Positions 1 to 45,265 of a stretch of 45,265 nucleotides of DNA are shown here, piece by piece. Position 1 is the first letter of the stretch. Each line of letters begins with the position of its first letter. The notes beneath the pieces are model-generated. The model was not told where the DNA came from, made no database searches, and saw only the letters and a list, made by a program, of their open reading frames with translations. The stretch is from IMG/VR virus record IMGVR_UViG_3300009175_000029, positions 1-45,265 of that record; one strand, written 5' to 3'. Both the position numbers and the translations under genes were made by a program. Source of the DNA: a virus.

Positions 1-92
1 AGGAGGCCGGGGGTGCCAACGCAACCCGCTTCGCAGGTCAATGTTGGGGCGGGTCAGACACCCCTGACGAACGTGCCCGAGAGGAGGCCTGA
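1..92 (+). CDS. small protein, 3' part of the gene starting at 45154
   Basis: Frame 3 is open from the first base to the TGA at 90-92, encoding EAGGANATRF...ERAREEA. It has no start of its own and joins in phase with the ORF that runs off the right end of the window. The stop lies two bases before the ATG of the next gene (94), the close packing seen throughout this operon. A GTG in frame 1 at 13, behind the AGGAGG at 1-6, gives an alternative longer start for the next gene. I prefer the junction-spanning reading because both sides then look like normal operon genes. Confidence 0.6.
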   Translation, partial: EAGGANATRFAGQCWGGSDTPDERAREEA

Positions 93-93
93 G

Positions 94-285
94 ATGAGTG
101 AGGCCGGGAACAACGCGCTTGAACTGACATGCTGGGCGATTGCTCCGCACACTCAGATGCCAGAGAACTTCGACGCGAAGCTGCTGACCGTGCTTCAAGA
201 CCGCCAAGACAAGACGGCCCGCATCGCCGCGCTGGAGGCCGAGGTGGAGCGGCTCAAATACGACGCACAGCGACTCAAAGGGTGA
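94..285 (+). CDS. small coiled-coil protein
   Basis: 63 residues. Start ATG 94 is chosen because GAGAGGAGG (79-87) lies about six bases upstream; an in-frame GTG at 13 would add 27 poorly conserved-looking residues. The C-terminal half (KTARIAALEAEVERLKYDAQ) has regular heptad spacing and should form a coiled coil. A similar RIAALEAE stretch occurs in the gene at 44894, so the two may share origin. Function unknown; it is one of a run of small accessory genes read from about 42.3 kb round to 1.8 kb. Confidence 0.65.
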   Translation: MSEAGNNALELTCWAIAPHTQMPENFDAKLLTVLQDRQDKTARIAALEAEVERLKYDAQRLKG

Positions 286-353
286 TAGTCGCCTACATCA
301 TCGCCCTCATCGTCCTGTGGCCGATACTACTGGCCGGGAGGAGGTTCTGGTGA
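282..353 (+). CDS. 23-residue single-helix membrane peptide
   Basis: GTG 282 overlaps the TGA of the gene before (GTGATAG), and the TGA at 351-353 overlaps the GTG of the gene after. The product is almost wholly one hydrophobic helix (VIVAYIIALIVLWPILLA) ending in GRRFW, consistent with an inner-membrane peptide with positive residues at its C-terminal end. The strong site GGGAGGAGG at its 3' end serves the next gene. Its own ribosome site is weak, so translation would be coupled. The perfect fit between neighbours on both sides is the main evidence that it is real. Confidence 0.5.
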   Translation: MIVAYIIALIVLWPILLAGRRFW

Positions 354-700
354 GGCTGGTCATCAAGACGGTGGCAGAGGCGTCCCGCATGAAGGGACCC
401 GCCTTTCTCTACCGTAAGGTCGGACGCGAACAGGTCACGAGCATCCGGCGCTGGGGAAAGAACTGGCTCGTGACCACCGAGACCGGCGAGTACGTCCTTG
501 CAGGGACGCACAAGCTCGAAGTCGAGACCCGTAGCAAACGCTCACCCAAGGAGACACCATGCCCATCTACACCACCGTCAGCAACGGACAAATCCACGTC
601 CACGGCGTCAGCCGTGAAGAGGCCCCGACCTTCATCGACTACCTCTGCCAGTCCATCTGCGCCCCCGTCGAGTCAGGACCCGCCGACGACGCTCTTCTGA
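350..700 (+). CDS. hypothetical protein with an out-of-phase C-terminal overlap
   Basis: GTG 350 follows GGGAGGAGG (336-344). The first ~70 residues (VRLVIKTVAEASRMKG...EYVLAGTHKLEVETRSKRS) look like a normal small globular domain. From about base 556 onward the frame runs 142 bases inside the next gene and reads as Ser/Thr/Pro-rich low-complexity sequence, typical of a shadow frame. Either the gene has a disordered tail encoded over its neighbour, or a stop was lost by mutation or a sequencing indel near 540-560. Function unknown. Confidence 0.5.
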   Translation: MRLVIKTVAEASRMKGPAFLYRKVGREQVTSIRRWGKNWLVTTETGEYVLAGTHKLEVETRSKRSPKETPCPSTPPSATDKSTSTASAVKRPRPSSTTSASPSAPPSSQDPPTTLF

Positions 701-876
701 GCGACCCGCGCGACCTGCCCAAGGAGACCGCGGCCGAGTTCTGGCACCGCAAGCACATGGAGGCCGCGAAGGAGCTGCGGAGAGTGAAGGCGGAGCGTAC
801 CGTCCTGCGCGCCCTCGTGCGCGCCATTGAGGAGGGACTTGACGATTTCTACGACTCAATGGAGGGCGTTGGGTGA
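559..876 (+). CDS. hypothetical protein, 105 aa
   Basis: ATG 559 sits behind AAGGAG (548-553). The protein begins MPIYTTVSNGQIHVHGVS, continues through an acidic middle, and ends in a long amphipathic helix (KEELRRVKAERTVL-type, residues ~65-100). The TGA at 874-876 overlaps the GTG of the next gene. No family recognised. The N-terminal half overlaps the tail of the preceding gene in another frame; the codon pattern and ribosome site favour this frame. Confidence 0.65.
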   Translation: MPIYTTVSNGQIHVHGVSREEAPTFIDYLCQSICAPVESGPADDALLSDPRDLPKETAAEFWHRKHMEAAKELRRVKAERTVLRALVRAIEEGLDDFYDSMEGVG

Positions 877-1289
877 GCCTCCGGGGTCTGGGTCATCTCT
901 CCGCCCGCCGCTTCGAGGAGGAGCCCCTGCTCGCCGGTACCCGCGTCCCTGATGGGCGCGTAAGGCCCCCCAGCATAGACAAAAAGAGAGAGTGCTCTTG
1001 CGGGGCTGTGCTATCAAGGTATAACCTAGGCAAAGAGTGTGGGGCCTGCATCGTCGCTAAGCGCGATGCCCCTGAGATAGTTCCCACGGGGAGGCTCAGC
1101 TACCTTGTGCGAATACACCTCACGACGCACAGAAGGCTCTTCGACTACCACGGCTATTACGAGGCCCGTGGCTACACCAGAATGGAGGTCAGCCGTGCCT
1201 TGGACAGCGCTCGGCGCTGGTACGGGGCGCGCGGCAAAGAGGTTGTAAACCGGAGGGGGGTCGGGTCACGGCTCAGGGATGTCGCCTGA
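873..1289 (+). CDS. zinc-ribbon protein, possible DNA-binding regulator
   Basis: GTG 873 overlaps the previous stop, with GGAGG at 861-865. The 138-residue product has a Cys cluster at about residues 42-59 (CSCGAVLSRYNLGKECGAC), a C-x-C...C-x2-C arrangement seen in short zinc-binding proteins of actinobacteria and their phages. A basic C-terminal region with predicted helices follows (TRMEVSRALDSARRWYG). The combination would fit a small DNA-binding regulator, but no named family can be assigned by eye. It lies just before the excisionase-like gene. Confidence 0.6.
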   Translation: MSLRGLGHLSARRFEEEPLLAGTRVPDGRVRPPSIDKKRECSCGAVLSRYNLGKECGACIVAKRDAPEIVPTGRLSYLVRIHLTTHRRLFDYHGYYEARGYTRMEVSRALDSARRWYGARGKEVVNRRGVGSRLRDVA

Positions 1290-1373
1290 CGGCGAACAAG
1301 AATCAGTGCGGTGCGTAGCACACTAAGACAAAAGCATCTTGCAGCATACACTGTGAGGAAGGAGTTCAGAACG

Positions 1374-1661
1374 ATGCCAAGGCCGAAAATCACCGTTGAC
1401 GATGTACCCGTGGAAGCCTATGTGAGCGGGACTATGGTTTGCCTAACCTTCGGCTTCTCCGCCAACTACCTGTCCAGACTGAAGCACATGCCGGACTTCC
1501 CCTACCTACCACTGCCGGGAGGGGAAGCCCGCTATCGCATCAGCGATGTAGAAGAATGGCTGCGAATCGAGGGACAGAAGGACGCTGAAAAGAAGCGCCC
1601 GGCGCAGGCAGCTCGTGCCAAGGCGGCTCGCGCCGCCATCGGAAGTAGGGCTACGAGGTAG
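1374..1661 (+). CDS. excisionase-like HTH DNA-binding protein
   Basis: 95 residues from ATG 1374, with AGGAAGGAG at 1356-1364. The core LTFGFSANYLSRL...FPYLPLPGGEARYR followed by ISDVEEWL is the winged helix-turn-helix pattern of AlpA/excisionase-type (MerR-superfamily) proteins: helix, turn, recognition helix, then a wing ending in a 'DVEEWL' helix. The tail is Lys/Ala-rich. In a genome with a tyrosine integrase (35741-36760) it is a candidate recombination directionality factor, though distance from the integrase (about 10 kb on the circle) leaves an ordinary transcription-regulator role possible. Confidence 0.65.
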   Translation: MPRPKITVDDVPVEAYVSGTMVCLTFGFSANYLSRLKHMPDFPYLPLPGGEARYRISDVEEWLRIEGQKDAEKKRPAQAARAKAARAAIGSRATR

Positions 1662-1671
1662 AGGTATTACT

Positions 1672-1842
1672 GTGGATTTTCCGGATTCAGACGAAGAGGG
1701 GTGCATGTGCTGTGGCAGCCATGAGGGGGACATGCACCCCATCTACACCTTCGAGGGGTTCCTGTGTCACACCTGCGAGACAACGAAGTCGGGCAGGGAG
1801 CGTGAGTCCATCATGGCACGCTCGGCTCTGGCGTTGAACTGA
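1672..1842 (+). CDS. small zinc-finger protein, 56 aa
   Basis: GTG 1672 is preferred because GAGGTAGAGG (1654-1663) precedes it; the upstream in-frame residues from 1615 overlap the previous gene's basic tail. Two Cys pairs (CMCCGSHEGD... and FLCHTC) are spaced as in a four-Cys zinc ribbon. It is the last gene of the rightward operon and is followed by a strong terminator. Function unknown. Confidence 0.55.
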   Translation: MDFPDSDEEGCMCCGSHEGDMHPIYTFEGFLCHTCETTKSGRERESIMARSALALN

Positions 1843-1879
1843 GCGCGGATACTGCTCGCCAGCCTCTAGCAGGCGCACC

Positions 1880-1915
1880 AAAGGGGGGAGGGCCGAAGGG
1901 CTCTCCCCCCTTTTT
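1880..1915 (+). terminator. rho-independent terminator after the rightward accessory operon
   Basis: AAAGGGGGGAG (1880-1890) pairs with CTCCCCCCTTT (1903-1913) around a short loop and runs into TTTTT. It lies between the plus-strand operon and the end of the converging minus-strand operon, so it probably serves the plus strand mainly; the minus strand has only a short T run. Confidence 0.8.
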
Positions 1916-1987
1916 CTTTGCCTCAAGGTATCATCACCATAGTAGGCCGGCACGGGGAAAATCCCGTGGGCTCCGATTGGCTCGTCG

Positions 1988-2179
1988 CTAGGAGCTACGC
2001 CTCGCGCTCTCCTTCCGCCACGCATCCGCCGCCCCCGCAAGCACCTTCTCCACCGCTGTTCCCTCCTCCACGCTTAGCCATGTGGCGAGCCACTCGCAGG
2101 AGAAGGCCAGCGCCTCGGCCTGTGCCACGAGCTTGGCTATGCGGTCCTGATAGACCAGCTTGGTGGCGTCAGCCGCCAT
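1988..2179 (-). CDS. hypothetical protein at the end of the replication operon
   Basis: The frame is open up to 2296. I give the start at ATG 2179 (MAADATKLVYQ), which leaves no overlap with the gene before. The alternative ATG at 2296 has a better ribosome site (GGGGAG, seven bases) but would overlap the previous gene by 88 bases. The short form is 63 residues: mostly helical (KLVAQAEALAFSCEWLATWL) with a basic end. It is the last gene of the leftward operon. No family recognised. Confidence 0.5.
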   Translation of the reverse strand: MAADATKLVYQDRIAKLVAQAEALAFSCEWLATWLSVEEGTAVEKVLAGAADAWRKESARRSS

Positions 2180-2208
2180 GAGGACGCGCTCTAGTCCCTC
2201 ATCCCCCG

Positions 2209-2478
2209 CTACTGCCCCAGCTTGAGCCTGCTCTGGAGTCCAGACTCGATTCGATGAAGCGAGGATTCTTCCTGACGTATCAGCTTCAACTGCCATTCCA
2301 GCTCCCCTATCTTGTCATCGTCGTTGGTCTGAACCAGTTGCTCGCGCAAGTTTCTCGCCTTGAGATAGCTCAGGGTCAGTTGCCCGATGACCCAGCCCAA
2401 CGCCTTATCGGTGCCGTCGATGCTCGCTGCCGCGCTCTCCTCGGGCGTGAGGTAGCAGGAGATGTCGTCAGTATTCAC
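2209..2478 (-). CDS. small helical protein, 89 aa
   Basis: GTG 2478 overlaps the end of the HNH gene by 11 bases. The product is acidic at the N-terminus (TDDISCYLTPEESAA) and then largely helical with heptad-like spacing (LREQLVQ, IGELEWQLKLIRQEE), suggesting a coiled coil. No enzyme motif is seen. Operon position links it to DNA metabolism genes but does not define a role. Confidence 0.6.
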   Translation of the reverse strand: MNTDDISCYLTPEESAAASIDGTDKALGWVIGQLTLSYLKARNLREQLVQTNDDDKIGELEWQLKLIRQEESSLHRIESGLQSRLKLGQ

Positions 2479-2728
2479 GTAGAGACCTCACATACTCAAA
2501 GTAGGCTGGTCCTGCCTCTGCAAGCAGACCCATAGTTTGATGGTCACCCCGGTGCCAGAGGTCATGGTCGCAGCGACAGAGTGGCACCATCTCCAGTAGG
2601 GAATCCCCAGCTCCATGCCCTGCCCTCTCAGGCCAGTGGTGAGGGTCACATGGTGAACCCCCGCAGACAAGACACGGTTGCGACTTGACCCAATCCCGGT
2701 TTCGTCGCGCTTGGGCATCTATCGCCAC
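2468..2728 (-). CDS. HNH endonuclease-like protein
   Basis: 86 residues from GTG 2728, which overlaps the stop of the VRR-NUC gene; longer starts would read through that gene. Motifs in order: CLVCG (about 20-24), CDPHHW (the first His pair of the HNH fold, about 27-32), and VPLCRCDHDLWHRG (about 48-61), giving the two Cys pairs and His residues of the beta-beta-alpha metal fold. HNH proteins nick or cut double-stranded DNA. In phages such small HNH proteins serve packaging or recombination, or are selfish; this one sits in the replication operon rather than next to the terminase. Confidence 0.75.
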   Translation of the reverse strand: MAIDAQARRNRDWVKSQPCLVCGGSPCDPHHWPERAGHGAGDSLLEMVPLCRCDHDLWHRGDHQTMGLLAEAGPAYFEYVRSLREY

Positions 2729-3024
2729 CAGCCCATCGCCTTGCCGCACTGGAGGAACTCGTCCTTCGAGTGGATGACCCAATAGAGCGCCCCGTTCCTG
2801 ACGGCGCTCGTACCGAACACCTTCTGGTGGTCGCTCTGCTTGTAGTTGTCAAGCTTGGTCTCCACGAAGAGGGTCTTTCCGTGACCGAACATCGTGATGT
2901 CGGCGTGACCCGGCTCGATGTTGGCGGTCGGCTTGCTGCGTGTCTGGTGTACCTTGTAGCAGTCGAAGCCGAGGTACTTCTCAGCGTACTCCGCCAGCTC
3001 CGAGGTGAACTGGCTCTCAGACAC
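2719..3024 (-). CDS. VRR-NUC domain nuclease (PD-(D/E)XK superfamily)
   Basis: 101 residues, the usual length of a stand-alone phage VRR-NUC protein. The catalytic signature is clear: PGHADITMF (Asp42) followed by LFVETK (Glu55, Lys57), with an N-terminal helix carrying Glu residues. Known members act as structure-specific or Holliday-junction nucleases. It overlaps the preceding gene by eight bases and is followed by an HNH gene, so two small nucleases are co-expressed with DnaB, SSB and the Cas4-like nuclease. Function in recombination or fork processing is inference from the family. Confidence 0.85.
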   Translation of the reverse strand: MSESQFTSELAEYAEKYLGFDCYKVHQTRSKPTANIEPGHADITMFGHGKTLFVETKLDNYKQSDHQKVFGTSAVRNGALYWVIHSKDEFLQCGKAMGWWR

Positions 3025-3193
3025 GCTTCCTCACCTCGTCCTCGTACCACTCCGCGTACAGGTCGGGAGGGAAGAAGCCGCCCTCCGGCCAAGCGGACCG
3101 TAGGGTCTCGTCAGCGCCATACGCACGGCACATGCCCTTCTGGGTCTCCACGATGTAGTGCCTGCGGACCCACTTACCGATGGACTCAGGCAC
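3017..3193 (-). CDS. hypothetical protein, 58 aa
   Basis: The frame is open further upstream, but the residues before GTG 3193 are a shadow of the gene at 3186-3437. GTG 3193 overlaps that gene's stop (GTGCCTGA). Product: VPESIGKWVRRHYIVETQKG..., rich in aromatic residues and ending in an acidic/basic tail (YEDEVRKRV). No family recognised. Confidence 0.55.
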   Translation of the reverse strand: MPESIGKWVRRHYIVETQKGMCRAYGADETLRSAWPEGGFFPPDLYAEWYEDEVRKRV

Positions 3194-3437
3194 GACAGGT
3201 GCAGGGCGGCTCGATGACGATGGGGTCACCCTCTCCATCGATGAAGTCCACCGCGCAGCGGATGCACTTGGCGTTCGCCTTGGCGGTGCCGTAGTCACGC
3301 ACGAGCTTCTCCTCGCGCAGGGCATCGCGCTCTCTCTTGAAGTCGTTGCGCTCCCTCTCCAGATGCTCGATGCGCAGCTTGTATTGCTCCGAGAAGCAGC
3401 CGCAGTCCATGTGGTGGGTGATGTGAGGGTGGCTCAC
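3186..3437 (-). CDS. coiled-coil protein with C-terminal Cys motif
   Basis: 83 residues from GTG 3437 (GTGA overlap with the previous stop; GGAGGG six bases upstream). N-terminal MDCGCF, then a long charged helix (KLRIEHLERERNDFKRERD, about residues 19-45), then CIRC...PPCTC near the end, giving a possible zinc knuckle. Function unknown. Confidence 0.6.
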   Translation of the reverse strand: MSHPHITHHMDCGCFSEQYKLRIEHLERERNDFKRERDALREEKLVRDYGTAKANAKCIRCAVDFIDGEGDPIVIEPPCTCRA

Positions 3438-3583
3438 TTGTCCCTCCAATCACGCACCGGCACTGCGAACATCTTGGGCTGGCAGTTGGGGCAGGTCCGC
3501 ACGGTGCCCGTGGTGGTGGGGTTGTTGATGAGCCTGCAATCACAGATGGGGCAGGTGGCAGCCGATGTCGTGGGCGCTACCAT
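3434..3583 (-). CDS. 49-residue zinc ribbon
   Basis: ATG 3583 shares its A with the TGA of the upstream gene (TGATG), and its own TGA overlaps the GTG of the gene after, so it fills the space exactly. Product: MVAPTTSAATCPICDCRLIN...VRTCPNCQPKMF..., a CPxC...CPxC four-cysteine zinc ribbon separated by about 16 residues. Such microproteins are often DNA- or protein-binding; nothing more specific can be said. Confidence 0.7.
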   Translation of the reverse strand: MVAPTTSAATCPICDCRLINNPTTTGTVRTCPNCQPKMFAVPVRDWRDK

Positions 3584-3807
3584 CAGCTCCACCAGAGGCG
3601 GATGTGCGACTCGTCGCTACCTTCGCAGATGCCGATGGCGAGGTCGTACCCAACGGCTTCCTTGACCAGCTCGTTGATGTCGCAGAGCCCGTAGTCCCTG
3701 TGGAACTCGACCCCCACCTCGAAGCCCATCTCAGCGTCGTAGCTCACGTCAAGATGCGCATGCTTGGCGGCGTCTTCCACGAACCTCTTCATCTGTGTTG
3801 CGGTCAT
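3583..3807 (-). CDS. hypothetical protein, 74 aa
   Basis: ATG 3807 overlaps the TGA of the DnaB gene (TGATG), so translation is coupled to the helicase. Sequence MTATQMKRFVEDAAKHAHLDVSYDA..., helix followed by a mixed alpha/beta part with a single Cys and an acidic patch (CEGSDES). No family recognised. Confidence 0.65.
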   Translation of the reverse strand: MTATQMKRFVEDAAKHAHLDVSYDAEMGFEVGVEFHRDYGLCDINELVKEAVGYDLAIGICEGSDESHIRLWWS

Positions 3808-5081
3808 CAGTCCTCAAATCTCTGGAAGCGGGGGGTCCACGGAAGGGCTACGGTTCCCTGTGAGCCGTGGCGGTTCTTGGCTACGTGTATGTCCACGTAA
3901 GGGGCAGCGGAGCCGCCTCCGGTGGGGTCCTGCGGGTGACTGAGCAGCCATACTTGGTCGGCGTCCTGCTCTAGCGAGCCGGACTCGCGGAGCTGACTGA
4001 GCTTGGGGATGCCGTCGCTGAGGATGGACTCACTCTCGCGGTTGAGCTGGGAGAGTGCGAGCACCGGGCAGTTCAGCTCGCGGGATAGCGCCTTGAGGTC
4101 CCGGCTGATGGAGCTGACCTCCACGAAGCGGCTCTCCTGCTTGCTGCCATGGGTGAGCAGTTGCAGGTAGTCCACGACGATGAGCTTGATGCGCTTGCGG
4201 GCGGCGAACTGCCGGGCTCTCGACTTGAGCGAGAGGAGCGTCAGGGAGGGGTTGTCGATGACCTCCATGTCCAGCTTCTCGATGACCCCGGAGGCCGTTG
4301 CTAGGCTGGCAAGCTGACCCGGCCCGAGATTGCGGCTGCGGAGGCAGGTCAGGGTGACATCGCTGATGGAGCAGAGGATGCGCTCGGTAAGCTCTTGCTT
4401 GCTCATCTCCAGCGAGAAGAAGAGGACCGTACCCTCGGCTGCCACGTTGCGGGCGATATTGAGCGCGAGGCACGTCTTGCCGATGCCGGGGCGCGCTCCA
4501 ATGATGTGCAGGTTGCCGTAGTGCATACCGCTGGTCTGGAGGTCGAGCGCCTTGAAGCCGGTGCTGACGCTGTCCGGGGCCTTGCCCTGCTCGCACTCCC
4601 CGAAGATGTCCTCGGCGACCTTGGCGAGTGGTGAGGTATCCCCGGCGATGTTGGGTCGCAGGCGGTAGACGCGGGCCTCAGCGGCATCGAGGAGTGACTG
4701 TGACTCATCCTCGGACTTGTAGCCCAGCTCGACAATCTCCTGCCCTGCGCGAATCAGCTCACGCTGGGTCGCAGTGCGCTTGACGATGTCGGCGTAGTGC
4801 GTGGCGTTGCTAGAGGCCGGGCAGTGCTCGGCGATGGTGAACACGTAGTCGCGGTCCTCGGGGAACATGGCCCCGATGGTGACCACGTCAGCACTCTCGG
4901 TGTTCGTGGTCCACGCCTTCACGATACTCCTGAAGATGACGCCGTTGAGAGGCTTTGCGAAATCCTTGCCCTCCACCCGGTCGGTCACCACCCCGATAGC
5001 ATTGGGGTTCGTGAGCATCGCTCCGAGGAGGGCCTCCTCCGCCGCCAAGTCTTGCGGCGGAAGAGGCGTCTTGACCGTCAA
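3807..5081 (-). CDS. dnaB: DnaB-like replicative helicase
   Basis: 424 residues, close to bacterial DnaB. N-terminal helical domain (PPQDLAAEEALLGAML..., DFAKPLNGVIFRSIV), then a RecA-like motor: Walker A GARPGIGKT (195-203), FFSLEMSKQEL (DnaB H1a-like), Walker B IVVDYLQLL (301-309), and the sensor region LSQLNRESE. The conserved C-terminal R-finger/beta-hairpin area (HVAKNRHGSQGTVAL) is present. The start is TTG 5081, overlapping the TGA of the nuclease gene; a later ATG would cut into the N-terminal domain. It unwinds the fork in the 5'-3' direction. No loader, primase or polymerase gene is visible, so host enzymes are presumably recruited. Confidence 0.95.
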   Translation of the reverse strand: MTVKTPLPPQDLAAEEALLGAMLTNPNAIGVVTDRVEGKDFAKPLNGVIFRSIVKAWTTNTESADVVTIGAMFPEDRDYVFTIAEHCPASSNATHYADIVKRTATQRELIRAGQEIVELGYKSEDESQSLLDAAEARVYRLRPNIAGDTSPLAKVAEDIFGECEQGKAPDSVSTGFKALDLQTSGMHYGNLHIIGARPGIGKTCLALNIARNVAAEGTVLFFSLEMSKQELTERILCSISDVTLTCLRSRNLGPGQLASLATASGVIEKLDMEVIDNPSLTLLSLKSRARQFAARKRIKLIVVDYLQLLTHGSKQESRFVEVSSISRDLKALSRELNCPVLALSQLNRESESILSDGIPKLSQLRESGSLEQDADQVWLLSHPQDPTGGGSAAPYVDIHVAKNRHGSQGTVALPWTPRFQRFED

Positions 5082-5986
5082 GCTACACGCAGGGGCACGA
5101 GCATGGCGTCAGACCACTCGACCGCCCAAGCGGCGAGCTGCTCGGCGTCGGCAGCGCGCTTCACGTCCCAGATACCGTCACCGCACTCAGCCCACAGGCT
5201 CTTGCCGGTCAGCGGCTCGCAGGTGAGGGCGTAGTCGCAATACTGGCACTGCCAGTCGGGCTCCTGCACGACCTGCTTGCCGCGCGACCTGAGCTTGAGC
5301 GTCTTGGGAGCCTTGGCCCAGAGACCCTCCGGTCCGCCCTCATCCACGTTGATGCGGGCTTCCTCCAGCTCGTCCATGAGCGCGTTGGTGGCGTCGTCCC
5401 AACACTCGATGCGGTACTCCTGCGGCTCGCCTGAGCCGTCGCGGCTGAAGTAGGCGGCGATGGGCAGGTCGGTAAGGCCAAGCTCCTCAGTGAGCATCAT
5501 GTCGTAGACGTTGGCCTGATGGGCGTGCGGCACCTTGGGCAGGTCGTAGTTGGAGGCGTTGCCCCGGTGCGTCTTGTACTCGATGATGCGACGCTTGCCG
5601 CCCATGTCCACAGCCATGTCGATGCGCCCGCCCCAGTTCTCACGACCGTACTCAGAGAAGGGCACCGGAATCTGGTAGCCGATGAGTTGGCCCTTCCACA
5701 TGAAGGCTGCGGTCATCATCGCCTCCATGAACTCCGCGATGTCGAACATGCGCTGGTCGTTGCGCTGCTTCTCGTGGGACTGCGGGTCCCGCTCCGTGGA
5801 GAGCAGGCGGTAGCCGACCTGACGCGGGCACTTGCCGATGTCGCTGGCGAAGAGGCGCATGGGGTCGCGCTCCTTCTCCACCTTGGGGTGAGAGAGGAAC
5901 ACCTCGGTGAAGCAGTTCAGAGCCCTCTGGTCACCCGTCTGGCGGGCCACCATGAACTCATCGTAGATGTCAGCAAGCAGCGTCAT
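5078..5986 (-). CDS. Cas4/RecB-like Fe-S exonuclease
   Basis: 302 residues from ATG 5986 (ATGA overlap; GGGGAAGTGGGGAAG upstream). PD-(D/E)XK core: GGRIDMAV (Asp123), IIEYKTH (Glu136, Lys138) and the RecB-family QxxxY motif (Q157, Y161). Four cysteines are placed as in Cas4/AddB iron-sulfur nucleases: C53 (IGKCPRQ) near the N-terminus and C247, C250, C256 (CQYCDYALTC) near the C-terminus, so a 4Fe-4S cluster is expected. Such phage proteins resect DNA ends for recombination. There is no CRISPR array in the window, so a phage recombination or anti-host role is more likely than spacer acquisition. Confidence 0.85.
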   Translation of the reverse strand: MTLLADIYDEFMVARQTGDQRALNCFTEVFLSHPKVEKERDPMRLFASDIGKCPRQVGYRLLSTERDPQSHEKQRNDQRMFDIAEFMEAMMTAAFMWKGQLIGYQIPVPFSEYGRENWGGRIDMAVDMGGKRRIIEYKTHRGNASNYDLPKVPHAHQANVYDMMLTEELGLTDLPIAAYFSRDGSGEPQEYRIECWDDATNALMDELEEARINVDEGGPEGLWAKAPKTLKLRSRGKQVVQEPDWQCQYCDYALTCEPLTGKSLWAECGDGIWDVKRAADAEQLAAWAVEWSDAMLVPLRVA

Positions 5987-6111
5987 CTTCCCCACTTCCC
6001 CTTCTTCTTCTTCTTCACCGGCTTCGGGAACGCGCAACCCGAGTAGTCCATTGACGGGCCTTCCTTGAACGCCTTGGCGTCCGCAGGCTCGACCTCTTGC
6101 ACCTTCTTCAC
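5983..6111 (-). CDS. 42-residue lysine-tailed protein
   Basis: GTG 6111 overlaps the stop of the gene before, and the TGA at 5983-5985 overlaps the ATG of the nuclease gene. The product VKKVQEVEPADAKAFKEG ends in VKKKKKGKWGR, a strongly basic tail that could bind nucleic acid. Too short for the family to be recognised. Confidence 0.55.
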   Translation of the reverse strand: MKKVQEVEPADAKAFKEGPSMDYSGCAFPKPVKKKKKGKWGR

Positions 6112-6491
6112 GAGCGACCCCGTGGCGTCAGCCAGCGGATGGGCATGAGCACGCCCTTGCTGGTGTTGTTGTCGCCCCCGAGGGTGCATCCTGTGAGCTT
6201 GTAGGCGGCTCGCGCCGCATCGCGGTACTCGCTCGTCGGGGTGATGATGCAGGACCACGGCCCTCCCTTGGTCTGCGTGAAGACCGTGGCCTGCAACATC
6301 GCTTGCGTCGTCTTGAACCCGCTGGGGTTGCCCCTGCTCTCGTACTCAGCGTAGGCGTTCCCTGTATCCCACGCGCGAGCGACTTCGGACTTGACCTCGA
6401 TGGTCACCTTGCCATCGCAGATGTTCTCAACGAACTGCTGCGCGACTTCTCCGCCAGCGAGGTCGAACCGGAAGTCATTGTTCCATTCCAA
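6108..6491 (-). CDS. PD-(D/E)XK-fold nuclease-like protein
   Basis: Starts probably at TTG 6491, right after the TGA of SSB; a GTG at 6554 would overlap SSB by 62 bases. About 127 residues. The segment KVTIEVKSEVARAWDTGN, then AYAEYESRGNPSGFKTTQA, matches the pattern I know from small phage PD-(D/E)XK proteins, in which EVK gives the metal-binding E-x-K and 'EY..RG.PSG..TT.A' follows. Role inferred as junction or strand processing next to SSB. The assignment rests on motif memory, not on a search. Confidence 0.6.
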   Translation of the reverse strand: MEWNNDFRFDLAGGEVAQQFVENICDGKVTIEVKSEVARAWDTGNAYAEYESRGNPSGFKTTQAMLQATVFTQTKGGPWSCIITPTSEYRDAARAAYKLTGCTLGGDNNTSKGVLMPIRWLTPRGRS

Positions 6492-6492
6492 C

Positions 6493-7158
6493 TCAGAACG
6501 GAATATCGTCGTCGGAGTTAGGGGCGGCAGCCGAAGCGAGCCCACCCGGAGCACTCAGAGCCGAAAGGCCCGCAGAGCTGCCGAGTCCGAAACCCGCGTT
6601 GCTCCCAGCGAGTCCATCGCCGACTGCATCAGCTTCCGGAAAGGTGGCATCGGTAGTGGTGTCCGCCCAAGCGAGCGCCTCGTCGCACATGGTGAGGAAG
6701 TCGCTCATCGAGCAACCGCAACCGCTCTGGAGGGTGGCGACAGCCGACATGACCTCCTGCCGCTGAATCTGCACCGGAGTGCGGAACTGGTCGGCATTTG
6801 AGCCGCCACCGCTGAAGCCTCCGCCGCTCCTGTTGCCGCCGCCGCCGCCCGGAGCGTAGGGCTCCTTCGTGGGCCACGTCTGCGCCTCGTCGTCGCGGGC
6901 CGGGATGGCCTCGTTGATGAACTTCATCATCGTACCGGCGTACTTCGTGGACTCGACCACATCGTAGGAAATCTTGATGCGTGCTCCGACCTGCATGACG
7001 GGGGAGCAGTTGGGCTGACCCTGCTTGGCGGTGTAGTTCCATGTGTACTGGGACGAGCAGGTCAGCTTGAGCTTGGTGGGGGGAGAACCGCCCTGAGTGA
7101 CTTCCACCTTCTCGACGGTGAGGACGGCGATTGCGTTCTTGACTGGCTGAAACTCCAT
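6493..7158 (-). CDS. ssb: single-stranded DNA-binding protein
   Basis: 221 residues from ATG 7158, with AAGGAG six bases upstream. N-terminal OB-fold-like beta-rich domain (residues 1-90), a Gly-rich linker (GGGGGNRSGGGFSGGGSN, about 103-122), a second helical segment with a CGC motif, and the diagnostic acidic tail SDDDIPF at the very C-terminus, which in bacterial SSBs recruits partner proteins. The length is greater than usual because of the extra helical segment between linker and tail. It is the first gene of the tightly linked replication block. Confidence 0.85.
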   Translation of the reverse strand: MEFQPVKNAIAVLTVEKVEVTQGGSPPTKLKLTCSSQYTWNYTAKQGQPNCSPVMQVGARIKISYDVVESTKYAGTMMKFINEAIPARDDEAQTWPTKEPYAPGGGGGNRSGGGFSGGGSNADQFRTPVQIQRQEVMSAVATLQSGCGCSMSDFLTMCDEALAWADTTTDATFPEADAVGDGLAGSNAGFGLGSSAGLSALSAPGGLASAAAPNSDDDIPF

Positions 7159-7261
7159 GGTCGCTCCTTCGCTCCGTTGTGAGCGGGGAGACCCTCCGGG
7201 CGACGGGCCTCCCCTGTGCTCCTACTTTCAGTCTACGCCGAACGAAAACGGAAAGCTAGTG
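7159..7261 (-). promoter_or_regulatory. leader of the SSB/replication operon with an inverted repeat
   Basis: 103 bases between the small membrane gene and ssb. A G/C-rich imperfect hairpin lies at about 7181-7214 (GGGGAG...CTCCCC). A TAGACT hexamer on the minus strand at about 7230 could be a weak -10 but has no convincing -35. It may be a terminator for the upstream genes or an attenuator for ssb; the sequence does not decide. Confidence 0.3.
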
Positions 7262-7447
7262 TCAGCTAGTCCCGACAGCCGAACGATAGGATACGCCCGT
7301 GAAGGTCAGGATAGCCGCACCGATGAGCTGGGCGTACTGCGAGTCGATGGGAACGACCTTGGCGATGAACAGCGCCGACAGGATGAAGCTGGCGACGATG
7401 CCGATGTAGGTTTTCTTGCCCTTGAGGCGAGCCCAGAGGGCGGCCAT
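7262..7447 (-). CDS. small membrane protein, possible holin
   Basis: 61 residues from ATG 7447 (TGATG overlap with the upstream stop). N-terminus MAALWARLKGKKTYIG, then two hydrophobic stretches (IVASFILSALFIAKVV and LIGAAILTFTGV) with a short polar turn, then a basic end. A basic 'KLKGKKTYI' start followed by two helices is common in small phage holins, and the endolysin lies upstream in the same direction. A holin would set the timing of lysis by making membrane lesions; assignment is tentative. Confidence 0.45.
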   Translation of the reverse strand: MAALWARLKGKKTYIGIVASFILSALFIAKVVPIDSQYAQLIGAAILTFTGVSYRSAVGTS

Positions 7448-8013
7448 CAGTGACCGTACCCGAGGACGATGCACTCGTCGCCGACGAGCACGACGTTCTT
7501 GCCATCGCTGCACACGGTGACGATGGTGTGGCAGGCATAGTCGCTGGTGTCACTCTGCTTGGTGCCCTCGTACTGGTTTTCCTTCTTCTTGCCCCCGAGG
7601 GTGACAGTCTCGTTGACCTTCTCCAGACGCACGCGCCTCGAGCCACACAGGTGACACTTGTCTGCGCCGATGGTCATAGGTTTCTCCTCTTCCTTTTGGT
7701 CGTGGTTGATGGTGGTCATTTTGGCCACAGCTAAGTCCATGAGGCTGTCGGCATACATCTGGCCCGCTACGTAGGGCTGCTTCTTCGCCATCTCCATGGC
7801 GAGCTTGTGGTCCCTCGCCATGTCCGCTTGAAGCTGCTTCATGAGGCGCATGTTCTCCACGGCGAGGTCGTTCTGGTAGGCGCAACCCTTCCCCGCCTTG
7901 TAGGTGTCCGTGGTGTTGGTAGCGGCGTAGTGCATCGGGGCGGGGCAAGCGGTGGAGGAACTGTCCCAGCGGTTGTAGGTGAAGGGTCCCCAGTAGTTTT
8001 GAGTTGAGCCCAT
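7447..8013 (-). CDS. hypothetical protein with C-terminal zinc motif
   Basis: 188 residues from ATG 8013, directly after the upstream stop. The N-terminal half is Tyr/Asn-rich, then a helix (LMKQLQADMARDHKLAMEMA). The C-terminal half starts at Met113 (base 7677) and holds CHLCG plus later single Cys residues. A very good internal ribosome site (GAGGAG, seven bases) precedes Met113, so a 76-residue separate product is possible. Function unknown. Confidence 0.6.
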   Translation of the reverse strand: MGSTQNYWGPFTYNRWDSSSTACPAPMHYAATNTTDTYKAGKGCAYQNDLAVENMRLMKQLQADMARDHKLAMEMAKKQPYVAGQMYADSLMDLAVAKMTTINHDQKEEEKPMTIGADKCHLCGSRRVRLEKVNETVTLGGKKKENQYEGTKQSDTSDYACHTIVTVCSDGKNVVLVGDECIVLGYGH

Positions 8014-8277
8014 CTAGTCCTCGTCGTGCTGGAAGGAGTGGATGTAGTTCATGATGGCGAGGTTGAGGAAGCCGACCATCTCGGTGTTCGTCATGTCGGT
8101 GGTGAGCATGAGCATCTCACCCTCGGCGTTGGCCGTGATGAGGACGCAGTCCTCGACCATGTGGTCGTCGATGAGGCCCGCGAGAGCATCGCCCACGTCC
8201 GCCGGGCTGACCTTGCGCGTATCGAGCTGCCCGTCGTCGTAGTCGGGGGTGTTCTCGTCGGTGATGATGAGGCGCAT
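8014..8277 (-). CDS. hypothetical acidic protein, 87 aa
   Basis: ATG 8277 overlaps the upstream TGA (TGATG), with AGGAG four bases further up. The frame is open upstream, but those residues shadow the previous gene. Sequence MRLIITDENTPDYDDG..., with GDALAGLIDD, VEDCVLITANAEGEMLML and a C-terminal MNYIHSFQHDED: strongly acidic alpha/beta protein. No family recognised. Confidence 0.6.
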   Translation of the reverse strand: MRLIITDENTPDYDDGQLDTRKVSPADVGDALAGLIDDHMVEDCVLITANAEGEMLMLTTDMTNTEMVGFLNLAIMNYIHSFQHDED

Positions 8278-8417
8278 CAGGCTCCTGTCCGCTCGTAGTA
8301 GTGTTCCGTGCAGCCCAGCCAAGAGAGGGTCTGCTTGCCGTATGCCTTGCACTTGCCTTGCGGTGCGGTGGTGGGGTCGAAGTTGGTACAGTGGCGACAC
8401 TCACAGAGGTGGGTCAA
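8277..8417 (-). CDS. small zinc-binding protein, 46 aa
   Basis: Start TTG 8417 overlaps the TGA of the phosphoesterase gene and has AAGGA six bases upstream; upstream in-frame residues are a shadow. Product LTHLCECRHCTNFDP...GKCKAYG...GCTEHYYERTGA: CxCxxC followed by C and C, the pattern of rubredoxin-like or CxxC zinc modules seen in many phage microproteins. Function unknown. Confidence 0.55.
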   Translation of the reverse strand: MTHLCECRHCTNFDPTTAPQGKCKAYGKQTLSWLGCTEHYYERTGA

Positions 8418-9241
8418 ATGCGTCCTTCCGCGTAGACTCGATTCCTGACAGGGGTGAGAACAAGGCGGGGATTGAGCAGGACCGTGGGGCTGTAGTCCTT
8501 CTCCTCGCCGTAGCACTGACGGCCAGCGGCGTAGGTCTGGAGGTACGAGGAGCTGTGACAAATCCACGCGACGTTGTCTACGAGGTCCTCCCCGCTCTTG
8601 CGTCTCGAGAGGCTGGCGATGGGCTGTAGAAACGTGCGGTGGGAGTGCCCCCGGACGAGCAGGTCCACGTCCTTGAAGTGCTGGAGCTTCTTCTGCATGG
8701 CGGCGACGCCCGCCCCGTCACTCTGCGGAACCTGCCCACCGTGAGAGCTGTTGACCACGAACTCAGCGACGTGTTTGTTGCCGTCCTTGAAGCGGAGAGT
8801 TGTCGTACACATGCCCTCCGAGTATCGGTCCACGTCACCCAGTTCACGGCAGATGTTCCCGCCGATGGTGGTGTTGCACTTGTCATCGAGGTACTCCTCG
8901 TGATTGCCACGATGCATGACCAGCACCTTGGGCCAGAAGTCACGCACGTACTGCACGCCGTCGCGCACGACCTCGTCGGCCATCTTGTCTACCTTGGCGG
9001 GGTCGATGAGCGAGTAGTCGATGGCGGCGGAGTCCCAGCGCCTTGTGTCCGAGGGGACGATGCAGTCATGCAGGTCGCCCATCATGATGACGAGGGCGTT
9101 GGGGTCGCTCTGGAGCGTGTGGCTCACCTTGCGCTGGCGGCGCAGGTCAGAGTTGACGTTGATGCGGTGCTGGTCCCCGATGGGCCAGAGCGTGAAGGTC
9201 TCGCCGGGCGTGTAGTCGATGTCATAGTTGAGGAACTTCAT
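8414..9241 (-). CDS. calcineurin-like metallophosphoesterase
   Basis: 275 residues with the full two-metal signature in order: GDQH (22-25), GDLHD (55-59), GNHEE (112-116), a His in SSHGG (165-169) and GHSH (198-201). These place two metal ions for phosphoester hydrolysis. The divergent first motif (GDQH rather than GDxHG) and the extra Cys residues around 122-145 are noteworthy. Substrate unknown: nucleotides, 2',3'-cyclic ends or DNA ends are all possible in this family. Located between the endolysin and the replication genes. Confidence 0.9.
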   Translation of the reverse strand: MKFLNYDIDYTPGETFTLWPIGDQHRINVNSDLRRQRKVSHTLQSDPNALVIMMGDLHDCIVPSDTRRWDSAAIDYSLIDPAKVDKMADEVVRDGVQYVRDFWPKVLVMHRGNHEEYLDDKCNTTIGGNICRELGDVDRYSEGMCTTTLRFKDGNKHVAEFVVNSSHGGQVPQSDGAGVAAMQKKLQHFKDVDLLVRGHSHRTFLQPIASLSRRKSGEDLVDNVAWICHSSSYLQTYAAGRQCYGEEKDYSPTVLLNPRLVLTPVRNRVYAEGRI

Positions 9242-9426
9242 GAACTCTGCGTCCTTCCGGGTATCAGGCGGTCCGCGCGAGCGATGATGCAGGCCGGTAT
9301 CTGGTGTTCGGCGAAGAACTTTGCCTCGAAGGGACAGGGCTCACCGTTCTCGTCCTTGTACTTCTGCAAGGCGTTGACCACCTGCCAGCACTTCCAACTG
9401 TTGCCGCAGTGATGCAGGCAGTGCAT
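9238..9426 (-). CDS. small Cys-rich protein, 62 aa
   Basis: ATG 9426 lies five bases after the endolysin stop; its TGA overlaps the phosphoesterase ATG (ATGA). Sequence MHCLHHCGNSWKCWQVVNALQ..., then GEPCPFEAKFF and PACIIARADRL. The CxxHHC...C...C arrangement suggests metal binding. No family recognised. Confidence 0.55.
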   Translation of the reverse strand: MHCLHHCGNSWKCWQVVNALQKYKDENGEPCPFEAKFFAEHQIPACIIARADRLIPGRTQSS

Positions 9427-9431
9427 GAGGC

Positions 9432-10082
9432 TCAGGCGAGCCTGCCTACGACGGTGACCTCGTAGAAGTTCCTGACGGTGCAGCAGACCTGTCCACCATT
9501 CGAGGAAGCACCGTGCTCGCTGGTGTTGCCGCCGATGCAGTGGAGCTGGTGCGCGGTATGGTCCACGGAGATGACCAGCTCGATGTGCTCGGAGCCCCAG
9601 AGGGTGACCACGTCACCGGGCAGGGCTGAGGCGGGCTCGACACGCCGCCAGCCGTAGCGACCGGCGCGGATGTTCTCGGTCCAGACGGGAACCGAGGCAG
9701 CGCCGGGGAACACCTTGAACTTCTTCCCCATCTGCTTGAAGACGGTGTAGAACAGCCACGTCACGAAGGAGGCGCACCACGCCTGACCGAACATGCGGGT
9801 GATGGATTCGTAGATGTGGACGCGGGGACCGTCGTTGCTCCCGGCGGGCATCTCCTTGGTGCCGACCTGATGCTGCGCGAGCAGCACCACGTCCTGCCTG
9901 ATGGTGCGCGGGAAGAGTTTGTCACGACAGGCGAGCTTGTCGGTGTGGCCGCAGATGGCGTAGGAGAGGCGCTGGGCAGCCTTGCCCCAGACCGGGACCA
10001 TCGTCATGTCGTCGTGCTGGGAGAGGTTGTGAGAACGAGCCCACTTGCGCATGGCGTACTTGAGCCGGAGGATGTTTACCAC
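9432..10082 (-). CDS. CHAP-domain endolysin
   Basis: 216 residues from GTG 10082 (AAGGA eight bases upstream). The C-terminal ~150 residues form a CHAP amidase/endopeptidase: Cys103 in QAWCASFVTWL, His166 in WGSEHIELV, and Asn186 in CIGGNTS, with ALPGDVVTLW between them as usual. It would cut peptidoglycan peptide or amide bonds at lysis. The N-terminal ~60 residues are basic and may help binding; there is no signal peptide, so holin-dependent release is expected. It has its own extended -10 promoter at 10125-10133 and lies beside two candidate membrane lysis partners (7262 and 10260). Confidence 0.8.
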   Translation of the reverse strand: MVNILRLKYAMRKWARSHNLSQHDDMTMVPVWGKAAQRLSYAICGHTDKLACRDKLFPRTIRQDVVLLAQHQVGTKEMPAGSNDGPRVHIYESITRMFGQAWCASFVTWLFYTVFKQMGKKFKVFPGAASVPVWTENIRAGRYGWRRVEPASALPGDVVTLWGSEHIELVISVDHTAHQLHCIGGNTSEHGASSNGGQVCCTVRNFYEVTVVGRLA

Positions 10083-10124
10083 GTTACCGTCCTTAGGTCA
10101 GTGTGAATAGGACCCTCTAAGTTC

Positions 10125-10152
10125 AGTATATCACGTTGGTAAACGTAAACAA
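10125..10152 (-). promoter_or_regulatory. extended -10 promoter before the endolysin gene
   Basis: On the minus strand TGATATACT (10133-10125) is an extended -10. TTGTTT (10152-10147) lies 16 bases upstream as a -35. A transcript would start near 10118 and carry the AAGGA site of the endolysin. The same TGnTATACT element recurs before five other units. Confidence 0.55.
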
Positions 10153-10182
10153 GAGGGATGTGGTTAGAGGGAAGGCTCCATA

Positions 10183-10257
10183 AAAGCTCTTGCCCTTAGA
10201 GACCTTTCTCTTATCTATTACCGGAGTAAATAAGAGTTCTCTAAGAGCAAGAGCTTT
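10183..10257 (-). terminator. long hairpin at the end of the structural operon
   Basis: Arms 10183-10202 and 10238-10257 pair in 19 of 20 positions (outer AAAGCTCTTGC / GCAAGAGCTTT). A further inner stem, CTCTTAT (10208-10214) with ATAAGAG (10230-10236), closes a 15-base loop. On the minus strand the stem ends in TTTT, so it can terminate the 34-10 kb operon before the endolysin promoter. It is longer than most phage terminators and might also be an RNase processing site. Confidence 0.65.
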
Positions 10258-10259
10258 AG

Positions 10260-10631
10260 CTAATGGAGGTAGACGTGAAGCTGGAAGAGACCGAGGACAC
10301 TCACGAGGATGCCGACTGCCGCTGCCGCGATGCCGATGAGGATGCTCGTGTTGCGAAGGCTGCGGCTTCGCATCTTGCGTCCGATGGACTCCTCGTCGAC
10401 GTGGGTCTTGATGCTCTCGAACTCCCCGTCAACGTCCTCGCGGCAGGAGGCAATCTTCGAGTCCATGACGCTCGGGACCCTGTCCAGCTTCGCCTCCATG
10501 CGGGCCTGCCACTCACCCTCGTCACGGACGTGCTGGTCAAAGGCACCCACGAGCTGCATCATGGCGTCACGCAGGGACTCCGCCTCTTTCGCGCTTCCGA
10601 CGCCGAGGATGAGGGCCTCCTCACGAGTCAT
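10260..10631 (-). CDS. coiled-coil protein with C-terminal membrane helix (lysis-accessory candidate)
   Basis: 123 residues from ATG 10631, overlapping the 883-residue gene by four bases. Charged helical region (EAESLRDAMMQLV..., QARMEAKLDRVPSVMD, residues ~10-90), a basic patch (RKMRSRSLRN), then one membrane helix (SILIGIAAAAVGILVSVLGL). This coiled-coil-plus-tail-anchor design resembles XhlA-type holin accessories or spanin-like proteins. It is the last gene of the structural operon and stands just before the endolysin. Role by context only. Confidence 0.5.
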   Translation of the reverse strand: MTREEALILGVGSAKEAESLRDAMMQLVGAFDQHVRDEGEWQARMEAKLDRVPSVMDSKIASCREDVDGEFESIKTHVDEESIGRKMRSRSLRNTSILIGIAAAAVGILVSVLGLFQLHVYLH

Positions 10632-13279
10632 ACCGGCACCTCCCTCACGGCTATCTGCACGATGCCGCTGAGTCCTTCGCTGACTGAGGCAGCCGCCTCG
10701 GTGAACTGAAGGTCGTGTATCGAGCCCACGTAGGTGTGCAGTCGGTCCGCATACAGGGCTTGTTCGTCAGCGCAGGCCCAGACGAAGCGCAGTGCTGTCT
10801 CCGGGTCCTCGCCCCACGAGTTGCCCCCGGCGCCCGTGGCGCAGTCAAGCCAGTAGGTGTTCACCTTGGCGCGCACGAAGTCCCAGTAGGTAGTGATGGC
10901 GGTGACGCGAGGTGAGAAGGTCTGCGTCGCGTCCGAGGTCATGCGGAGGCGCGTCTGCATGTTGCTTCCGGTGACGTTCATCTCCACGAGGGTGTGCGTC
11001 CCGTCACTCGCCAGTACAGCGGTCCCGCTTCCGGGGTTGCCGTCGAGCCACCAATCACAGGTGACAGAGGAACCCATCGGGAGCGCGTCGTGGCTGATGA
11101 TGACGTGCCGGAAGTCCTTCGGCATCGAGCCGGTGTGGAACATCGTCGGACTGCTGACCAGCTCGCCGTAGGCGGCGAACCCCGCCACCGTGTGCGCGTA
11201 GCCCTGTCCGGCGGTGCAGGAGTAGGGGCACATGACGCTGCCTCGTGAGTAGGCGATGCCCGCGTGGTTGAGGACCTCAATCTCCTCCCCGGCCCCCGTG
11301 GAGCTGGTCGAGTTGAGGCTGAGGTTGTCGAGGATGAACCCCGTAGCGAAGGAGAGCTGAAGCTGGTTCGTGGCGCTGGTCGCGTGCAGGGAGTTGGTGG
11401 AGATTTGCGTGGCGGGGTCGCCGTTGAGGCTGACGATGGCCTGCGTCGCCTGCATGGTCAGGCGCACCGTGCCCCCGCAGCCGGGGTTCAGGAGATGGGT
11501 GGAGTTATCGCAGACGTAGCGCCCCGACGCCACCTCCCTCGTCAGGTTCATCCCGGAGACTAGCTGATTCGCGTAGGGCGCAGAGTCGTCGGTCCACGCA
11601 TAAAGTCCATCCGCAACCGCCGTGGTCACCCAGTAGGGGCCAATGTTGGTGGGGTAGGTTTGCTCGTATCTGCGCTCCGTGTGAATCGCGTAGGTAGGCA
11701 CGTAGCGATGCAGCTCGATGTAGGGACCGTAGTAGTACAGGTCGGATGGCGGAACGTCCCAGATGGTGATGTAGCCCTCCTGAGCCCCGTCCCTCAGACT
11801 GACATCGCACTTCCCGGTGCCGAGCAAATCGGTGGGCATCTTCAGCTCCAGCGTGGAGCCCGAAGCGTTACTGAGCTGTGGGTCGACGCCGCCCGTGGTC
11901 GGGGTGGTTGCCGTCCACACCTGAGCGGCACCCGTGAGCTGCGCGTACCAGTTCGCGCCAGTGTGCTCCGTGAAGGTCCACGACGCCTCGGTATCGGGGG
12001 TCACGGTCCATGCGTTGGGGTGAAACTTGGGGTGCGGCCCGCTGGTCAGCGAGGAGCAGTCCCACGAGATGAGCGAGCCCGCGTTCCAGTTGACCTGCGT
12101 GTTGCCGAGCATCGAGCCATCGAGGTCGAAGCAGTGGCTCAGCCCTGCCCCATCGAGGTCCCAGCGATAGACGGCGCGGTTGCAGCAGACGTAGAGGTCC
12201 TTGACCCCCGCTGCCAGCGCGAAGATGCGGTTGTCGTTCTGCACGCTGCTGGGGTCGGAAGTCTCCTCAGGCTTGCAGCCGAGCTGGAACAGGGGCGCGC
12301 TGGACGGCGTGTTGGTGGCGTTCACGTAGACGCAGCCCTGACCGACGCCCGCCGTGGAGCTCTCGAAGTAGCCGCCCACGTAGACCATCGAAAGGTAGCC
12401 CACGGAACAGGTGGCGACAAAGCTGTTCGGGTACTCGGCGAACTGCGTGGCGTAGGCGTTCTGTCCTACGTCCTTGGTGAGCTGGTAGGCGTAGCTCTTG
12501 CCGCCCTGCGTCATCACCCAGTAGACGCCGTTCCCGGCGGTCTGAAGGTCAACGTTGGTGGTCGTGACGCCAGTCATGAATGCAGGGGTGACCTGCGTGT
12601 AGGCTCCGGCGTTGTCGAAGATTCCCGCGCCCGAGTTGGTCGAGCCGTAAAGGTAGCCGCCGTTGTAGGCGATTGAGCAGATGCCCACGGCACTGCTCCA
12701 CTTGGTGACCACGCCCGCAGCCGTGATTCTCCAGACGCCCGGCACCGTGCCTCCGGGGATGCAGACGTAGACGTTAGCTCCCTCGGATGCGAAGTCTCCG
12801 ATGACGCCATTCGGACTGCCGGTGAGCGCATAGGTGCTCCATGTAGCCCCGTTGTCTGGCGTGCTCTTGACGCCACCTGCCGTATAGCCCAGCCAGAGCT
12901 TCTCCAGAGCGGCGAACACCGGCCCCGTGACCCCCGTGGAGGGCACATGGGCGACCGGGGACGAGAGGGTCAGCTCCCCCGCCTTGCGGGTGTTCATGCT
13001 CACCGAGGAGAGGAAGCGGTTGGCGGTCGAGTTGGGCGAGTCCAGCGTGCTTTGCAGCGACCCGCCGGTCCAGTCGAGTTGGGCCAATGCCTTGTCCGAG
13101 GTTGCGTCGCGCATGTCGTACTGCCCCCCGGCCTGAGCCGGTGACGTGTCGAGGCGCTCCGAGTAGCGGAAGTCGGGGACGCTCTTGGTGTGCTGCGTGG
13201 CGGTCTGCGGGGTCTGAAGCGCGAAGTAGGAATGCGACTCCCCGGAGGTGCTCGTGATAGTCAGGTCGGGGAGCGTCAT
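10628..13279 (-). CDS. large tail protein, possible nozzle/receptor protein (883 aa)
   Basis: Start ATG 13279 overlaps the TGA of the adaptor-like gene (ATGA). All-beta look: residues ~60-400 have repeating Gly/Asp-rich blades (WLGYTAGGVKSTPDNGATW, AYNGGYLYGSTNSGAGIFD, LYVCCNRAVYRWDLDG) suggestive of a beta-propeller. The rest contains jelly-roll-like stretches and a pair of Cys in MCPYSCTAG. The C-terminal ~100 residues (RFVWACADEQALYADRL...DLQFTEAAASVS) look like a baseplate or interface part. Position after the adaptor-like gene and before lysis genes suits a tail nozzle or tip protein. The family is not recognised with certainty. Confidence 0.6.
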   Translation of the reverse strand: MTLPDLTITSTSGESHSYFALQTPQTATQHTKSVPDFRYSERLDTSPAQAGGQYDMRDATSDKALAQLDWTGGSLQSTLDSPNSTANRFLSSVSMNTRKAGELTLSSPVAHVPSTGVTGPVFAALEKLWLGYTAGGVKSTPDNGATWSTYALTGSPNGVIGDFASEGANVYVCIPGGTVPGVWRITAAGVVTKWSSAVGICSIAYNGGYLYGSTNSGAGIFDNAGAYTQVTPAFMTGVTTTNVDLQTAGNGVYWVMTQGGKSYAYQLTKDVGQNAYATQFAEYPNSFVATCSVGYLSMVYVGGYFESSTAGVGQGCVYVNATNTPSSAPLFQLGCKPEETSDPSSVQNDNRIFALAAGVKDLYVCCNRAVYRWDLDGAGLSHCFDLDGSMLGNTQVNWNAGSLISWDCSSLTSGPHPKFHPNAWTVTPDTEASWTFTEHTGANWYAQLTGAAQVWTATTPTTGGVDPQLSNASGSTLELKMPTDLLGTGKCDVSLRDGAQEGYITIWDVPPSDLYYYGPYIELHRYVPTYAIHTERRYEQTYPTNIGPYWVTTAVADGLYAWTDDSAPYANQLVSGMNLTREVASGRYVCDNSTHLLNPGCGGTVRLTMQATQAIVSLNGDPATQISTNSLHATSATNQLQLSFATGFILDNLSLNSTSSTGAGEEIEVLNHAGIAYSRGSVMCPYSCTAGQGYAHTVAGFAAYGELVSSPTMFHTGSMPKDFRHVIISHDALPMGSSVTCDWWLDGNPGSGTAVLASDGTHTLVEMNVTGSNMQTRLRMTSDATQTFSPRVTAITTYWDFVRAKVNTYWLDCATGAGGNSWGEDPETALRFVWACADEQALYADRLHTYVGSIHDLQFTEAAASVSEGLSGIVQIAVREVPV

Positions 13280-14112
13280 CGGCTCATCCACGGCGGCATC
13301 TTGGTGGCCGCAAGCTGGAACTGGAAGCGGCTCATCCACGCCTGAATCGCATCGTTTATCTGGCGCGGCGAGAGGGTGCCGACGCCGATGGTGTTGACGG
13401 CGATGTCGGAGCGCACGCGGGGAGCAATCTTCTGCGTCAGCAGGTAGTAGCAGGCGTAGGAGATGATGCAGTCTTGAGCCCGCTCGGGGATGCCTGACTT
13501 GGTGAGCAGGTCATCACCGTCGGCGAGTAGCGGAGCGGGACGGTTTATGCAGCGAACACGCATACCCCCTCCCGAGGAGGGAGCCGCGTAGAAGCGCAGC
13601 GTCAGCACCGGACCACTCCAATACCAGTCGTACTTGCTGCGCGCCTGTCGCGTGTACTTGGTGTCGCTGTCGCCCTTGTTGTCGACCGCAACGATGAACT
13701 CTGCTCCGGCAGCCAGCGGGAACTCTGTCGTGCTGCCATCACCGACGACGCTGGTCGAGTCCACGGTGTGCGAGTAGAAGGAAGGGAAGAGGTTGTTGAG
13801 CCCGGCGTTGATGGCCTGTAGCACGAGCGTGTTGGACCAGTAGGCGTACTGGAAAGAGATATTCACGACCACCCCGAGAGCAGGCGCGACGTTCAGCGTG
13901 AGGACGCCCTGATAGCTGTCGACGGTGAAGGCTGCTGTGCTGACATCGTCCAGAGTCACGACGACGCTGCCCTCGATGACGTGGTAGCCGTTTGGGGCGA
14001 TGCGGAACTGTGTCGAGGTGCCGTCACCGGCGGTGGACGCGAAGCCGTTGGTGGAGTAGTTCTCCAGCTCGGCGTTGACGAGCGAGACCAAGTTCAATCT
14101 GGTCACTGACAT
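13276..14112 (-). CDS. head-tail adaptor-like structural protein
   Basis: 278 residues from ATG 14112 (AGGGGGT eight bases upstream; nine-base overlap with the previous gene). An N-terminal helix (LNLVSLVNAELENYSTNGF) is followed by two beta segments built on the 'GDGTSTQFRI' motif, repeated as GDGSTTEFPL (~residue 125), each with a following V-x-V-D strand. The C-terminal helices (AQDCIISYACYYLL, RQINDAIQAWMSRFQFQ) resemble connector proteins. Paired with the following large beta protein it could correspond to the adaptor/nozzle pair of podoviruses; this is inference from order and size. Confidence 0.5.
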   Translation of the reverse strand: MSVTRLNLVSLVNAELENYSTNGFASTAGDGTSTQFRIAPNGYHVIEGSVVVTLDDVSTAAFTVDSYQGVLTLNVAPALGVVVNISFQYAYWSNTLVLQAINAGLNNLFPSFYSHTVDSTSVVGDGSTTEFPLAAGAEFIVAVDNKGDSDTKYTRQARSKYDWYWSGPVLTLRFYAAPSSGGGMRVRCINRPAPLLADGDDLLTKSGIPERAQDCIISYACYYLLTQKIAPRVRSDIAVNTIGVGTLSPRQINDAIQAWMSRFQFQLAATKMPPWMSR

Positions 14113-15413
14113 GGCTTTGCACCCCCTTGGTTGGGCAGGTGCGTCAATGCACCGCCTAGTTCTATTATACACTGAGTATGCAGGGGAACCTGTTGCCCGG
14201 AGGGGATGTCGAGGCCCTGCGGCGCGAGCCTCACGGGGCGGCGGATGATGCGCGAGTCGGTGCCCATGGCATAGGACGCCGTGCCCCCCATGCTGGTGCC
14301 ATAGGCGTGCCGGGTAACGCCTACGGCGAGGAGGCCGGAGCTGACGACCCTGCCAGCGCTGGCTCCCGTTCCCGAGCGCACTCGGTTCGCCTTGCCCGCA
14401 GCACTCGTGGAGCCCATCGCCGAACCCTTACCCTGACGTAGACGGTTAGCACGGCTCAGGGAGAGGGTGAGGGCGATGGTTGCGGCGAGTCCGTGGCGCG
14501 TGGCGTAGCCCTTTGCGGAGGAGGACGAGAGTCCGAGCGTGGAGCCGATGGCGTTGCGGACCCCCGCCTTGTAGCCGCTCCCGAGGGACACCATGAGGCC
14601 AGCGGTCGAGCCCTTGGCAGAGCGCACCGCTCCCGCCCGCGCGGGGGAGGAAGTACCGGGGATGCTCGCCCCCTTGGCGGAGCGGAGGCCACCAGCCTTG
14701 GCTTGCGACGCCGTTACCGGGAAGGTCGCCCCTAGAGCGCGTCTGCCCCGGTTCGCCATGGCGAGAGACAGCGCTTGCGGGAGGCTGCCACCCCTGCCGG
14801 AGCGCCTCGCCCCAGCGCTGCCGAGGGAGGCCGTATTCCCAGCAGTGCTGCCGATTCCCGCCCTCTTGGCTGTCGCCCTGCCGCTGGGCGAGGTGTACCC
14901 GATGCTGCTGGCGATGCCGTTCCGGGTAGTTCCTCCGCCAGCGGTATAGGTCGCGTAGAACGACGGGTTGGCAGTGTTCTGCCCGCCTGTTGGATACGTC
15001 GTGGGAGTGCCAGAACTATACGTCGCGCCCGTGGAGGCGAAGTAGCCGCCACTGGTGTCCCTGTATATCTTGACTCCATTGGCATTACTGTCGAGGTGAA
15101 TGCCCAGCCAGTAGTCTGCGGCGGGAAGACTGGGAGGACTGGAGAATCCGAAGTAGACCCAGCCGGGAGCTTGGTTGTCTGAGAGCGCGACAGGTGCGCT
15201 GACGGCTTGCAGGGTGGTGGGGTAGCTTCCCGTGGTGCTGTAGATGACCCCCCTGCAATAGCAGGCTGCGTGCCCTGCGCTTTGATTGTCAAGATACCCC
15301 GAGACTCCGGAGACGGTACCCGTCTCAGTGAGCGTGAACCGTCCCGAGATGATGCAATCGCCATCGCCGTCATCGTAGGAAGCACCGATACCCGTCTGTC
15401 CGAAGGTGCTCAC
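14103..15413 (-). CDS. tail protein with ~20-residue Arg/Gly/Ser repeats
   Basis: 436 residues, GTG 15413. The N-terminal ~160 residues are a beta-sandwich-like domain (DCIISGRFTLTETGTVSGV, PADYWLGIHLDSNANGV), like phage carbohydrate-binding or tail-spike head domains. From ~170 to ~385 comes a degenerate repeat of about 20-24 residues, at least nine units, each R-x-x-x-GS-x4-S-x3-A-x3-R (KRAGIGSTAGNTASLGSAGA; VRSAKGSTAGLMVSLG; VRNAIGSTLGLSSSSAKG). The repeat part is strongly basic and Ser/Ala/Gly-rich. The C-terminus has another short domain. Function unknown; a virion position is inferred from its neighbours. Confidence 0.6.
   Translation of the reverse strand: MSTFGQTGIGASYDDGDGDCIISGRFTLTETGTVSGVSGYLDNQSAGHAACYCRGVIYSTTGSYPTTLQAVSAPVALSDNQAPGWVYFGFSSPPSLPAADYWLGIHLDSNANGVKIYRDTSGGYFASTGATYSSGTPTTYPTGGQNTANPSFYATYTAGGGTTRNGIASSIGYTSPSGRATAKRAGIGSTAGNTASLGSAGARRSGRGGSLPQALSLAMANRGRRALGATFPVTASQAKAGGLRSAKGASIPGTSSPARAGAVRSAKGSTAGLMVSLGSGYKAGVRNAIGSTLGLSSSSAKGYATRHGLAATIALTLSLSRANRLRQGKGSAMGSTSAAGKANRVRSGTGASAGRVVSSGLLAVGVTRHAYGTSMGGTASYAMGTDSRIIRRPVRLAPQGLDIPSGQQVPLHTQCIIELGGALTHLPNQGGAKPCQ
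14162..14175 (-). promoter_or_regulatory. possible weak internal promoter before the adaptor-like gene
   Basis: Minus-strand GTGTATAATAG (around 14173-14163) contains a perfect TATAAT in an AT-rich island within the otherwise GC-rich end of the tail-repeat gene, about 50 bases before the next start. No good -35 is seen. Confidence 0.3.
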
Positions 15414-15425
15414 GCTGGGGCCGTT

Positions 15426-16046
15426 TTAGTCGAGGTTGACGGTGATGGCGCTGGCCGCGAACTGGAAGATGTCACCGACGTTGCAGGTCACTGAGCCGGT
15501 GGGCACAAGTACGGTGCCAGCAGTGCCAGCGACGGTGCAGTTCACCGGCAGCGAGAACGTCGTAGCGCTCACGTAGTCGATGGGCCAGATGCCGTTGATG
15601 CTCGGGGTGGAGTTCGAGCCGCTGACGATGCAGTAGGCACCCGTGGTCATGCCGTGCGTGGGAGTCGTGACGACGGTCGGGTTGGCGAGCGTGTTGGCGG
15701 TCGCCGTGAGGCTCGTCATGAGGTTGCCGTAGGAGAGCAGGTTGCCCGCCGTGACGGCGTCGTAGATGCCCCAGCCGACGACAGCGGACCACGCAGCGGT
15801 GGTGACCGCCGGGAAGGCGATGATGCTGGAGTTCTGCACGTAGGACGGGGTGCCCGACGTGACCGAGCCGAAGGCGCACGCCTGACGCGCATAGGCGTTG
15901 CCGGAAATCTCCGTGAAGGCTGCATCTGTGGGCTGCGCCGAAGCGAGCGCCACGTAGACCGTTGCCGCCGGAGAGATGACAGTGGTGTTCTTGAAGTACC
16001 TCGCAAGAATCTCGTTCTGCAAGGCGCTGGACAGCGGACCTGCCAT
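15426..16046 (-). CDS. tail fibre-like protein with an inserted FCCH-like domain
   Basis: 206 residues from ATG 16046 (AGGAGG, four bases). N-terminal part LQNEILARYFKNTTVISP, then ATVYVALASAQPTDAA, GNAYARQ and WGIYDAVTAGNLLSYGNL, is the common phage 'tail fibre-like' module. The C-terminal usual 'G..F.F..g.l.v.ld' ending is present (GDIFQFAASAITVNLD). Between them sits PTHGMTTGAYCIVSGSNSTP...INGIWPIDYVSATTFSLP, an FCCH/ubiquitin-activating-enzyme-like beta domain found inserted in some phage fibres. Probably a virion appendage or assembly part. Confidence 0.65.
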   Translation of the reverse strand: MAGPLSSALQNEILARYFKNTTVISPAATVYVALASAQPTDAAFTEISGNAYARQACAFGSVTSGTPSYVQNSSIIAFPAVTTAAWSAVVGWGIYDAVTAGNLLSYGNLMTSLTATANTLANPTVVTTPTHGMTTGAYCIVSGSNSTPSINGIWPIDYVSATTFSLPVNCTVAGTAGTVLVPTGSVTCNVGDIFQFAASAITVNLD

Positions 16047-16054
16047 GGTTCCTC

Positions 16055-16726
16055 CTAGAGCCTCATGATGAAGGCGAGATAGTAGTAGGCGACGGGGAAG
16101 TTACTTGCTCCTGCTGTGGTACCGGCAGCGGTGCCGGAGATGGTTCCTGAGTTGAGCGTGTGAGAGTGAGTTCCGTGGGAAGACACACTGATACCGGAAG
16201 GGTCGTGTTGGTGGGAACCGGGGTAGTCGGTGGTTCCCGCAATCGAGTGCGTGTGACCACCTGTGGCGTAGACATTGCCACTACCGGTCGTCAGGTTGTT
16301 GGTTGCGCTCGGGGTACCAGAAGTGCCCGATGTTGCGTGGTTGTGGTTCCCGCCCAGTCCCGTCAGGCCGCTGAGGGTGTGTTCATTCACCCCAGCGGGG
16401 TTGCAGGTGACTCCATCAGCCGAGCCTGACACCCCGCCCGAGAACCCGTGAGTGTGGCCCGCGTTGGTGCCCCCGTAGTTTCCGGGGGCGGTGGCCCCAG
16501 CCCCGATGACGAAGCGCTCACGCAGGTCAGGAGTGGTGCCAGTGCCGTCGCAGAGCTGCCAACCGACGGGCAGCGCCGAGAGCGCTCCGCTCCACATGAT
16601 GATGCCGCCTGCGGGGACGACCCCACCGCCGCCCGATTTGACGGGGGTTGGGCCAACGAAGCCATGTGCTACGCAGATGTCTCCGAAGGTGATGCGCCCA
16701 CAGTATTGACAGAGGTCATCAGCCAC
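16055..16726 (-). CDS. tail-collar-domain fibre protein with N-terminal zinc motif
   Basis: 223 residues from GTG 16726 (eight-base overlap upstream). The N-terminus MADDLCQYCGRITFGDIC carries a possible zinc knuckle. Residues ~38-75 (GGIIMWSGALSALPVGWQLCDGT then TPDLRERFVIG) are the Phage_Collar motif of T4 gp12-type short tail fibres. The rest is Gly/Ser/Thr-rich with many HxH pairs (GHTHGF, NHNHAT, GHTHSI, SHQHDP, THSHTL), which in gp12-like proteins bind metal along the fibre axis. Receptor binding is the likely role. Confidence 0.8.
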   Translation of the reverse strand: MADDLCQYCGRITFGDICVAHGFVGPTPVKSGGGGVVPAGGIIMWSGALSALPVGWQLCDGTGTTPDLRERFVIGAGATAPGNYGGTNAGHTHGFSGGVSGSADGVTCNPAGVNEHTLSGLTGLGGNHNHATSGTSGTPSATNNLTTGSGNVYATGGHTHSIAGTTDYPGSHQHDPSGISVSSHGTHSHTLNSGTISGTAAGTTAGASNFPVAYYYLAFIMRL

Positions 16727-17057
16727 GGCCTATGAACCCGCCTACGTCGATGAACGCGCCAACGCTGGCAATCGAGGACGTGATGCAGAGAGCGGTGTTG
16801 CTGGTGAGCTTGATGGGGACTTGCAGGTGGACGTTCCACGACTGACCGATGGCAAGCGCAACCGACCAGACGACGGTGCCGCCGGAGCCGTTGAGCAGCT
16901 TCCATGTTGCCGCAGTAGCGCCAGCGGCGATGTTGATGTCGCTGACAGAAATAGCCAGCGGGCTGCCCGGCGCGGCAACTGCTGACTGGTTCGTGAAGAG
17001 CGTATCCTGCGAGATGGGGACGTGGAACTCGTTGCTATTCCAATGAGGCTGAGACAC
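16719..17057 (-). CDS. small beta-rich virion protein
   Basis: 112 residues from GTG 17057 (AGGAGGTGCC just upstream). Beta-strand pattern with repeated Ala/Ser/Thr (LAISVSDINIAAGATAATWK, TVVWSVALAIGQSWNVHL, ALCITSSIASVGAFID). Placed between the decoration-like protein and the collar fibre. Could be a head decoration or fibre-attachment protein. No family recognised. Confidence 0.5.
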   Translation of the reverse strand: MSQPHWNSNEFHVPISQDTLFTNQSAVAAPGSPLAISVSDINIAAGATAATWKLLNGSGGTVVWSVALAIGQSWNVHLQVPIKLTSNTALCITSSIASVGAFIDVGGFIGRG

Positions 17058-17119
17058 GGCACCTCCTTAGCACCCGAACGCCGGAACTTCTCAGCCACGG
17101 CAGGGAGCGGTTGTAGTGA

Positions 17120-17151
17120 TTGCCGGGGGGCACCGACGCACCCCCCGGCAA
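17120..17151. terminator. strong 11-bp GC hairpin between structural genes
   Basis: TTGCCGGGGGG (17120-17130) pairs perfectly with CCCCCCGGCAA (17141-17151) around a 10-base loop. No T run follows on the minus strand, so it may be an attenuator or mRNA-stability element that sets the level of downstream genes relative to the capsid gene. Confidence 0.5.
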
Positions 17152-17167
17152 GGGTCACGGGGTCGGC

Positions 17168-17500
17168 TCAGTAACCAACGACCTGATAGTGGAAGGTGCC
17201 GAGGTGGGCATCAACGGTCGAGCCGACCTCCGCGCGCGTCGAGCCGACGAGCAGCTTCATGGCCTTGGTGGAAGCCATGTAAATCGGGACGTATGTGAGC
17301 GTGTCATCGAAGGCCGGGACGATGACGTAGAGCACCTTGTTCGGGAACTCGGTCATCGTGAGCAGCTCGCCGCCGGTCGTGTACGAGGTAGAAGGCACGA
17401 AGGTGTAGTCGACGATGTGGGCACCGGGCATGCTCTGGATACCAGCACACGCAGCGCCAATCTTCACATCGGTGTTCTTGGTGTTCGAGTTTGCAGCCAT
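17168..17500 (-). CDS. putative head decoration/cement protein
   Basis: 110 residues from ATG 17500 (AGGAGGT, eight bases). Directly downstream of the major capsid gene, the usual place for decoration proteins. Beta-rich: IVDYTFVPSTSYTTGGELLT, NKVLYVIVPAFDDTLTYVPIY. It has its own strong ribosome site and is bracketed by two hairpins, suggesting high, separately tuned expression. Function by position only. Confidence 0.5.
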   Translation of the reverse strand: MAANSNTKNTDVKIGAACAGIQSMPGAHIVDYTFVPSTSYTTGGELLTMTEFPNKVLYVIVPAFDDTLTYVPIYMASTKAMKLLVGSTRAEVGSTVDAHLGTFHYQVVGY

Positions 17501-17528
17501 GTAGCCTCACCTCCTGAAGATGAGTTGA

Positions 17529-17552
17529 GGGAGGGGGCCGAAGCCCCCTCCC
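17529..17552 (-). terminator. 10-bp hairpin after the major capsid gene
   Basis: GGGAGGGGGC (17529-17538) and GCCCCCTCCC (17543-17552) pair around a four-base loop that reads TTCG on the minus strand, a very stable tetraloop. The following minus-strand bases are TCAAC, so the T tail is weak; a partial terminator or 3'-end stabiliser is likely. Confidence 0.65.
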
Positions 17553-17571
17553 GATTCATTCAGTCAGTGAC

Positions 17572-18804
17572 TTACTGCCAAGTCAGCAGGGTCATGCAGC
17601 CGTGGGCCTTGAGCGGGTCGACGACCTTCATCGTGTACTCGCCCAGAATCCGCATCTTGTAGGCATCCGAGCCGTCCGGAGTGCCGGTGTCGATGCCCCA
17701 CTCCAGCTTCGTCCAAGGACGGAACGGGACGAGGAAGACCTTGCTCATGTTGAGCACGAACAGGTTGCTCTTGCTGACCAGCGGGTCCGGAACAATCTCA
17801 GCGGTGAAGCCGAGGTCGCTCAGGAAGTTGGTCACGTAGCGGCCCCACGTAGCGTCAACGCGCTCGACGCGGACCTTGTCTGCACCGAAGCCAGCGATGA
17901 CGCGGGCGTTCGAGGGGTGGACGAAAATCTTGTACGGGTCGGTCCTGTCGCCACCGTTGGTGAGGATGTTGGCGAACAGGGTGTTGAGGCCGTACTCGGT
18001 GACCGCCGTGGAGGTGTAGTCCACGTTGCCGCCGCTCTGCGCGAGGGCCTGAAGGATGCCCTTGGTCGTGCGGACGTAGGAGTTGCTGCCCTGCATGTCC
18101 GTGGTGCCGCCAGCGCCATAGTTCATCGCGCCGTAGAGCATGAACTGGCAGAGGTCGTTCTTCAGCTCAATCATGCGGTTCTCGTACTGAGCCTGCATGT
18201 TGTCGGCCGCAATCATCGGACGCCGGGCCATCTCGGTGCCGGTCGCCGTCAGATAGAAGTCGAGGATTGAGGTCTCGTTGTAGGTGATGGAAGTAGCGAC
18301 GTACTTGTTGACGCTCGGGGACGAGCCTTCCTCCACCGCAGTGAAGATGACCTCGAAGGTGTCGGTCGCGCCATGCACCGTCGAGCCCTGACCGGCGACA
18401 GCACCGTTGCGGCCGTAGTCGCGGGTGACGGTCAGCGTGTCGGTCGAGATGGCGGTGACCTGCATAATCTCGTCAACCTTGTAGGTGCCGATGGGGGTGG
18501 CCCTAGAAGCGTTGCGGAGCAGGGCACCGACCTTGATGGTCAGGCCCTGACCGGAGGTGAGGACGATACCCGTCGACGAGTTGGAGCCCGCCATCGTCGC
18601 GGAAATGGCGGTGATGATGCGGGAGTTGGTGTTGCTCGAAATCCACTCGACCTTAGGCTCGTCAACCTGCGAGCCTAGGGCGATGGAATCCACCATCTGC
18701 GACTTCGCGCAGAGCATGGGATGGAGAATCTGGTCGATGGAGCGACCCTCGGTACCGATAGTGCGGTTCCAAGTTGCGGTCGGGATGACAGTGGGCCAAG
18801 CCAT
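17572..18804 (-). CDS. major capsid protein (SU10/DUF5309-like)
   Basis: 410 residues from ATG 18804 (GAGGAGG upstream). Opening segment IGTEGRSIDQILHPMLCAK, then an inserted beta domain (GIVLTSGQGLTIKVGALLR...), the long helix (NRMIELKNDLCQFMLYGAMN) and the P-domain region (YKIFVHPSNARVIAGFG; LGFTAEIVPDPLVSKSNLFVLN) match the HK97-fold capsid proteins of the SU10/DUF5309 group. It follows the scaffold gene and has a strong extended -10 promoter of its own. It would form the icosahedral shell. Confidence 0.8.
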   Translation of the reverse strand: MAWPTVIPTATWNRTIGTEGRSIDQILHPMLCAKSQMVDSIALGSQVDEPKVEWISSNTNSRIITAISATMAGSNSSTGIVLTSGQGLTIKVGALLRNASRATPIGTYKVDEIMQVTAISTDTLTVTRDYGRNGAVAGQGSTVHGATDTFEVIFTAVEEGSSPSVNKYVATSITYNETSILDFYLTATGTEMARRPMIAADNMQAQYENRMIELKNDLCQFMLYGAMNYGAGGTTDMQGSNSYVRTTKGILQALAQSGGNVDYTSTAVTEYGLNTLFANILTNGGDRTDPYKIFVHPSNARVIAGFGADKVRVERVDATWGRYVTNFLSDLGFTAEIVPDPLVSKSNLFVLNMSKVFLVPFRPWTKLEWGIDTGTPDGSDAYKMRILGEYTMKVVDPLKAHGCMTLLTWQ

Positions 18805-18956
18805 AATGGGGCCTCCTCGTTCAAGTTGAGTGCGTGCTGAGCTTGCTTGCGAGCCGACTCAGCCTGAACGCCGGAGGCGATTCTACTGACGGAACACTGA
18901 CCTAAGCTCGCGTAGCATTAGGTAGCGATTCCTCGTCGTTGTATACCTATACGTAC

Positions 18957-18965
18957 AGTATACCA
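18957..18965 (-). promoter_or_regulatory. extended -10 promoter before the capsid gene
   Basis: Minus-strand GTGTGGTATACT, with the extended -10 TGGTATACT at 18965-18957 in the 174-base gap after the scaffold gene. No good -35. A second, overlapping AT-rich stretch with two more TATA-like words follows (18941-18952). The leader of ~140 bases ends at the capsid ribosome site GAGGAGG. Confidence 0.55.
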
Positions 18966-18978
18966 CACCTTTTGGAGA

Positions 18979-19536
18979 CTAGCTGAACAGACCGCCCAGC
19001 ATTTTGTCATCGCCGAACAGGAGCTTGGCGCTGGCGCGGTAGTCGCCCTTCGAGTTGGCGTCGAGCAGCTCCTTCTCCTCGTCGGTGGGGTCGAGGTGAC
19101 CGCCCACGGGGGTGCCGGTGATGCCCCAAGCCGTGCGCGCCTTGGCAGCCGCTTCCAGTTTGGCCTCTACCTCGAAGCCGTCGATGGTGCTCTGCATGCC
19201 CTTGGCCTTCTCGCGCACCATCTCGGCCATGCGGGCCAGCGTGGTCATGTCCTTGATGTCGGCGGACACGGTCTTGAAGAGGTCCTTCTCCAGCGGGCCT
19301 GCGTTCGCGAGGAACTTGTCCTTGGCGTTCTGAAGCGTGGTGGTGTCGAACTTCTTCTGCATCGAGTCCATGCGCGCGGTGAGCTTCTTCGCGAGCTTGT
19401 CCTCCTTCTCGGCCTCAGCCTCGGCCTCTTCCTCTTCAGCCTCATACGGGGGGGTGGCCTCATCGGGGTTCTCGATGCCAAGCATCGCCCAGATGTCCTG
19501 CTCCTGCTCTTCGACCACTGTCTCTTCTTCAGCCAT
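18979..19536 (-). CDS. capsid scaffolding protein
   Basis: 185 residues from ATG 19536 (AGGAG five bases upstream). Very acidic N-terminus (EEETVVEEQEQD; EAEEEEAEAEAEKED at ~33-46), a long charged helix (KLTARMDSMQKKFD; LARMAEMVREKAKGMQS) and a basic/hydrophobic C-terminal end (ASAKLLFGDDKMLGGLFS). Immediately before the capsid gene. This composition, size and order are those of phage scaffold proteins, which guide procapsid assembly and then leave. Confidence 0.75.
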   Translation of the reverse strand: MAEEETVVEEQEQDIWAMLGIENPDEATPPYEAEEEEAEAEAEKEDKLAKKLTARMDSMQKKFDTTTLQNAKDKFLANAGPLEKDLFKTVSADIKDMTTLARMAEMVREKAKGMQSTIDGFEVEAKLEAAAKARTAWGITGTPVGGHLDPTDEEKELLDANSKGDYRASAKLLFGDDKMLGGLFS

Positions 19537-19545
19537 GGTGCTCTC

Positions 19546-21659
19546 CTAGATGTTCTCGGTGATTTGTCCGCTCGGGGTGGCCCCCTGAGCGAAGGTGTTG
19601 TAGGAACTGGCAACGTACTTCGTTTGAGCGTTGAGGGCGTTCGCGAGCTTCTGCCGGAGGATGCCTCCCTGAGTCGGGTCGCCGAGACCGATGGCCGTGG
19701 TCTCGTCTGGAGCTTGACCGTTCTGCCAGTCGTAGCTCTGGCGGTCATTCGCATAGGTCTCGACGTGGTGAGTGAAGTCGGTAGTGTTCTGGCCGCTGCG
19801 GAAGAACTCATCGGCAGCGTTCGGGGGTGGGGTGTGCCGTTATCGGCGAAGGCTTGATTGAATGCCTGCTGGTACTGCATGTAGCTGGCGGGGTCCGGGG
19901 TGCCACCGCCACCGCTGGCGAGTTGACCGGCTGCGAAGGCGTCCCAGTTGCCGTACTGCGACTGGAAGGCACCCGTCTGCCGAATCTGGTTGAACATGTC
20001 CTTGGGGCCGGAGTAGTTGCCCGCCAAGTAGGCTGCCTGAATGCTCGCGTCGGGAGTGGAGTCCTGACCGAAGAGGGAGTGCCAGTATTCAGTGAAGCTG
20101 GCGGCCTGCGTCTTGCCGGTAGTGGAGCCGGTGTAGGTAGGGTCGTTGGCCTTGATGTAGTTGTCGAAGATGGTGTTGCTGGTGCCGTAGGGCTGCTTCA
20201 GAGCCCAAGCGAGAAGGGTGGGAGAGAGCACGGCTTTCGGGTCCCCAAGGAATCCTTTGTACTCCTCCTGCCACCCAGAGATGGCGGCGAGGTACTTGCT
20301 CATGGTGGTATCGACATCGGTAGCGCCCGTGGTGCTCTGCTCGCTCACCCAATCGCTGTAACCCGGCTGCGCCGTCTGGAAGTCGGGTCGGGTGGCGACG
20401 TGCAGAGCGAAGAAGTCGTCGATGTTCGTTGTGTTGTCGGAGGCGTACTGCTTGCGAAGCGCGGAATCAGGAGTCGCTCCAACGCCGTAGCAGTCATGCC
20501 ACATCTTGTCGAACTCAAGCCCACGACCGGCTCCGGGTCCCTGCTGCCACTGGTCGGTCTGTGAGAGGTTGTAGAGCAGCTCGGAGCCGGTCCATCCATT
20601 GGTGAGTGCCGAGGTGATGAAGTTCTGGTCTACCTTGACGCCGTGCATGTTCGAGTTCCACGTCTCGGTGGCCGCTGCGACCGCAGCCTTATAGGCGGTT
20701 ATCCACAGCGCTACGGTCGCAGGCTTTGCGCCCTTGTATCCATGTACGAACGCGGTCCAGCCGGGGAAGTTCGCCTGAAAGATGGCGGCCTGCGGCCTCA
20801 GGTACTTTCCGAGGAAGTTGTCGATACTGTCGGCAACCGCAGTTGGGTCGCCCTTCCTCATGTAGTCGTCAATGGCCTTCGCCATGTCTTTGTCGCCCTT
20901 CCAGCCGTCCTTGAAGTTGGCGGCAAGGAAGTTGTTGAGGAGGAAGGCGCGGTTGCGGGCGTCGGTGGTGAGCATGTACGCCTTGAAGTTGTTGTTGCGC
21001 AGCCACTTCGACTTGTCCGCGTCGCTCATCGTGCCCCGGCTGTCGACGAACGCCTGCATCAGCTTTTGGGGACAGTCGCCCGAGCCGTCCTTAGTGTTGC
21101 CCTTCCACCACGACTTGATGCGGGCCTTCACGTCGATGATGCTCATGTTGCTCTTGATGCCAGTGTTCGAGCTGGTGTCCCCTGCGTTGGGGTCCACCGA
21201 ACCGCCCGACTGACCTGCCCCGTAGACATGAACGCTGCCGTTGCCGCTCTGCACCTGAAAGTTCCCAGTGCCCCACGGTGAGGCTGCTACCACAGCGCCG
21301 AAGTTCGCTGGCGGCATCCCGCTGGTAAGCGCAGCGCGGATGTGCGTGTAGTCGCTCTGCCTCAGGGTCGCGATGGTGGCGGCGATGCCCTGCTGTAGGG
21401 TCTTGTAGTTCTTCACGCCGATGTGGTTGAAGTTCGTCGCTCCGCTGGCCGCCATGGTCGTGTTCAGGGGGTTGAAGGCAGCCTGCGCGCTCGCGTCACC
21501 CGCTCCGTGCTCGGCCTGCATCCACGAGACCATGGCGGCGATGTTGTTGGGCGTCGTCTTGAGTCCGAGGCCCTTGAGCACGAGCAGGGCGTAGTTGGCG
21601 CGTGTGATGTTCTTCTTGCCCTTGGCGGCCTGAAGCGTTGGAATCGTTGTGTATCCCAT
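19546..21659 (-). CDS. lysozyme-like virion protein (needs -1 frameshift near 19824)
   Basis: ATG 21659, GAGGAGG nine bases upstream. Residues ~1-135 resemble a virion lysozyme/SLT-type domain: LVLKGLGLKTTPNNIAAMVS, then WMQAEHGAGD (candidate Glu51), AFNPLNTT and NYKTLQQGIAATIATL. The middle is helical with an internal duplication (MWHDCYGVGATPDSALRKQY and YWHSLFGQDSTPDASIQAAY). In the zero frame, after 612 residues, the sequence turns into an Arg/Ser shadow. Shifting -1 at the C5 run (19823-19827 on the plus strand) gives 92 further natural residues (PNAADEFFRSGQNTTDF...), ending at the TAG 19548-19546 just before the scaffold ribosome site. Total 704. Programmed slip or sequencing indel cannot be told apart here. 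Confidence 0.7.
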
Positions 21660-21673
21660 GCTGGTTTCCTCCT

Positions 21674-24600
21674 CTACCTAGTCGGGTCGCACAGATAGCG
21701 GAAGACGTTGCCGCCGGTCAGTTTCTCTGCCTCTGCCCACTGTCGTCCGAACATCCCATAACTGGGGTCCTTTGGATTCAGGTACGGCTTCATGTTCGTG
21801 TTGGCCCACAGCACTATCTGCTTCCCCTGCGTGGAGCCGACGGTGTACCCGCCCTTGACGAGAGCGGCCTTGCCTTGGTTGGCGATGTTCTGAGCGCGCA
21901 GCCATCCCCAAGCGGAAGCGGCTGCGGGCCAGTTGCGCTGAAGGTCGGGTGAGGAAGCGTTCTTGAGCACGAGCATCTGAGCCGCGCTCACGCTGTCGTT
22001 TACGATGTGGCTGGTCATCGCGTTCCACTCCGAGTATGTGCCCGTCGTGGCGGCGGAGAAGTGCGGCTTGGTGAGCGCGTTGGAACCCATCCCCAGCAGG
22101 TCCGTCGCCGTGGAGGCGAGGTACTTTTGCACCGGACCCTTGATGCCCTTGGCCTTGATGATGTAAGCGGTGCGCTGCGCGAGGTAGGCGGAGTAGGTGC
22201 CGGTGACCGTGCTCGTCGGAACCATCGAGTTCGGCAGCACGCGTCGCGCGGAGGAGAAGCTCCCCCAGTCGACGGGGTTCAGGCCCACCACCGTCCCGGT
22301 GTGCTGTGCAGACCACATCTTCCCACCACCCGCGTAGATACCGACGTGGCCCGGCTGCGGCCCCCCGCCCGTGTTGAAGAAGACGAGGTCGCCCGACTGG
22401 AGTCCCTTCCGGCTCACGGGTCTGCCCGACTGAGACTGCGCCGCCGAACCGCGCGGCAGGGTGATGCCGAACTGCGCGTATACATAGCGCACGAGTCCCG
22501 AGCAATCGAAGCCCACGGTGTTCGCGCCCTGCGCGATGCCCAGCGTGGGGCCAGTGGTTGAGCCGCCGCCCCACGAGTAGGGCACGTTCTTGGTCGCCGC
22601 TTCCACCCGCGCCAGCAGGGCTGAGGAGCCACCACTCTCGGTCCCCGTGATGGTCGCACCGGGGTTGGCGGAAGCCTTTGCCCTCATCGCGGCAAGGTTT
22701 CTGTCGAGCTTGTCTAGGTCGGAGAAGAAGGGCTGCATCGCAGCCTCATCCTGCACCGTCATGTTGAGGCCGAACATCTGCCACTGGTCGGCGGTGAGCG
22801 CACTCTTGACCGGCGAGAGAACGGCGCGCAGCATCATGGTGGTATCGGTGGCGCGCACGACGGCGGACTGCTTGAGGTACTCGGCGTAGTAGGGCGACTG
22901 AAGCAGGAGGGCGTGACTACCGGATTCTCCGGAGGCGTCGAGCGACATCATCATCTTGAGCTGCGTCGTGGGGATTTTGGCCCCGTAGGGGTCGGCCACG
23001 AGGAGCATCGGGTACTTGTAGGAGTTGAGTTCCTTGCCGCCAGCCTTGTTCGGGGTGAGGCCGACAGGAGTGGTCCCGGTGGCTCCCGAGATTTGATACC
23101 TCAGAAGACGGTCCATCTCCCCCGGAGAGCCGTCGGGCTTCTTCTGGTTGTTGTCATGGTAGAACTTTGCCTGCGCTGCCATTTGAGACTGCTGGTAGGT
23201 CAGGCTGGTGGGTCCGTAGAGGTGCTTGTATTCGAGTGGGTGGGTCGTCTTGTCCATGGGGTGCGCGAGCTGATAGTCCGTGGCCCACTGCGCCATAGCC
23301 GCGTTGTACTTCTGCGCAAGGTCGTACCTATCGACCTCATCGAAGCGCTGCTTCATCGCGACCGCCACGGCTGCCGGGGCAAGCTCCTGCTTGAAGATGG
23401 CGCGCTCCTCCGGGGTGGCGGCCTGAATACCGACGTGCCCCTTTGTGCTCACCGCCCGCTGACTCGTGAGGCCGATAATCCAGCGATGCTGCGAGAGGTA
23501 GGCAAGCTCCACTTCGCCGAGACCCAAGCCATCGTGAGGCTTGAGCTGGTAGTAGGCAGCAACGTCCGTGTAGATGGGGTAGCGCTTGACCACGGCGGCG
23601 TGCTCTGCCGGGGTCGTGGCCTGAAGGTCTAGGTACATCGCCGTCTGGAGCTGATTCATGTCGACCTTGACGTTGCGCTTCCCCATCTTGACCGTGATGA
23701 TGGGAAGCGTCGTCGCCGTGCTGCCGGGGGTGAGGTAGTTGATGATGCCCTTGCCCACCTCGTTGGCCTGCTCGCTTCTGGTGGCCGTGGCGACGTTGAT
23801 TGCCGCCCCACCACCGGCCATGCCCTGCGCCACGAGGTTGTAGTTGATGGCCCGCGCTCGCGTTCTGTAGATGGATGACGTGCCGGGGAACTGGGAGTCG
23901 ATGTGCAGCCCGGCGGCGGCACCGTAGGGAGTAAGGTCCCCTCCGTGGCGTGTCAGTCCGGTGATTCCATAGAGCAGCGAGTCCGCCCAGCGCAGGAGAG
24001 GCGCACCGGGAGTGTGTCCTCCGTTCATGAGCTTGAAGAAATGCTGCGCCTCGGGGACGCCGACCGCTGAAGCCATCTCCACGATTCCGCCGAGCACCCC
24101 CGATACCGGCGGCAGGACTGAGCGACCGGAGTCACTAGTCTGAAGTCCACCGAAGAAGTTCATCGTACCGAAGTTCTGCGAGATGCCCCCCACGATGGGC
24201 ACCTTGTTAGGGATACGCACGGTCGGAAGCTGGCTGAAGTCGTTCATGATTGCCCCCGTAGTGAAGGGGTGCGTGAGCATCCGCTCTCCCCAGAACCTAT
24301 AGAACTGGCGGTAGGCGGGGATGAAGAAGCTGAGGTTGCGGAGGTTCTCCTCCAGCAGCGTCTTGCCGCCCACGTAGGAGAGTTCCTTCACCTTCGAGGC
24401 GGCGTGGCGACCGGCGCACTCCTCAATCTCCTCGGGGGTGAGCCCACTGTCCAGTAGATAGTTGTAGCGCTCCCCAAAGAAGTGAGTGAAGGTGTCCTCG
24501 TTGAGCTCCTGGCTCATTCCGGAGAGCAGTCCCAGTTGCCAGTCAGACGCCCGCCGGAGGAGGTTCCACTTGCTCCCCCCGCTGGCCTCCGGGTTCATCG

Positions 24601-27600
24601 CGTACTGCACGTTGCCGACAGCATCGCGCACGTTGGAGTTGGCGAGGGCGGAGTCGCTGAGCTTTCCGTTGCGGAGCGCCGCAGCGGTATCTGGCTGACC
24701 CTGCCAGTTATGCAGGCGGGTTAGTTCTTGGTTCTCGAAGGACTGAAGCTCAATCTCGGCTAGGGCTCTGCTTGACTCCGAGGTTCCGAGGTGCTCCAGC
24801 ATGGGGTCGCGGTGCGGCAGCAGTCCGGGGTTGTTCTCGTTTCCGTAGTAGCGCGGGTCGTTGCGGAGGTTGTCGTGGACGACCTTATCCGCTGCGGTCT
24901 GAGCGCTGGCCTTCATCTCCCCGGAGGTCAAGCCCTCAGCCTCCGTCGGAGTTCCCTCTGGATGAGCCATGCGCGCGGCAAGCGCCTTGTTCTCCTCGTC
25001 GGCGAGGGCGGCGTCGTAGGCTTCTGTCCAGTCGGAGGTAAGTATCGACTTCTCGGATTTGAGTGTCGCCAGCGTGGCTCGCGCTCCGGCGTTGAACTGC
25101 TCCGGTGGTCCGTTGGGGCCGACGAAGCTCCACTGACCGGGCTTCTTCTGCAATATCGTGCCCCCGATGTCAGCCTCGTCCTGAGGGTGCATCCGCAGAT
25201 AGTGAAGCTCCGACTCCACTTGGGCTTGGTAGGCGGGGTCGTCGTACATCGAATCCTTGACTATCGAGAAGGGGTTCACGCCTTCGGCGAGGTTTCTGAT
25301 TCCCGAGTCGGAGACCATGATGGTGCCAAGGGTCCCGATGCGGCTCAGCCACATCCGCTTGAAGGCGTTGTTGATGTCGTCGAGGTGCAGGGTCCGCTGG
25401 ATGATTGACCACTCCTGCATCGACTTTCCACCCCGGAAGATAGCCAGCTCCCTGTGGGTTGCTGCGGGGTCGAAGATGTTCCTGAACTGGCCCTCGGAGT
25501 GTGCAGTAGGAACGCCGACCTCAGTCATACCCTCCTCGCGGATGCGGGCAGCGCGTGCGGCGTCCTCCGCCTGCAAGGCGTCAGAGCGTTCGAGGAGCTT
25601 GTCCTTCAAGGCCCTGAGGTTTGTCTCCAGCGCCGGAGAGAGGCGACCGTTGATGGTGCCCTTGGCAAGCGCCTCGTCGATGCGCCCGAGGTGCTCCGTG
25701 ACGAGTGGAAGCTCGGCCTCCTGCGCGCGGATTGCCTTCCGGGTGCGGTTGAAGCCCGCCCCCCCAAGACGTAGCGATGTCTCTGGAGCATCGGTACCAG
25801 CGCCGTAAGCGACTCGCCCCACAGTGGGGTCGGTGGGCAATTTGTACGCCTTGCGGAAGCGTCCTTGGAACGACTGGAACTCATCCCACGCCGTAGCGTC
25901 CGGATTGTCCTTCAGGAAGCGTGCCTTCGCCGGTTGCGACTGGAGTGATTTCCTGATGGTGGCGTCGTATCCGGTCTCCGGGTCCTTGAGCACGTCCATG
26001 ACGGCTTGGTCGGAGAGGCTCTCAGCCGATGTCTTAGCCGCCAGCACGCGGTCAGCGAAGGCGTAGCACTCAGCCTCGGGCACCTTGGCGACGCGCAATC
26101 CCTCCAGCGCCCACTGGTCGGGGTTGTCGGCGATATGCACGGAGTTGTTCTCCATGGGGACGAGGATTTTCTTGACGAGCGAGTTGATGCCCGGATGGTC
26201 GAGCATCTTCATTTGCAGGTTCTTGGCGATGTTGCGCGAGGAGAAGTTCATGTCGGGTCCGAACTTGCGCCCCAGCGCCGTCTTCTCTCCGTTGGCGTCC
26301 ACGAGCAGCGCCCTCACGGCCTCTGGGTCGTTGGTACCCGCGAGCAGGACGGCAGTCTCCTCGTCGACGTTGTACGCCTCGCGTAGGCGCGCAGCAGAAG
26401 TTGCGCTCGCCATGATTTCCGTATGACTGGCGATGTTCGCCTTCTCAAGTATGGTCAGGGCGGTGTCGGTCGTGCCGAGAACGCCAACGGCGGCTCCGGC
26501 TGCATTCCCCGCCAAGATGGCGAGACCGTTGGTGGCGGCGAAGTTGGCAGACCACGCGAGGAGCGCATGGTCGGCGGGGTTCACGTTCATCCCCCGGAGA
26601 AGGGTGTAGACCGGCTGTTGCGTGGAGGTCGTCTTCCACTGCTCCAGCGAGTCGTCAATCATCGAGGTCGCCTGACCGTAGGCGTGGAGTGCGTCTGGGG
26701 TCATCCTGTAGAGCTTGGGGTCGATGTTGTCGACGCCCTGCACTGCCTTTCGATAGGAGGCGGGAGTCGTCCCCGTGATGGCGCTCAGGGTGGGACTGTT
26801 CTGGGCGAGAATTGCGGCCTGCTGGTGAGCGCTATCAATCGCCGCCCCCGCCACGGCGAAGGAGGCCGCGTGACACAGTTCGGTGTAGGGAACCTGCATC
26901 ACCTTGCCAAGTGTCGTCTGCCTGTCATTGAGGAAGTGCTCGGTGTTGCCGACGAACCAGCCGGTCCACTTATCGTTCTCTAGGAAGCTGTTGGCCCCGA
27001 CGATGGCGTGCCCCACGTCCCCAGCAACATGCGCCTCATCGGCGAAGAAGGTGCCAATCTGCTGAGCCAGAGGTCCGCAAGAGTTCCAGACGTGGGCCAC
27101 GTCATGCAGGTAGCCACCGATTCTTGAGGTCGCCTGCTTCGCCCCCTCTGCGTCTGCCGTCGCCTTCATCTGTGCCGTGAGACCGGCGGGATACTTCGCT
27201 GCGTACCACAGCGGGAAGGCCGCTTTCCCCACGTCGTCGGGGCGTGAGCGGAGGGCGGCGTCGTAGACGAAGTTCTTGAAGGCGTCGCTGTTGCGGCCAC
27301 CGTATTCGTTCGCGAGGACGTTGATGCCGACGTTGGTGAACTGTCCTTGCGTCAGGTCGGCGGTATGAAGGAGGGCTGCTGCTGCGTCCTTATCGCTGTT
27401 CCAGACGGCGGGAGCGAGGTTGGCGTCGAAGGAGAGGTTGTTGGCTGCCTGAACGTACCCGGACGGGTCTCCCGGCATGGTCTGGTAGCCGCGTGCCTGC
27501 ATCCACCTCTGCGTTTCGGTCAGCGAGTCCCCGGTTGCGGAGAGGAGTTCGTTGAGGCTCTTCACCCACGGCGAGTTCGTGTGCATTCCCTGAGAGAGTG

Positions 27601-28651
27601 CTGGCGGAGGGGTCGAGGGTGACGCCTGCGGATGTACGTGCGCCGTCGCCAAGGCGTTGGGCATCGTATTCGTCTGCTGCATCTGATTGGCGACGTTCCC
27701 AGAGACCGCAATCGGAGCATCCCTCGGCGGGGGTGAACCAGCTTTGGCGTCCGCCGTCATCTTGAAGAACTTCTCCCAAGCGTCCTGACCGGGAGGGGCC
27801 GTGCTGTTCTTCGCTTCCGGGTCGAGGTCTTGCATTGTGAGACCGGCGGTGAGCAGGTCGTTCATCTGCTGCGGACCCGGAAGGGAGCCGTTGGTGTTCA
27901 GGTGGGCGAGGGCGACGTGTTTGACCAGCTCGTCGTCCTGCGTGGCTGGCATGGGGGTCGTGTTCGGGACCCCTGCACCATGAGTCTCAACCGGAGGACC
28001 GAGGGCCACACCGGCAGTGCTACTGGCAACGCTTGAGGGAGTCGGGTCACCTGAGGTGGGGAGTCCGGAGTAGGTCATGGCGGTACCGTTGGTGTCCGCG
28101 CCTGTGGCTGTCGTGGTACCTGAGGGCTGGGTTGCCACCCCTGCGGCGATGGAACCTCCGGCGCTAAGAACCGAGGCACCCTTGTTCTGTACGTAGCTGT
28201 CAAGTACCTTCTGCATCGCCTTTGTCGACTGCGTGACGCCCGACTCGTGGAACGCCTTGTAGTTGATGCCCATGCCCTCCACGGGGACCTTGGTACCGTC
28301 TGCTTCCTTGAGGACCACGGTGTCGGGTTGTCCGGCAGCATCCTTGAACCCGGCAAGGAAAGTGCGCGCCTTGTCAATGGCAGCGTTCTGGGGGTGCGTC
28401 GTGGTGTCAGTCTTGGTCGACCACGAGAGGCGCTGAAGGTACTGCAAGTCGCTGATAGTGAGCGACTGCCCATTCGATGCCTTGACGACGATTTGCCCGT
28501 ACTGCTTGAGTGGCGGCGGAGTCCGAGAGGTCGGGTCAGACATCCCCGGATGGACGGACTTGGGGGCGAACTGTCCCGCTGAGGGTCGACTCGCCGGAGG
28601 CTGAGGTTTCTTCTTCTTCGGGACCGGCGCGCCGTTCGGCAGGCGTGCCAC
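21674..28651 (-). CDS. giant virion protein (2,325 aa) with NlpC/P60 peptidase domain
   Basis: GTG 28651 overlaps the stop of the gene before (TAGTG). N-terminal ~350 residues are Pro/Thr/Gly-rich linker-like sequence. Long helical regions follow, including an Ala/Gly-rich hydrophobic part (LAILAGNAAGAAVGVLGTTD) and an aromatic segment (RNLSFFIPAYRQFYRFWGER). At about residues 2010-2130 lies an NlpC/P60 domain: VPYSWGGGS, FDCSGLVRYVYAQFG (Cys ~2050), LPRGSAAQSQ, GDLVFFNTGGGPQPGHVGIY (catalytic His). Such giant proteins in podovirus-like phages are ejected internal proteins that open the cell wall and form a conduit; that role is inferred. It occupies 15% of the genome. Confidence 0.75.
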   Translation of the reverse strand: MARLPNGAPVPKKKKPQPPASRPSAGQFAPKSVHPGMSDPTSRTPPPLKQYGQIVVKASNGQSLTISDLQYLQRLSWSTKTDTTTHPQNAAIDKARTFLAGFKDAAGQPDTVVLKEADGTKVPVEGMGINYKAFHESGVTQSTKAMQKVLDSYVQNKGASVLSAGGSIAAGVATQPSGTTTATGADTNGTAMTYSGLPTSGDPTPSSVASSTAGVALGPPVETHGAGVPNTTPMPATQDDELVKHVALAHLNTNGSLPGPQQMNDLLTAGLTMQDLDPEAKNSTAPPGQDAWEKFFKMTADAKAGSPPPRDAPIAVSGNVANQMQQTNTMPNALATAHVHPQASPSTPPPALSQGMHTNSPWVKSLNELLSATGDSLTETQRWMQARGYQTMPGDPSGYVQAANNLSFDANLAPAVWNSDKDAAAALLHTADLTQGQFTNVGINVLANEYGGRNSDAFKNFVYDAALRSRPDDVGKAAFPLWYAAKYPAGLTAQMKATADAEGAKQATSRIGGYLHDVAHVWNSCGPLAQQIGTFFADEAHVAGDVGHAIVGANSFLENDKWTGWFVGNTEHFLNDRQTTLGKVMQVPYTELCHAASFAVAGAAIDSAHQQAAILAQNSPTLSAITGTTPASYRKAVQGVDNIDPKLYRMTPDALHAYGQATSMIDDSLEQWKTTSTQQPVYTLLRGMNVNPADHALLAWSANFAATNGLAILAGNAAGAAVGVLGTTDTALTILEKANIASHTEIMASATSAARLREAYNVDEETAVLLAGTNDPEAVRALLVDANGEKTALGRKFGPDMNFSSRNIAKNLQMKMLDHPGINSLVKKILVPMENNSVHIADNPDQWALEGLRVAKVPEAECYAFADRVLAAKTSAESLSDQAVMDVLKDPETGYDATIRKSLQSQPAKARFLKDNPDATAWDEFQSFQGRFRKAYKLPTDPTVGRVAYGAGTDAPETSLRLGGAGFNRTRKAIRAQEAELPLVTEHLGRIDEALAKGTINGRLSPALETNLRALKDKLLERSDALQAEDAARAARIREEGMTEVGVPTAHSEGQFRNIFDPAATHRELAIFRGGKSMQEWSIIQRTLHLDDINNAFKRMWLSRIGTLGTIMVSDSGIRNLAEGVNPFSIVKDSMYDDPAYQAQVESELHYLRMHPQDEADIGGTILQKKPGQWSFVGPNGPPEQFNAGARATLATLKSEKSILTSDWTEAYDAALADEENKALAARMAHPEGTPTEAEGLTSGEMKASAQTAADKVVHDNLRNDPRYYGNENNPGLLPHRDPMLEHLGTSESSRALAEIELQSFENQELTRLHNWQGQPDTAAALRNGKLSDSALANSNVRDAVGNVQYAMNPEASGGSKWNLLRRASDWQLGLLSGMSQELNEDTFTHFFGERYNYLLDSGLTPEEIEECAGRHAASKVKELSYVGGKTLLEENLRNLSFFIPAYRQFYRFWGERMLTHPFTTGAIMNDFSQLPTVRIPNKVPIVGGISQNFGTMNFFGGLQTSDSGRSVLPPVSGVLGGIVEMASAVGVPEAQHFFKLMNGGHTPGAPLLRWADSLLYGITGLTRHGGDLTPYGAAAGLHIDSQFPGTSSIYRTRARAINYNLVAQGMAGGGAAINVATATRSEQANEVGKGIINYLTPGSTATTLPIITVKMGKRNVKVDMNQLQTAMYLDLQATTPAEHAAVVKRYPIYTDVAAYYQLKPHDGLGLGEVELAYLSQHRWIIGLTSQRAVSTKGHVGIQAATPEERAIFKQELAPAAVAVAMKQRFDEVDRYDLAQKYNAAMAQWATDYQLAHPMDKTTHPLEYKHLYGPTSLTYQQSQMAAQAKFYHDNNQKKPDGSPGEMDRLLRYQISGATGTTPVGLTPNKAGGKELNSYKYPMLLVADPYGAKIPTTQLKMMMSLDASGESGSHALLLQSPYYAEYLKQSAVVRATDTTMMLRAVLSPVKSALTADQWQMFGLNMTVQDEAAMQPFFSDLDKLDRNLAAMRAKASANPGATITGTESGGSSALLARVEAATKNVPYSWGGGSTTGPTLGIAQGANTVGFDCSGLVRYVYAQFGITLPRGSAAQSQSGRPVSRKGLQSGDLVFFNTGGGPQPGHVGIYAGGGKMWSAQHTGTVVGLNPVDWGSFSSARRVLPNSMVPTSTVTGTYSAYLAQRTAYIIKAKGIKGPVQKYLASTATDLLGMGSNALTKPHFSAATTGTYSEWNAMTSHIVNDSVSAAQMLVLKNASSPDLQRNWPAAASAWGWLRAQNIANQGKAALVKGGYTVGSTQGKQIVLWANTNMKPYLNPKDPSYGMFGRQWAEAEKLTGGNVFRYLCDPTR

Positions 28652-29058
28652 TACTGCTGCACCTTGAAGAAGGGTGTGTTGGCTTTTGTGTGCGCGGCGA
28701 GGGCGTTGTAGCGCTGCGCTGCCACGTCAGCGTAGTAGCGCAGCCACGGACCCGCACCCGGAGCAGACGCCTTGGCCCCGAGGGATTGAGCCGCCTTGAG
28801 AGCGAGGGCCTGAGCCGAGAACATATCGAGATGCGCCTGCGGGACTCCGGAAGGAGCCGCTACACCGGGTGCGGCGGCCGGGGGCGCTCCCTGTGGAGGC
28901 GCAGCGGGGGCAGTCTGCGAGGTTCCGCGCCGAGGCACTGCCTGCTGGGTCATGGGCGTCGCGGACATCGAACGCTCCATGTTCTCGATAGCCGACTTGT
29001 CACCGTACTGCGGCGCTTGGTTGACCGATATGGGGTTTGTGCCGAGGCCCGCCATCAC
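28651..29058 (-). CDS. Ala/Pro-rich small structural protein
   Basis: 135 residues from ATG 29058, overlapping the portal stop. Disordered Ala/Pro/Gly/Gln-rich middle (APAAPPQGAPPAAAPGVAAP) between short helical ends (DMFSAQALALKAAQSLGAK; GPWLRYYADVAAQRYN). Lies between portal and giant virion protein; might be an assembly or ejection partner. No family recognised. Confidence 0.55.
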   Translation of the reverse strand: MMAGLGTNPISVNQAPQYGDKSAIENMERSMSATPMTQQAVPRRGTSQTAPAAPPQGAPPAAAPGVAAPSGVPQAHLDMFSAQALALKAAQSLGAKASAPGAGPWLRYYADVAAQRYNALAAHTKANTPFFKVQQ

Positions 29059-31397
29059 TGACCCAGACCGAGAGCCGCTGCGGTGTCAGGGGTGATGTCA
29101 GGCGGCTGTGTTCCATCCGGAGCCGGAGGACCAGAGGGAGCCTCCCCGCCACTCGCGTCGGGAGGAGTCGCGCCAGCAGATGATGGGTCTCCGGAGACCT
29201 GAATGGCGTTCTCCGCAGCCGGAGGCGTTCCGACGTTGAACTTGAGGTGCCCGTACAGCTCCGGATACTTCCGCACGGCCTGCGTGATGGTGCCTTGGTC
29301 CTGAGGAACCTCGACCCAGACGGTGACGCTCCAGTTGGTGGAAGCGAACGCCTGTGGGTTGCTGACCGGGTCGCCGCCGAACCAGACAGCGCCCTTGAGT
29401 TTGGGGATGCTGCGGAAGAACTGCTCCAGCGTGTTCACGAGGTCTGTCGGCGGATGCCCGGTTGCCGGCGCACCCGGAGGAAGGCCAGCGGGACCACCGT
29501 CGGGAGCGCCAGCGGGAGAAGGACCTCCGGTGGGAACGACGCCGGTTCCGGGGTCCTGAGGCTGCATGGTCTGCGGACCCGGAGGTGGACCAGTCTCACC
29601 CATCGAGCCGCGCTCCAGACCTTGATTCGTCTGCTCCTGCGCGCCGATTGGAGCGCTCGCCGTCATGCCGCTCTGAGCGACCTGATTGGCGGTGGCGATT
29701 CCCTGTGCCTTCCAGATGCGGTCGCGATTGATAGCGTCGCGCACGCGCTTCTTGTTGTTGATTTGCGGGAGACCGTCGGCGACAGAGTCCCAATCAAGGA
29801 GTTCGTTCTGGTAGAGCTGCATCAGCTCCACCGCGTTTCCCTGCGTGTCCATGTAGTTCTGAGCGTTGAGCGAGACCTCAATCTCAGTCCACATCTCACC
29901 ATTGACCTGAAACTCTTCCGGCATGGCCTCGATGTAGTAGGTCACCTTTCCGGCGGTGCCGGAGCCTTTCAGTGCCTTGGGTTCGTCGCCGGGGAAGTTG
30001 GCCCAGAGCATGAGCATGTACTTGATGACCTGCTTGTAGGCTCCCATGATGATGTCGAGTCGGGTCTGCATCCGCGCGGCGATGGGACCGAGCTGGGCAT
30101 TGAACCCCTTGCCGGTGATGATGGAACCGCCGCCCTCGGAGCGCAGCACGGCGGGGTTGTCGGAGATGAGGTCGAACCAGTTCTGGAGCGTGGTAGACAG
30201 CTCCCAGAAGGAGTTCGGCAGGTCGAGTGGACCGAGTACCCGAGCGTCACCGTTCGGCCCCATGGTCGCCACGCCACCCTGACCGATTGCGAGGTCCGGA
30301 GGCACGTTGAGCGGGTCCTTGATGATGATGGTGGGATGAACCATGGCCTGAGCCATCTCGTCGATGAGGCTCATGTGGTAGTTGATTTGCTTGGCGACCG
30401 GGATGGCGTCCTTGATGTCTGTGGAGCCGAAAATCATGCCCGGAAGGCCCAGCGCACCGACGCACACGATGGGCACGACTCCGATGGGGTTCTCGACCGG
30501 AGGGTGCGCCCACTGCTCGTGGTTGAGGAGCGTGTAGAAGTGCTGCTCGTCAATCATCTGCACGACCTCGATGTCCACCTGACCGATGTAGTCAGGGACG
30601 CCCCAGCGAGCCATGATGTCGTCGCCGTTCATGGGCTCCATCCAGACCGCCTGAGACAACTCCAGACCATCGGCGTCGTAGGCGACGGGATAGAAGTCCT
30701 GCGGGGTGCGCGTGAAGATGCGCGGCACGCCGTGCTTGATGTCGGGCCACACGCCGATAATCGCCCCGTCCATGGCGGAGACTGACCACGCTACGTCGCG
30801 GCAGCGCTTGGGCATGTTGCTGAGGGCAAGCAGTGAGGCGATGACCTGTTCCAGCCGGTCGGCGATATTCTCGCTCCAGTCGGGGTCGGGAGCACCGGGG
30901 ACCGCACTGGGCGCAGTAACGGCAGGCGGAGCACCGGCAGGAGGGGCAGCAAGTGACTGAGCGGCGGCGTCAGCACCGATAGGAGGAGCGCCCGGAGGTG
31001 GAGCGCCAGCACCTAGGGCCAGAGGGGTCGGGGCTCCTGCACCTAGAGCGGGAGCCGCAGCTCCGGGGGCGAACTGAGCGGGCGGCGGGATGACGCGCAC
31101 GGTCGGGGGAAACGAGAGGTAGGCCACCTTGTTCTCGATGGCGGGCTTGATGAGGTTGATTGGCGTCTGGATGGACTTGTCCTCGTCCCCGTCATGGGGA
31201 ACGAAGATGGAAGAGAGGGATGCCGTGATACCCGCGAAGAAGCCAAGACGCTTGGTGTTGCGGAGCAGGTTTCCGCTGTACATGAGGAGAATCTCGTTGT
31301 ACGAGGTGTTTCTCGCTGAGTCACGAGATTTGAGTCGCTGATACAGCTCCTCGACCATCTGGATTCCGTTTGCCCCGCTACCAGTGCTCTTAGCCAT
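29055..31397 (-). CDS. portal protein
   Basis: 780 residues from ATG 31397. Follows TerL, as expected. Helical start (VEELYQRLKSRDSARNTSYNEILLMYSG), a Pro/Ala-rich insert (~110-165), then the conserved portal core: DVAWSVSAMDGAIIGVWPD, PQDFYPVAYDADG, NHEQWAHPPVENPIG..., MSLIDEMAQAMVHP, GFNAQLGPIAARMQTRLDIIM (long stem helix), FQVNGEMWTEIEVSLNAQ. The C-terminal ~200 residues are Pro/Gly-rich and acidic with one folded island (QFFRSIPKLKGAVWFGGD). The portal is the DNA gate at the unique vertex and binds the terminase. Length is at the large end of the family because of the Pro-rich inserts. Confidence 0.8.
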   Translation of the reverse strand: MAKSTGSGANGIQMVEELYQRLKSRDSARNTSYNEILLMYSGNLLRNTKRLGFFAGITASLSSIFVPHDGDEDKSIQTPINLIKPAIENKVAYLSFPPTVRVIPPPAQFAPGAAAPALGAGAPTPLALGAGAPPPGAPPIGADAAAQSLAAPPAGAPPAVTAPSAVPGAPDPDWSENIADRLEQVIASLLALSNMPKRCRDVAWSVSAMDGAIIGVWPDIKHGVPRIFTRTPQDFYPVAYDADGLELSQAVWMEPMNGDDIMARWGVPDYIGQVDIEVVQMIDEQHFYTLLNHEQWAHPPVENPIGVVPIVCVGALGLPGMIFGSTDIKDAIPVAKQINYHMSLIDEMAQAMVHPTIIIKDPLNVPPDLAIGQGGVATMGPNGDARVLGPLDLPNSFWELSTTLQNWFDLISDNPAVLRSEGGGSIITGKGFNAQLGPIAARMQTRLDIIMGAYKQVIKYMLMLWANFPGDEPKALKGSGTAGKVTYYIEAMPEEFQVNGEMWTEIEVSLNAQNYMDTQGNAVELMQLYQNELLDWDSVADGLPQINNKKRVRDAINRDRIWKAQGIATANQVAQSGMTASAPIGAQEQTNQGLERGSMGETGPPPGPQTMQPQDPGTGVVPTGGPSPAGAPDGGPAGLPPGAPATGHPPTDLVNTLEQFFRSIPKLKGAVWFGGDPVSNPQAFASTNWSVTVWVEVPQDQGTITQAVRKYPELYGHLKFNVGTPPAAENAIQVSGDPSSAGATPPDASGGEAPSGPPAPDGTQPPDITPDTAAALGLGQ

Positions 31398-31445
31398 TCA
31401 GGACCCCCCGCAGTCTCATAGACCTCCGTTATCGTAGTCTGTATA

Positions 31446-31477
31446 AGTATACCACGACTTTGAGTAATGTACGTTAC
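31446..31477 (-). promoter_or_regulatory. portal-gene promoter with a 14-bp palindrome
   Basis: Minus-strand TGGTATACT (31454-31446) is an extended -10 identical to those before the capsid and the 36.8 kb operon. Just upstream, 31464-31477 (GTAATGTACGTTAC) is a near-perfect palindrome where a -35 would be, and it overlaps the TerL stop. It looks like an operator for a regulator that replaces or blocks sigma region-4 contact. Confidence 0.5.
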
Positions 31478-33249
31478 CTGTACGCTGGGTTCTTCACGAA
31501 CGTCCCTTTGCCCTTGGGGGTGAACCAAGAGTGGTAGTTGGTGGCATTTCCACGAATCGGAATCTGTGCCAGCCACATGCTCATCACCAAGTCGCATGTG
31601 CCCTTTGGATAGAGCAGAAGGTCGGCTAGGAAGGTCTCCGCCTTGGCCTCGTCGGCTGGCGTCTTGTAGGGAATCCTGAAGCGTCCGTTCTGGAACATCT
31701 CCCCCATCGCGAACACTCCGGCCTCCGGGTCCGTTTTGTTGGTCCCGGTGTAGGATGGGAGGATGATGTTCTGGTCCCGGTAGGGCTTGATGCGGTCGTT
31801 GTCGACAATCCACTTGCCGAAGGCGTTCTTCTCGACTGTACCGACCTTGTAGTGGTACTTGCGGTAAAAACCCTCGATTCCGTACATCTCGTTGCCATCC
31901 AGAAGGTGGTCGAGCATCCGGTCGAACTGGTCCTGCACCTTGAGGTAGTCGATGAGGTACAGATTGCGGTCCTCGGCCGTTTTGTCGTATCCTAGCACGC
32001 AGTAGGCCGCATAGGCGCTCCAGCGCGTTCTGGAGCCGCTTGCCGGGTCGAATCCGAGGTAGACCTCGCACTTATCGGGAACATCTCCGAAAGAGTGCTC
32101 CAAGTCGAGGCATCCGGGGTGCTCAATCGTCTGTCCGTTGATGACCTCGGGTTGACCGCGCACCCACGCCTCGCGGAACGCCATCTCCTCTTCGTTGAAG
32201 GCGATGTTCCGGTAGCGCTTGTTGAAGGCGATGGTGCCGAGGGAGGTTCGCGCAGCGTCGAGCGCCGCCGGTTTCATCATCTTGTCACTCAGCGACACGC
32301 TGCATTTCTTGTCTTTCCAGCAGTCGAACTTGATGCAGGTGAAAGTCGGGTCCCTCATGAGCATCGCGTAGAAAGCCTCCGGATGGAAGATGGTGCCAAC
32401 CACGCCGACGCCCCAGTAGCGCGCCGTCTTCGACCACTTGTATCTACGTGGAATCATGACCCTGTCGTGCGAATCTCTCGCCCAAGCGGCCCTTGGGGAC
32501 GTAAAGGGTCCGATATGGACCCATTCGAGGAACTTTTCGCGCATATCGGGCGTTCTCGCCGTATCTGGGGTCTCGGCGTCGTCGATGTAGACTTGGTCGC
32601 TTCTCTTGCCCAGTTCGGCGTGAGAGTTCGTGCCGAAGAACTCGAAGTTCTCGCGCACGTCCCGCCACTGCCTCTGTTCGACAGAGAACGCCTGATTTGC
32701 CCACGGGACGCTCTTATCGGTCGGCTCGAAGCGTCCGAAGTCGGCCTCAAGCTTGGGATTCGAGAGTTCACGCCGGATGTTGGTCGAAAAGGAGAACGCC
32801 TCGGTCTCGTTCTTTCCAATCATCTGCAAGCGGGCGTTGGGGTTGTCGCAGATGGACATGACCGGCAGGGCGCGGGTGGTGACGATGGTCGTCTTGCCGA
32901 ACGATGCGGGCCAGAGGATGAGAGCGTTGGGCCTCCCGGCTGCACCGGGGGAGTCGAAGTAGTAGGGGGAGAAGCCGGGCTTCCCGGCGTGCTGAATCCA
33001 GCCGTTCTCGAACATCCACTCCATGTCGTTCTCGTCGAGGAACTTGTCCACTTGCTTCTGCGAGCGGAAGCGACCGCGCAGGGTCTTCATCGAGAAGTCC
33101 TGATAGGGGTCGAGTTCGAGGTCGAGGTAGTGCTTACAGAAGAGCACCTCGGCTTGGTCTGATTCCAGCAGCATGTACTTGTACATCTGCTCGTCGTCCA
33201 TGTTCCGCAGTGCTACGTCTGGGTCACTACTCCGTGGGAGCGCCGTCAA
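31474..33249 (-). CDS. terL: terminase large subunit
   Basis: 591 residues; start ATG 33249 overlaps the previous stop (ATGA). ATPase: Walker A WPASFGKTT (113-121), Walker B DQVYIDDAET (219-228), preceded by a tyrosine/aspartate-rich DPYQDFSMKTL region as in other TerL proteins. Nuclease: GFDPASGSRTRWSAY (399-413) supplies the first metal-binding Asp of the RNase H-like domain, with YLIDYLKVQ and a later MSMWLAQIP. It pumps DNA into procapsids and cuts at each end. Lies between the TerS candidate and portal. Confidence 0.92.
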   Translation of the reverse strand: MTALPRSSDPDVALRNMDDEQMYKYMLLESDQAEVLFCKHYLDLELDPYQDFSMKTLRGRFRSQKQVDKFLDENDMEWMFENGWIQHAGKPGFSPYYFDSPGAAGRPNALILWPASFGKTTIVTTRALPVMSICDNPNARLQMIGKNETEAFSFSTNIRRELSNPKLEADFGRFEPTDKSVPWANQAFSVEQRQWRDVRENFEFFGTNSHAELGKRSDQVYIDDAETPDTARTPDMREKFLEWVHIGPFTSPRAAWARDSHDRVMIPRRYKWSKTARYWGVGVVGTIFHPEAFYAMLMRDPTFTCIKFDCWKDKKCSVSLSDKMMKPAALDAARTSLGTIAFNKRYRNIAFNEEEMAFREAWVRGQPEVINGQTIEHPGCLDLEHSFGDVPDKCEVYLGFDPASGSRTRWSAYAAYCVLGYDKTAEDRNLYLIDYLKVQDQFDRMLDHLLDGNEMYGIEGFYRKYHYKVGTVEKNAFGKWIVDNDRIKPYRDQNIILPSYTGTNKTDPEAGVFAMGEMFQNGRFRIPYKTPADEAKAETFLADLLLYPKGTCDLVMSMWLAQIPIRGNATNYHSWFTPKGKGTFVKNPAYR

Positions 33250-33422
33250 TCCTTGGGCTCAAAACAGTGGCAGAAGCCGTCCTTGGGAACGAAGATGTCC
33301 GAGATGCTGCAAATGGTGTCAGTGGTAGCGACCTGCTGGCCGGACGCCACCTCTACGAACACCTGTTCTTGCATTATGAAGAGACAGTCGCCGCAGTTGC
33401 CGATGATTTCCCGCTTACTCAT
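33246..33422 (-). CDS. Cys-rich small protein, 58 aa
   Basis: ATG 33422 lies within the end of the TerS gene (ATGAGTAA overlap); in-frame upstream residues are a shadow. Product MSKREIIGNCGDCLFIMQEQ..., then TICSISD and FCHCFEPKD. Two CxxC/CxC pairs suggest zinc binding. Sandwiched between the terminase subunits; function unknown. Confidence 0.6.
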   Translation of the reverse strand: MSKREIIGNCGDCLFIMQEQVFVEVASGQQVATTDTICSISDIFVPKDGFCHCFEPKD

Positions 33423-34062
33423 TGTCAGCGCCCTTGTGAGCACGTTCGAGGTCCTCGATGCGCGAACGTTCGCGGTCGAGGCTGTCCTTGTAGCCGTCAA
33501 TCAGCTTCTTGCGCTGCAACGGGTCGTTGATGCCGTCGAGGAGTTCATCGCTCCGGTTGGGTGTGTCTGAGCCGAGTTTGTTGAGGGTGATACCAGCATC
33601 GAGGATGAGCTTGACAATCTTGATGTGGTCGGCGAGGGAGATTTGGTGCGGGGCGTACTGGACCCTCTCATAGAGGGCGCGGAGTGACTCGCCGCCGACC
33701 TGCTGCCAGAGCAGATGTTCGTTGTCCTTGCGGAACATGGGGTCGGTGCGGCGGATGCGGAAGAGTTCGACCATCTCCCAGAAGTAGTCATCCTCGCCGA
33801 GGAACTTGTTGAACATCTCCACACTGGAGCCACGATACCCGGCGCGGCGCATGACCTCCGCCTTGTTCGGGACAACGACTCCATCATCGTCGAACTGGCG
33901 GCGAGTGCCGGGAGCGTAGACCCACTCACCGGCCTCCATGGCGACGTAGGCCATCGCGGCCATCTCTGTCCCCATCTTCTTCTTTTCGCGCTTCAGCGCT
34001 GTGGGCTTCCCAACCTCACGCTTGCTCGGCACCGGGAAGTCGTCTGAGGAAAACTTGTCCAT
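33415..34062 (-). CDS. terminase small-subunit candidate
   Basis: 215 residues from ATG 34062. Basic N-terminus (KREVGKPTALKREKKK), then a helical DNA-binding-like region (NKAEVMRRAGYRGSSVEMFNKFLGEDDYFWEMV) typical of phage TerS/HTH proteins, and C-terminal coiled-coil (LIDGYKDSLDRERSRIEDLER) for oligomerisation. First gene of the packaging/structural operon, directly upstream of TerL. It would recognise the pac/cos site. The extended -10 (34079-34071) ends only eight bases before the ATG, so the message from it would be nearly leaderless. Confidence 0.65.
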   Translation of the reverse strand: MDKFSSDDFPVPSKREVGKPTALKREKKKMGTEMAAMAYVAMEAGEWVYAPGTRRQFDDDGVVVPNKAEVMRRAGYRGSSVEMFNKFLGEDDYFWEMVELFRIRRTDPMFRKDNEHLLWQQVGGESLRALYERVQYAPHQISLADHIKIVKLILDAGITLNKLGSDTPNRSDELLDGINDPLQRKKLIDGYKDSLDRERSRIEDLERAHKGADNE

Positions 34063-34220
34063 GTACCCTTAGTATAGCATACTTCTGAACGTATCAGTCT
34101 CAACGGATTTTCCTTGAACGTAAATCAGAGTATGCTATACTGAAAGTGAAGGGAACATTTCTTCATCCGTAAAGAGAAATGCTCTTGCTCTTATAGCCTT
34201 GTATCCTACGGAAGGTAAGT
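34063..34220. promoter_or_regulatory. divergent promoter region with a 13-bp inverted repeat
   Basis: 158 bases between TerS (leftward) and the SLT lysozyme (rightward). AGTATAGCATACT (34071-34083) and its exact inverse AGTATGCTATACT (34129-34141) contain facing-out extended -10 elements TGCTATACT. The rightward promoter also has TTGAAC (34114-34119) 16 bases upstream. A TGAACGTA word occurs in both halves (34085-34092 and 34115-34122). In the rightward leader, CATTTCT (34157-34163) pairs with AGAAATG (34175-34181). Confidence 0.65.
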
Positions 34221-34718
34221 ATGTCCTATGGTAAGAAAGTTCTTCTTTGCATGTTCTTGGTTCTCATTGGGTCTCTTCTCACCACTTCTTCTGCTTTTGC
34301 TTTTGCGCCCGCGCACACTCAAACGGTCGGCCCCCGCGCTGCCCATCGGGCCGTTGTCAGAGCAGAGGCAGCGCTCCGCGAGGCTCGCCATGTCGAAAGT
34401 GCGACTCGGTACTACTCAAAGTGCGACTACTCCGCCTTCGCTGGACGCCACGTTGAACCAGCCGCAGTGGGACGCTGGGTTTTCCTTGCTCGTTCCGCAG
34501 GCTGGCAGTGGCCGCAAATCGACATGCTCATGCACATCATCGCCAGAGAGTCATCGGGCTCAAGAACGGCGAAGAACCCAAGTAGCACAGCGAGCGGTCT
34601 CCTACAGGAACTCTCGATGCACTGGGCGGGGAAGTTTGACCCGTTTGACGCATACCTGAACCTCCGCAAGGGCTGGCAGCTCTACTGTGAGGCGGGGTGG
34701 TCCCCGTGGGCGCTGTGA
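34221..34718 (+). CDS. secreted SLT/lysozyme-like peptidoglycan hydrolase
   Basis: 165 residues from ATG 34221 (GGAAGG six bases upstream). A signal peptide is plain: MSYGKKVLL, hydrophobic core CMFLVLIGSLLTTSS, then AFA cleavage near residue 27-29. The C-terminal ~75 residues are a compact lytic-transglycosylase domain: IIARESSG (catalytic Glu110), NPSSTASGLLQ (~119-129), FDPFDAYLNLRKGWQLY and final GWSPW, the short actinobacterial form of the fold. One Cys pair (C68, C156) could form a disulfide outside the cell. It may loosen the wall during infection, or be a lysogenic-conversion product, since it is outside the lysis module. Confidence 0.8.
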   Translation: MSYGKKVLLCMFLVLIGSLLTTSSAFAFAPAHTQTVGPRAAHRAVVRAEAALREARHVESATRYYSKCDYSAFAGRHVEPAAVGRWVFLARSAGWQWPQIDMLMHIIARESSGSRTAKNPSSTASGLLQELSMHWAGKFDPFDAYLNLRKGWQLYCEAGWSPWAL

Positions 34719-35188
34719 CGCAGGATGAGTACAAGGACGCCATGGGCCTCGTCACCCTCTACGCCCGCAAGTACGCCAAGACGCCCCTTGGTCGGGAGGA
34801 TGCCGTCGGCGTCGGCAATCTCGCAGTTGCCGAGATGGGTGCCAAGTTCGACCGCACGCGGGGTATTCCGTTCACCGCCGCTTGCGCCTGCCACGTCACG
34901 TGGGCGATGACCGACGCTTCTCGAAACGTCCGGGGGAAGAAAGACCACCTCGGCATGGAGGAGCCGATGGCCGACGAGAAGCTCGCCCATCACGCCGCCC
35001 CCAACCACTCGTCCACCACGGACATCATGAAAGCCGTCAGCAACCTCACCACTAGCGACCAGCGCGTCGTCGTCCTCATGATGGCCGGTCACAGTCAGGT
35101 CCACATCGCCGAGGCGGCTGGGGTCACTGAGGGCCGCATCAGTCAGCGTCTTCGTCGCATCCGTAAGGAACTCTGGAGGTTCGCGTGA
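34697..35188 (+). CDS. sigma-70-like RNA polymerase sigma factor
   Basis: 163 residues from GTG 34697; GTG 34715, overlapping the previous TGA, is also possible and would give 157. N-terminal region-2-like part: KTPLGREDAVGVGNLAVAEM, KFDRTRGIPFTAACACHV and WAMTDASRNVRG, as in 'G..DL.Q.G...L..A...FD...G..F..ya...I' of sigma factors. C-terminal region 4: LTTSDQRVVVLMMAGHSQVHIAEA and a helix-turn-helix GVTEGRISQRLRRIRKEL. It is short, like phage late-gene sigma factors (for example SPO1 gp28-type roles). It probably directs transcription from a subset of phage promoters. Confidence 0.75.
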   Translation: MVPVGAVTQDEYKDAMGLVTLYARKYAKTPLGREDAVGVGNLAVAEMGAKFDRTRGIPFTAACACHVTWAMTDASRNVRGKKDHLGMEEPMADEKLAHHAAPNHSSTTDIMKAVSNLTTSDQRVVVLMMAGHSQVHIAEAAGVTEGRISQRLRRIRKELWRFA

Positions 35189-35478
35189 TTCTCATGGCCG
35201 CACCCGGTGAGCCCGTCAACCCCGTCAACATCCCCTACGCCATGCAGCGCATCCTGTTGCGGTCAGGTCTCAACGACGCTTGGGACGCACTCGACCACAT
35301 CCTCGGTGACGAGTCCCTGGTGAGCCGAATCGACATGATGGTGGGCGAACGTCACGAGGCGGGCTACCAACAGTACGGCAGCGAGATGTACCAGTGGCCC
35401 CCCGCCAAGCGCATTGAGAACGTCCTAGAAGAACTTGCGGACGCCATCACCTACCTCACCTCAGGGGACATCGAGTAA
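35185..35478 (+). CDS. MazG-like / NTP pyrophosphohydrolase-fold candidate
   Basis: 97 residues, GTG 35185 overlapping the sigma-factor TGA. The C-terminal half GERHEAGYQQYGSEMYQ...ENVLEELADAITYLTSG has the EExxD helix and the preceding 'G...YG' found in phage MazG-like all-alpha NTP pyrophosphohydrolase proteins. Those hydrolyse NTPs or alarmones. The second EExxE motif of full MazG is not clear, so this is a short, possibly non-catalytic relative. It is co-expressed with the SLT lysozyme and sigma factor. Confidence 0.5.
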   Translation: MILMAAPGEPVNPVNIPYAMQRILLRSGLNDAWDALDHILGDESLVSRIDMMVGERHEAGYQQYGSEMYQWPPAKRIENVLEELADAITYLTSGDIE

Positions 35479-35558
35479 TGGGGGTCTGCGTGCTCTATCT
35501 GCTCTGCGCCATAGGGGTCGTACTCATCCTCGCCCACCACGACCAAGGTGTTCACTAG
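35478..35558 (+). CDS. 26-residue membrane peptide
   Basis: ATG 35478 shares bases with the TAA of the gene before (TAATG). Product MGVCVLYLLCAIGVVLILAH plus a short polar end HDQGVH: a single membrane helix with two Cys. Like the 23-residue peptide at 282, it is exactly fitted to the operon. Function unknown. Confidence 0.5.
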   Translation: MGVCVLYLLCAIGVVLILAHHDQGVH

Positions 35559-35740
35559 GTGTTCACTGCTCCTTCCGAATGGGGCGCTAGGCACGAACGT
35601 GCCCCCGGAGATTAGCCTCGAATCTCTAGTGTAGCTCAAGGGGCTCAAGCGCTCGCTCTCCGGCGAGAGCTTCTTCATGAACACGTTTACGGCGCCGCCG
35701 ACGGGCGGGGATGCAGGGAAAAGGCAGGTATTTGAGAATC
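35559..35740. other. intergenic region beside the integrase; candidate attP
   Basis: 182 bases between a rightward operon and the 3' end of the leftward integrase. It holds repeats of GGTGTTCACT (35548-35557, 35558-35567; a variant GGTGTCCACT at 35756-35765 within the integrase end). There are three short hairpins: GGCAC/GTGCC near 35591-35604, GAGATT/AATCTC near 35610-35628, and CTCTC/GAGAG near 35658-35672. A TTGAGAATCTCAA palindrome lies near 35731-35743. Hairpins may terminate both operons; repeats and palindrome could be integrase arm sites. No tRNA fragment was found. Confidence 0.4.
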
Positions 35741-36760
35741 TCAAGGTGTCGCCTCAGGTGTCCACTGCTGGTTCATGCGCTCAAAAGCCTCGTCCCTCAT
35801 CGTCGGGATGACGGCTGCGTAGGTGGACAGCGTCGTCGTCAGAAACTTGTGCCCGAGGTACTCCTGAACGAGTTTCGGGGATACACCCGCCGCAATCAGC
35901 ATCGTCGCGTAGGAGTGTCGCAGGGCGTGGAAGTTGCACTCCGTACCGACGCGCACGTTGACCTCGTGGAAGCCCCTCCAGAGTCCCGAGGTGGTCAGCG
36001 GCACCAAGAGGTCACCGCCCGCTCCCCGTGGCCCCAAGTAGTGCCGCGTGATGTCCAGCAGTGGAACACGGCGTTCCGAACCGTACTTGCAGGGAACGCG
36101 CTGGCTGTGCCACATCTGACTGCTGATGTTCAGCTCGACCTCCCCCACGTCCATCCAGCGTATCCCCAGCACCTCGCTGAAACGCAGGCCCGCAGTACCG
36201 GCGAGGGCGATGGCACGGCGCACCCCGCCAGTGCTCTCCGTGATGAGCTTTAGCACCTGCTCGCGCGTCGGTGGTTGCGCGTCGAGGTTACGCACCCGAG
36301 GAACGTCAACGCTCGCCAGAGGACTCTTATCGAGGACCTCCTTCTTCCGCGCGGCGGTGAGGGACGAAGCGATGTTGAAGTGCAGGTTGCGGACGGTGCC
36401 GGGGGCGAGCGACTTGCGCTTCTCCGTGTAGTAGTCGGCGAAGATGGTCGGGGTCAACTCGCTCATCTTCAGGTGCCCGAGGTCGGGCTTCAGGTGATTC
36501 TTGACGCTGGATTCGTAGTTGAGTTTCGTGGACGGGGCCACATCGAGCGACTCGACCCACATGTCGAGCCAGTCGGCGAAAAGCATGTCCTTGGAGTGCC
36601 CGTCCTTGGAGACCGTCCGCTTACACCACTCGTAAGCCGAGAACTCGTCGTCGAAGACGCGCTTCATGCGCCGGGGCACGCGCCTGCCGTCGACCATCTC
36701 GGAACCAAAGTAGATTTTGGCCTCGTACCTGCTTCCCACCCTTGCGACGTTGTAGCCCAT
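35741..36760 (-). CDS. int: tyrosine-type integrase
   Basis: 339 residues from ATG 36760 with AGGAGG three bases upstream; in-frame residues further up overlap the divergent operon. N-terminal arm-binding-like domain (KIYFGSEMVDGRRVPRR), SAM-like core-binding domain (FADWLDMWVESLDVAPSTK...YYTEKRKSLAPGTVRNLH) and catalytic domain: Arg193 (AGLRFSEVLGIRW), Lys225 candidate, His278-x2-Arg281 (HALRHSYATML), His304 (YLGHK), Tyr314 (LSTYAAV). All the R..HxxR..H..Y set is present, so it should be active. It integrates the circular genome into the host chromosome, making the phage temperate. Confidence 0.93.
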   Translation of the reverse strand: MGYNVARVGSRYEAKIYFGSEMVDGRRVPRRMKRVFDDEFSAYEWCKRTVSKDGHSKDMLFADWLDMWVESLDVAPSTKLNYESSVKNHLKPDLGHLKMSELTPTIFADYYTEKRKSLAPGTVRNLHFNIASSLTAARKKEVLDKSPLASVDVPRVRNLDAQPPTREQVLKLITESTGGVRRAIALAGTAGLRFSEVLGIRWMDVGEVELNISSQMWHSQRVPCKYGSERRVPLLDITRHYLGPRGAGGDLLVPLTTSGLWRGFHEVNVRVGTECNFHALRHSYATMLIAAGVSPKLVQEYLGHKFLTTTLSTYAAVIPTMRDEAFERMNQQWTPEATP

Positions 36761-36779
36761 GTTCCTCCTATATGGTGTG

Positions 36780-36788
36780 TGGTATACT
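36780..36788 (+). promoter_or_regulatory. extended -10 promoter divergent from the integrase
   Basis: GTGTGTGGTATACTAG contains TGGTATACT (36780-36788), the same element as before capsid and portal. Transcription would start near 36795 and reach the ATG at 36822 after an AAAGGA site. The region is only 61 bases long and also holds the integrase leader (AGGAGG at 36764-36769), so the two units share control DNA. Confidence 0.55.
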
Positions 36789-36821
36789 AGGGTAGTCATG
36801 ACACGAACGAAAGGACACCCT

Positions 36822-36920
36822 ATGGCTGCGACCCCGAAGAAGGCGAACCCCTTCGCGAAGAAGGCGGCTGGCAAGAAGACCGCCAAGTGCCCCAAGTGTG
36901 GCGCTTCGGTGCCCTGCTGA
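36822..36920 (+). CDS. 32-residue Lys-rich zinc-knuckle peptide
   Basis: ATG 36822, AAAGGA six bases upstream, TGA overlapping the ATG of the next gene. Product MAATPKKANPFAKKAAGKKT followed by AKCPKCGASVPC. A histone-tail-like basic arm plus CPxCG and a last Cys; could bind nucleic acid. First gene of a three-gene operon divergent from the integrase. Confidence 0.6.
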   Translation: MAATPKKANPFAKKAAGKKTAKCPKCGASVPC

Positions 36921-37255
36921 TGGCCTACCCCGAGAACCCATCAAGCACCACCCCCGCCCCCAGCGTCACCGTCTTCGGTGGCAAGTGGGCCACCCCCACC
37001 AAGGGCGGCCACAAGGAGATTGACGGCTTCGGCGGCAAGTGGGCCGACGCAGGCGACGGTTGCGACGACGGTCACCCCGCCGGTTTCCCGGATGGCGACG
37101 TGGGCGCTCCCGCCAAACCCGGCCCCATCTTCGGTGGTCCGCCGGAGTTCTTCAAGCTCGATGCCAAGAACTCGGTCCTGCCCTCGAACGCTCCGATGCC
37201 GGGCCTCGACAACGTGTCGAGCAACGTCCCTGCCGGTAACCCCTCAGATGGCTAG
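36920..37255 (+). CDS. Gly/Pro-rich protein with FGGKWA repeats
   Basis: 111 residues from ATG 36920 (TGATG coupling). Contains two copies of a Phe-Gly-Gly-Lys-Trp-Ala motif (VFGGKWATPTKGG and GFGGKWADAGDG) and a third weaker IFGGPPEF, in an otherwise Pro/Asn/Gly-rich, probably disordered chain. No homology recognised. Compositionally like phage peptides that dock on other proteins through short repeated motifs. Confidence 0.55.
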   Translation: MAYPENPSSTTPAPSVTVFGGKWATPTKGGHKEIDGFGGKWADAGDGCDDGHPAGFPDGDVGAPAKPGPIFGGPPEFFKLDAKNSVLPSNAPMPGLDNVSSNVPAGNPSDG

Positions 37256-37493
37256 GGTCCGTGGTCCCATCAAGCCGGGCTTCCCTCGTAGCGGTGCGGT
37301 TGCCGCCCCGGTCAAGCATGGTCTCGGGGAACTCGTCCCCCCGGCCAGCTCCGTCAACCCCATCGCCCCTGCCATCGCCGCTCACCCAGATGTGAATATC
37401 CATCCTTCGCAGCTTGGGCAGGCTCACGGCATGTTCCCGCAGACTCAGGGACTCGGCGACCTGACCCCCCTACCTCCGGGCTCCGGAGCCTGA
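37248..37493 (+). CDS. Pro/Gly-rich basic protein, 81 aa
   Basis: ATG 37248 overlaps the previous gene by eight bases. Sequence MARVRGPIKPGFPRSGAVAA, PVKHGLGELVPPASSVNPIA, HPDVNIHPSQLGQAHG... Low-complexity, unstructured-looking, ends in PGSGA. Third gene of the operon; followed by a terminator. Function unknown. Confidence 0.5.
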   Translation: MARVRGPIKPGFPRSGAVAAPVKHGLGELVPPASSVNPIAPAIAAHPDVNIHPSQLGQAHGMFPQTQGLGDLTPLPPGSGA

Positions 37494-37498
37494 CGTAC

Positions 37499-37556
37499 AG
37501 CCCTCTGGGGACGTTTTGGCCCTTCAGGCAGGTACCCCCTGCTTGGAGGGCTTTTT
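37499..37556 (+). terminator. rho-independent terminator of the 36.8-37.5 kb operon
   Basis: AGCCCTC (37499-37505) pairs with GAGGGCT (37546-37552), followed by TTTT. An inner hairpin GCAGG/CCTGC (37528-37532, 37538-37542) lies within. It overlaps the 3' end of the converging minus-strand gene (37524). Confidence 0.65.
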
Positions 37557-38090
37557 GCTGCCCCTGAGCCTCCCTGTGCGGAGACCGTCCTCAGTCAGTG
37601 ACAGCTCCCTCGCCTTGGCCTTCGCTATAGCCGCGTAGGGACTGTTGACTCGCGCCGAGCAGCTCTGACCGCAGTAGCGATTCCCCGCCTTGACCTGCCT
37701 CACGGTGAGGAAGTTTCCACACCCTTCCCGCGCGCACCTCTGGTCGGACTTTGGAGAATCGAGTACCACCGACCGAGCCTTACCGGCACGAGAACGACCA
37801 GCGCAACTGAGACCGCAGAAGCGACCCCCACTCTCCACCTGCTTGACGGTGAGTTTATTGAAGCACCCCTCACGAGCGCAGTACACGTCACTCAGTTCCT
37901 CCTCGCTCTTGGGGGTAGGTTCCGACAGGTCGTTCGTCGTCATCGCCGCGATATCCTGCCGGGCATCCTCGTAGCGCTCTGCGTGGGACTCCTCGAGCAC
38001 GATGGCTGGCTGCTGCATCCCCGTGAGGAGCCTCAGTGCCTCTGCCACCTCTTCCGGTGAGCCCGATACCCGAATCCGAACTTCTGTCAC
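37524..38090 (-). CDS. protein with two tandem Cys4 zinc motifs
   Basis: 188 residues from GTG 38090 (AGGAGG just upstream). N-terminal 60 residues: a beta-alpha unit VTEVRIRVSGSPEEVAEALR, then an acidic linker. Then two related zinc motifs: YCAREGCFNKLTVKQVESGG...FCGLSC and RCAREGCGNFLTVRQVKAGN...YCGQSC, each C-x4-C-x14~15-C-x3-C and followed by a basic stretch. The duplication is clear at residue level (AREGC.N.LTV.QV..G.R.CG.SC). Probably nucleic-acid or protein binding. It stands alone facing left, beside the candidate origin, so a role as origin or operator binder is conceivable. Confidence 0.6.
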   Translation of the reverse strand: MTEVRIRVSGSPEEVAEALRLLTGMQQPAIVLEESHAERYEDARQDIAAMTTNDLSEPTPKSEEELSDVYCAREGCFNKLTVKQVESGGRFCGLSCAGRSRAGKARSVVLDSPKSDQRCAREGCGNFLTVRQVKAGNRYCGQSCSARVNSPYAAIAKAKARELSLTEDGLRTGRLRGSKKPSKQGVPA

Positions 38091-38275
38091 GGGTCCTCCT
38101 AAGAAAAAAATATTTTCTGAGTACCCGCTCTTGAGGTACTCCCTAGTTCCAGTCAAGCACCCCCCCCGCCGGAAAGCAATAGCAGGAAGATAGTAGAGTC
38201 TGCCTCGCTGTGGCTCCCTTGAATGTCCACAATGCCAGCGCTGCCACGTAGTTATAACACCCCACCTAAGCAATA

Positions 38276-38350
38276 GTTAGTATGCTAACCATTAGCACGC
38301 TAACTACTCTCCTCGGGAGTCTCGGGAGAGAGATAGTTAGACTGTCTAAC
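38276..38350. repeat. operator-like palindromes (TTAG...CTAA)
   Basis: Three inverted repeats: GTTAG-N4-CTAAC (38276-38289), TTAG-N4-CTAA (38292-38303) and GTTAGAC-T-GTCTAAC (38336-38350). A larger stem joins TAACTACTCTCC (38301-38312) to GGAGAG and TAGTTA (38325-38330, 38334-38339). Repeated copies suggest binding sites for one dimeric protein. Confidence 0.6.
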
Positions 38351-38450
38351 AGTTTGGCATCCGTACCTTCCGAATAACAAGGGACTTCTGCTAGCCTTCT
38401 CCCCTACTCCCGTGCTTGGCAATGCGGGTGGTAAGGGTGGGGGCGCCACG

Positions 38451-38489
38451 TGCAATCGTTGTCTATGCAATCGTTGTCTATGCAATCGT
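38451..38489 (+). repeat. 15-bp tandem repeat, 2.6 copies
   Basis: TGCAATCGTTGTCTA at 38451-38465 and 38466-38480, then TGCAATCGT at 38481-38489. Exact copies. Located in the gene-free region; may be an iteron or a replication-slippage product. Confidence 0.8.
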
Positions 38490-38563
38490 GCATCCTAGCA
38501 CGTCGCAGCATGAGGGTTGTGAGGGTTTCGACACTCAAACGTCTAAACCGATTCTAGCCTTTT

Positions 38564-38960
38564 CGGAATGTGCCGATTTGCAGGTACTTTGCAATCAGGC
38601 TGTCCCCATCCCTCCCGTAACTTAGTGGTCGCTTACTTGCCTGCAAATGGGCACTTTTTGCCCCCAATGTTCGATTATGTTCGGTGTCTCAAATCGCCTC
38701 TAAATACGTAGGATTCCTACATCAAACTCCCCTAAGAAGGCCATTTAGCCTGCCGTTTAGCTAACCAACCAATGTTCGGTCCTGTGCGTGTATGTTCGAG
38801 TCTGAGCGTTTCCCCTACGCGCGCGTGACGGCCGCGCGTCTGAGTGTGCTTTCTAGCAGCCTAGCCGCCAGAAAGATTGTCAGATTCGGAAAAACACCTG
38901 CAAATCGGCACTATTTGGAATGTAGGATTCGGAAAAAGCCCTGCAAATCGGCACTATTTG
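38564..38960. repeat. iteron-like repeat family CTGCAAATCGGCACTATTTG
   Basis: Two 20-bp exact copies at 38898-38917 and 38941-38960, each preceded by GATTCGGAAAAA (38883-38894, 38926-38937), so a unit of period 43. A third copy with two changes is at 38641-38660. A fourth, inverted and partial, is at 38571-38584. Directly repeated 20-mers next to AT-rich sequence are typical of initiator-binding iterons. Confidence 0.7.
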
Positions 38961-39056
38961 AACCGTGTTGACTCCTGTTGACGGAAGGTATTGACTATCG
39001 GTGCAAGGTCAAATCGGACTAAAGGGGTCGCCATTAGCTAAGCACGTTCAGCACAA

Positions 39057-39412
39057 GGGACGACAGTCCCCGATTGCGTTTCAATCGGTCCCGTCTCTCG
39101 AATCGGCCTTCTCCCCAGAGGTCCACCATATTGGGGCCAATCCGCTAGGCCACATAGGATGAATGTGGCGCGAAGGTGCTAAGCCTTCCGGCCTGCCGAA
39201 CGGCAGGCTCACAGAATGGCCGAAGAAGAACTACGTACACGATTCGAGCCCCAGCCTAGCAAGCTAGGAACCCTCAGACGTGTACGTGGCCGTGTGGGAT
39301 AGGCTCACACGGCTATGCGCCGTCTGCCGAGAATGGCTACTATATCGGCAGGCACAAACAAACGGAACCGGAAGGTGACGCCCGAATGGGACGCTAGGCT
39401 GCAATGCCTAGC
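39057..39412 (+). ncRNA. hairpin-dense region upstream of the amidoligase operon
   Basis: Perfect stems in order: GGGAC/GTCCC (39057-39070), CGATTG/CAATCG (39071-39087), GCCACAT/ATGTGGC (39149-39169), GCCTGCCG/CGGCAGGC (39191-39208), ACGTACACG/CGTGTACGT (39233-39287) enclosing CCTAGC/GCTAGG (39255-39268), GCCGTGTG/CACACGGC (39289-39313), CTGCCGA/TCGGCAG (39324-39351), GCTAGGC/GCCTAGC (39393-39412). It ends ~30 bases before the ribosome site of the next gene. The first GGGAC can also pair with GTCCC at 39088-39092, an alternative fold. Strand is given as that of the following operon. Function as RNA is not shown; an origin structure is the alternative. Confidence 0.45.
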
Positions 39413-39454
39413 CTGAATGAGAGTCGAATCCCAAACTGTAGGAGGACTGCTACC

Positions 39455-39811
39455 ATGGACGATATGGCATTCGAAGCTAAGAGGATAGGCGCGAAGATTA
39501 TCGCGCACTACACACCGCGCCACGATAACACCTGTCGCGTGCTTGCTGAGATTCACGGTAACGTACAGCCATTCGTCGTCTACGTCTGGACGGGTACCAT
39601 CTTCATCTGGGGACACTACTTCGCCACGCTCGACGAAGCGCGCGCCGACTTCGCGCGAATGACAGTTGTGATGGACGCCAAGCTGGCGGCCGAACAGGCC
39701 GCGCGGCCGCGAATCAAGATGGGCGACACGTTCCTTCACGCTACCTTCGCCGAACTGGCTGAGGGTTGCGACTTGACCGAATCGGACGATTTGCTCGACT
39801 CTGCCGACTGA
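39455..39811 (+). CDS. hypothetical protein leading the amidoligase cassette
   Basis: 118 residues from ATG 39455, with GGAGG at 39441-39445. Sequence MDDMAFEAKRIGAKIIAHYT, EIHGNVQPFVVYVWTGTIFIW and FATLDEARADFARMTV: an alpha/beta domain (strand-strand-helix, residues ~10-75) followed by a helical acidic tail (AELAEGCDLTESDDLLDSAD). No family recognised. Reads with the amidoligase gene 66 bases downstream, so it may assist or regulate that pathway. Confidence 0.65.
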   Translation: MDDMAFEAKRIGAKIIAHYTPRHDNTCRVLAEIHGNVQPFVVYVWTGTIFIWGHYFATLDEARADFARMTVVMDAKLAAEQAARPRIKMGDTFLHATFAELAEGCDLTESDDLLDSAD

Positions 39812-39877
39812 ACAGGCTACTCCACAGGTTAGCAGCCTGAATGTCCACTCACCCGATACAGATTGGAGTTACCTAAA

Positions 39878-41230
39878 ATGTTTGGCGATACTCCCCCCAG
39901 CGCGGCCGATTTGCGGACTCTCGGATTCGATTTCTCCCGCACGTTCGGTGTGGAACTGGAGTTTTACTCGAATGACTACTCTCGCGACGAGATGGCGGCG
40001 AATCTCTCCCAGTCCACCGGACTCGACATCACGTCCCTCGAATACCACGATGCGCATAACGACTCCATGGGCTGGAAAATCGTGAGCGATGGTAGTCTCG
40101 ACGACTCAGAATACCGAGACGACGACGGAGAGTACGACTGCGATAACTGCGAGATGAACAGTTCGCGGTGCGACAATGATTGCTCGGAACACTGCGAGCC
40201 GAACGAATCATACTCCACCCGTCACGGGATGGAACTGGTCACGCCGGGCAACGCCGACGCTTTGCGCGGAACGGCCGGTATCGCGGACCTCTGGAACGTC
40301 TGCAAAGCGCTCAACCGGACGTATCCCGAGGTCGATTCCACCTGCGGGTTGCACGTCCACAGCGCGGCTGGCGACTTCAAGCTTCCGCAGTTCCAGCAGC
40401 TTGCTCGCCTGTACCTGAAGTACGAGGACACACTCGACGGGCTCATCCTGCCAGCGCGGCGCAACGGCGGCAACTGCCACGTCCGCAGTCTCACCGACGG
40501 CTACACTGGAACGGCGCACGAGATTGTCGCGAGAATCGACAGCGCGGATAGCCTGTACGATATCTGCCGGAACTGGCGCGACCGCTACACGACTCTCAAC
40601 CTGTATTCCTACGAGCAGCACGGGACGGCTGAGATTCGCCAGCATGAAGGAACGACCGATTTCGAGCGGATTCTTTGCTGGCTCATCCTCACTCAACGTA
40701 TCCTGAACGCGAGCTTCGGTGAGCCCTTGACGGCCGCCGACTTCGCCGACGACACCCTGCCGAGCCTTCCCGCCTTGATGGATGCACTACAGGCACCGCT
40801 CCAGCTGCGCTCATACTGGCAGACCATTGGCGATGACTACGCCGAGCAATACCGGCGCGACCTTGCGCGCCGCGAAGAGGTACGGATTCAGCAGGCCGAG
40901 TACGAGGCTCGCCGCCAAGCCCGCATGCGTGAGGATGAGCGAGTCCAGCGCTTGGCTCGCCGCGAGTTTGCCATCGTCCGCCAAGCAGTCGCGGACGAAA
41001 CGCCCCCGAGCTTCGCGCCGATGCCGGTGCGCTACCCTGACCGTTTCCGCCTCGCCGAGTCGGTCGAGGCGATGACGTATAACGAAATTAACGCCGAGCG
41101 CATCGCCGAAAACGCTCGCTTGGACGCCGAGCGTAACGCGGCCCGCGTCATTCGCGCGGCCGAAGATAGGAACTGGCGGCACGTCGCCAGAGTCGAGCGC
41201 CGCGAGCGTGCGCTTTGTGGCGCAGCATGA
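39878..41230 (+). CDS. amidoligase-family enzyme (Amidoligase_2-like, COOH-NH2 ligase)
   Basis: 450 residues; ATG 39878 chosen over an in-frame TTG at 39863 because GGAG (39865-39868) fits it. Motifs of the glutamine-synthetase/GCS-like amidoligase fold: FGVELEFY (24-30), SDGSLDD (70-76), MELVTPG (118-124), STCGLHVHS (154-162), then the RYTTLNLYSYEQHGTAEIRQ and HEGT segment (236-259) with the 'EhR..eGT' strand. The family joins a carboxylate to an amine with ATP. Between DGS and ELVTP lies an unusual insert with five Cys (C88, C91, C98, C102, C106) and many Asp, perhaps a metal site. The C-terminal ~150 residues are a long Arg/Glu helix. Substrate unknown; partner is the cyclotransferase downstream. 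Confidence 0.8.
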   Translation: MFGDTPPSAADLRTLGFDFSRTFGVELEFYSNDYSRDEMAANLSQSTGLDITSLEYHDAHNDSMGWKIVSDGSLDDSEYRDDDGEYDCDNCEMNSSRCDNDCSEHCEPNESYSTRHGMELVTPGNADALRGTAGIADLWNVCKALNRTYPEVDSTCGLHVHSAAGDFKLPQFQQLARLYLKYEDTLDGLILPARRNGGNCHVRSLTDGYTGTAHEIVARIDSADSLYDICRNWRDRYTTLNLYSYEQHGTAEIRQHEGTTDFERILCWLILTQRILNASFGEPLTAADFADDTLPSLPALMDALQAPLQLRSYWQTIGDDYAEQYRRDLARREEVRIQQAEYEARRQARMREDERVQRLARREFAIVRQAVADETPPSFAPMPVRYPDRFRLAESVEAMTYNEINAERIAENARLDAERNAARVIRAAEDRNWRHVARVERRERALCGAA

Positions 41231-41247
41231 CACTAGGAGAGTGACGC

Positions 41248-41493
41248 ATGAAAATCCACACGCGAGATGACGTGACCTTCACCGGCACGCCCGAGCAAGT
41301 CGTCGGTTTCCTCTGGAAAACGGCGTTCCTGCGGAACACAAGCCCGCCCAAGTACATGCGAGCCGTCGCGCGCCGAGTCAAGCTCGCGAGCGGCAAGCGC
41401 CCGCGCACTGACACCGCCGCGCATTTCCTCGCGGACCTCGCGGAGGCAGGCGTCATAACGATACTGGAGGTCGACGATGGGGCGACGCAATAG
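41248..41493 (+). CDS. small protein of the amidoligase cassette, 81 aa
   Basis: ATG 41248, GGAG nine bases upstream; its end overlaps the cyclotransferase gene by 17 bases. MKIHTRDDVTFTGTPEQVVG, FLWKTAFLRNTSPPKYMRAV and RRVKLASGKRPRTDTAAHFL: short beta strand, two helices, strongly basic middle. No enzyme motif. Always between the two enzymes here, so possibly a carrier, adaptor or substrate peptide; this is speculation from position. Confidence 0.65.
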   Translation: MKIHTRDDVTFTGTPEQVVGFLWKTAFLRNTSPPKYMRAVARRVKLASGKRPRTDTAAHFLADLAEAGVITILEVDDGATQ

Positions 41494-42262
41494 GCGTGAC
41501 TACTGGCAGAAAATCGACTGGCCGAAGTACCTCGCGACGCTCGAGGCCGAGTACGCGACGCACTCCCGCCTGTACCTCGGGTACGGCTCAAATCTGAACG
41601 TCCTACAGATGCAGGCGCGGTGTCCCACCAGCCTTCCGGTCGGGAAGTTCAGGCTGAGGAATCACAAGCTCGTCTTTTCCTCGGTACTCACTGTCGAGAA
41701 GTGCAAGGGCTCAAGCGTACCTGCTGCACTCTGGCGCGTAGCTCCGCAGGATATCGCGTCGCTCGACTCCTACGAGGGCTACCCGCACCTCTACGACAAA
41801 CAGACCTGCCGCGCGTGGGTGGGAGGCAAGCCCGAAACTGCCTTCTACTACACGCTAAACGAGCCCTACGCGGTCGAGCCCCCGTGCATATCCTACTATG
41901 AAACGTGCGCCGAGGGGTACGCCGAGTTCGGGCTCGACCTAAGCGTACTCGACGCAGCGGTCGCCGAGGCCAAGGTCGCCGAGCGCGAGGCCGAGGGCAC
42001 TATCGAACAGTGCGGGGCCTGCATGGAGCACGGCACGCGCGGCGCGATGGAGTATACCCGGAGCTTCGGCTACCTCTGCCCGCCTTGCGCGAAGATGCTC
42101 GGCTACGACTGGAGCTACGACAGCGACCGCCCGGCCTACGACTACGACGACACCACCGGGTCGAGCCACCGCATCAGCGACGACTATGACCTCATGCGCG
42201 AGCTTGACTGGACCCGCGACGAATCGCGGGACGTGTGGGACGGAACCAATCTGACACTCTAG
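41477..42262 (+). CDS. gamma-glutamylcyclotransferase-like enzyme fused to a zinc ribbon
   Basis: 261 residues from ATG 41477, GGAGG six bases upstream. GGCT/AIG2 fold: LYLGYGSNLN (32-41; the YGSN binding loop), HKLVFSS, WRVAPQDIASLDSYEGYP (catalytic Glu100 in the E-G motif), then AFYYTLN. The family cleaves gamma-glutamyl amine bonds with formation of 5-oxoproline. After residue ~175 comes an extra part: CGAC (179-182)...CPPC (201-204), a four-Cys zinc ribbon, then an acidic Tyr/Asp-rich tail. I do not know this fusion from ordinary GGCTs. With the amidoligase it could make and release gamma-glutamyl-type linkages. Confidence 0.8.
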   Translation: MGRRNRRDYWQKIDWPKYLATLEAEYATHSRLYLGYGSNLNVLQMQARCPTSLPVGKFRLRNHKLVFSSVLTVEKCKGSSVPAALWRVAPQDIASLDSYEGYPHLYDKQTCRAWVGGKPETAFYYTLNEPYAVEPPCISYYETCAEGYAEFGLDLSVLDAAVAEAKVAEREAEGTIEQCGACMEHGTRGAMEYTRSFGYLCPPCAKMLGYDWSYDSDRPAYDYDDTTGSSHRISDDYDLMRELDWTRDESRDVWDGTNLTL

Positions 42263-42270
42263 GGGGCATC

Positions 42271-42489
42271 ATGAACCACGCACCTATCGGCTACGTCTAC
42301 GAGGCCGACGTACACTGTCCGGGCTGCGCCTTCGCGAGATTCGGCCTCATGCGCGACGACCCCGACACACTGGACGCGGAGGGAAACCCCATCGGCGTCA
42401 TCGCGCCGTGGGACGAGACCCCCTCCGAGGGCGAGGTCTGCGGCACCTGCGGCGACGAGATATCCGAGCCTTGGTGGGCTGCACTATGA
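42271..42489 (+). CDS. zinc-ribbon protein, 72 aa
   Basis: ATG 42271 with AGGGGG upstream, nine bases after the cyclotransferase stop. MNHAPIGYVYEADVHCPGCA...EVCGTCGDEISEPWW: CPGC and CGTC pairs about 38 residues apart, an acidic spacer between. Same operon and orientation as the amidoligase cassette. Function unknown. Confidence 0.65.
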   Translation: MNHAPIGYVYEADVHCPGCAFARFGLMRDDPDTLDAEGNPIGVIAPWDETPSEGEVCGTCGDEISEPWWAAL

Positions 42490-42803
42490 GCGACCACACC
42501 GGCATCGACTGCCCGCCGAACTATCACGAGCTGCTGCGCTACTTCGCGCAGCTCGCCGAGGAGAACGCACCAGTGGACGGACTCTGCATCGGCGTCGCCA
42601 TCATGGGCGGCGACGGAGGGGTATACGCCCTGCTCCGCACGGAGCTGGGCACCGTGCTCACCAGCAACGAGAAGGGCCAGTGGACCGCTGGCCTGCGCGG
42701 ACACTTGGCCGAGGTCCAGTGGCCGAACGTGCGCGACAACGCCTATGCCTACGCCGAGATGCGCGGGCTCGACCTCGAAACCCACGTCGCGGGGGAAGCA
42801 TGA
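42486..42803 (+). CDS. hypothetical protein, 105 aa
   Basis: ATG 42486 overlaps the previous TGA (ATGA). Helical N-terminus (NYHELLRYFAQLAEENA), a beta-hairpin-like middle (LCIGVAIMGGDGGVYALLRT), and KGQWTAGLRGHLAEVQ...ETHVAGEA at the end. No family recognised. Confidence 0.6.
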   Translation: MSDHTGIDCPPNYHELLRYFAQLAEENAPVDGLCIGVAIMGGDGGVYALLRTELGTVLTSNEKGQWTAGLRGHLAEVQWPNVRDNAYAYAEMRGLDLETHVAGEA

Positions 42804-43135
42804 AGCTCATGACTAAGGAACTGGAGCGCAAGCTCCCCAAGCTCTACACGCAGGAAAGCAAGGAACTCGAAGCGCTGGTCATCATCCACTACTTCAACCC
42901 CGGCGGCATGGGCGACTGGTACATCACCGAGGGCGAGCGCGTGGACACAGTGGAGATGGACAACGACCTCCTCTTCTTCGGCCTCTGCTGCTTGTTCGAG
43001 GACGAGCTGGGCAACGTCTGCCTGAGCCAGCTCGAAGCCATCAAGTCGCCGCCCTTCGGGCTCGGCGTCGAGCGCGACCTGTACTGGACCCCGAAGACGC
43101 TGAGCGCCGTGATGGAGAGCAGGGCCGCACGATGA
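42800..43135 (+). CDS. DUF2958 family protein
   Basis: 111 residues, ATG 42800 overlapping the previous stop. The pattern MKLMTKELERKLPKLYTQES, then ALVIIHYFNPGGMGDWYITE, DNDLLFFGLCCLFEDELGNV, SQLEAI and GLGVERDLYWTPKTL matches DUF2958, a family common on plasmids and phages with no proven function. All the usual landmarks (LP.LY.qE, WY..EG, FG, ELG...L.eL, vERDL.w.P) are there. Confidence 0.8.
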   Translation: MKLMTKELERKLPKLYTQESKELEALVIIHYFNPGGMGDWYITEGERVDTVEMDNDLLFFGLCCLFEDELGNVCLSQLEAIKSPPFGLGVERDLYWTPKTLSAVMESRAAR

Positions 43136-43314
43136 TGAAGGACGAGGGCGAGCTTGCGAACCTCTGCGCCCGACTTGAAATGGCGCTGTGCGAGCTGGCG
43201 GAGGGTGCCGACCTGATGACGCGAGACATCCTCTACCTCGCCAAGACGGGGCCAGTGACGGTGGAGAGGCTGAGGAAGTACGTCGAGCGGCAGGACGCCG
43301 AGGCCACGCGATGA
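43132..43314 (+). CDS. small helical protein, first of a duplicated pair
   Basis: 60 residues, ATG 43132 overlapping the previous stop. ELANLCARLEMALCELAEGA, DLMTRDILYLAKTGPVTVER, LRKYVERQDAE. Two amphipathic helices joined by a KTGPVT turn. Clearly related to the next gene, so a tandem duplication. Function unknown. Confidence 0.6.
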   Translation: MMKDEGELANLCARLEMALCELAEGADLMTRDILYLAKTGPVTVERLRKYVERQDAEATR

Positions 43315-43493
43315 AGACGGAAGAGGAAGAGCTGGCGAAGCGCCGTGACAACTTCGAATATGCGCTTGCCCAGCTGGCCGAGTGCGCTGGCCTGATGAGA
43401 AAAGAGATGCTCCAGCTCGCCTTGAGCGGCCCCATCACGTCTGACGTGCTGAGGGGGCTATCGGCTGGTGCGATTAGCCGCCGGGAGGGCTGA
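43311..43493 (+). CDS. small helical protein, second of a duplicated pair
   Basis: 60 residues, ATG 43311 (ATGA overlap). ELAKRRDNFEYALAQLAECA, GLMRKEMLQLALSGPITSDV, LRGLSAG. Lines up with the preceding gene over ~45 residues (E-L-A...ALxxLAExAxLMxxxxLxLAxxGPxTxxxLR). Last gene before a gap with a hairpin. Confidence 0.6.
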   Translation: MKTEEEELAKRRDNFEYALAQLAECAGLMRKEMLQLALSGPITSDVLRGLSAGAISRREG

Positions 43494-43507
43494 ACGCAAC
43501 CTCGTGC

Positions 43508-43539
43508 TTGACTAACCTACTCTACGCCATATAGAGTAG
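43508..43539 (+). promoter_or_regulatory. promoter with an 8-bp operator-like inverted repeat
   Basis: TTGACT (43508-43513), 16-base spacer, TATAGA (43530-43535). CTACTCTA (43517-43524) and TAGAGTAG (43532-43539) form a perfect inverted repeat over spacer and -10, suggesting repressor control of the 43.6-45.3 kb operon. Confidence 0.55.
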
Positions 43540-43554
43540 CCCTACAGACGCAGA

Positions 43555-43583
43555 GAGGGCGGGAGTTAGCAGCTCCCGCCCTC
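43555..43583 (+). terminator. 11-bp hairpin in the leader of the last operon
   Basis: GAGGGCGGGAG (43555-43565) pairs with CTCCCGCCCTC (43573-43583), seven-base loop, no T run. It lies downstream of the 43508 promoter and may be an attenuator, or the 3' end of the preceding operon. Confidence 0.6.
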
Positions 43584-43643
43584 GTGTGTCCACCCACCCA
43601 AGAGCAGACATCTACATCATACACCCACCCAAGGGAGACCACC

Positions 43644-43802
43644 ATGAAGCGTGTCCTCGTCACCGTAGCCGTGCTCGTCGCAGCCGCCCTGTGCCTGCGC
43701 GTGGCCGGTCCCTACATCCCCTCCATCTGGCTCACCGCCGCGTGCCTCGTGGGCCTGCCTTTCCTCCTCGGTGCCGTGCTCTGCGGCTGGGTCATCGCAT
43801 GA
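43644..43802 (+). CDS. small two-helix membrane protein, 52 aa
   Basis: ATG 43644 with AGGGAG six bases upstream. MKRVLVTVAVLVAAALCLRV, then IWLTAACLVGLPFLLGAVLC: two membrane helices joined by a short GPYIPS turn, almost no soluble part. It could be secreted-signal-like at the N-terminus. Function unknown. Confidence 0.65.
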   Translation: MKRVLVTVAVLVAAALCLRVAGPYIPSIWLTAACLVGLPFLLGAVLCGWVIA

Positions 43803-44023
43803 GGTCCGCGACGCTGCCCATTGACATCAACTTCTCGTTTGGCGAGTCCGAGCGTGCCGAGCGCCTCTGCCCCGAGTGCGGGGCCAGCTTCTCGACGCAG
43901 TCCATGCCCTCGCATCAACAGGGCTGGGGTCCTGAGGACCAAGTCGTCGAGTGCAACCAGTGTGGCACCATCTACGGTCACGCCGTGACCGTAGGGCACT
44001 TCGATACGAAATGGATGGGATGA
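43799..44023 (+). CDS. zinc-ribbon protein, 74 aa
   Basis: ATG 43799 (ATGA overlap). MRSATLPIDINFSFGESERA, then RLCPECGASFSTQS and VVECNQCGTIYGHAV: classic CPxCG...CxxCG zinc ribbon with a 26-residue spacer. Function unknown. Confidence 0.65.
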   Translation: MRSATLPIDINFSFGESERAERLCPECGASFSTQSMPSHQQGWGPEDQVVECNQCGTIYGHAVTVGHFDTKWMG

Positions 44024-44307
44024 CCATGCCGCAGACCCCCTTCGACAGAGAGCACGTCAGCGCTACCGTCGCCGCGACCGGAGACGAGGTCCTGATGCGG
44101 TGTGAGTCGGTCTACAGCATCGCCTCACCCATCACGGACGGTCGCATTATGAACGTGACCACGTTCGTCGCCGCCCGCGACCTGAGGGACCTCATCGAGG
44201 TGCTGGAGCTGGCCGAGACTGAGGTCTGCGCCCGCGAGGTCGCCGACGCGCTCACGTTCTACGCCGACTCCGAGCTGGTCTCCAACCCGGCGGAGGAGGT
44301 CGCATGA
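44020..44307 (+). CDS. hypothetical protein, 95 aa
   Basis: ATG 44020 overlaps the previous stop; a second Met two codons later (44026) is possible. Beta-rich first half (VSATVAATGDEVLMRCESVYS), MNVTTFVAARDLRDLIEVLE, then helical acidic C-terminus (ETEVCAREVADALTFYADSE). No family recognised. Confidence 0.6.
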   Translation: MTMPQTPFDREHVSATVAATGDEVLMRCESVYSIASPITDGRIMNVTTFVAARDLRDLIEVLELAETEVCAREVADALTFYADSELVSNPAEEVA

Positions 44308-44435
44308 GTGAGGGTAAGGCCGAGGAGCCTATCAACGTCTGCCCGAGCCGTGACTGGTACTACTGCCAAGACTGCAAGGGCCACAACAAGTGCGACCAAG
44401 AGCCCGACTACCCAACAGGAAACGAGGCGGAGTGA
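44304..44435 (+). CDS. small Cys-containing protein, 43 aa
   Basis: ATG 44304 overlaps the previous TGA, and its TGA overlaps the next ATG (TGATG). MSEGKAEEPINVCPSRDWYY, CQDCKGHNKCDQEPDY: four Cys (C-x7-C-x2-C-x5-C), likely a zinc microdomain. Function unknown. Confidence 0.6.
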   Translation: MSEGKAEEPINVCPSRDWYYCQDCKGHNKCDQEPDYPTGNEAE

Positions 44436-44641
44436 TGGCTGATACACCGGCCTTTAGCAAGCGCGACGACCACTTCTTCAAGGATATGGCATCGCCCACC
44501 GAGCGCTTCGCCTACGTCCTCTTCTGCGAGTCCGAGGAGGCGCGCTACAAGGCGATGAAGGAGGAGGCCCTTCTGGCTGCTCTCGACCTCGCCGAGCTGG
44601 ACGTGGGTCCCGAGGGAATCTACGCGGACGGCGCAGCATGA
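44435..44641 (+). CDS. hypothetical protein, 68 aa
   Basis: ATG 44435 in TGATG; upstream in-frame residues shadow the previous gene. KRDDHFFKDMASPTERFAYV, LFCESEEARYKAMKEEALLA: helical, acidic. No family recognised. Confidence 0.6.
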   Translation: MADTPAFSKRDDHFFKDMASPTERFAYVLFCESEEARYKAMKEEALLAALDLAELDVGPEGIYADGAA

Positions 44642-44901
44642 AGACGTGCGTCGAGTGCAAGGACGACGCCTGCGCCAACCGGGGGAGCCTGTTCGCATCC
44701 TCTTGCGAGGACTTCACGGGTGCCCCGGTACATGAGGTCAACGTCCCGTGGTGCCCCACGCTGGAGGACTACAACATGCTCCGCGCCCGCTACAATGACA
44801 GCATCCACCGCGAGACCATCCTGCGTGACCGCGTGACGCACTTCGAGCAGGCCGTCGCAGGAGTGGTCCGCTGGGCGAGCGAGGAGGCCGGGGATGAGTA
44901 G
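44638..44901 (+). CDS. hypothetical protein with N-terminal CxxC, 87 aa
   Basis: ATG 44638 overlaps the previous stop. N-terminus MKTCVECKDDACANRG...SSCEDF holds four Cys, possible zinc site; then PWCPTLEDYNMLRARYND and a long helix (ETILRDRVTHFEQAVAGVVR). Function unknown. Confidence 0.6.
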   Translation: MKTCVECKDDACANRGSLFASSCEDFTGAPVHEVNVPWCPTLEDYNMLRARYNDSIHRETILRDRVTHFEQAVAGVVRWASEEAGDE

Positions 44902-45157
44902 CTTCGAGGAACTTCGCGACCAGTGGATACACGACCATGTGCCGTCAGCCACTCTCAGCCTGCACTATGTCTTCGAGGCAGCTGAGAACCGCATCGCCGC
45001 GCTCGAAGCCGAGGCACTACAGCAGACGGAGTGCGCCCACAAGGCACTCAAGCAGTGCGACCGCGCCGAAAAAAAGCTCGACTCCATGAAGATAATGGAG
45101 CGCCATGCAGACTGGAAGCTCAGAGCCGAGCAGGCCGAGGCCGAGGAGGAGAAGTGA
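44894..45157 (+). CDS. coiled-coil protein, 87 aa
   Basis: ATG 44894 overlaps the previous gene by eight bases. FEELRDQWIHDHVPSATLSL, then EAAENRIAALEAEALQQTE and a charged helix to EEEK. Similar opening to the following gene (45154), suggesting duplication. Function unknown. Confidence 0.6.
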   Translation: MSSFEELRDQWIHDHVPSATLSLHYVFEAAENRIAALEAEALQQTECAHKALKQCDRAEKKLDSMKIMERHADWKLRAEQAEAEEEK

Positions 45158-45265
45158 AGCCACTGGATGAACTGCGGGAGGAGTTATGGAGCATGGCCCC
45201 GCAGGCAGACCAATTGAATGGCTACGAGATTCGCGCTGTCCTCGACCAGTTCGAGGCCGAGCATC
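45154..45265 (+). CDS. small protein, 5' part (continues at base 1 if circular)
   Basis: Seen: GTG at 45154 overlaps the TGA of the previous gene (GTGA) and follows a purine-rich GAGGAGGAGAA ribosome site. The frame is open to the last base (37 codons plus one base). If the window is circular, the leftover C joins AG of bases 1-2 to make CAG and the frame runs on to the TGA at 90-92, giving 67 residues. The N-terminus (LDELREELW) resembles that of the preceding gene (FEELRDQWI), so the two may be paralogues. No function is recognised. The end shown here is the window edge, not a stop codon. Confidence 0.7.
   Translation, partial: MKPLDELREELWSMAPQADQLNGYEIRAVLDQFEAEH

Follow-up and report, generated by a model that had tools for sequence, protein, structure and literature searches.

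Structured leaders and large RNAs are both known kinds of phage element. Among the described systems, the putR element of phage HK022 is located some 270 nt along its transcript (PMC9378689), and the large ROOL and GOLLD RNAs, of 659 nt and 800+ nt respectively, are often found near tRNA islands (PMC12286853). The locus considered here belongs to IMGVR_UViG_3300009175_000029, an uncultivated tailed temperate virus of bacteria, whose 45,265 bases together constitute the window that was analysed. The terminase, an SU10-type capsid protein and the tail genes are coded on the minus strand, and a control region of about 1.2 kb precedes a rightward operon comprising p118, an amidoligase, a gamma-glutamyl cyclotransferase and small genes (Table 1). 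The structured segment lies in the right half of this control region, GC content is low at 38001-39000, and the relatives G001 and G002 also carry non-coding DNA at the position matching 38274-39454. No family match was obtained for p118, and no tRNA or tmRNA genes were detected by ARAGORN in the 45 kb.

Exceptional structure at 39057-39412 had been proposed in a first-pass annotation, together with folding against dinucleotide-shuffled controls as a check, and is borne out by the calculations. The RNA MFE of the segment on the plus strand is -161.8 kcal/mol and lies outside the shuffled range: 100 dinucleotide shuffles gave -124.7 +/- 5.7 (z -6.5), and none was as low; a repeat of the folding test with 150 shuffles gave z -6.7 on the plus strand and -4.5 on the minus strand. 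When the whole sequence was scanned on both strands in non-overlapping 356-nt windows (16 shuffles each, standard deviation fixed at 5.7), the segment ranked first among the 252 windows, with values of -6.1 on the plus and -5.1 on the minus strand against about -3.5 for the next unrelated window. Over the 300 nt preceding p118, the RNA z is -7.1 on the plus strand vs -3.8 on the minus strand.

Perfect hairpins, counted as Watson-Crick stems of at least 5 bp with loops of 3-9, number seven in 39057-39412 against 1.9 +/- 1.2 in shuffled sequences (seven reached in 1 of 500), and five of at least 6 bp are present against 0.55 (0 of 500). An excess of hairpins is thus upheld, and the predicted fold is larger than the first-pass annotation described. 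The count of seven is equalled at 30973 and 41297, and the distinctness of the segment therefore rests on the combined fold. The neighbouring intergenic DNA is far less structured, as claimed earlier, in most 120-nt tiles, but not in the upstream stretch 38780-38899, where structure is moderate (z -2.7/-3.2).

The predicted fold contains eleven local hairpins, several of them nested by the helices P3 and P4. P3 has a mean pair probability of 0.95, which stays at 0.90-0.93 with coding sequence included, while the outer helix P1, with a probability of 0.99 when folded by itself but of 0.69 or 0.01 once coding sequence is added, is uncertain because of a competing pairing with the start of p118. 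The 9-bp stem said to surround another hairpin was confirmed, the inner one lying at 39255-39268, and the repeated word was recovered as GCTAGGC at 39144 and 39393 and as GCCTAGC at 39254 and 39406. The alternative partner suggested for hairpin H1 does exist, GGGAC at 39057-39061 being able to pair with 39066-39070 or 39088-39092, but the fold in which the latter is forced is about 8 kcal/mol worse (-169.1 vs -177.1), and the predicted partner of 39088-39094 is 39386-39392 instead of H1. Forcing alternative long-range helices costs 8-12 kcal/mol. Pairing of the loop GATTCGAG (39241-39248) with 39097-39104 could form a pseudoknot. With the hairpins held fixed, the linkers pair over long range better than shuffled linkers (equalled in 6 of 300 trials, z -2.3), a modest sign from the folding model that the hairpins are parts of one integrated single-strand fold and not independent. 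The predicted pairs are mostly Watson-Crick (G-U in 10 of 124), which makes both strands foldable and the strand test weak.

Table 1. Features of the control region and of the genes on either side of it.
Feature	Position	Strand	Remarks
Integrase	35741-36895	-	
Zn/HNH-like protein	37524-38273	-	
Non-coding control region between integrase-side leftward genes and rightward operon	38274..39454	.	From ORF list
Four iteron copies of 20-mer CTGCAAATCGGCACTATTTG	38564, 38641, 38898, 38941 (38564..38960)	-, +, +, +	One inverted
Three TTGAC boxes, -35-like, just 5' of fold	38968, 38978, 38990 (38968..38995)	+	From sequence
Predicted multibranched RNA, ~375 nt	39045..39419	+	
Outer helix P1, 7 bp	39045-39051/39413-39419	+	Predicted; uncertain
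Hairpin H1, GGGAC-GACA-GUCCC	39057..39070	+	Alternative partner 39088-39092
Hairpin H2, CGAUUG-CGUUU-CAAUCG	39071..39087	+	
Long-range helix P3, 7 bp	39088-39094/39386-39392	+	Encloses most hairpins
Domain closed by P4 (39103-39112/39213-39223)	39103..39223	+	Hairpins 39113-39136, 39144-39171, 39172-39188, 39190-39209
9-bp stem 39233-39241/39279-39287	39233..39287	+	Around hairpin 39255-39268
11-bp hairpin	39288..39314	+	2 G-U
9-bp hairpin with inner stem	39322..39353	+	
Small hairpin ACC-GGAA-GGU	39363..39380	+	GNRA-type loop
7-bp hairpin GCUAGGC-UGCAAU-GCCUAGC	39393..39412	+	
Shine-Dalgarno AGGAGG and spacer, then ATG 39455	39440..39454	+	From sequence
p118, first rightward gene, 118 aa	39455..39811	+	
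Amidoligase	39878..41230	+	phrog_2443, E 6e-20; scanned as ORF 39863-41230
Gamma-glutamyl cyclotransferase (AIG2-like)	41477..42262	+	phrog_2520, E 6e-29; PF06094, E 3e-9

The interpretation preferred here, and held tentatively, is that the fold may constitute a multibranched 5' leader RNA of about 375 nt, co-transcribed rightward with the p118-amidoligase-cyclotransferase operon. It is regarded as the best reading because the fold reaches a good ribosome site with no terminator between: the segment is non-coding and ends, as the first-pass annotation had stated, just 5' of AGGAGG and the ATG at 39455, and no intrinsic terminator was found on the plus strand between the fold and p118. The hairpin 39393..39412 was itself considered as an intrinsic terminator and rejected, a T run being absent 3' of it. 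The exceptional rank of the segment and the stronger RNA signal on the plus strand are also consistent with a leader, as is the linker pairing, which favours an integrated single-strand fold. Transcription would start upstream of the fold, close to the TTGAC boxes and the iterons. Acting in cis on the operon, the RNA would more likely affect RNA polymerase, through pausing or antitermination, or the stability of the transcript than ribosome access. Simple sequestration of the Shine-Dalgarno sequence is unsupported, since the predicted folds leave this site between about one half and three-quarters open. Counting against a leader are the folding of both strands, the loss of P1 once more coding sequence is included, and the failure to recognise a promoter: a sigma-70 scan of the control region returned none, and no good -10 follows the TTGAC boxes. 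In contrast, an extended -10 (TGCTATACT) is clear at 34133 of the same phage. There, a long inverted repeat AGTATAGCATACTTC/GAGTATGCTATACTGA at 34062-34230 carries this extended -10, mirrored on the opposite strand, and probably provides divergent promoters between a terminase-side gene and a rightward gene.

Several repeats were observed beside the fold. The four-iteron region 38564-38960 adjoins it on the upstream side in the low-GC stretch, and a 43-bp tandem repeat at 38875-38960 contains the last two copies of CTGCAAATCGGCACTATTTG; these copies are iterons or operators, and a resembling word lies close to the start of G002. A tandem 15-mer, GCAATCGTTGTCTAT, occurs at 38452-38567, within about 120 nt of non-coding DNA that the relative G004 matches almost exactly. 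This stretch is more conserved than the flanking genes and is possibly an attachment or regulatory site. The word AGCCTGAATG is present at 39410-39419 and 39834-39843 and nowhere else in the window on either strand, each copy lying about 35 nt 5' of a start codon (those of p118 and the amidoligase) and 3' of a short hairpin, a repetition that could be due to chance.

Related loci were collected from IMG/VR by terminase searches, which yielded eight and then twelve, and four long records were compared; no terminase relatives were found among genome contigs. The closest long record, G004, shows 89.7% identity over 184 nt (about 38391-38567), where its contig ends, and the two nearest relatives, G004 and G009/L029, are both fragments that do not cover the fold. 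In G001 and G002, repeat-rich non-coding DNA lies between the same flanking genes, mutually similar and unlike the window, and the 400 nt preceding the first rightward gene (assigned via its ribosome site) have no significant plus-strand structure (z about -2.3), which counts against the leader reading. The case for a leader is helped by the distant relative G006 (IMGVR_UViG_3300025864_000003; terminase 67%), the only one of the four long records with an amidoligase, which also carries the cyclotransferase: the 400 nt directly 5' of its first rightward gene reach z -7.8 (31900-32295; L024:11900-12295). However, this segment shares position only. It has no sequence similarity to the fold and is dominated by one long near-perfect hairpin near the gene, its Shine-Dalgarno sequence is paired in a closing stem (GGCUCC/GGAGCC), and the gene itself has no match to p118; both strands score about equally, so the G006 segment too may be a DNA element. 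The association with the amidoligase operon suggested by the first-pass annotation holds for position, but a general leader of the amidoligase family was rejected, most other such loci lacking the structure: when 18 were scanned on the plus strand up to 2.5 kb upstream, 16 had no window beyond z -3.6. The exceptions, as rough estimates, were L082:953-1252 (z -5.5) and L078:5777-6076 (z -3.9).

Searches for homologues of the fold in Rfam, phage and plasmid records, IMG/VR scans and covariance models, over collections from which the closest records to the window may be missing, returned none and hence no covariation, a point against the leader. With Rfam 15 (including ROOL, GOLLD, OLE, riboswitches and group I/II introns) nothing in the whole window exceeded the gathering threshold, and BLASTN against phages and plasmids gave just 25-28 nt matches (E 0.4-5). 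A BLASTN match of the hairpin at 39390-39414, intergenic in Caulobacter phages, was taken as chance. IMG/VR pattern scans with two 18- to 19-base linkers of the fold found none, single-sequence covariance models of two domains recovered from 1.1 Mb of loci the source alone and one minus-strand overlap (E 0.85), and these models, R1 and R2, found nothing in the 18 other amidoligase loci. Searches with the neighbouring proteins (p118, amidoligase, Zn/HNH-like, cyclotransferase and terminase) did find relatives, none of which carries the fold sequence.

The large structured RNA envisaged by the first-pass annotation is partly supported, its folding energy having withstood comparison with dinucleotide shuffles, and its other suggestion, DNA structure used in replication or packaging, deserves to be weighed beside it. 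The inverted repeats could be sites to which proteins bind, or hairpins extruded from the DNA, within an origin of replication or a region controlling lysogeny beside the iterons. This is rather unlikely on balance, though the iterons and tandem repeat lie just upstream in a low-GC stretch, both strands fold with DNA parameters (z -5.6 and -4.8), the GCCTAGC/GCTAGGC words recur, and G001 and G002 have repeat-rich DNA at the same place. The hairpin sequences differ except for the CCTAGC word, the stems are GC-rich, the nested long-range pairing exceeds that of shuffled linkers and the RNA signal is stronger on the plus strand, all of which speak against a DNA element. No initiator gene is tied to the four iterons, and packaging is unlikely from the position of the fold, about 5-6 kb away from the terminase genes. 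A separate large phage ncRNA, trans-acting or processed in the manner of ROOL and GOLLD and expressed in the lytic cycle independently of the downstream genes, is also unlikely, and slightly more so. Its size, branching, possible pseudoknot and phage setting would suit such an RNA, as would the accessible Shine-Dalgarno sequence, which shows no evident translational role, but it lacks an own terminator and an Rfam match and is shorter than ROOL and GOLLD; tRNA genes are absent from the window too, although the association of those RNAs with tRNA islands is described as "often" (PMC12286853) and is not decisive.

A functionless, compositional excess of hairpins is improbable: conservation is not demonstrable and the hairpin count recurs elsewhere in the window, but none of the shuffles is as stable and the segment leads the 252 windows by a wide margin. 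Far less credible still is an RNA anti-CRISPR, in which H2, read from the minus strand, would serve as a decoy or imitate a CRISPR repeat. The sole Rfam match at relaxed E-value is indeed CRISPR-DR56 at 39060-39095 on the minus strand, but its 19.4 bits are far under the gathering score of 35 (E 0.3-0.9) and compatible with chance, it accounts for 36 of the 375 nt, and no anti-CRISPR context was identified. The matched stretch contains ATTGAAAC.

The group of temperate phages to which the virus belongs is undescribed; if an RNA is indeed made, the fold would be a large structured leader in their control region and might represent an unknown regulator of the early operon. Comparison with the relatives suggests for regions of this type a divergence far more rapid than that of the neighbouring genes, by which they would escape homology-based RNA searches. 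It is conceivable, though doubtful, that the fold belongs to a class of large leader or ncRNA new among phages, without a relative in Rfam 15, phage and plasmid records or the IMG/VR scans and placed where other members of the group have unrelated sequences; the position would then be preserved while the RNA is replaced rapidly. The fold is filed as an orphan, of no named family, within two known kinds, the structured leaders and the large RNAs of phages. It resembles ROOL and GOLLD as a large, highly branched phage-encoded non-coding RNA, but is shorter, has no Rfam match or nearby tRNA genes and stands directly 5' of a ribosome site. The put RNA of HK022, which brings about RNA-based processive antitermination, has about 70 nt and two stem-loops as against about 375 nt and eleven hairpins here, a comparison of length and number of stems; the likeness would lie in a structured RNA that precedes the early genes of a temperate phage and forms part of its early transcript.
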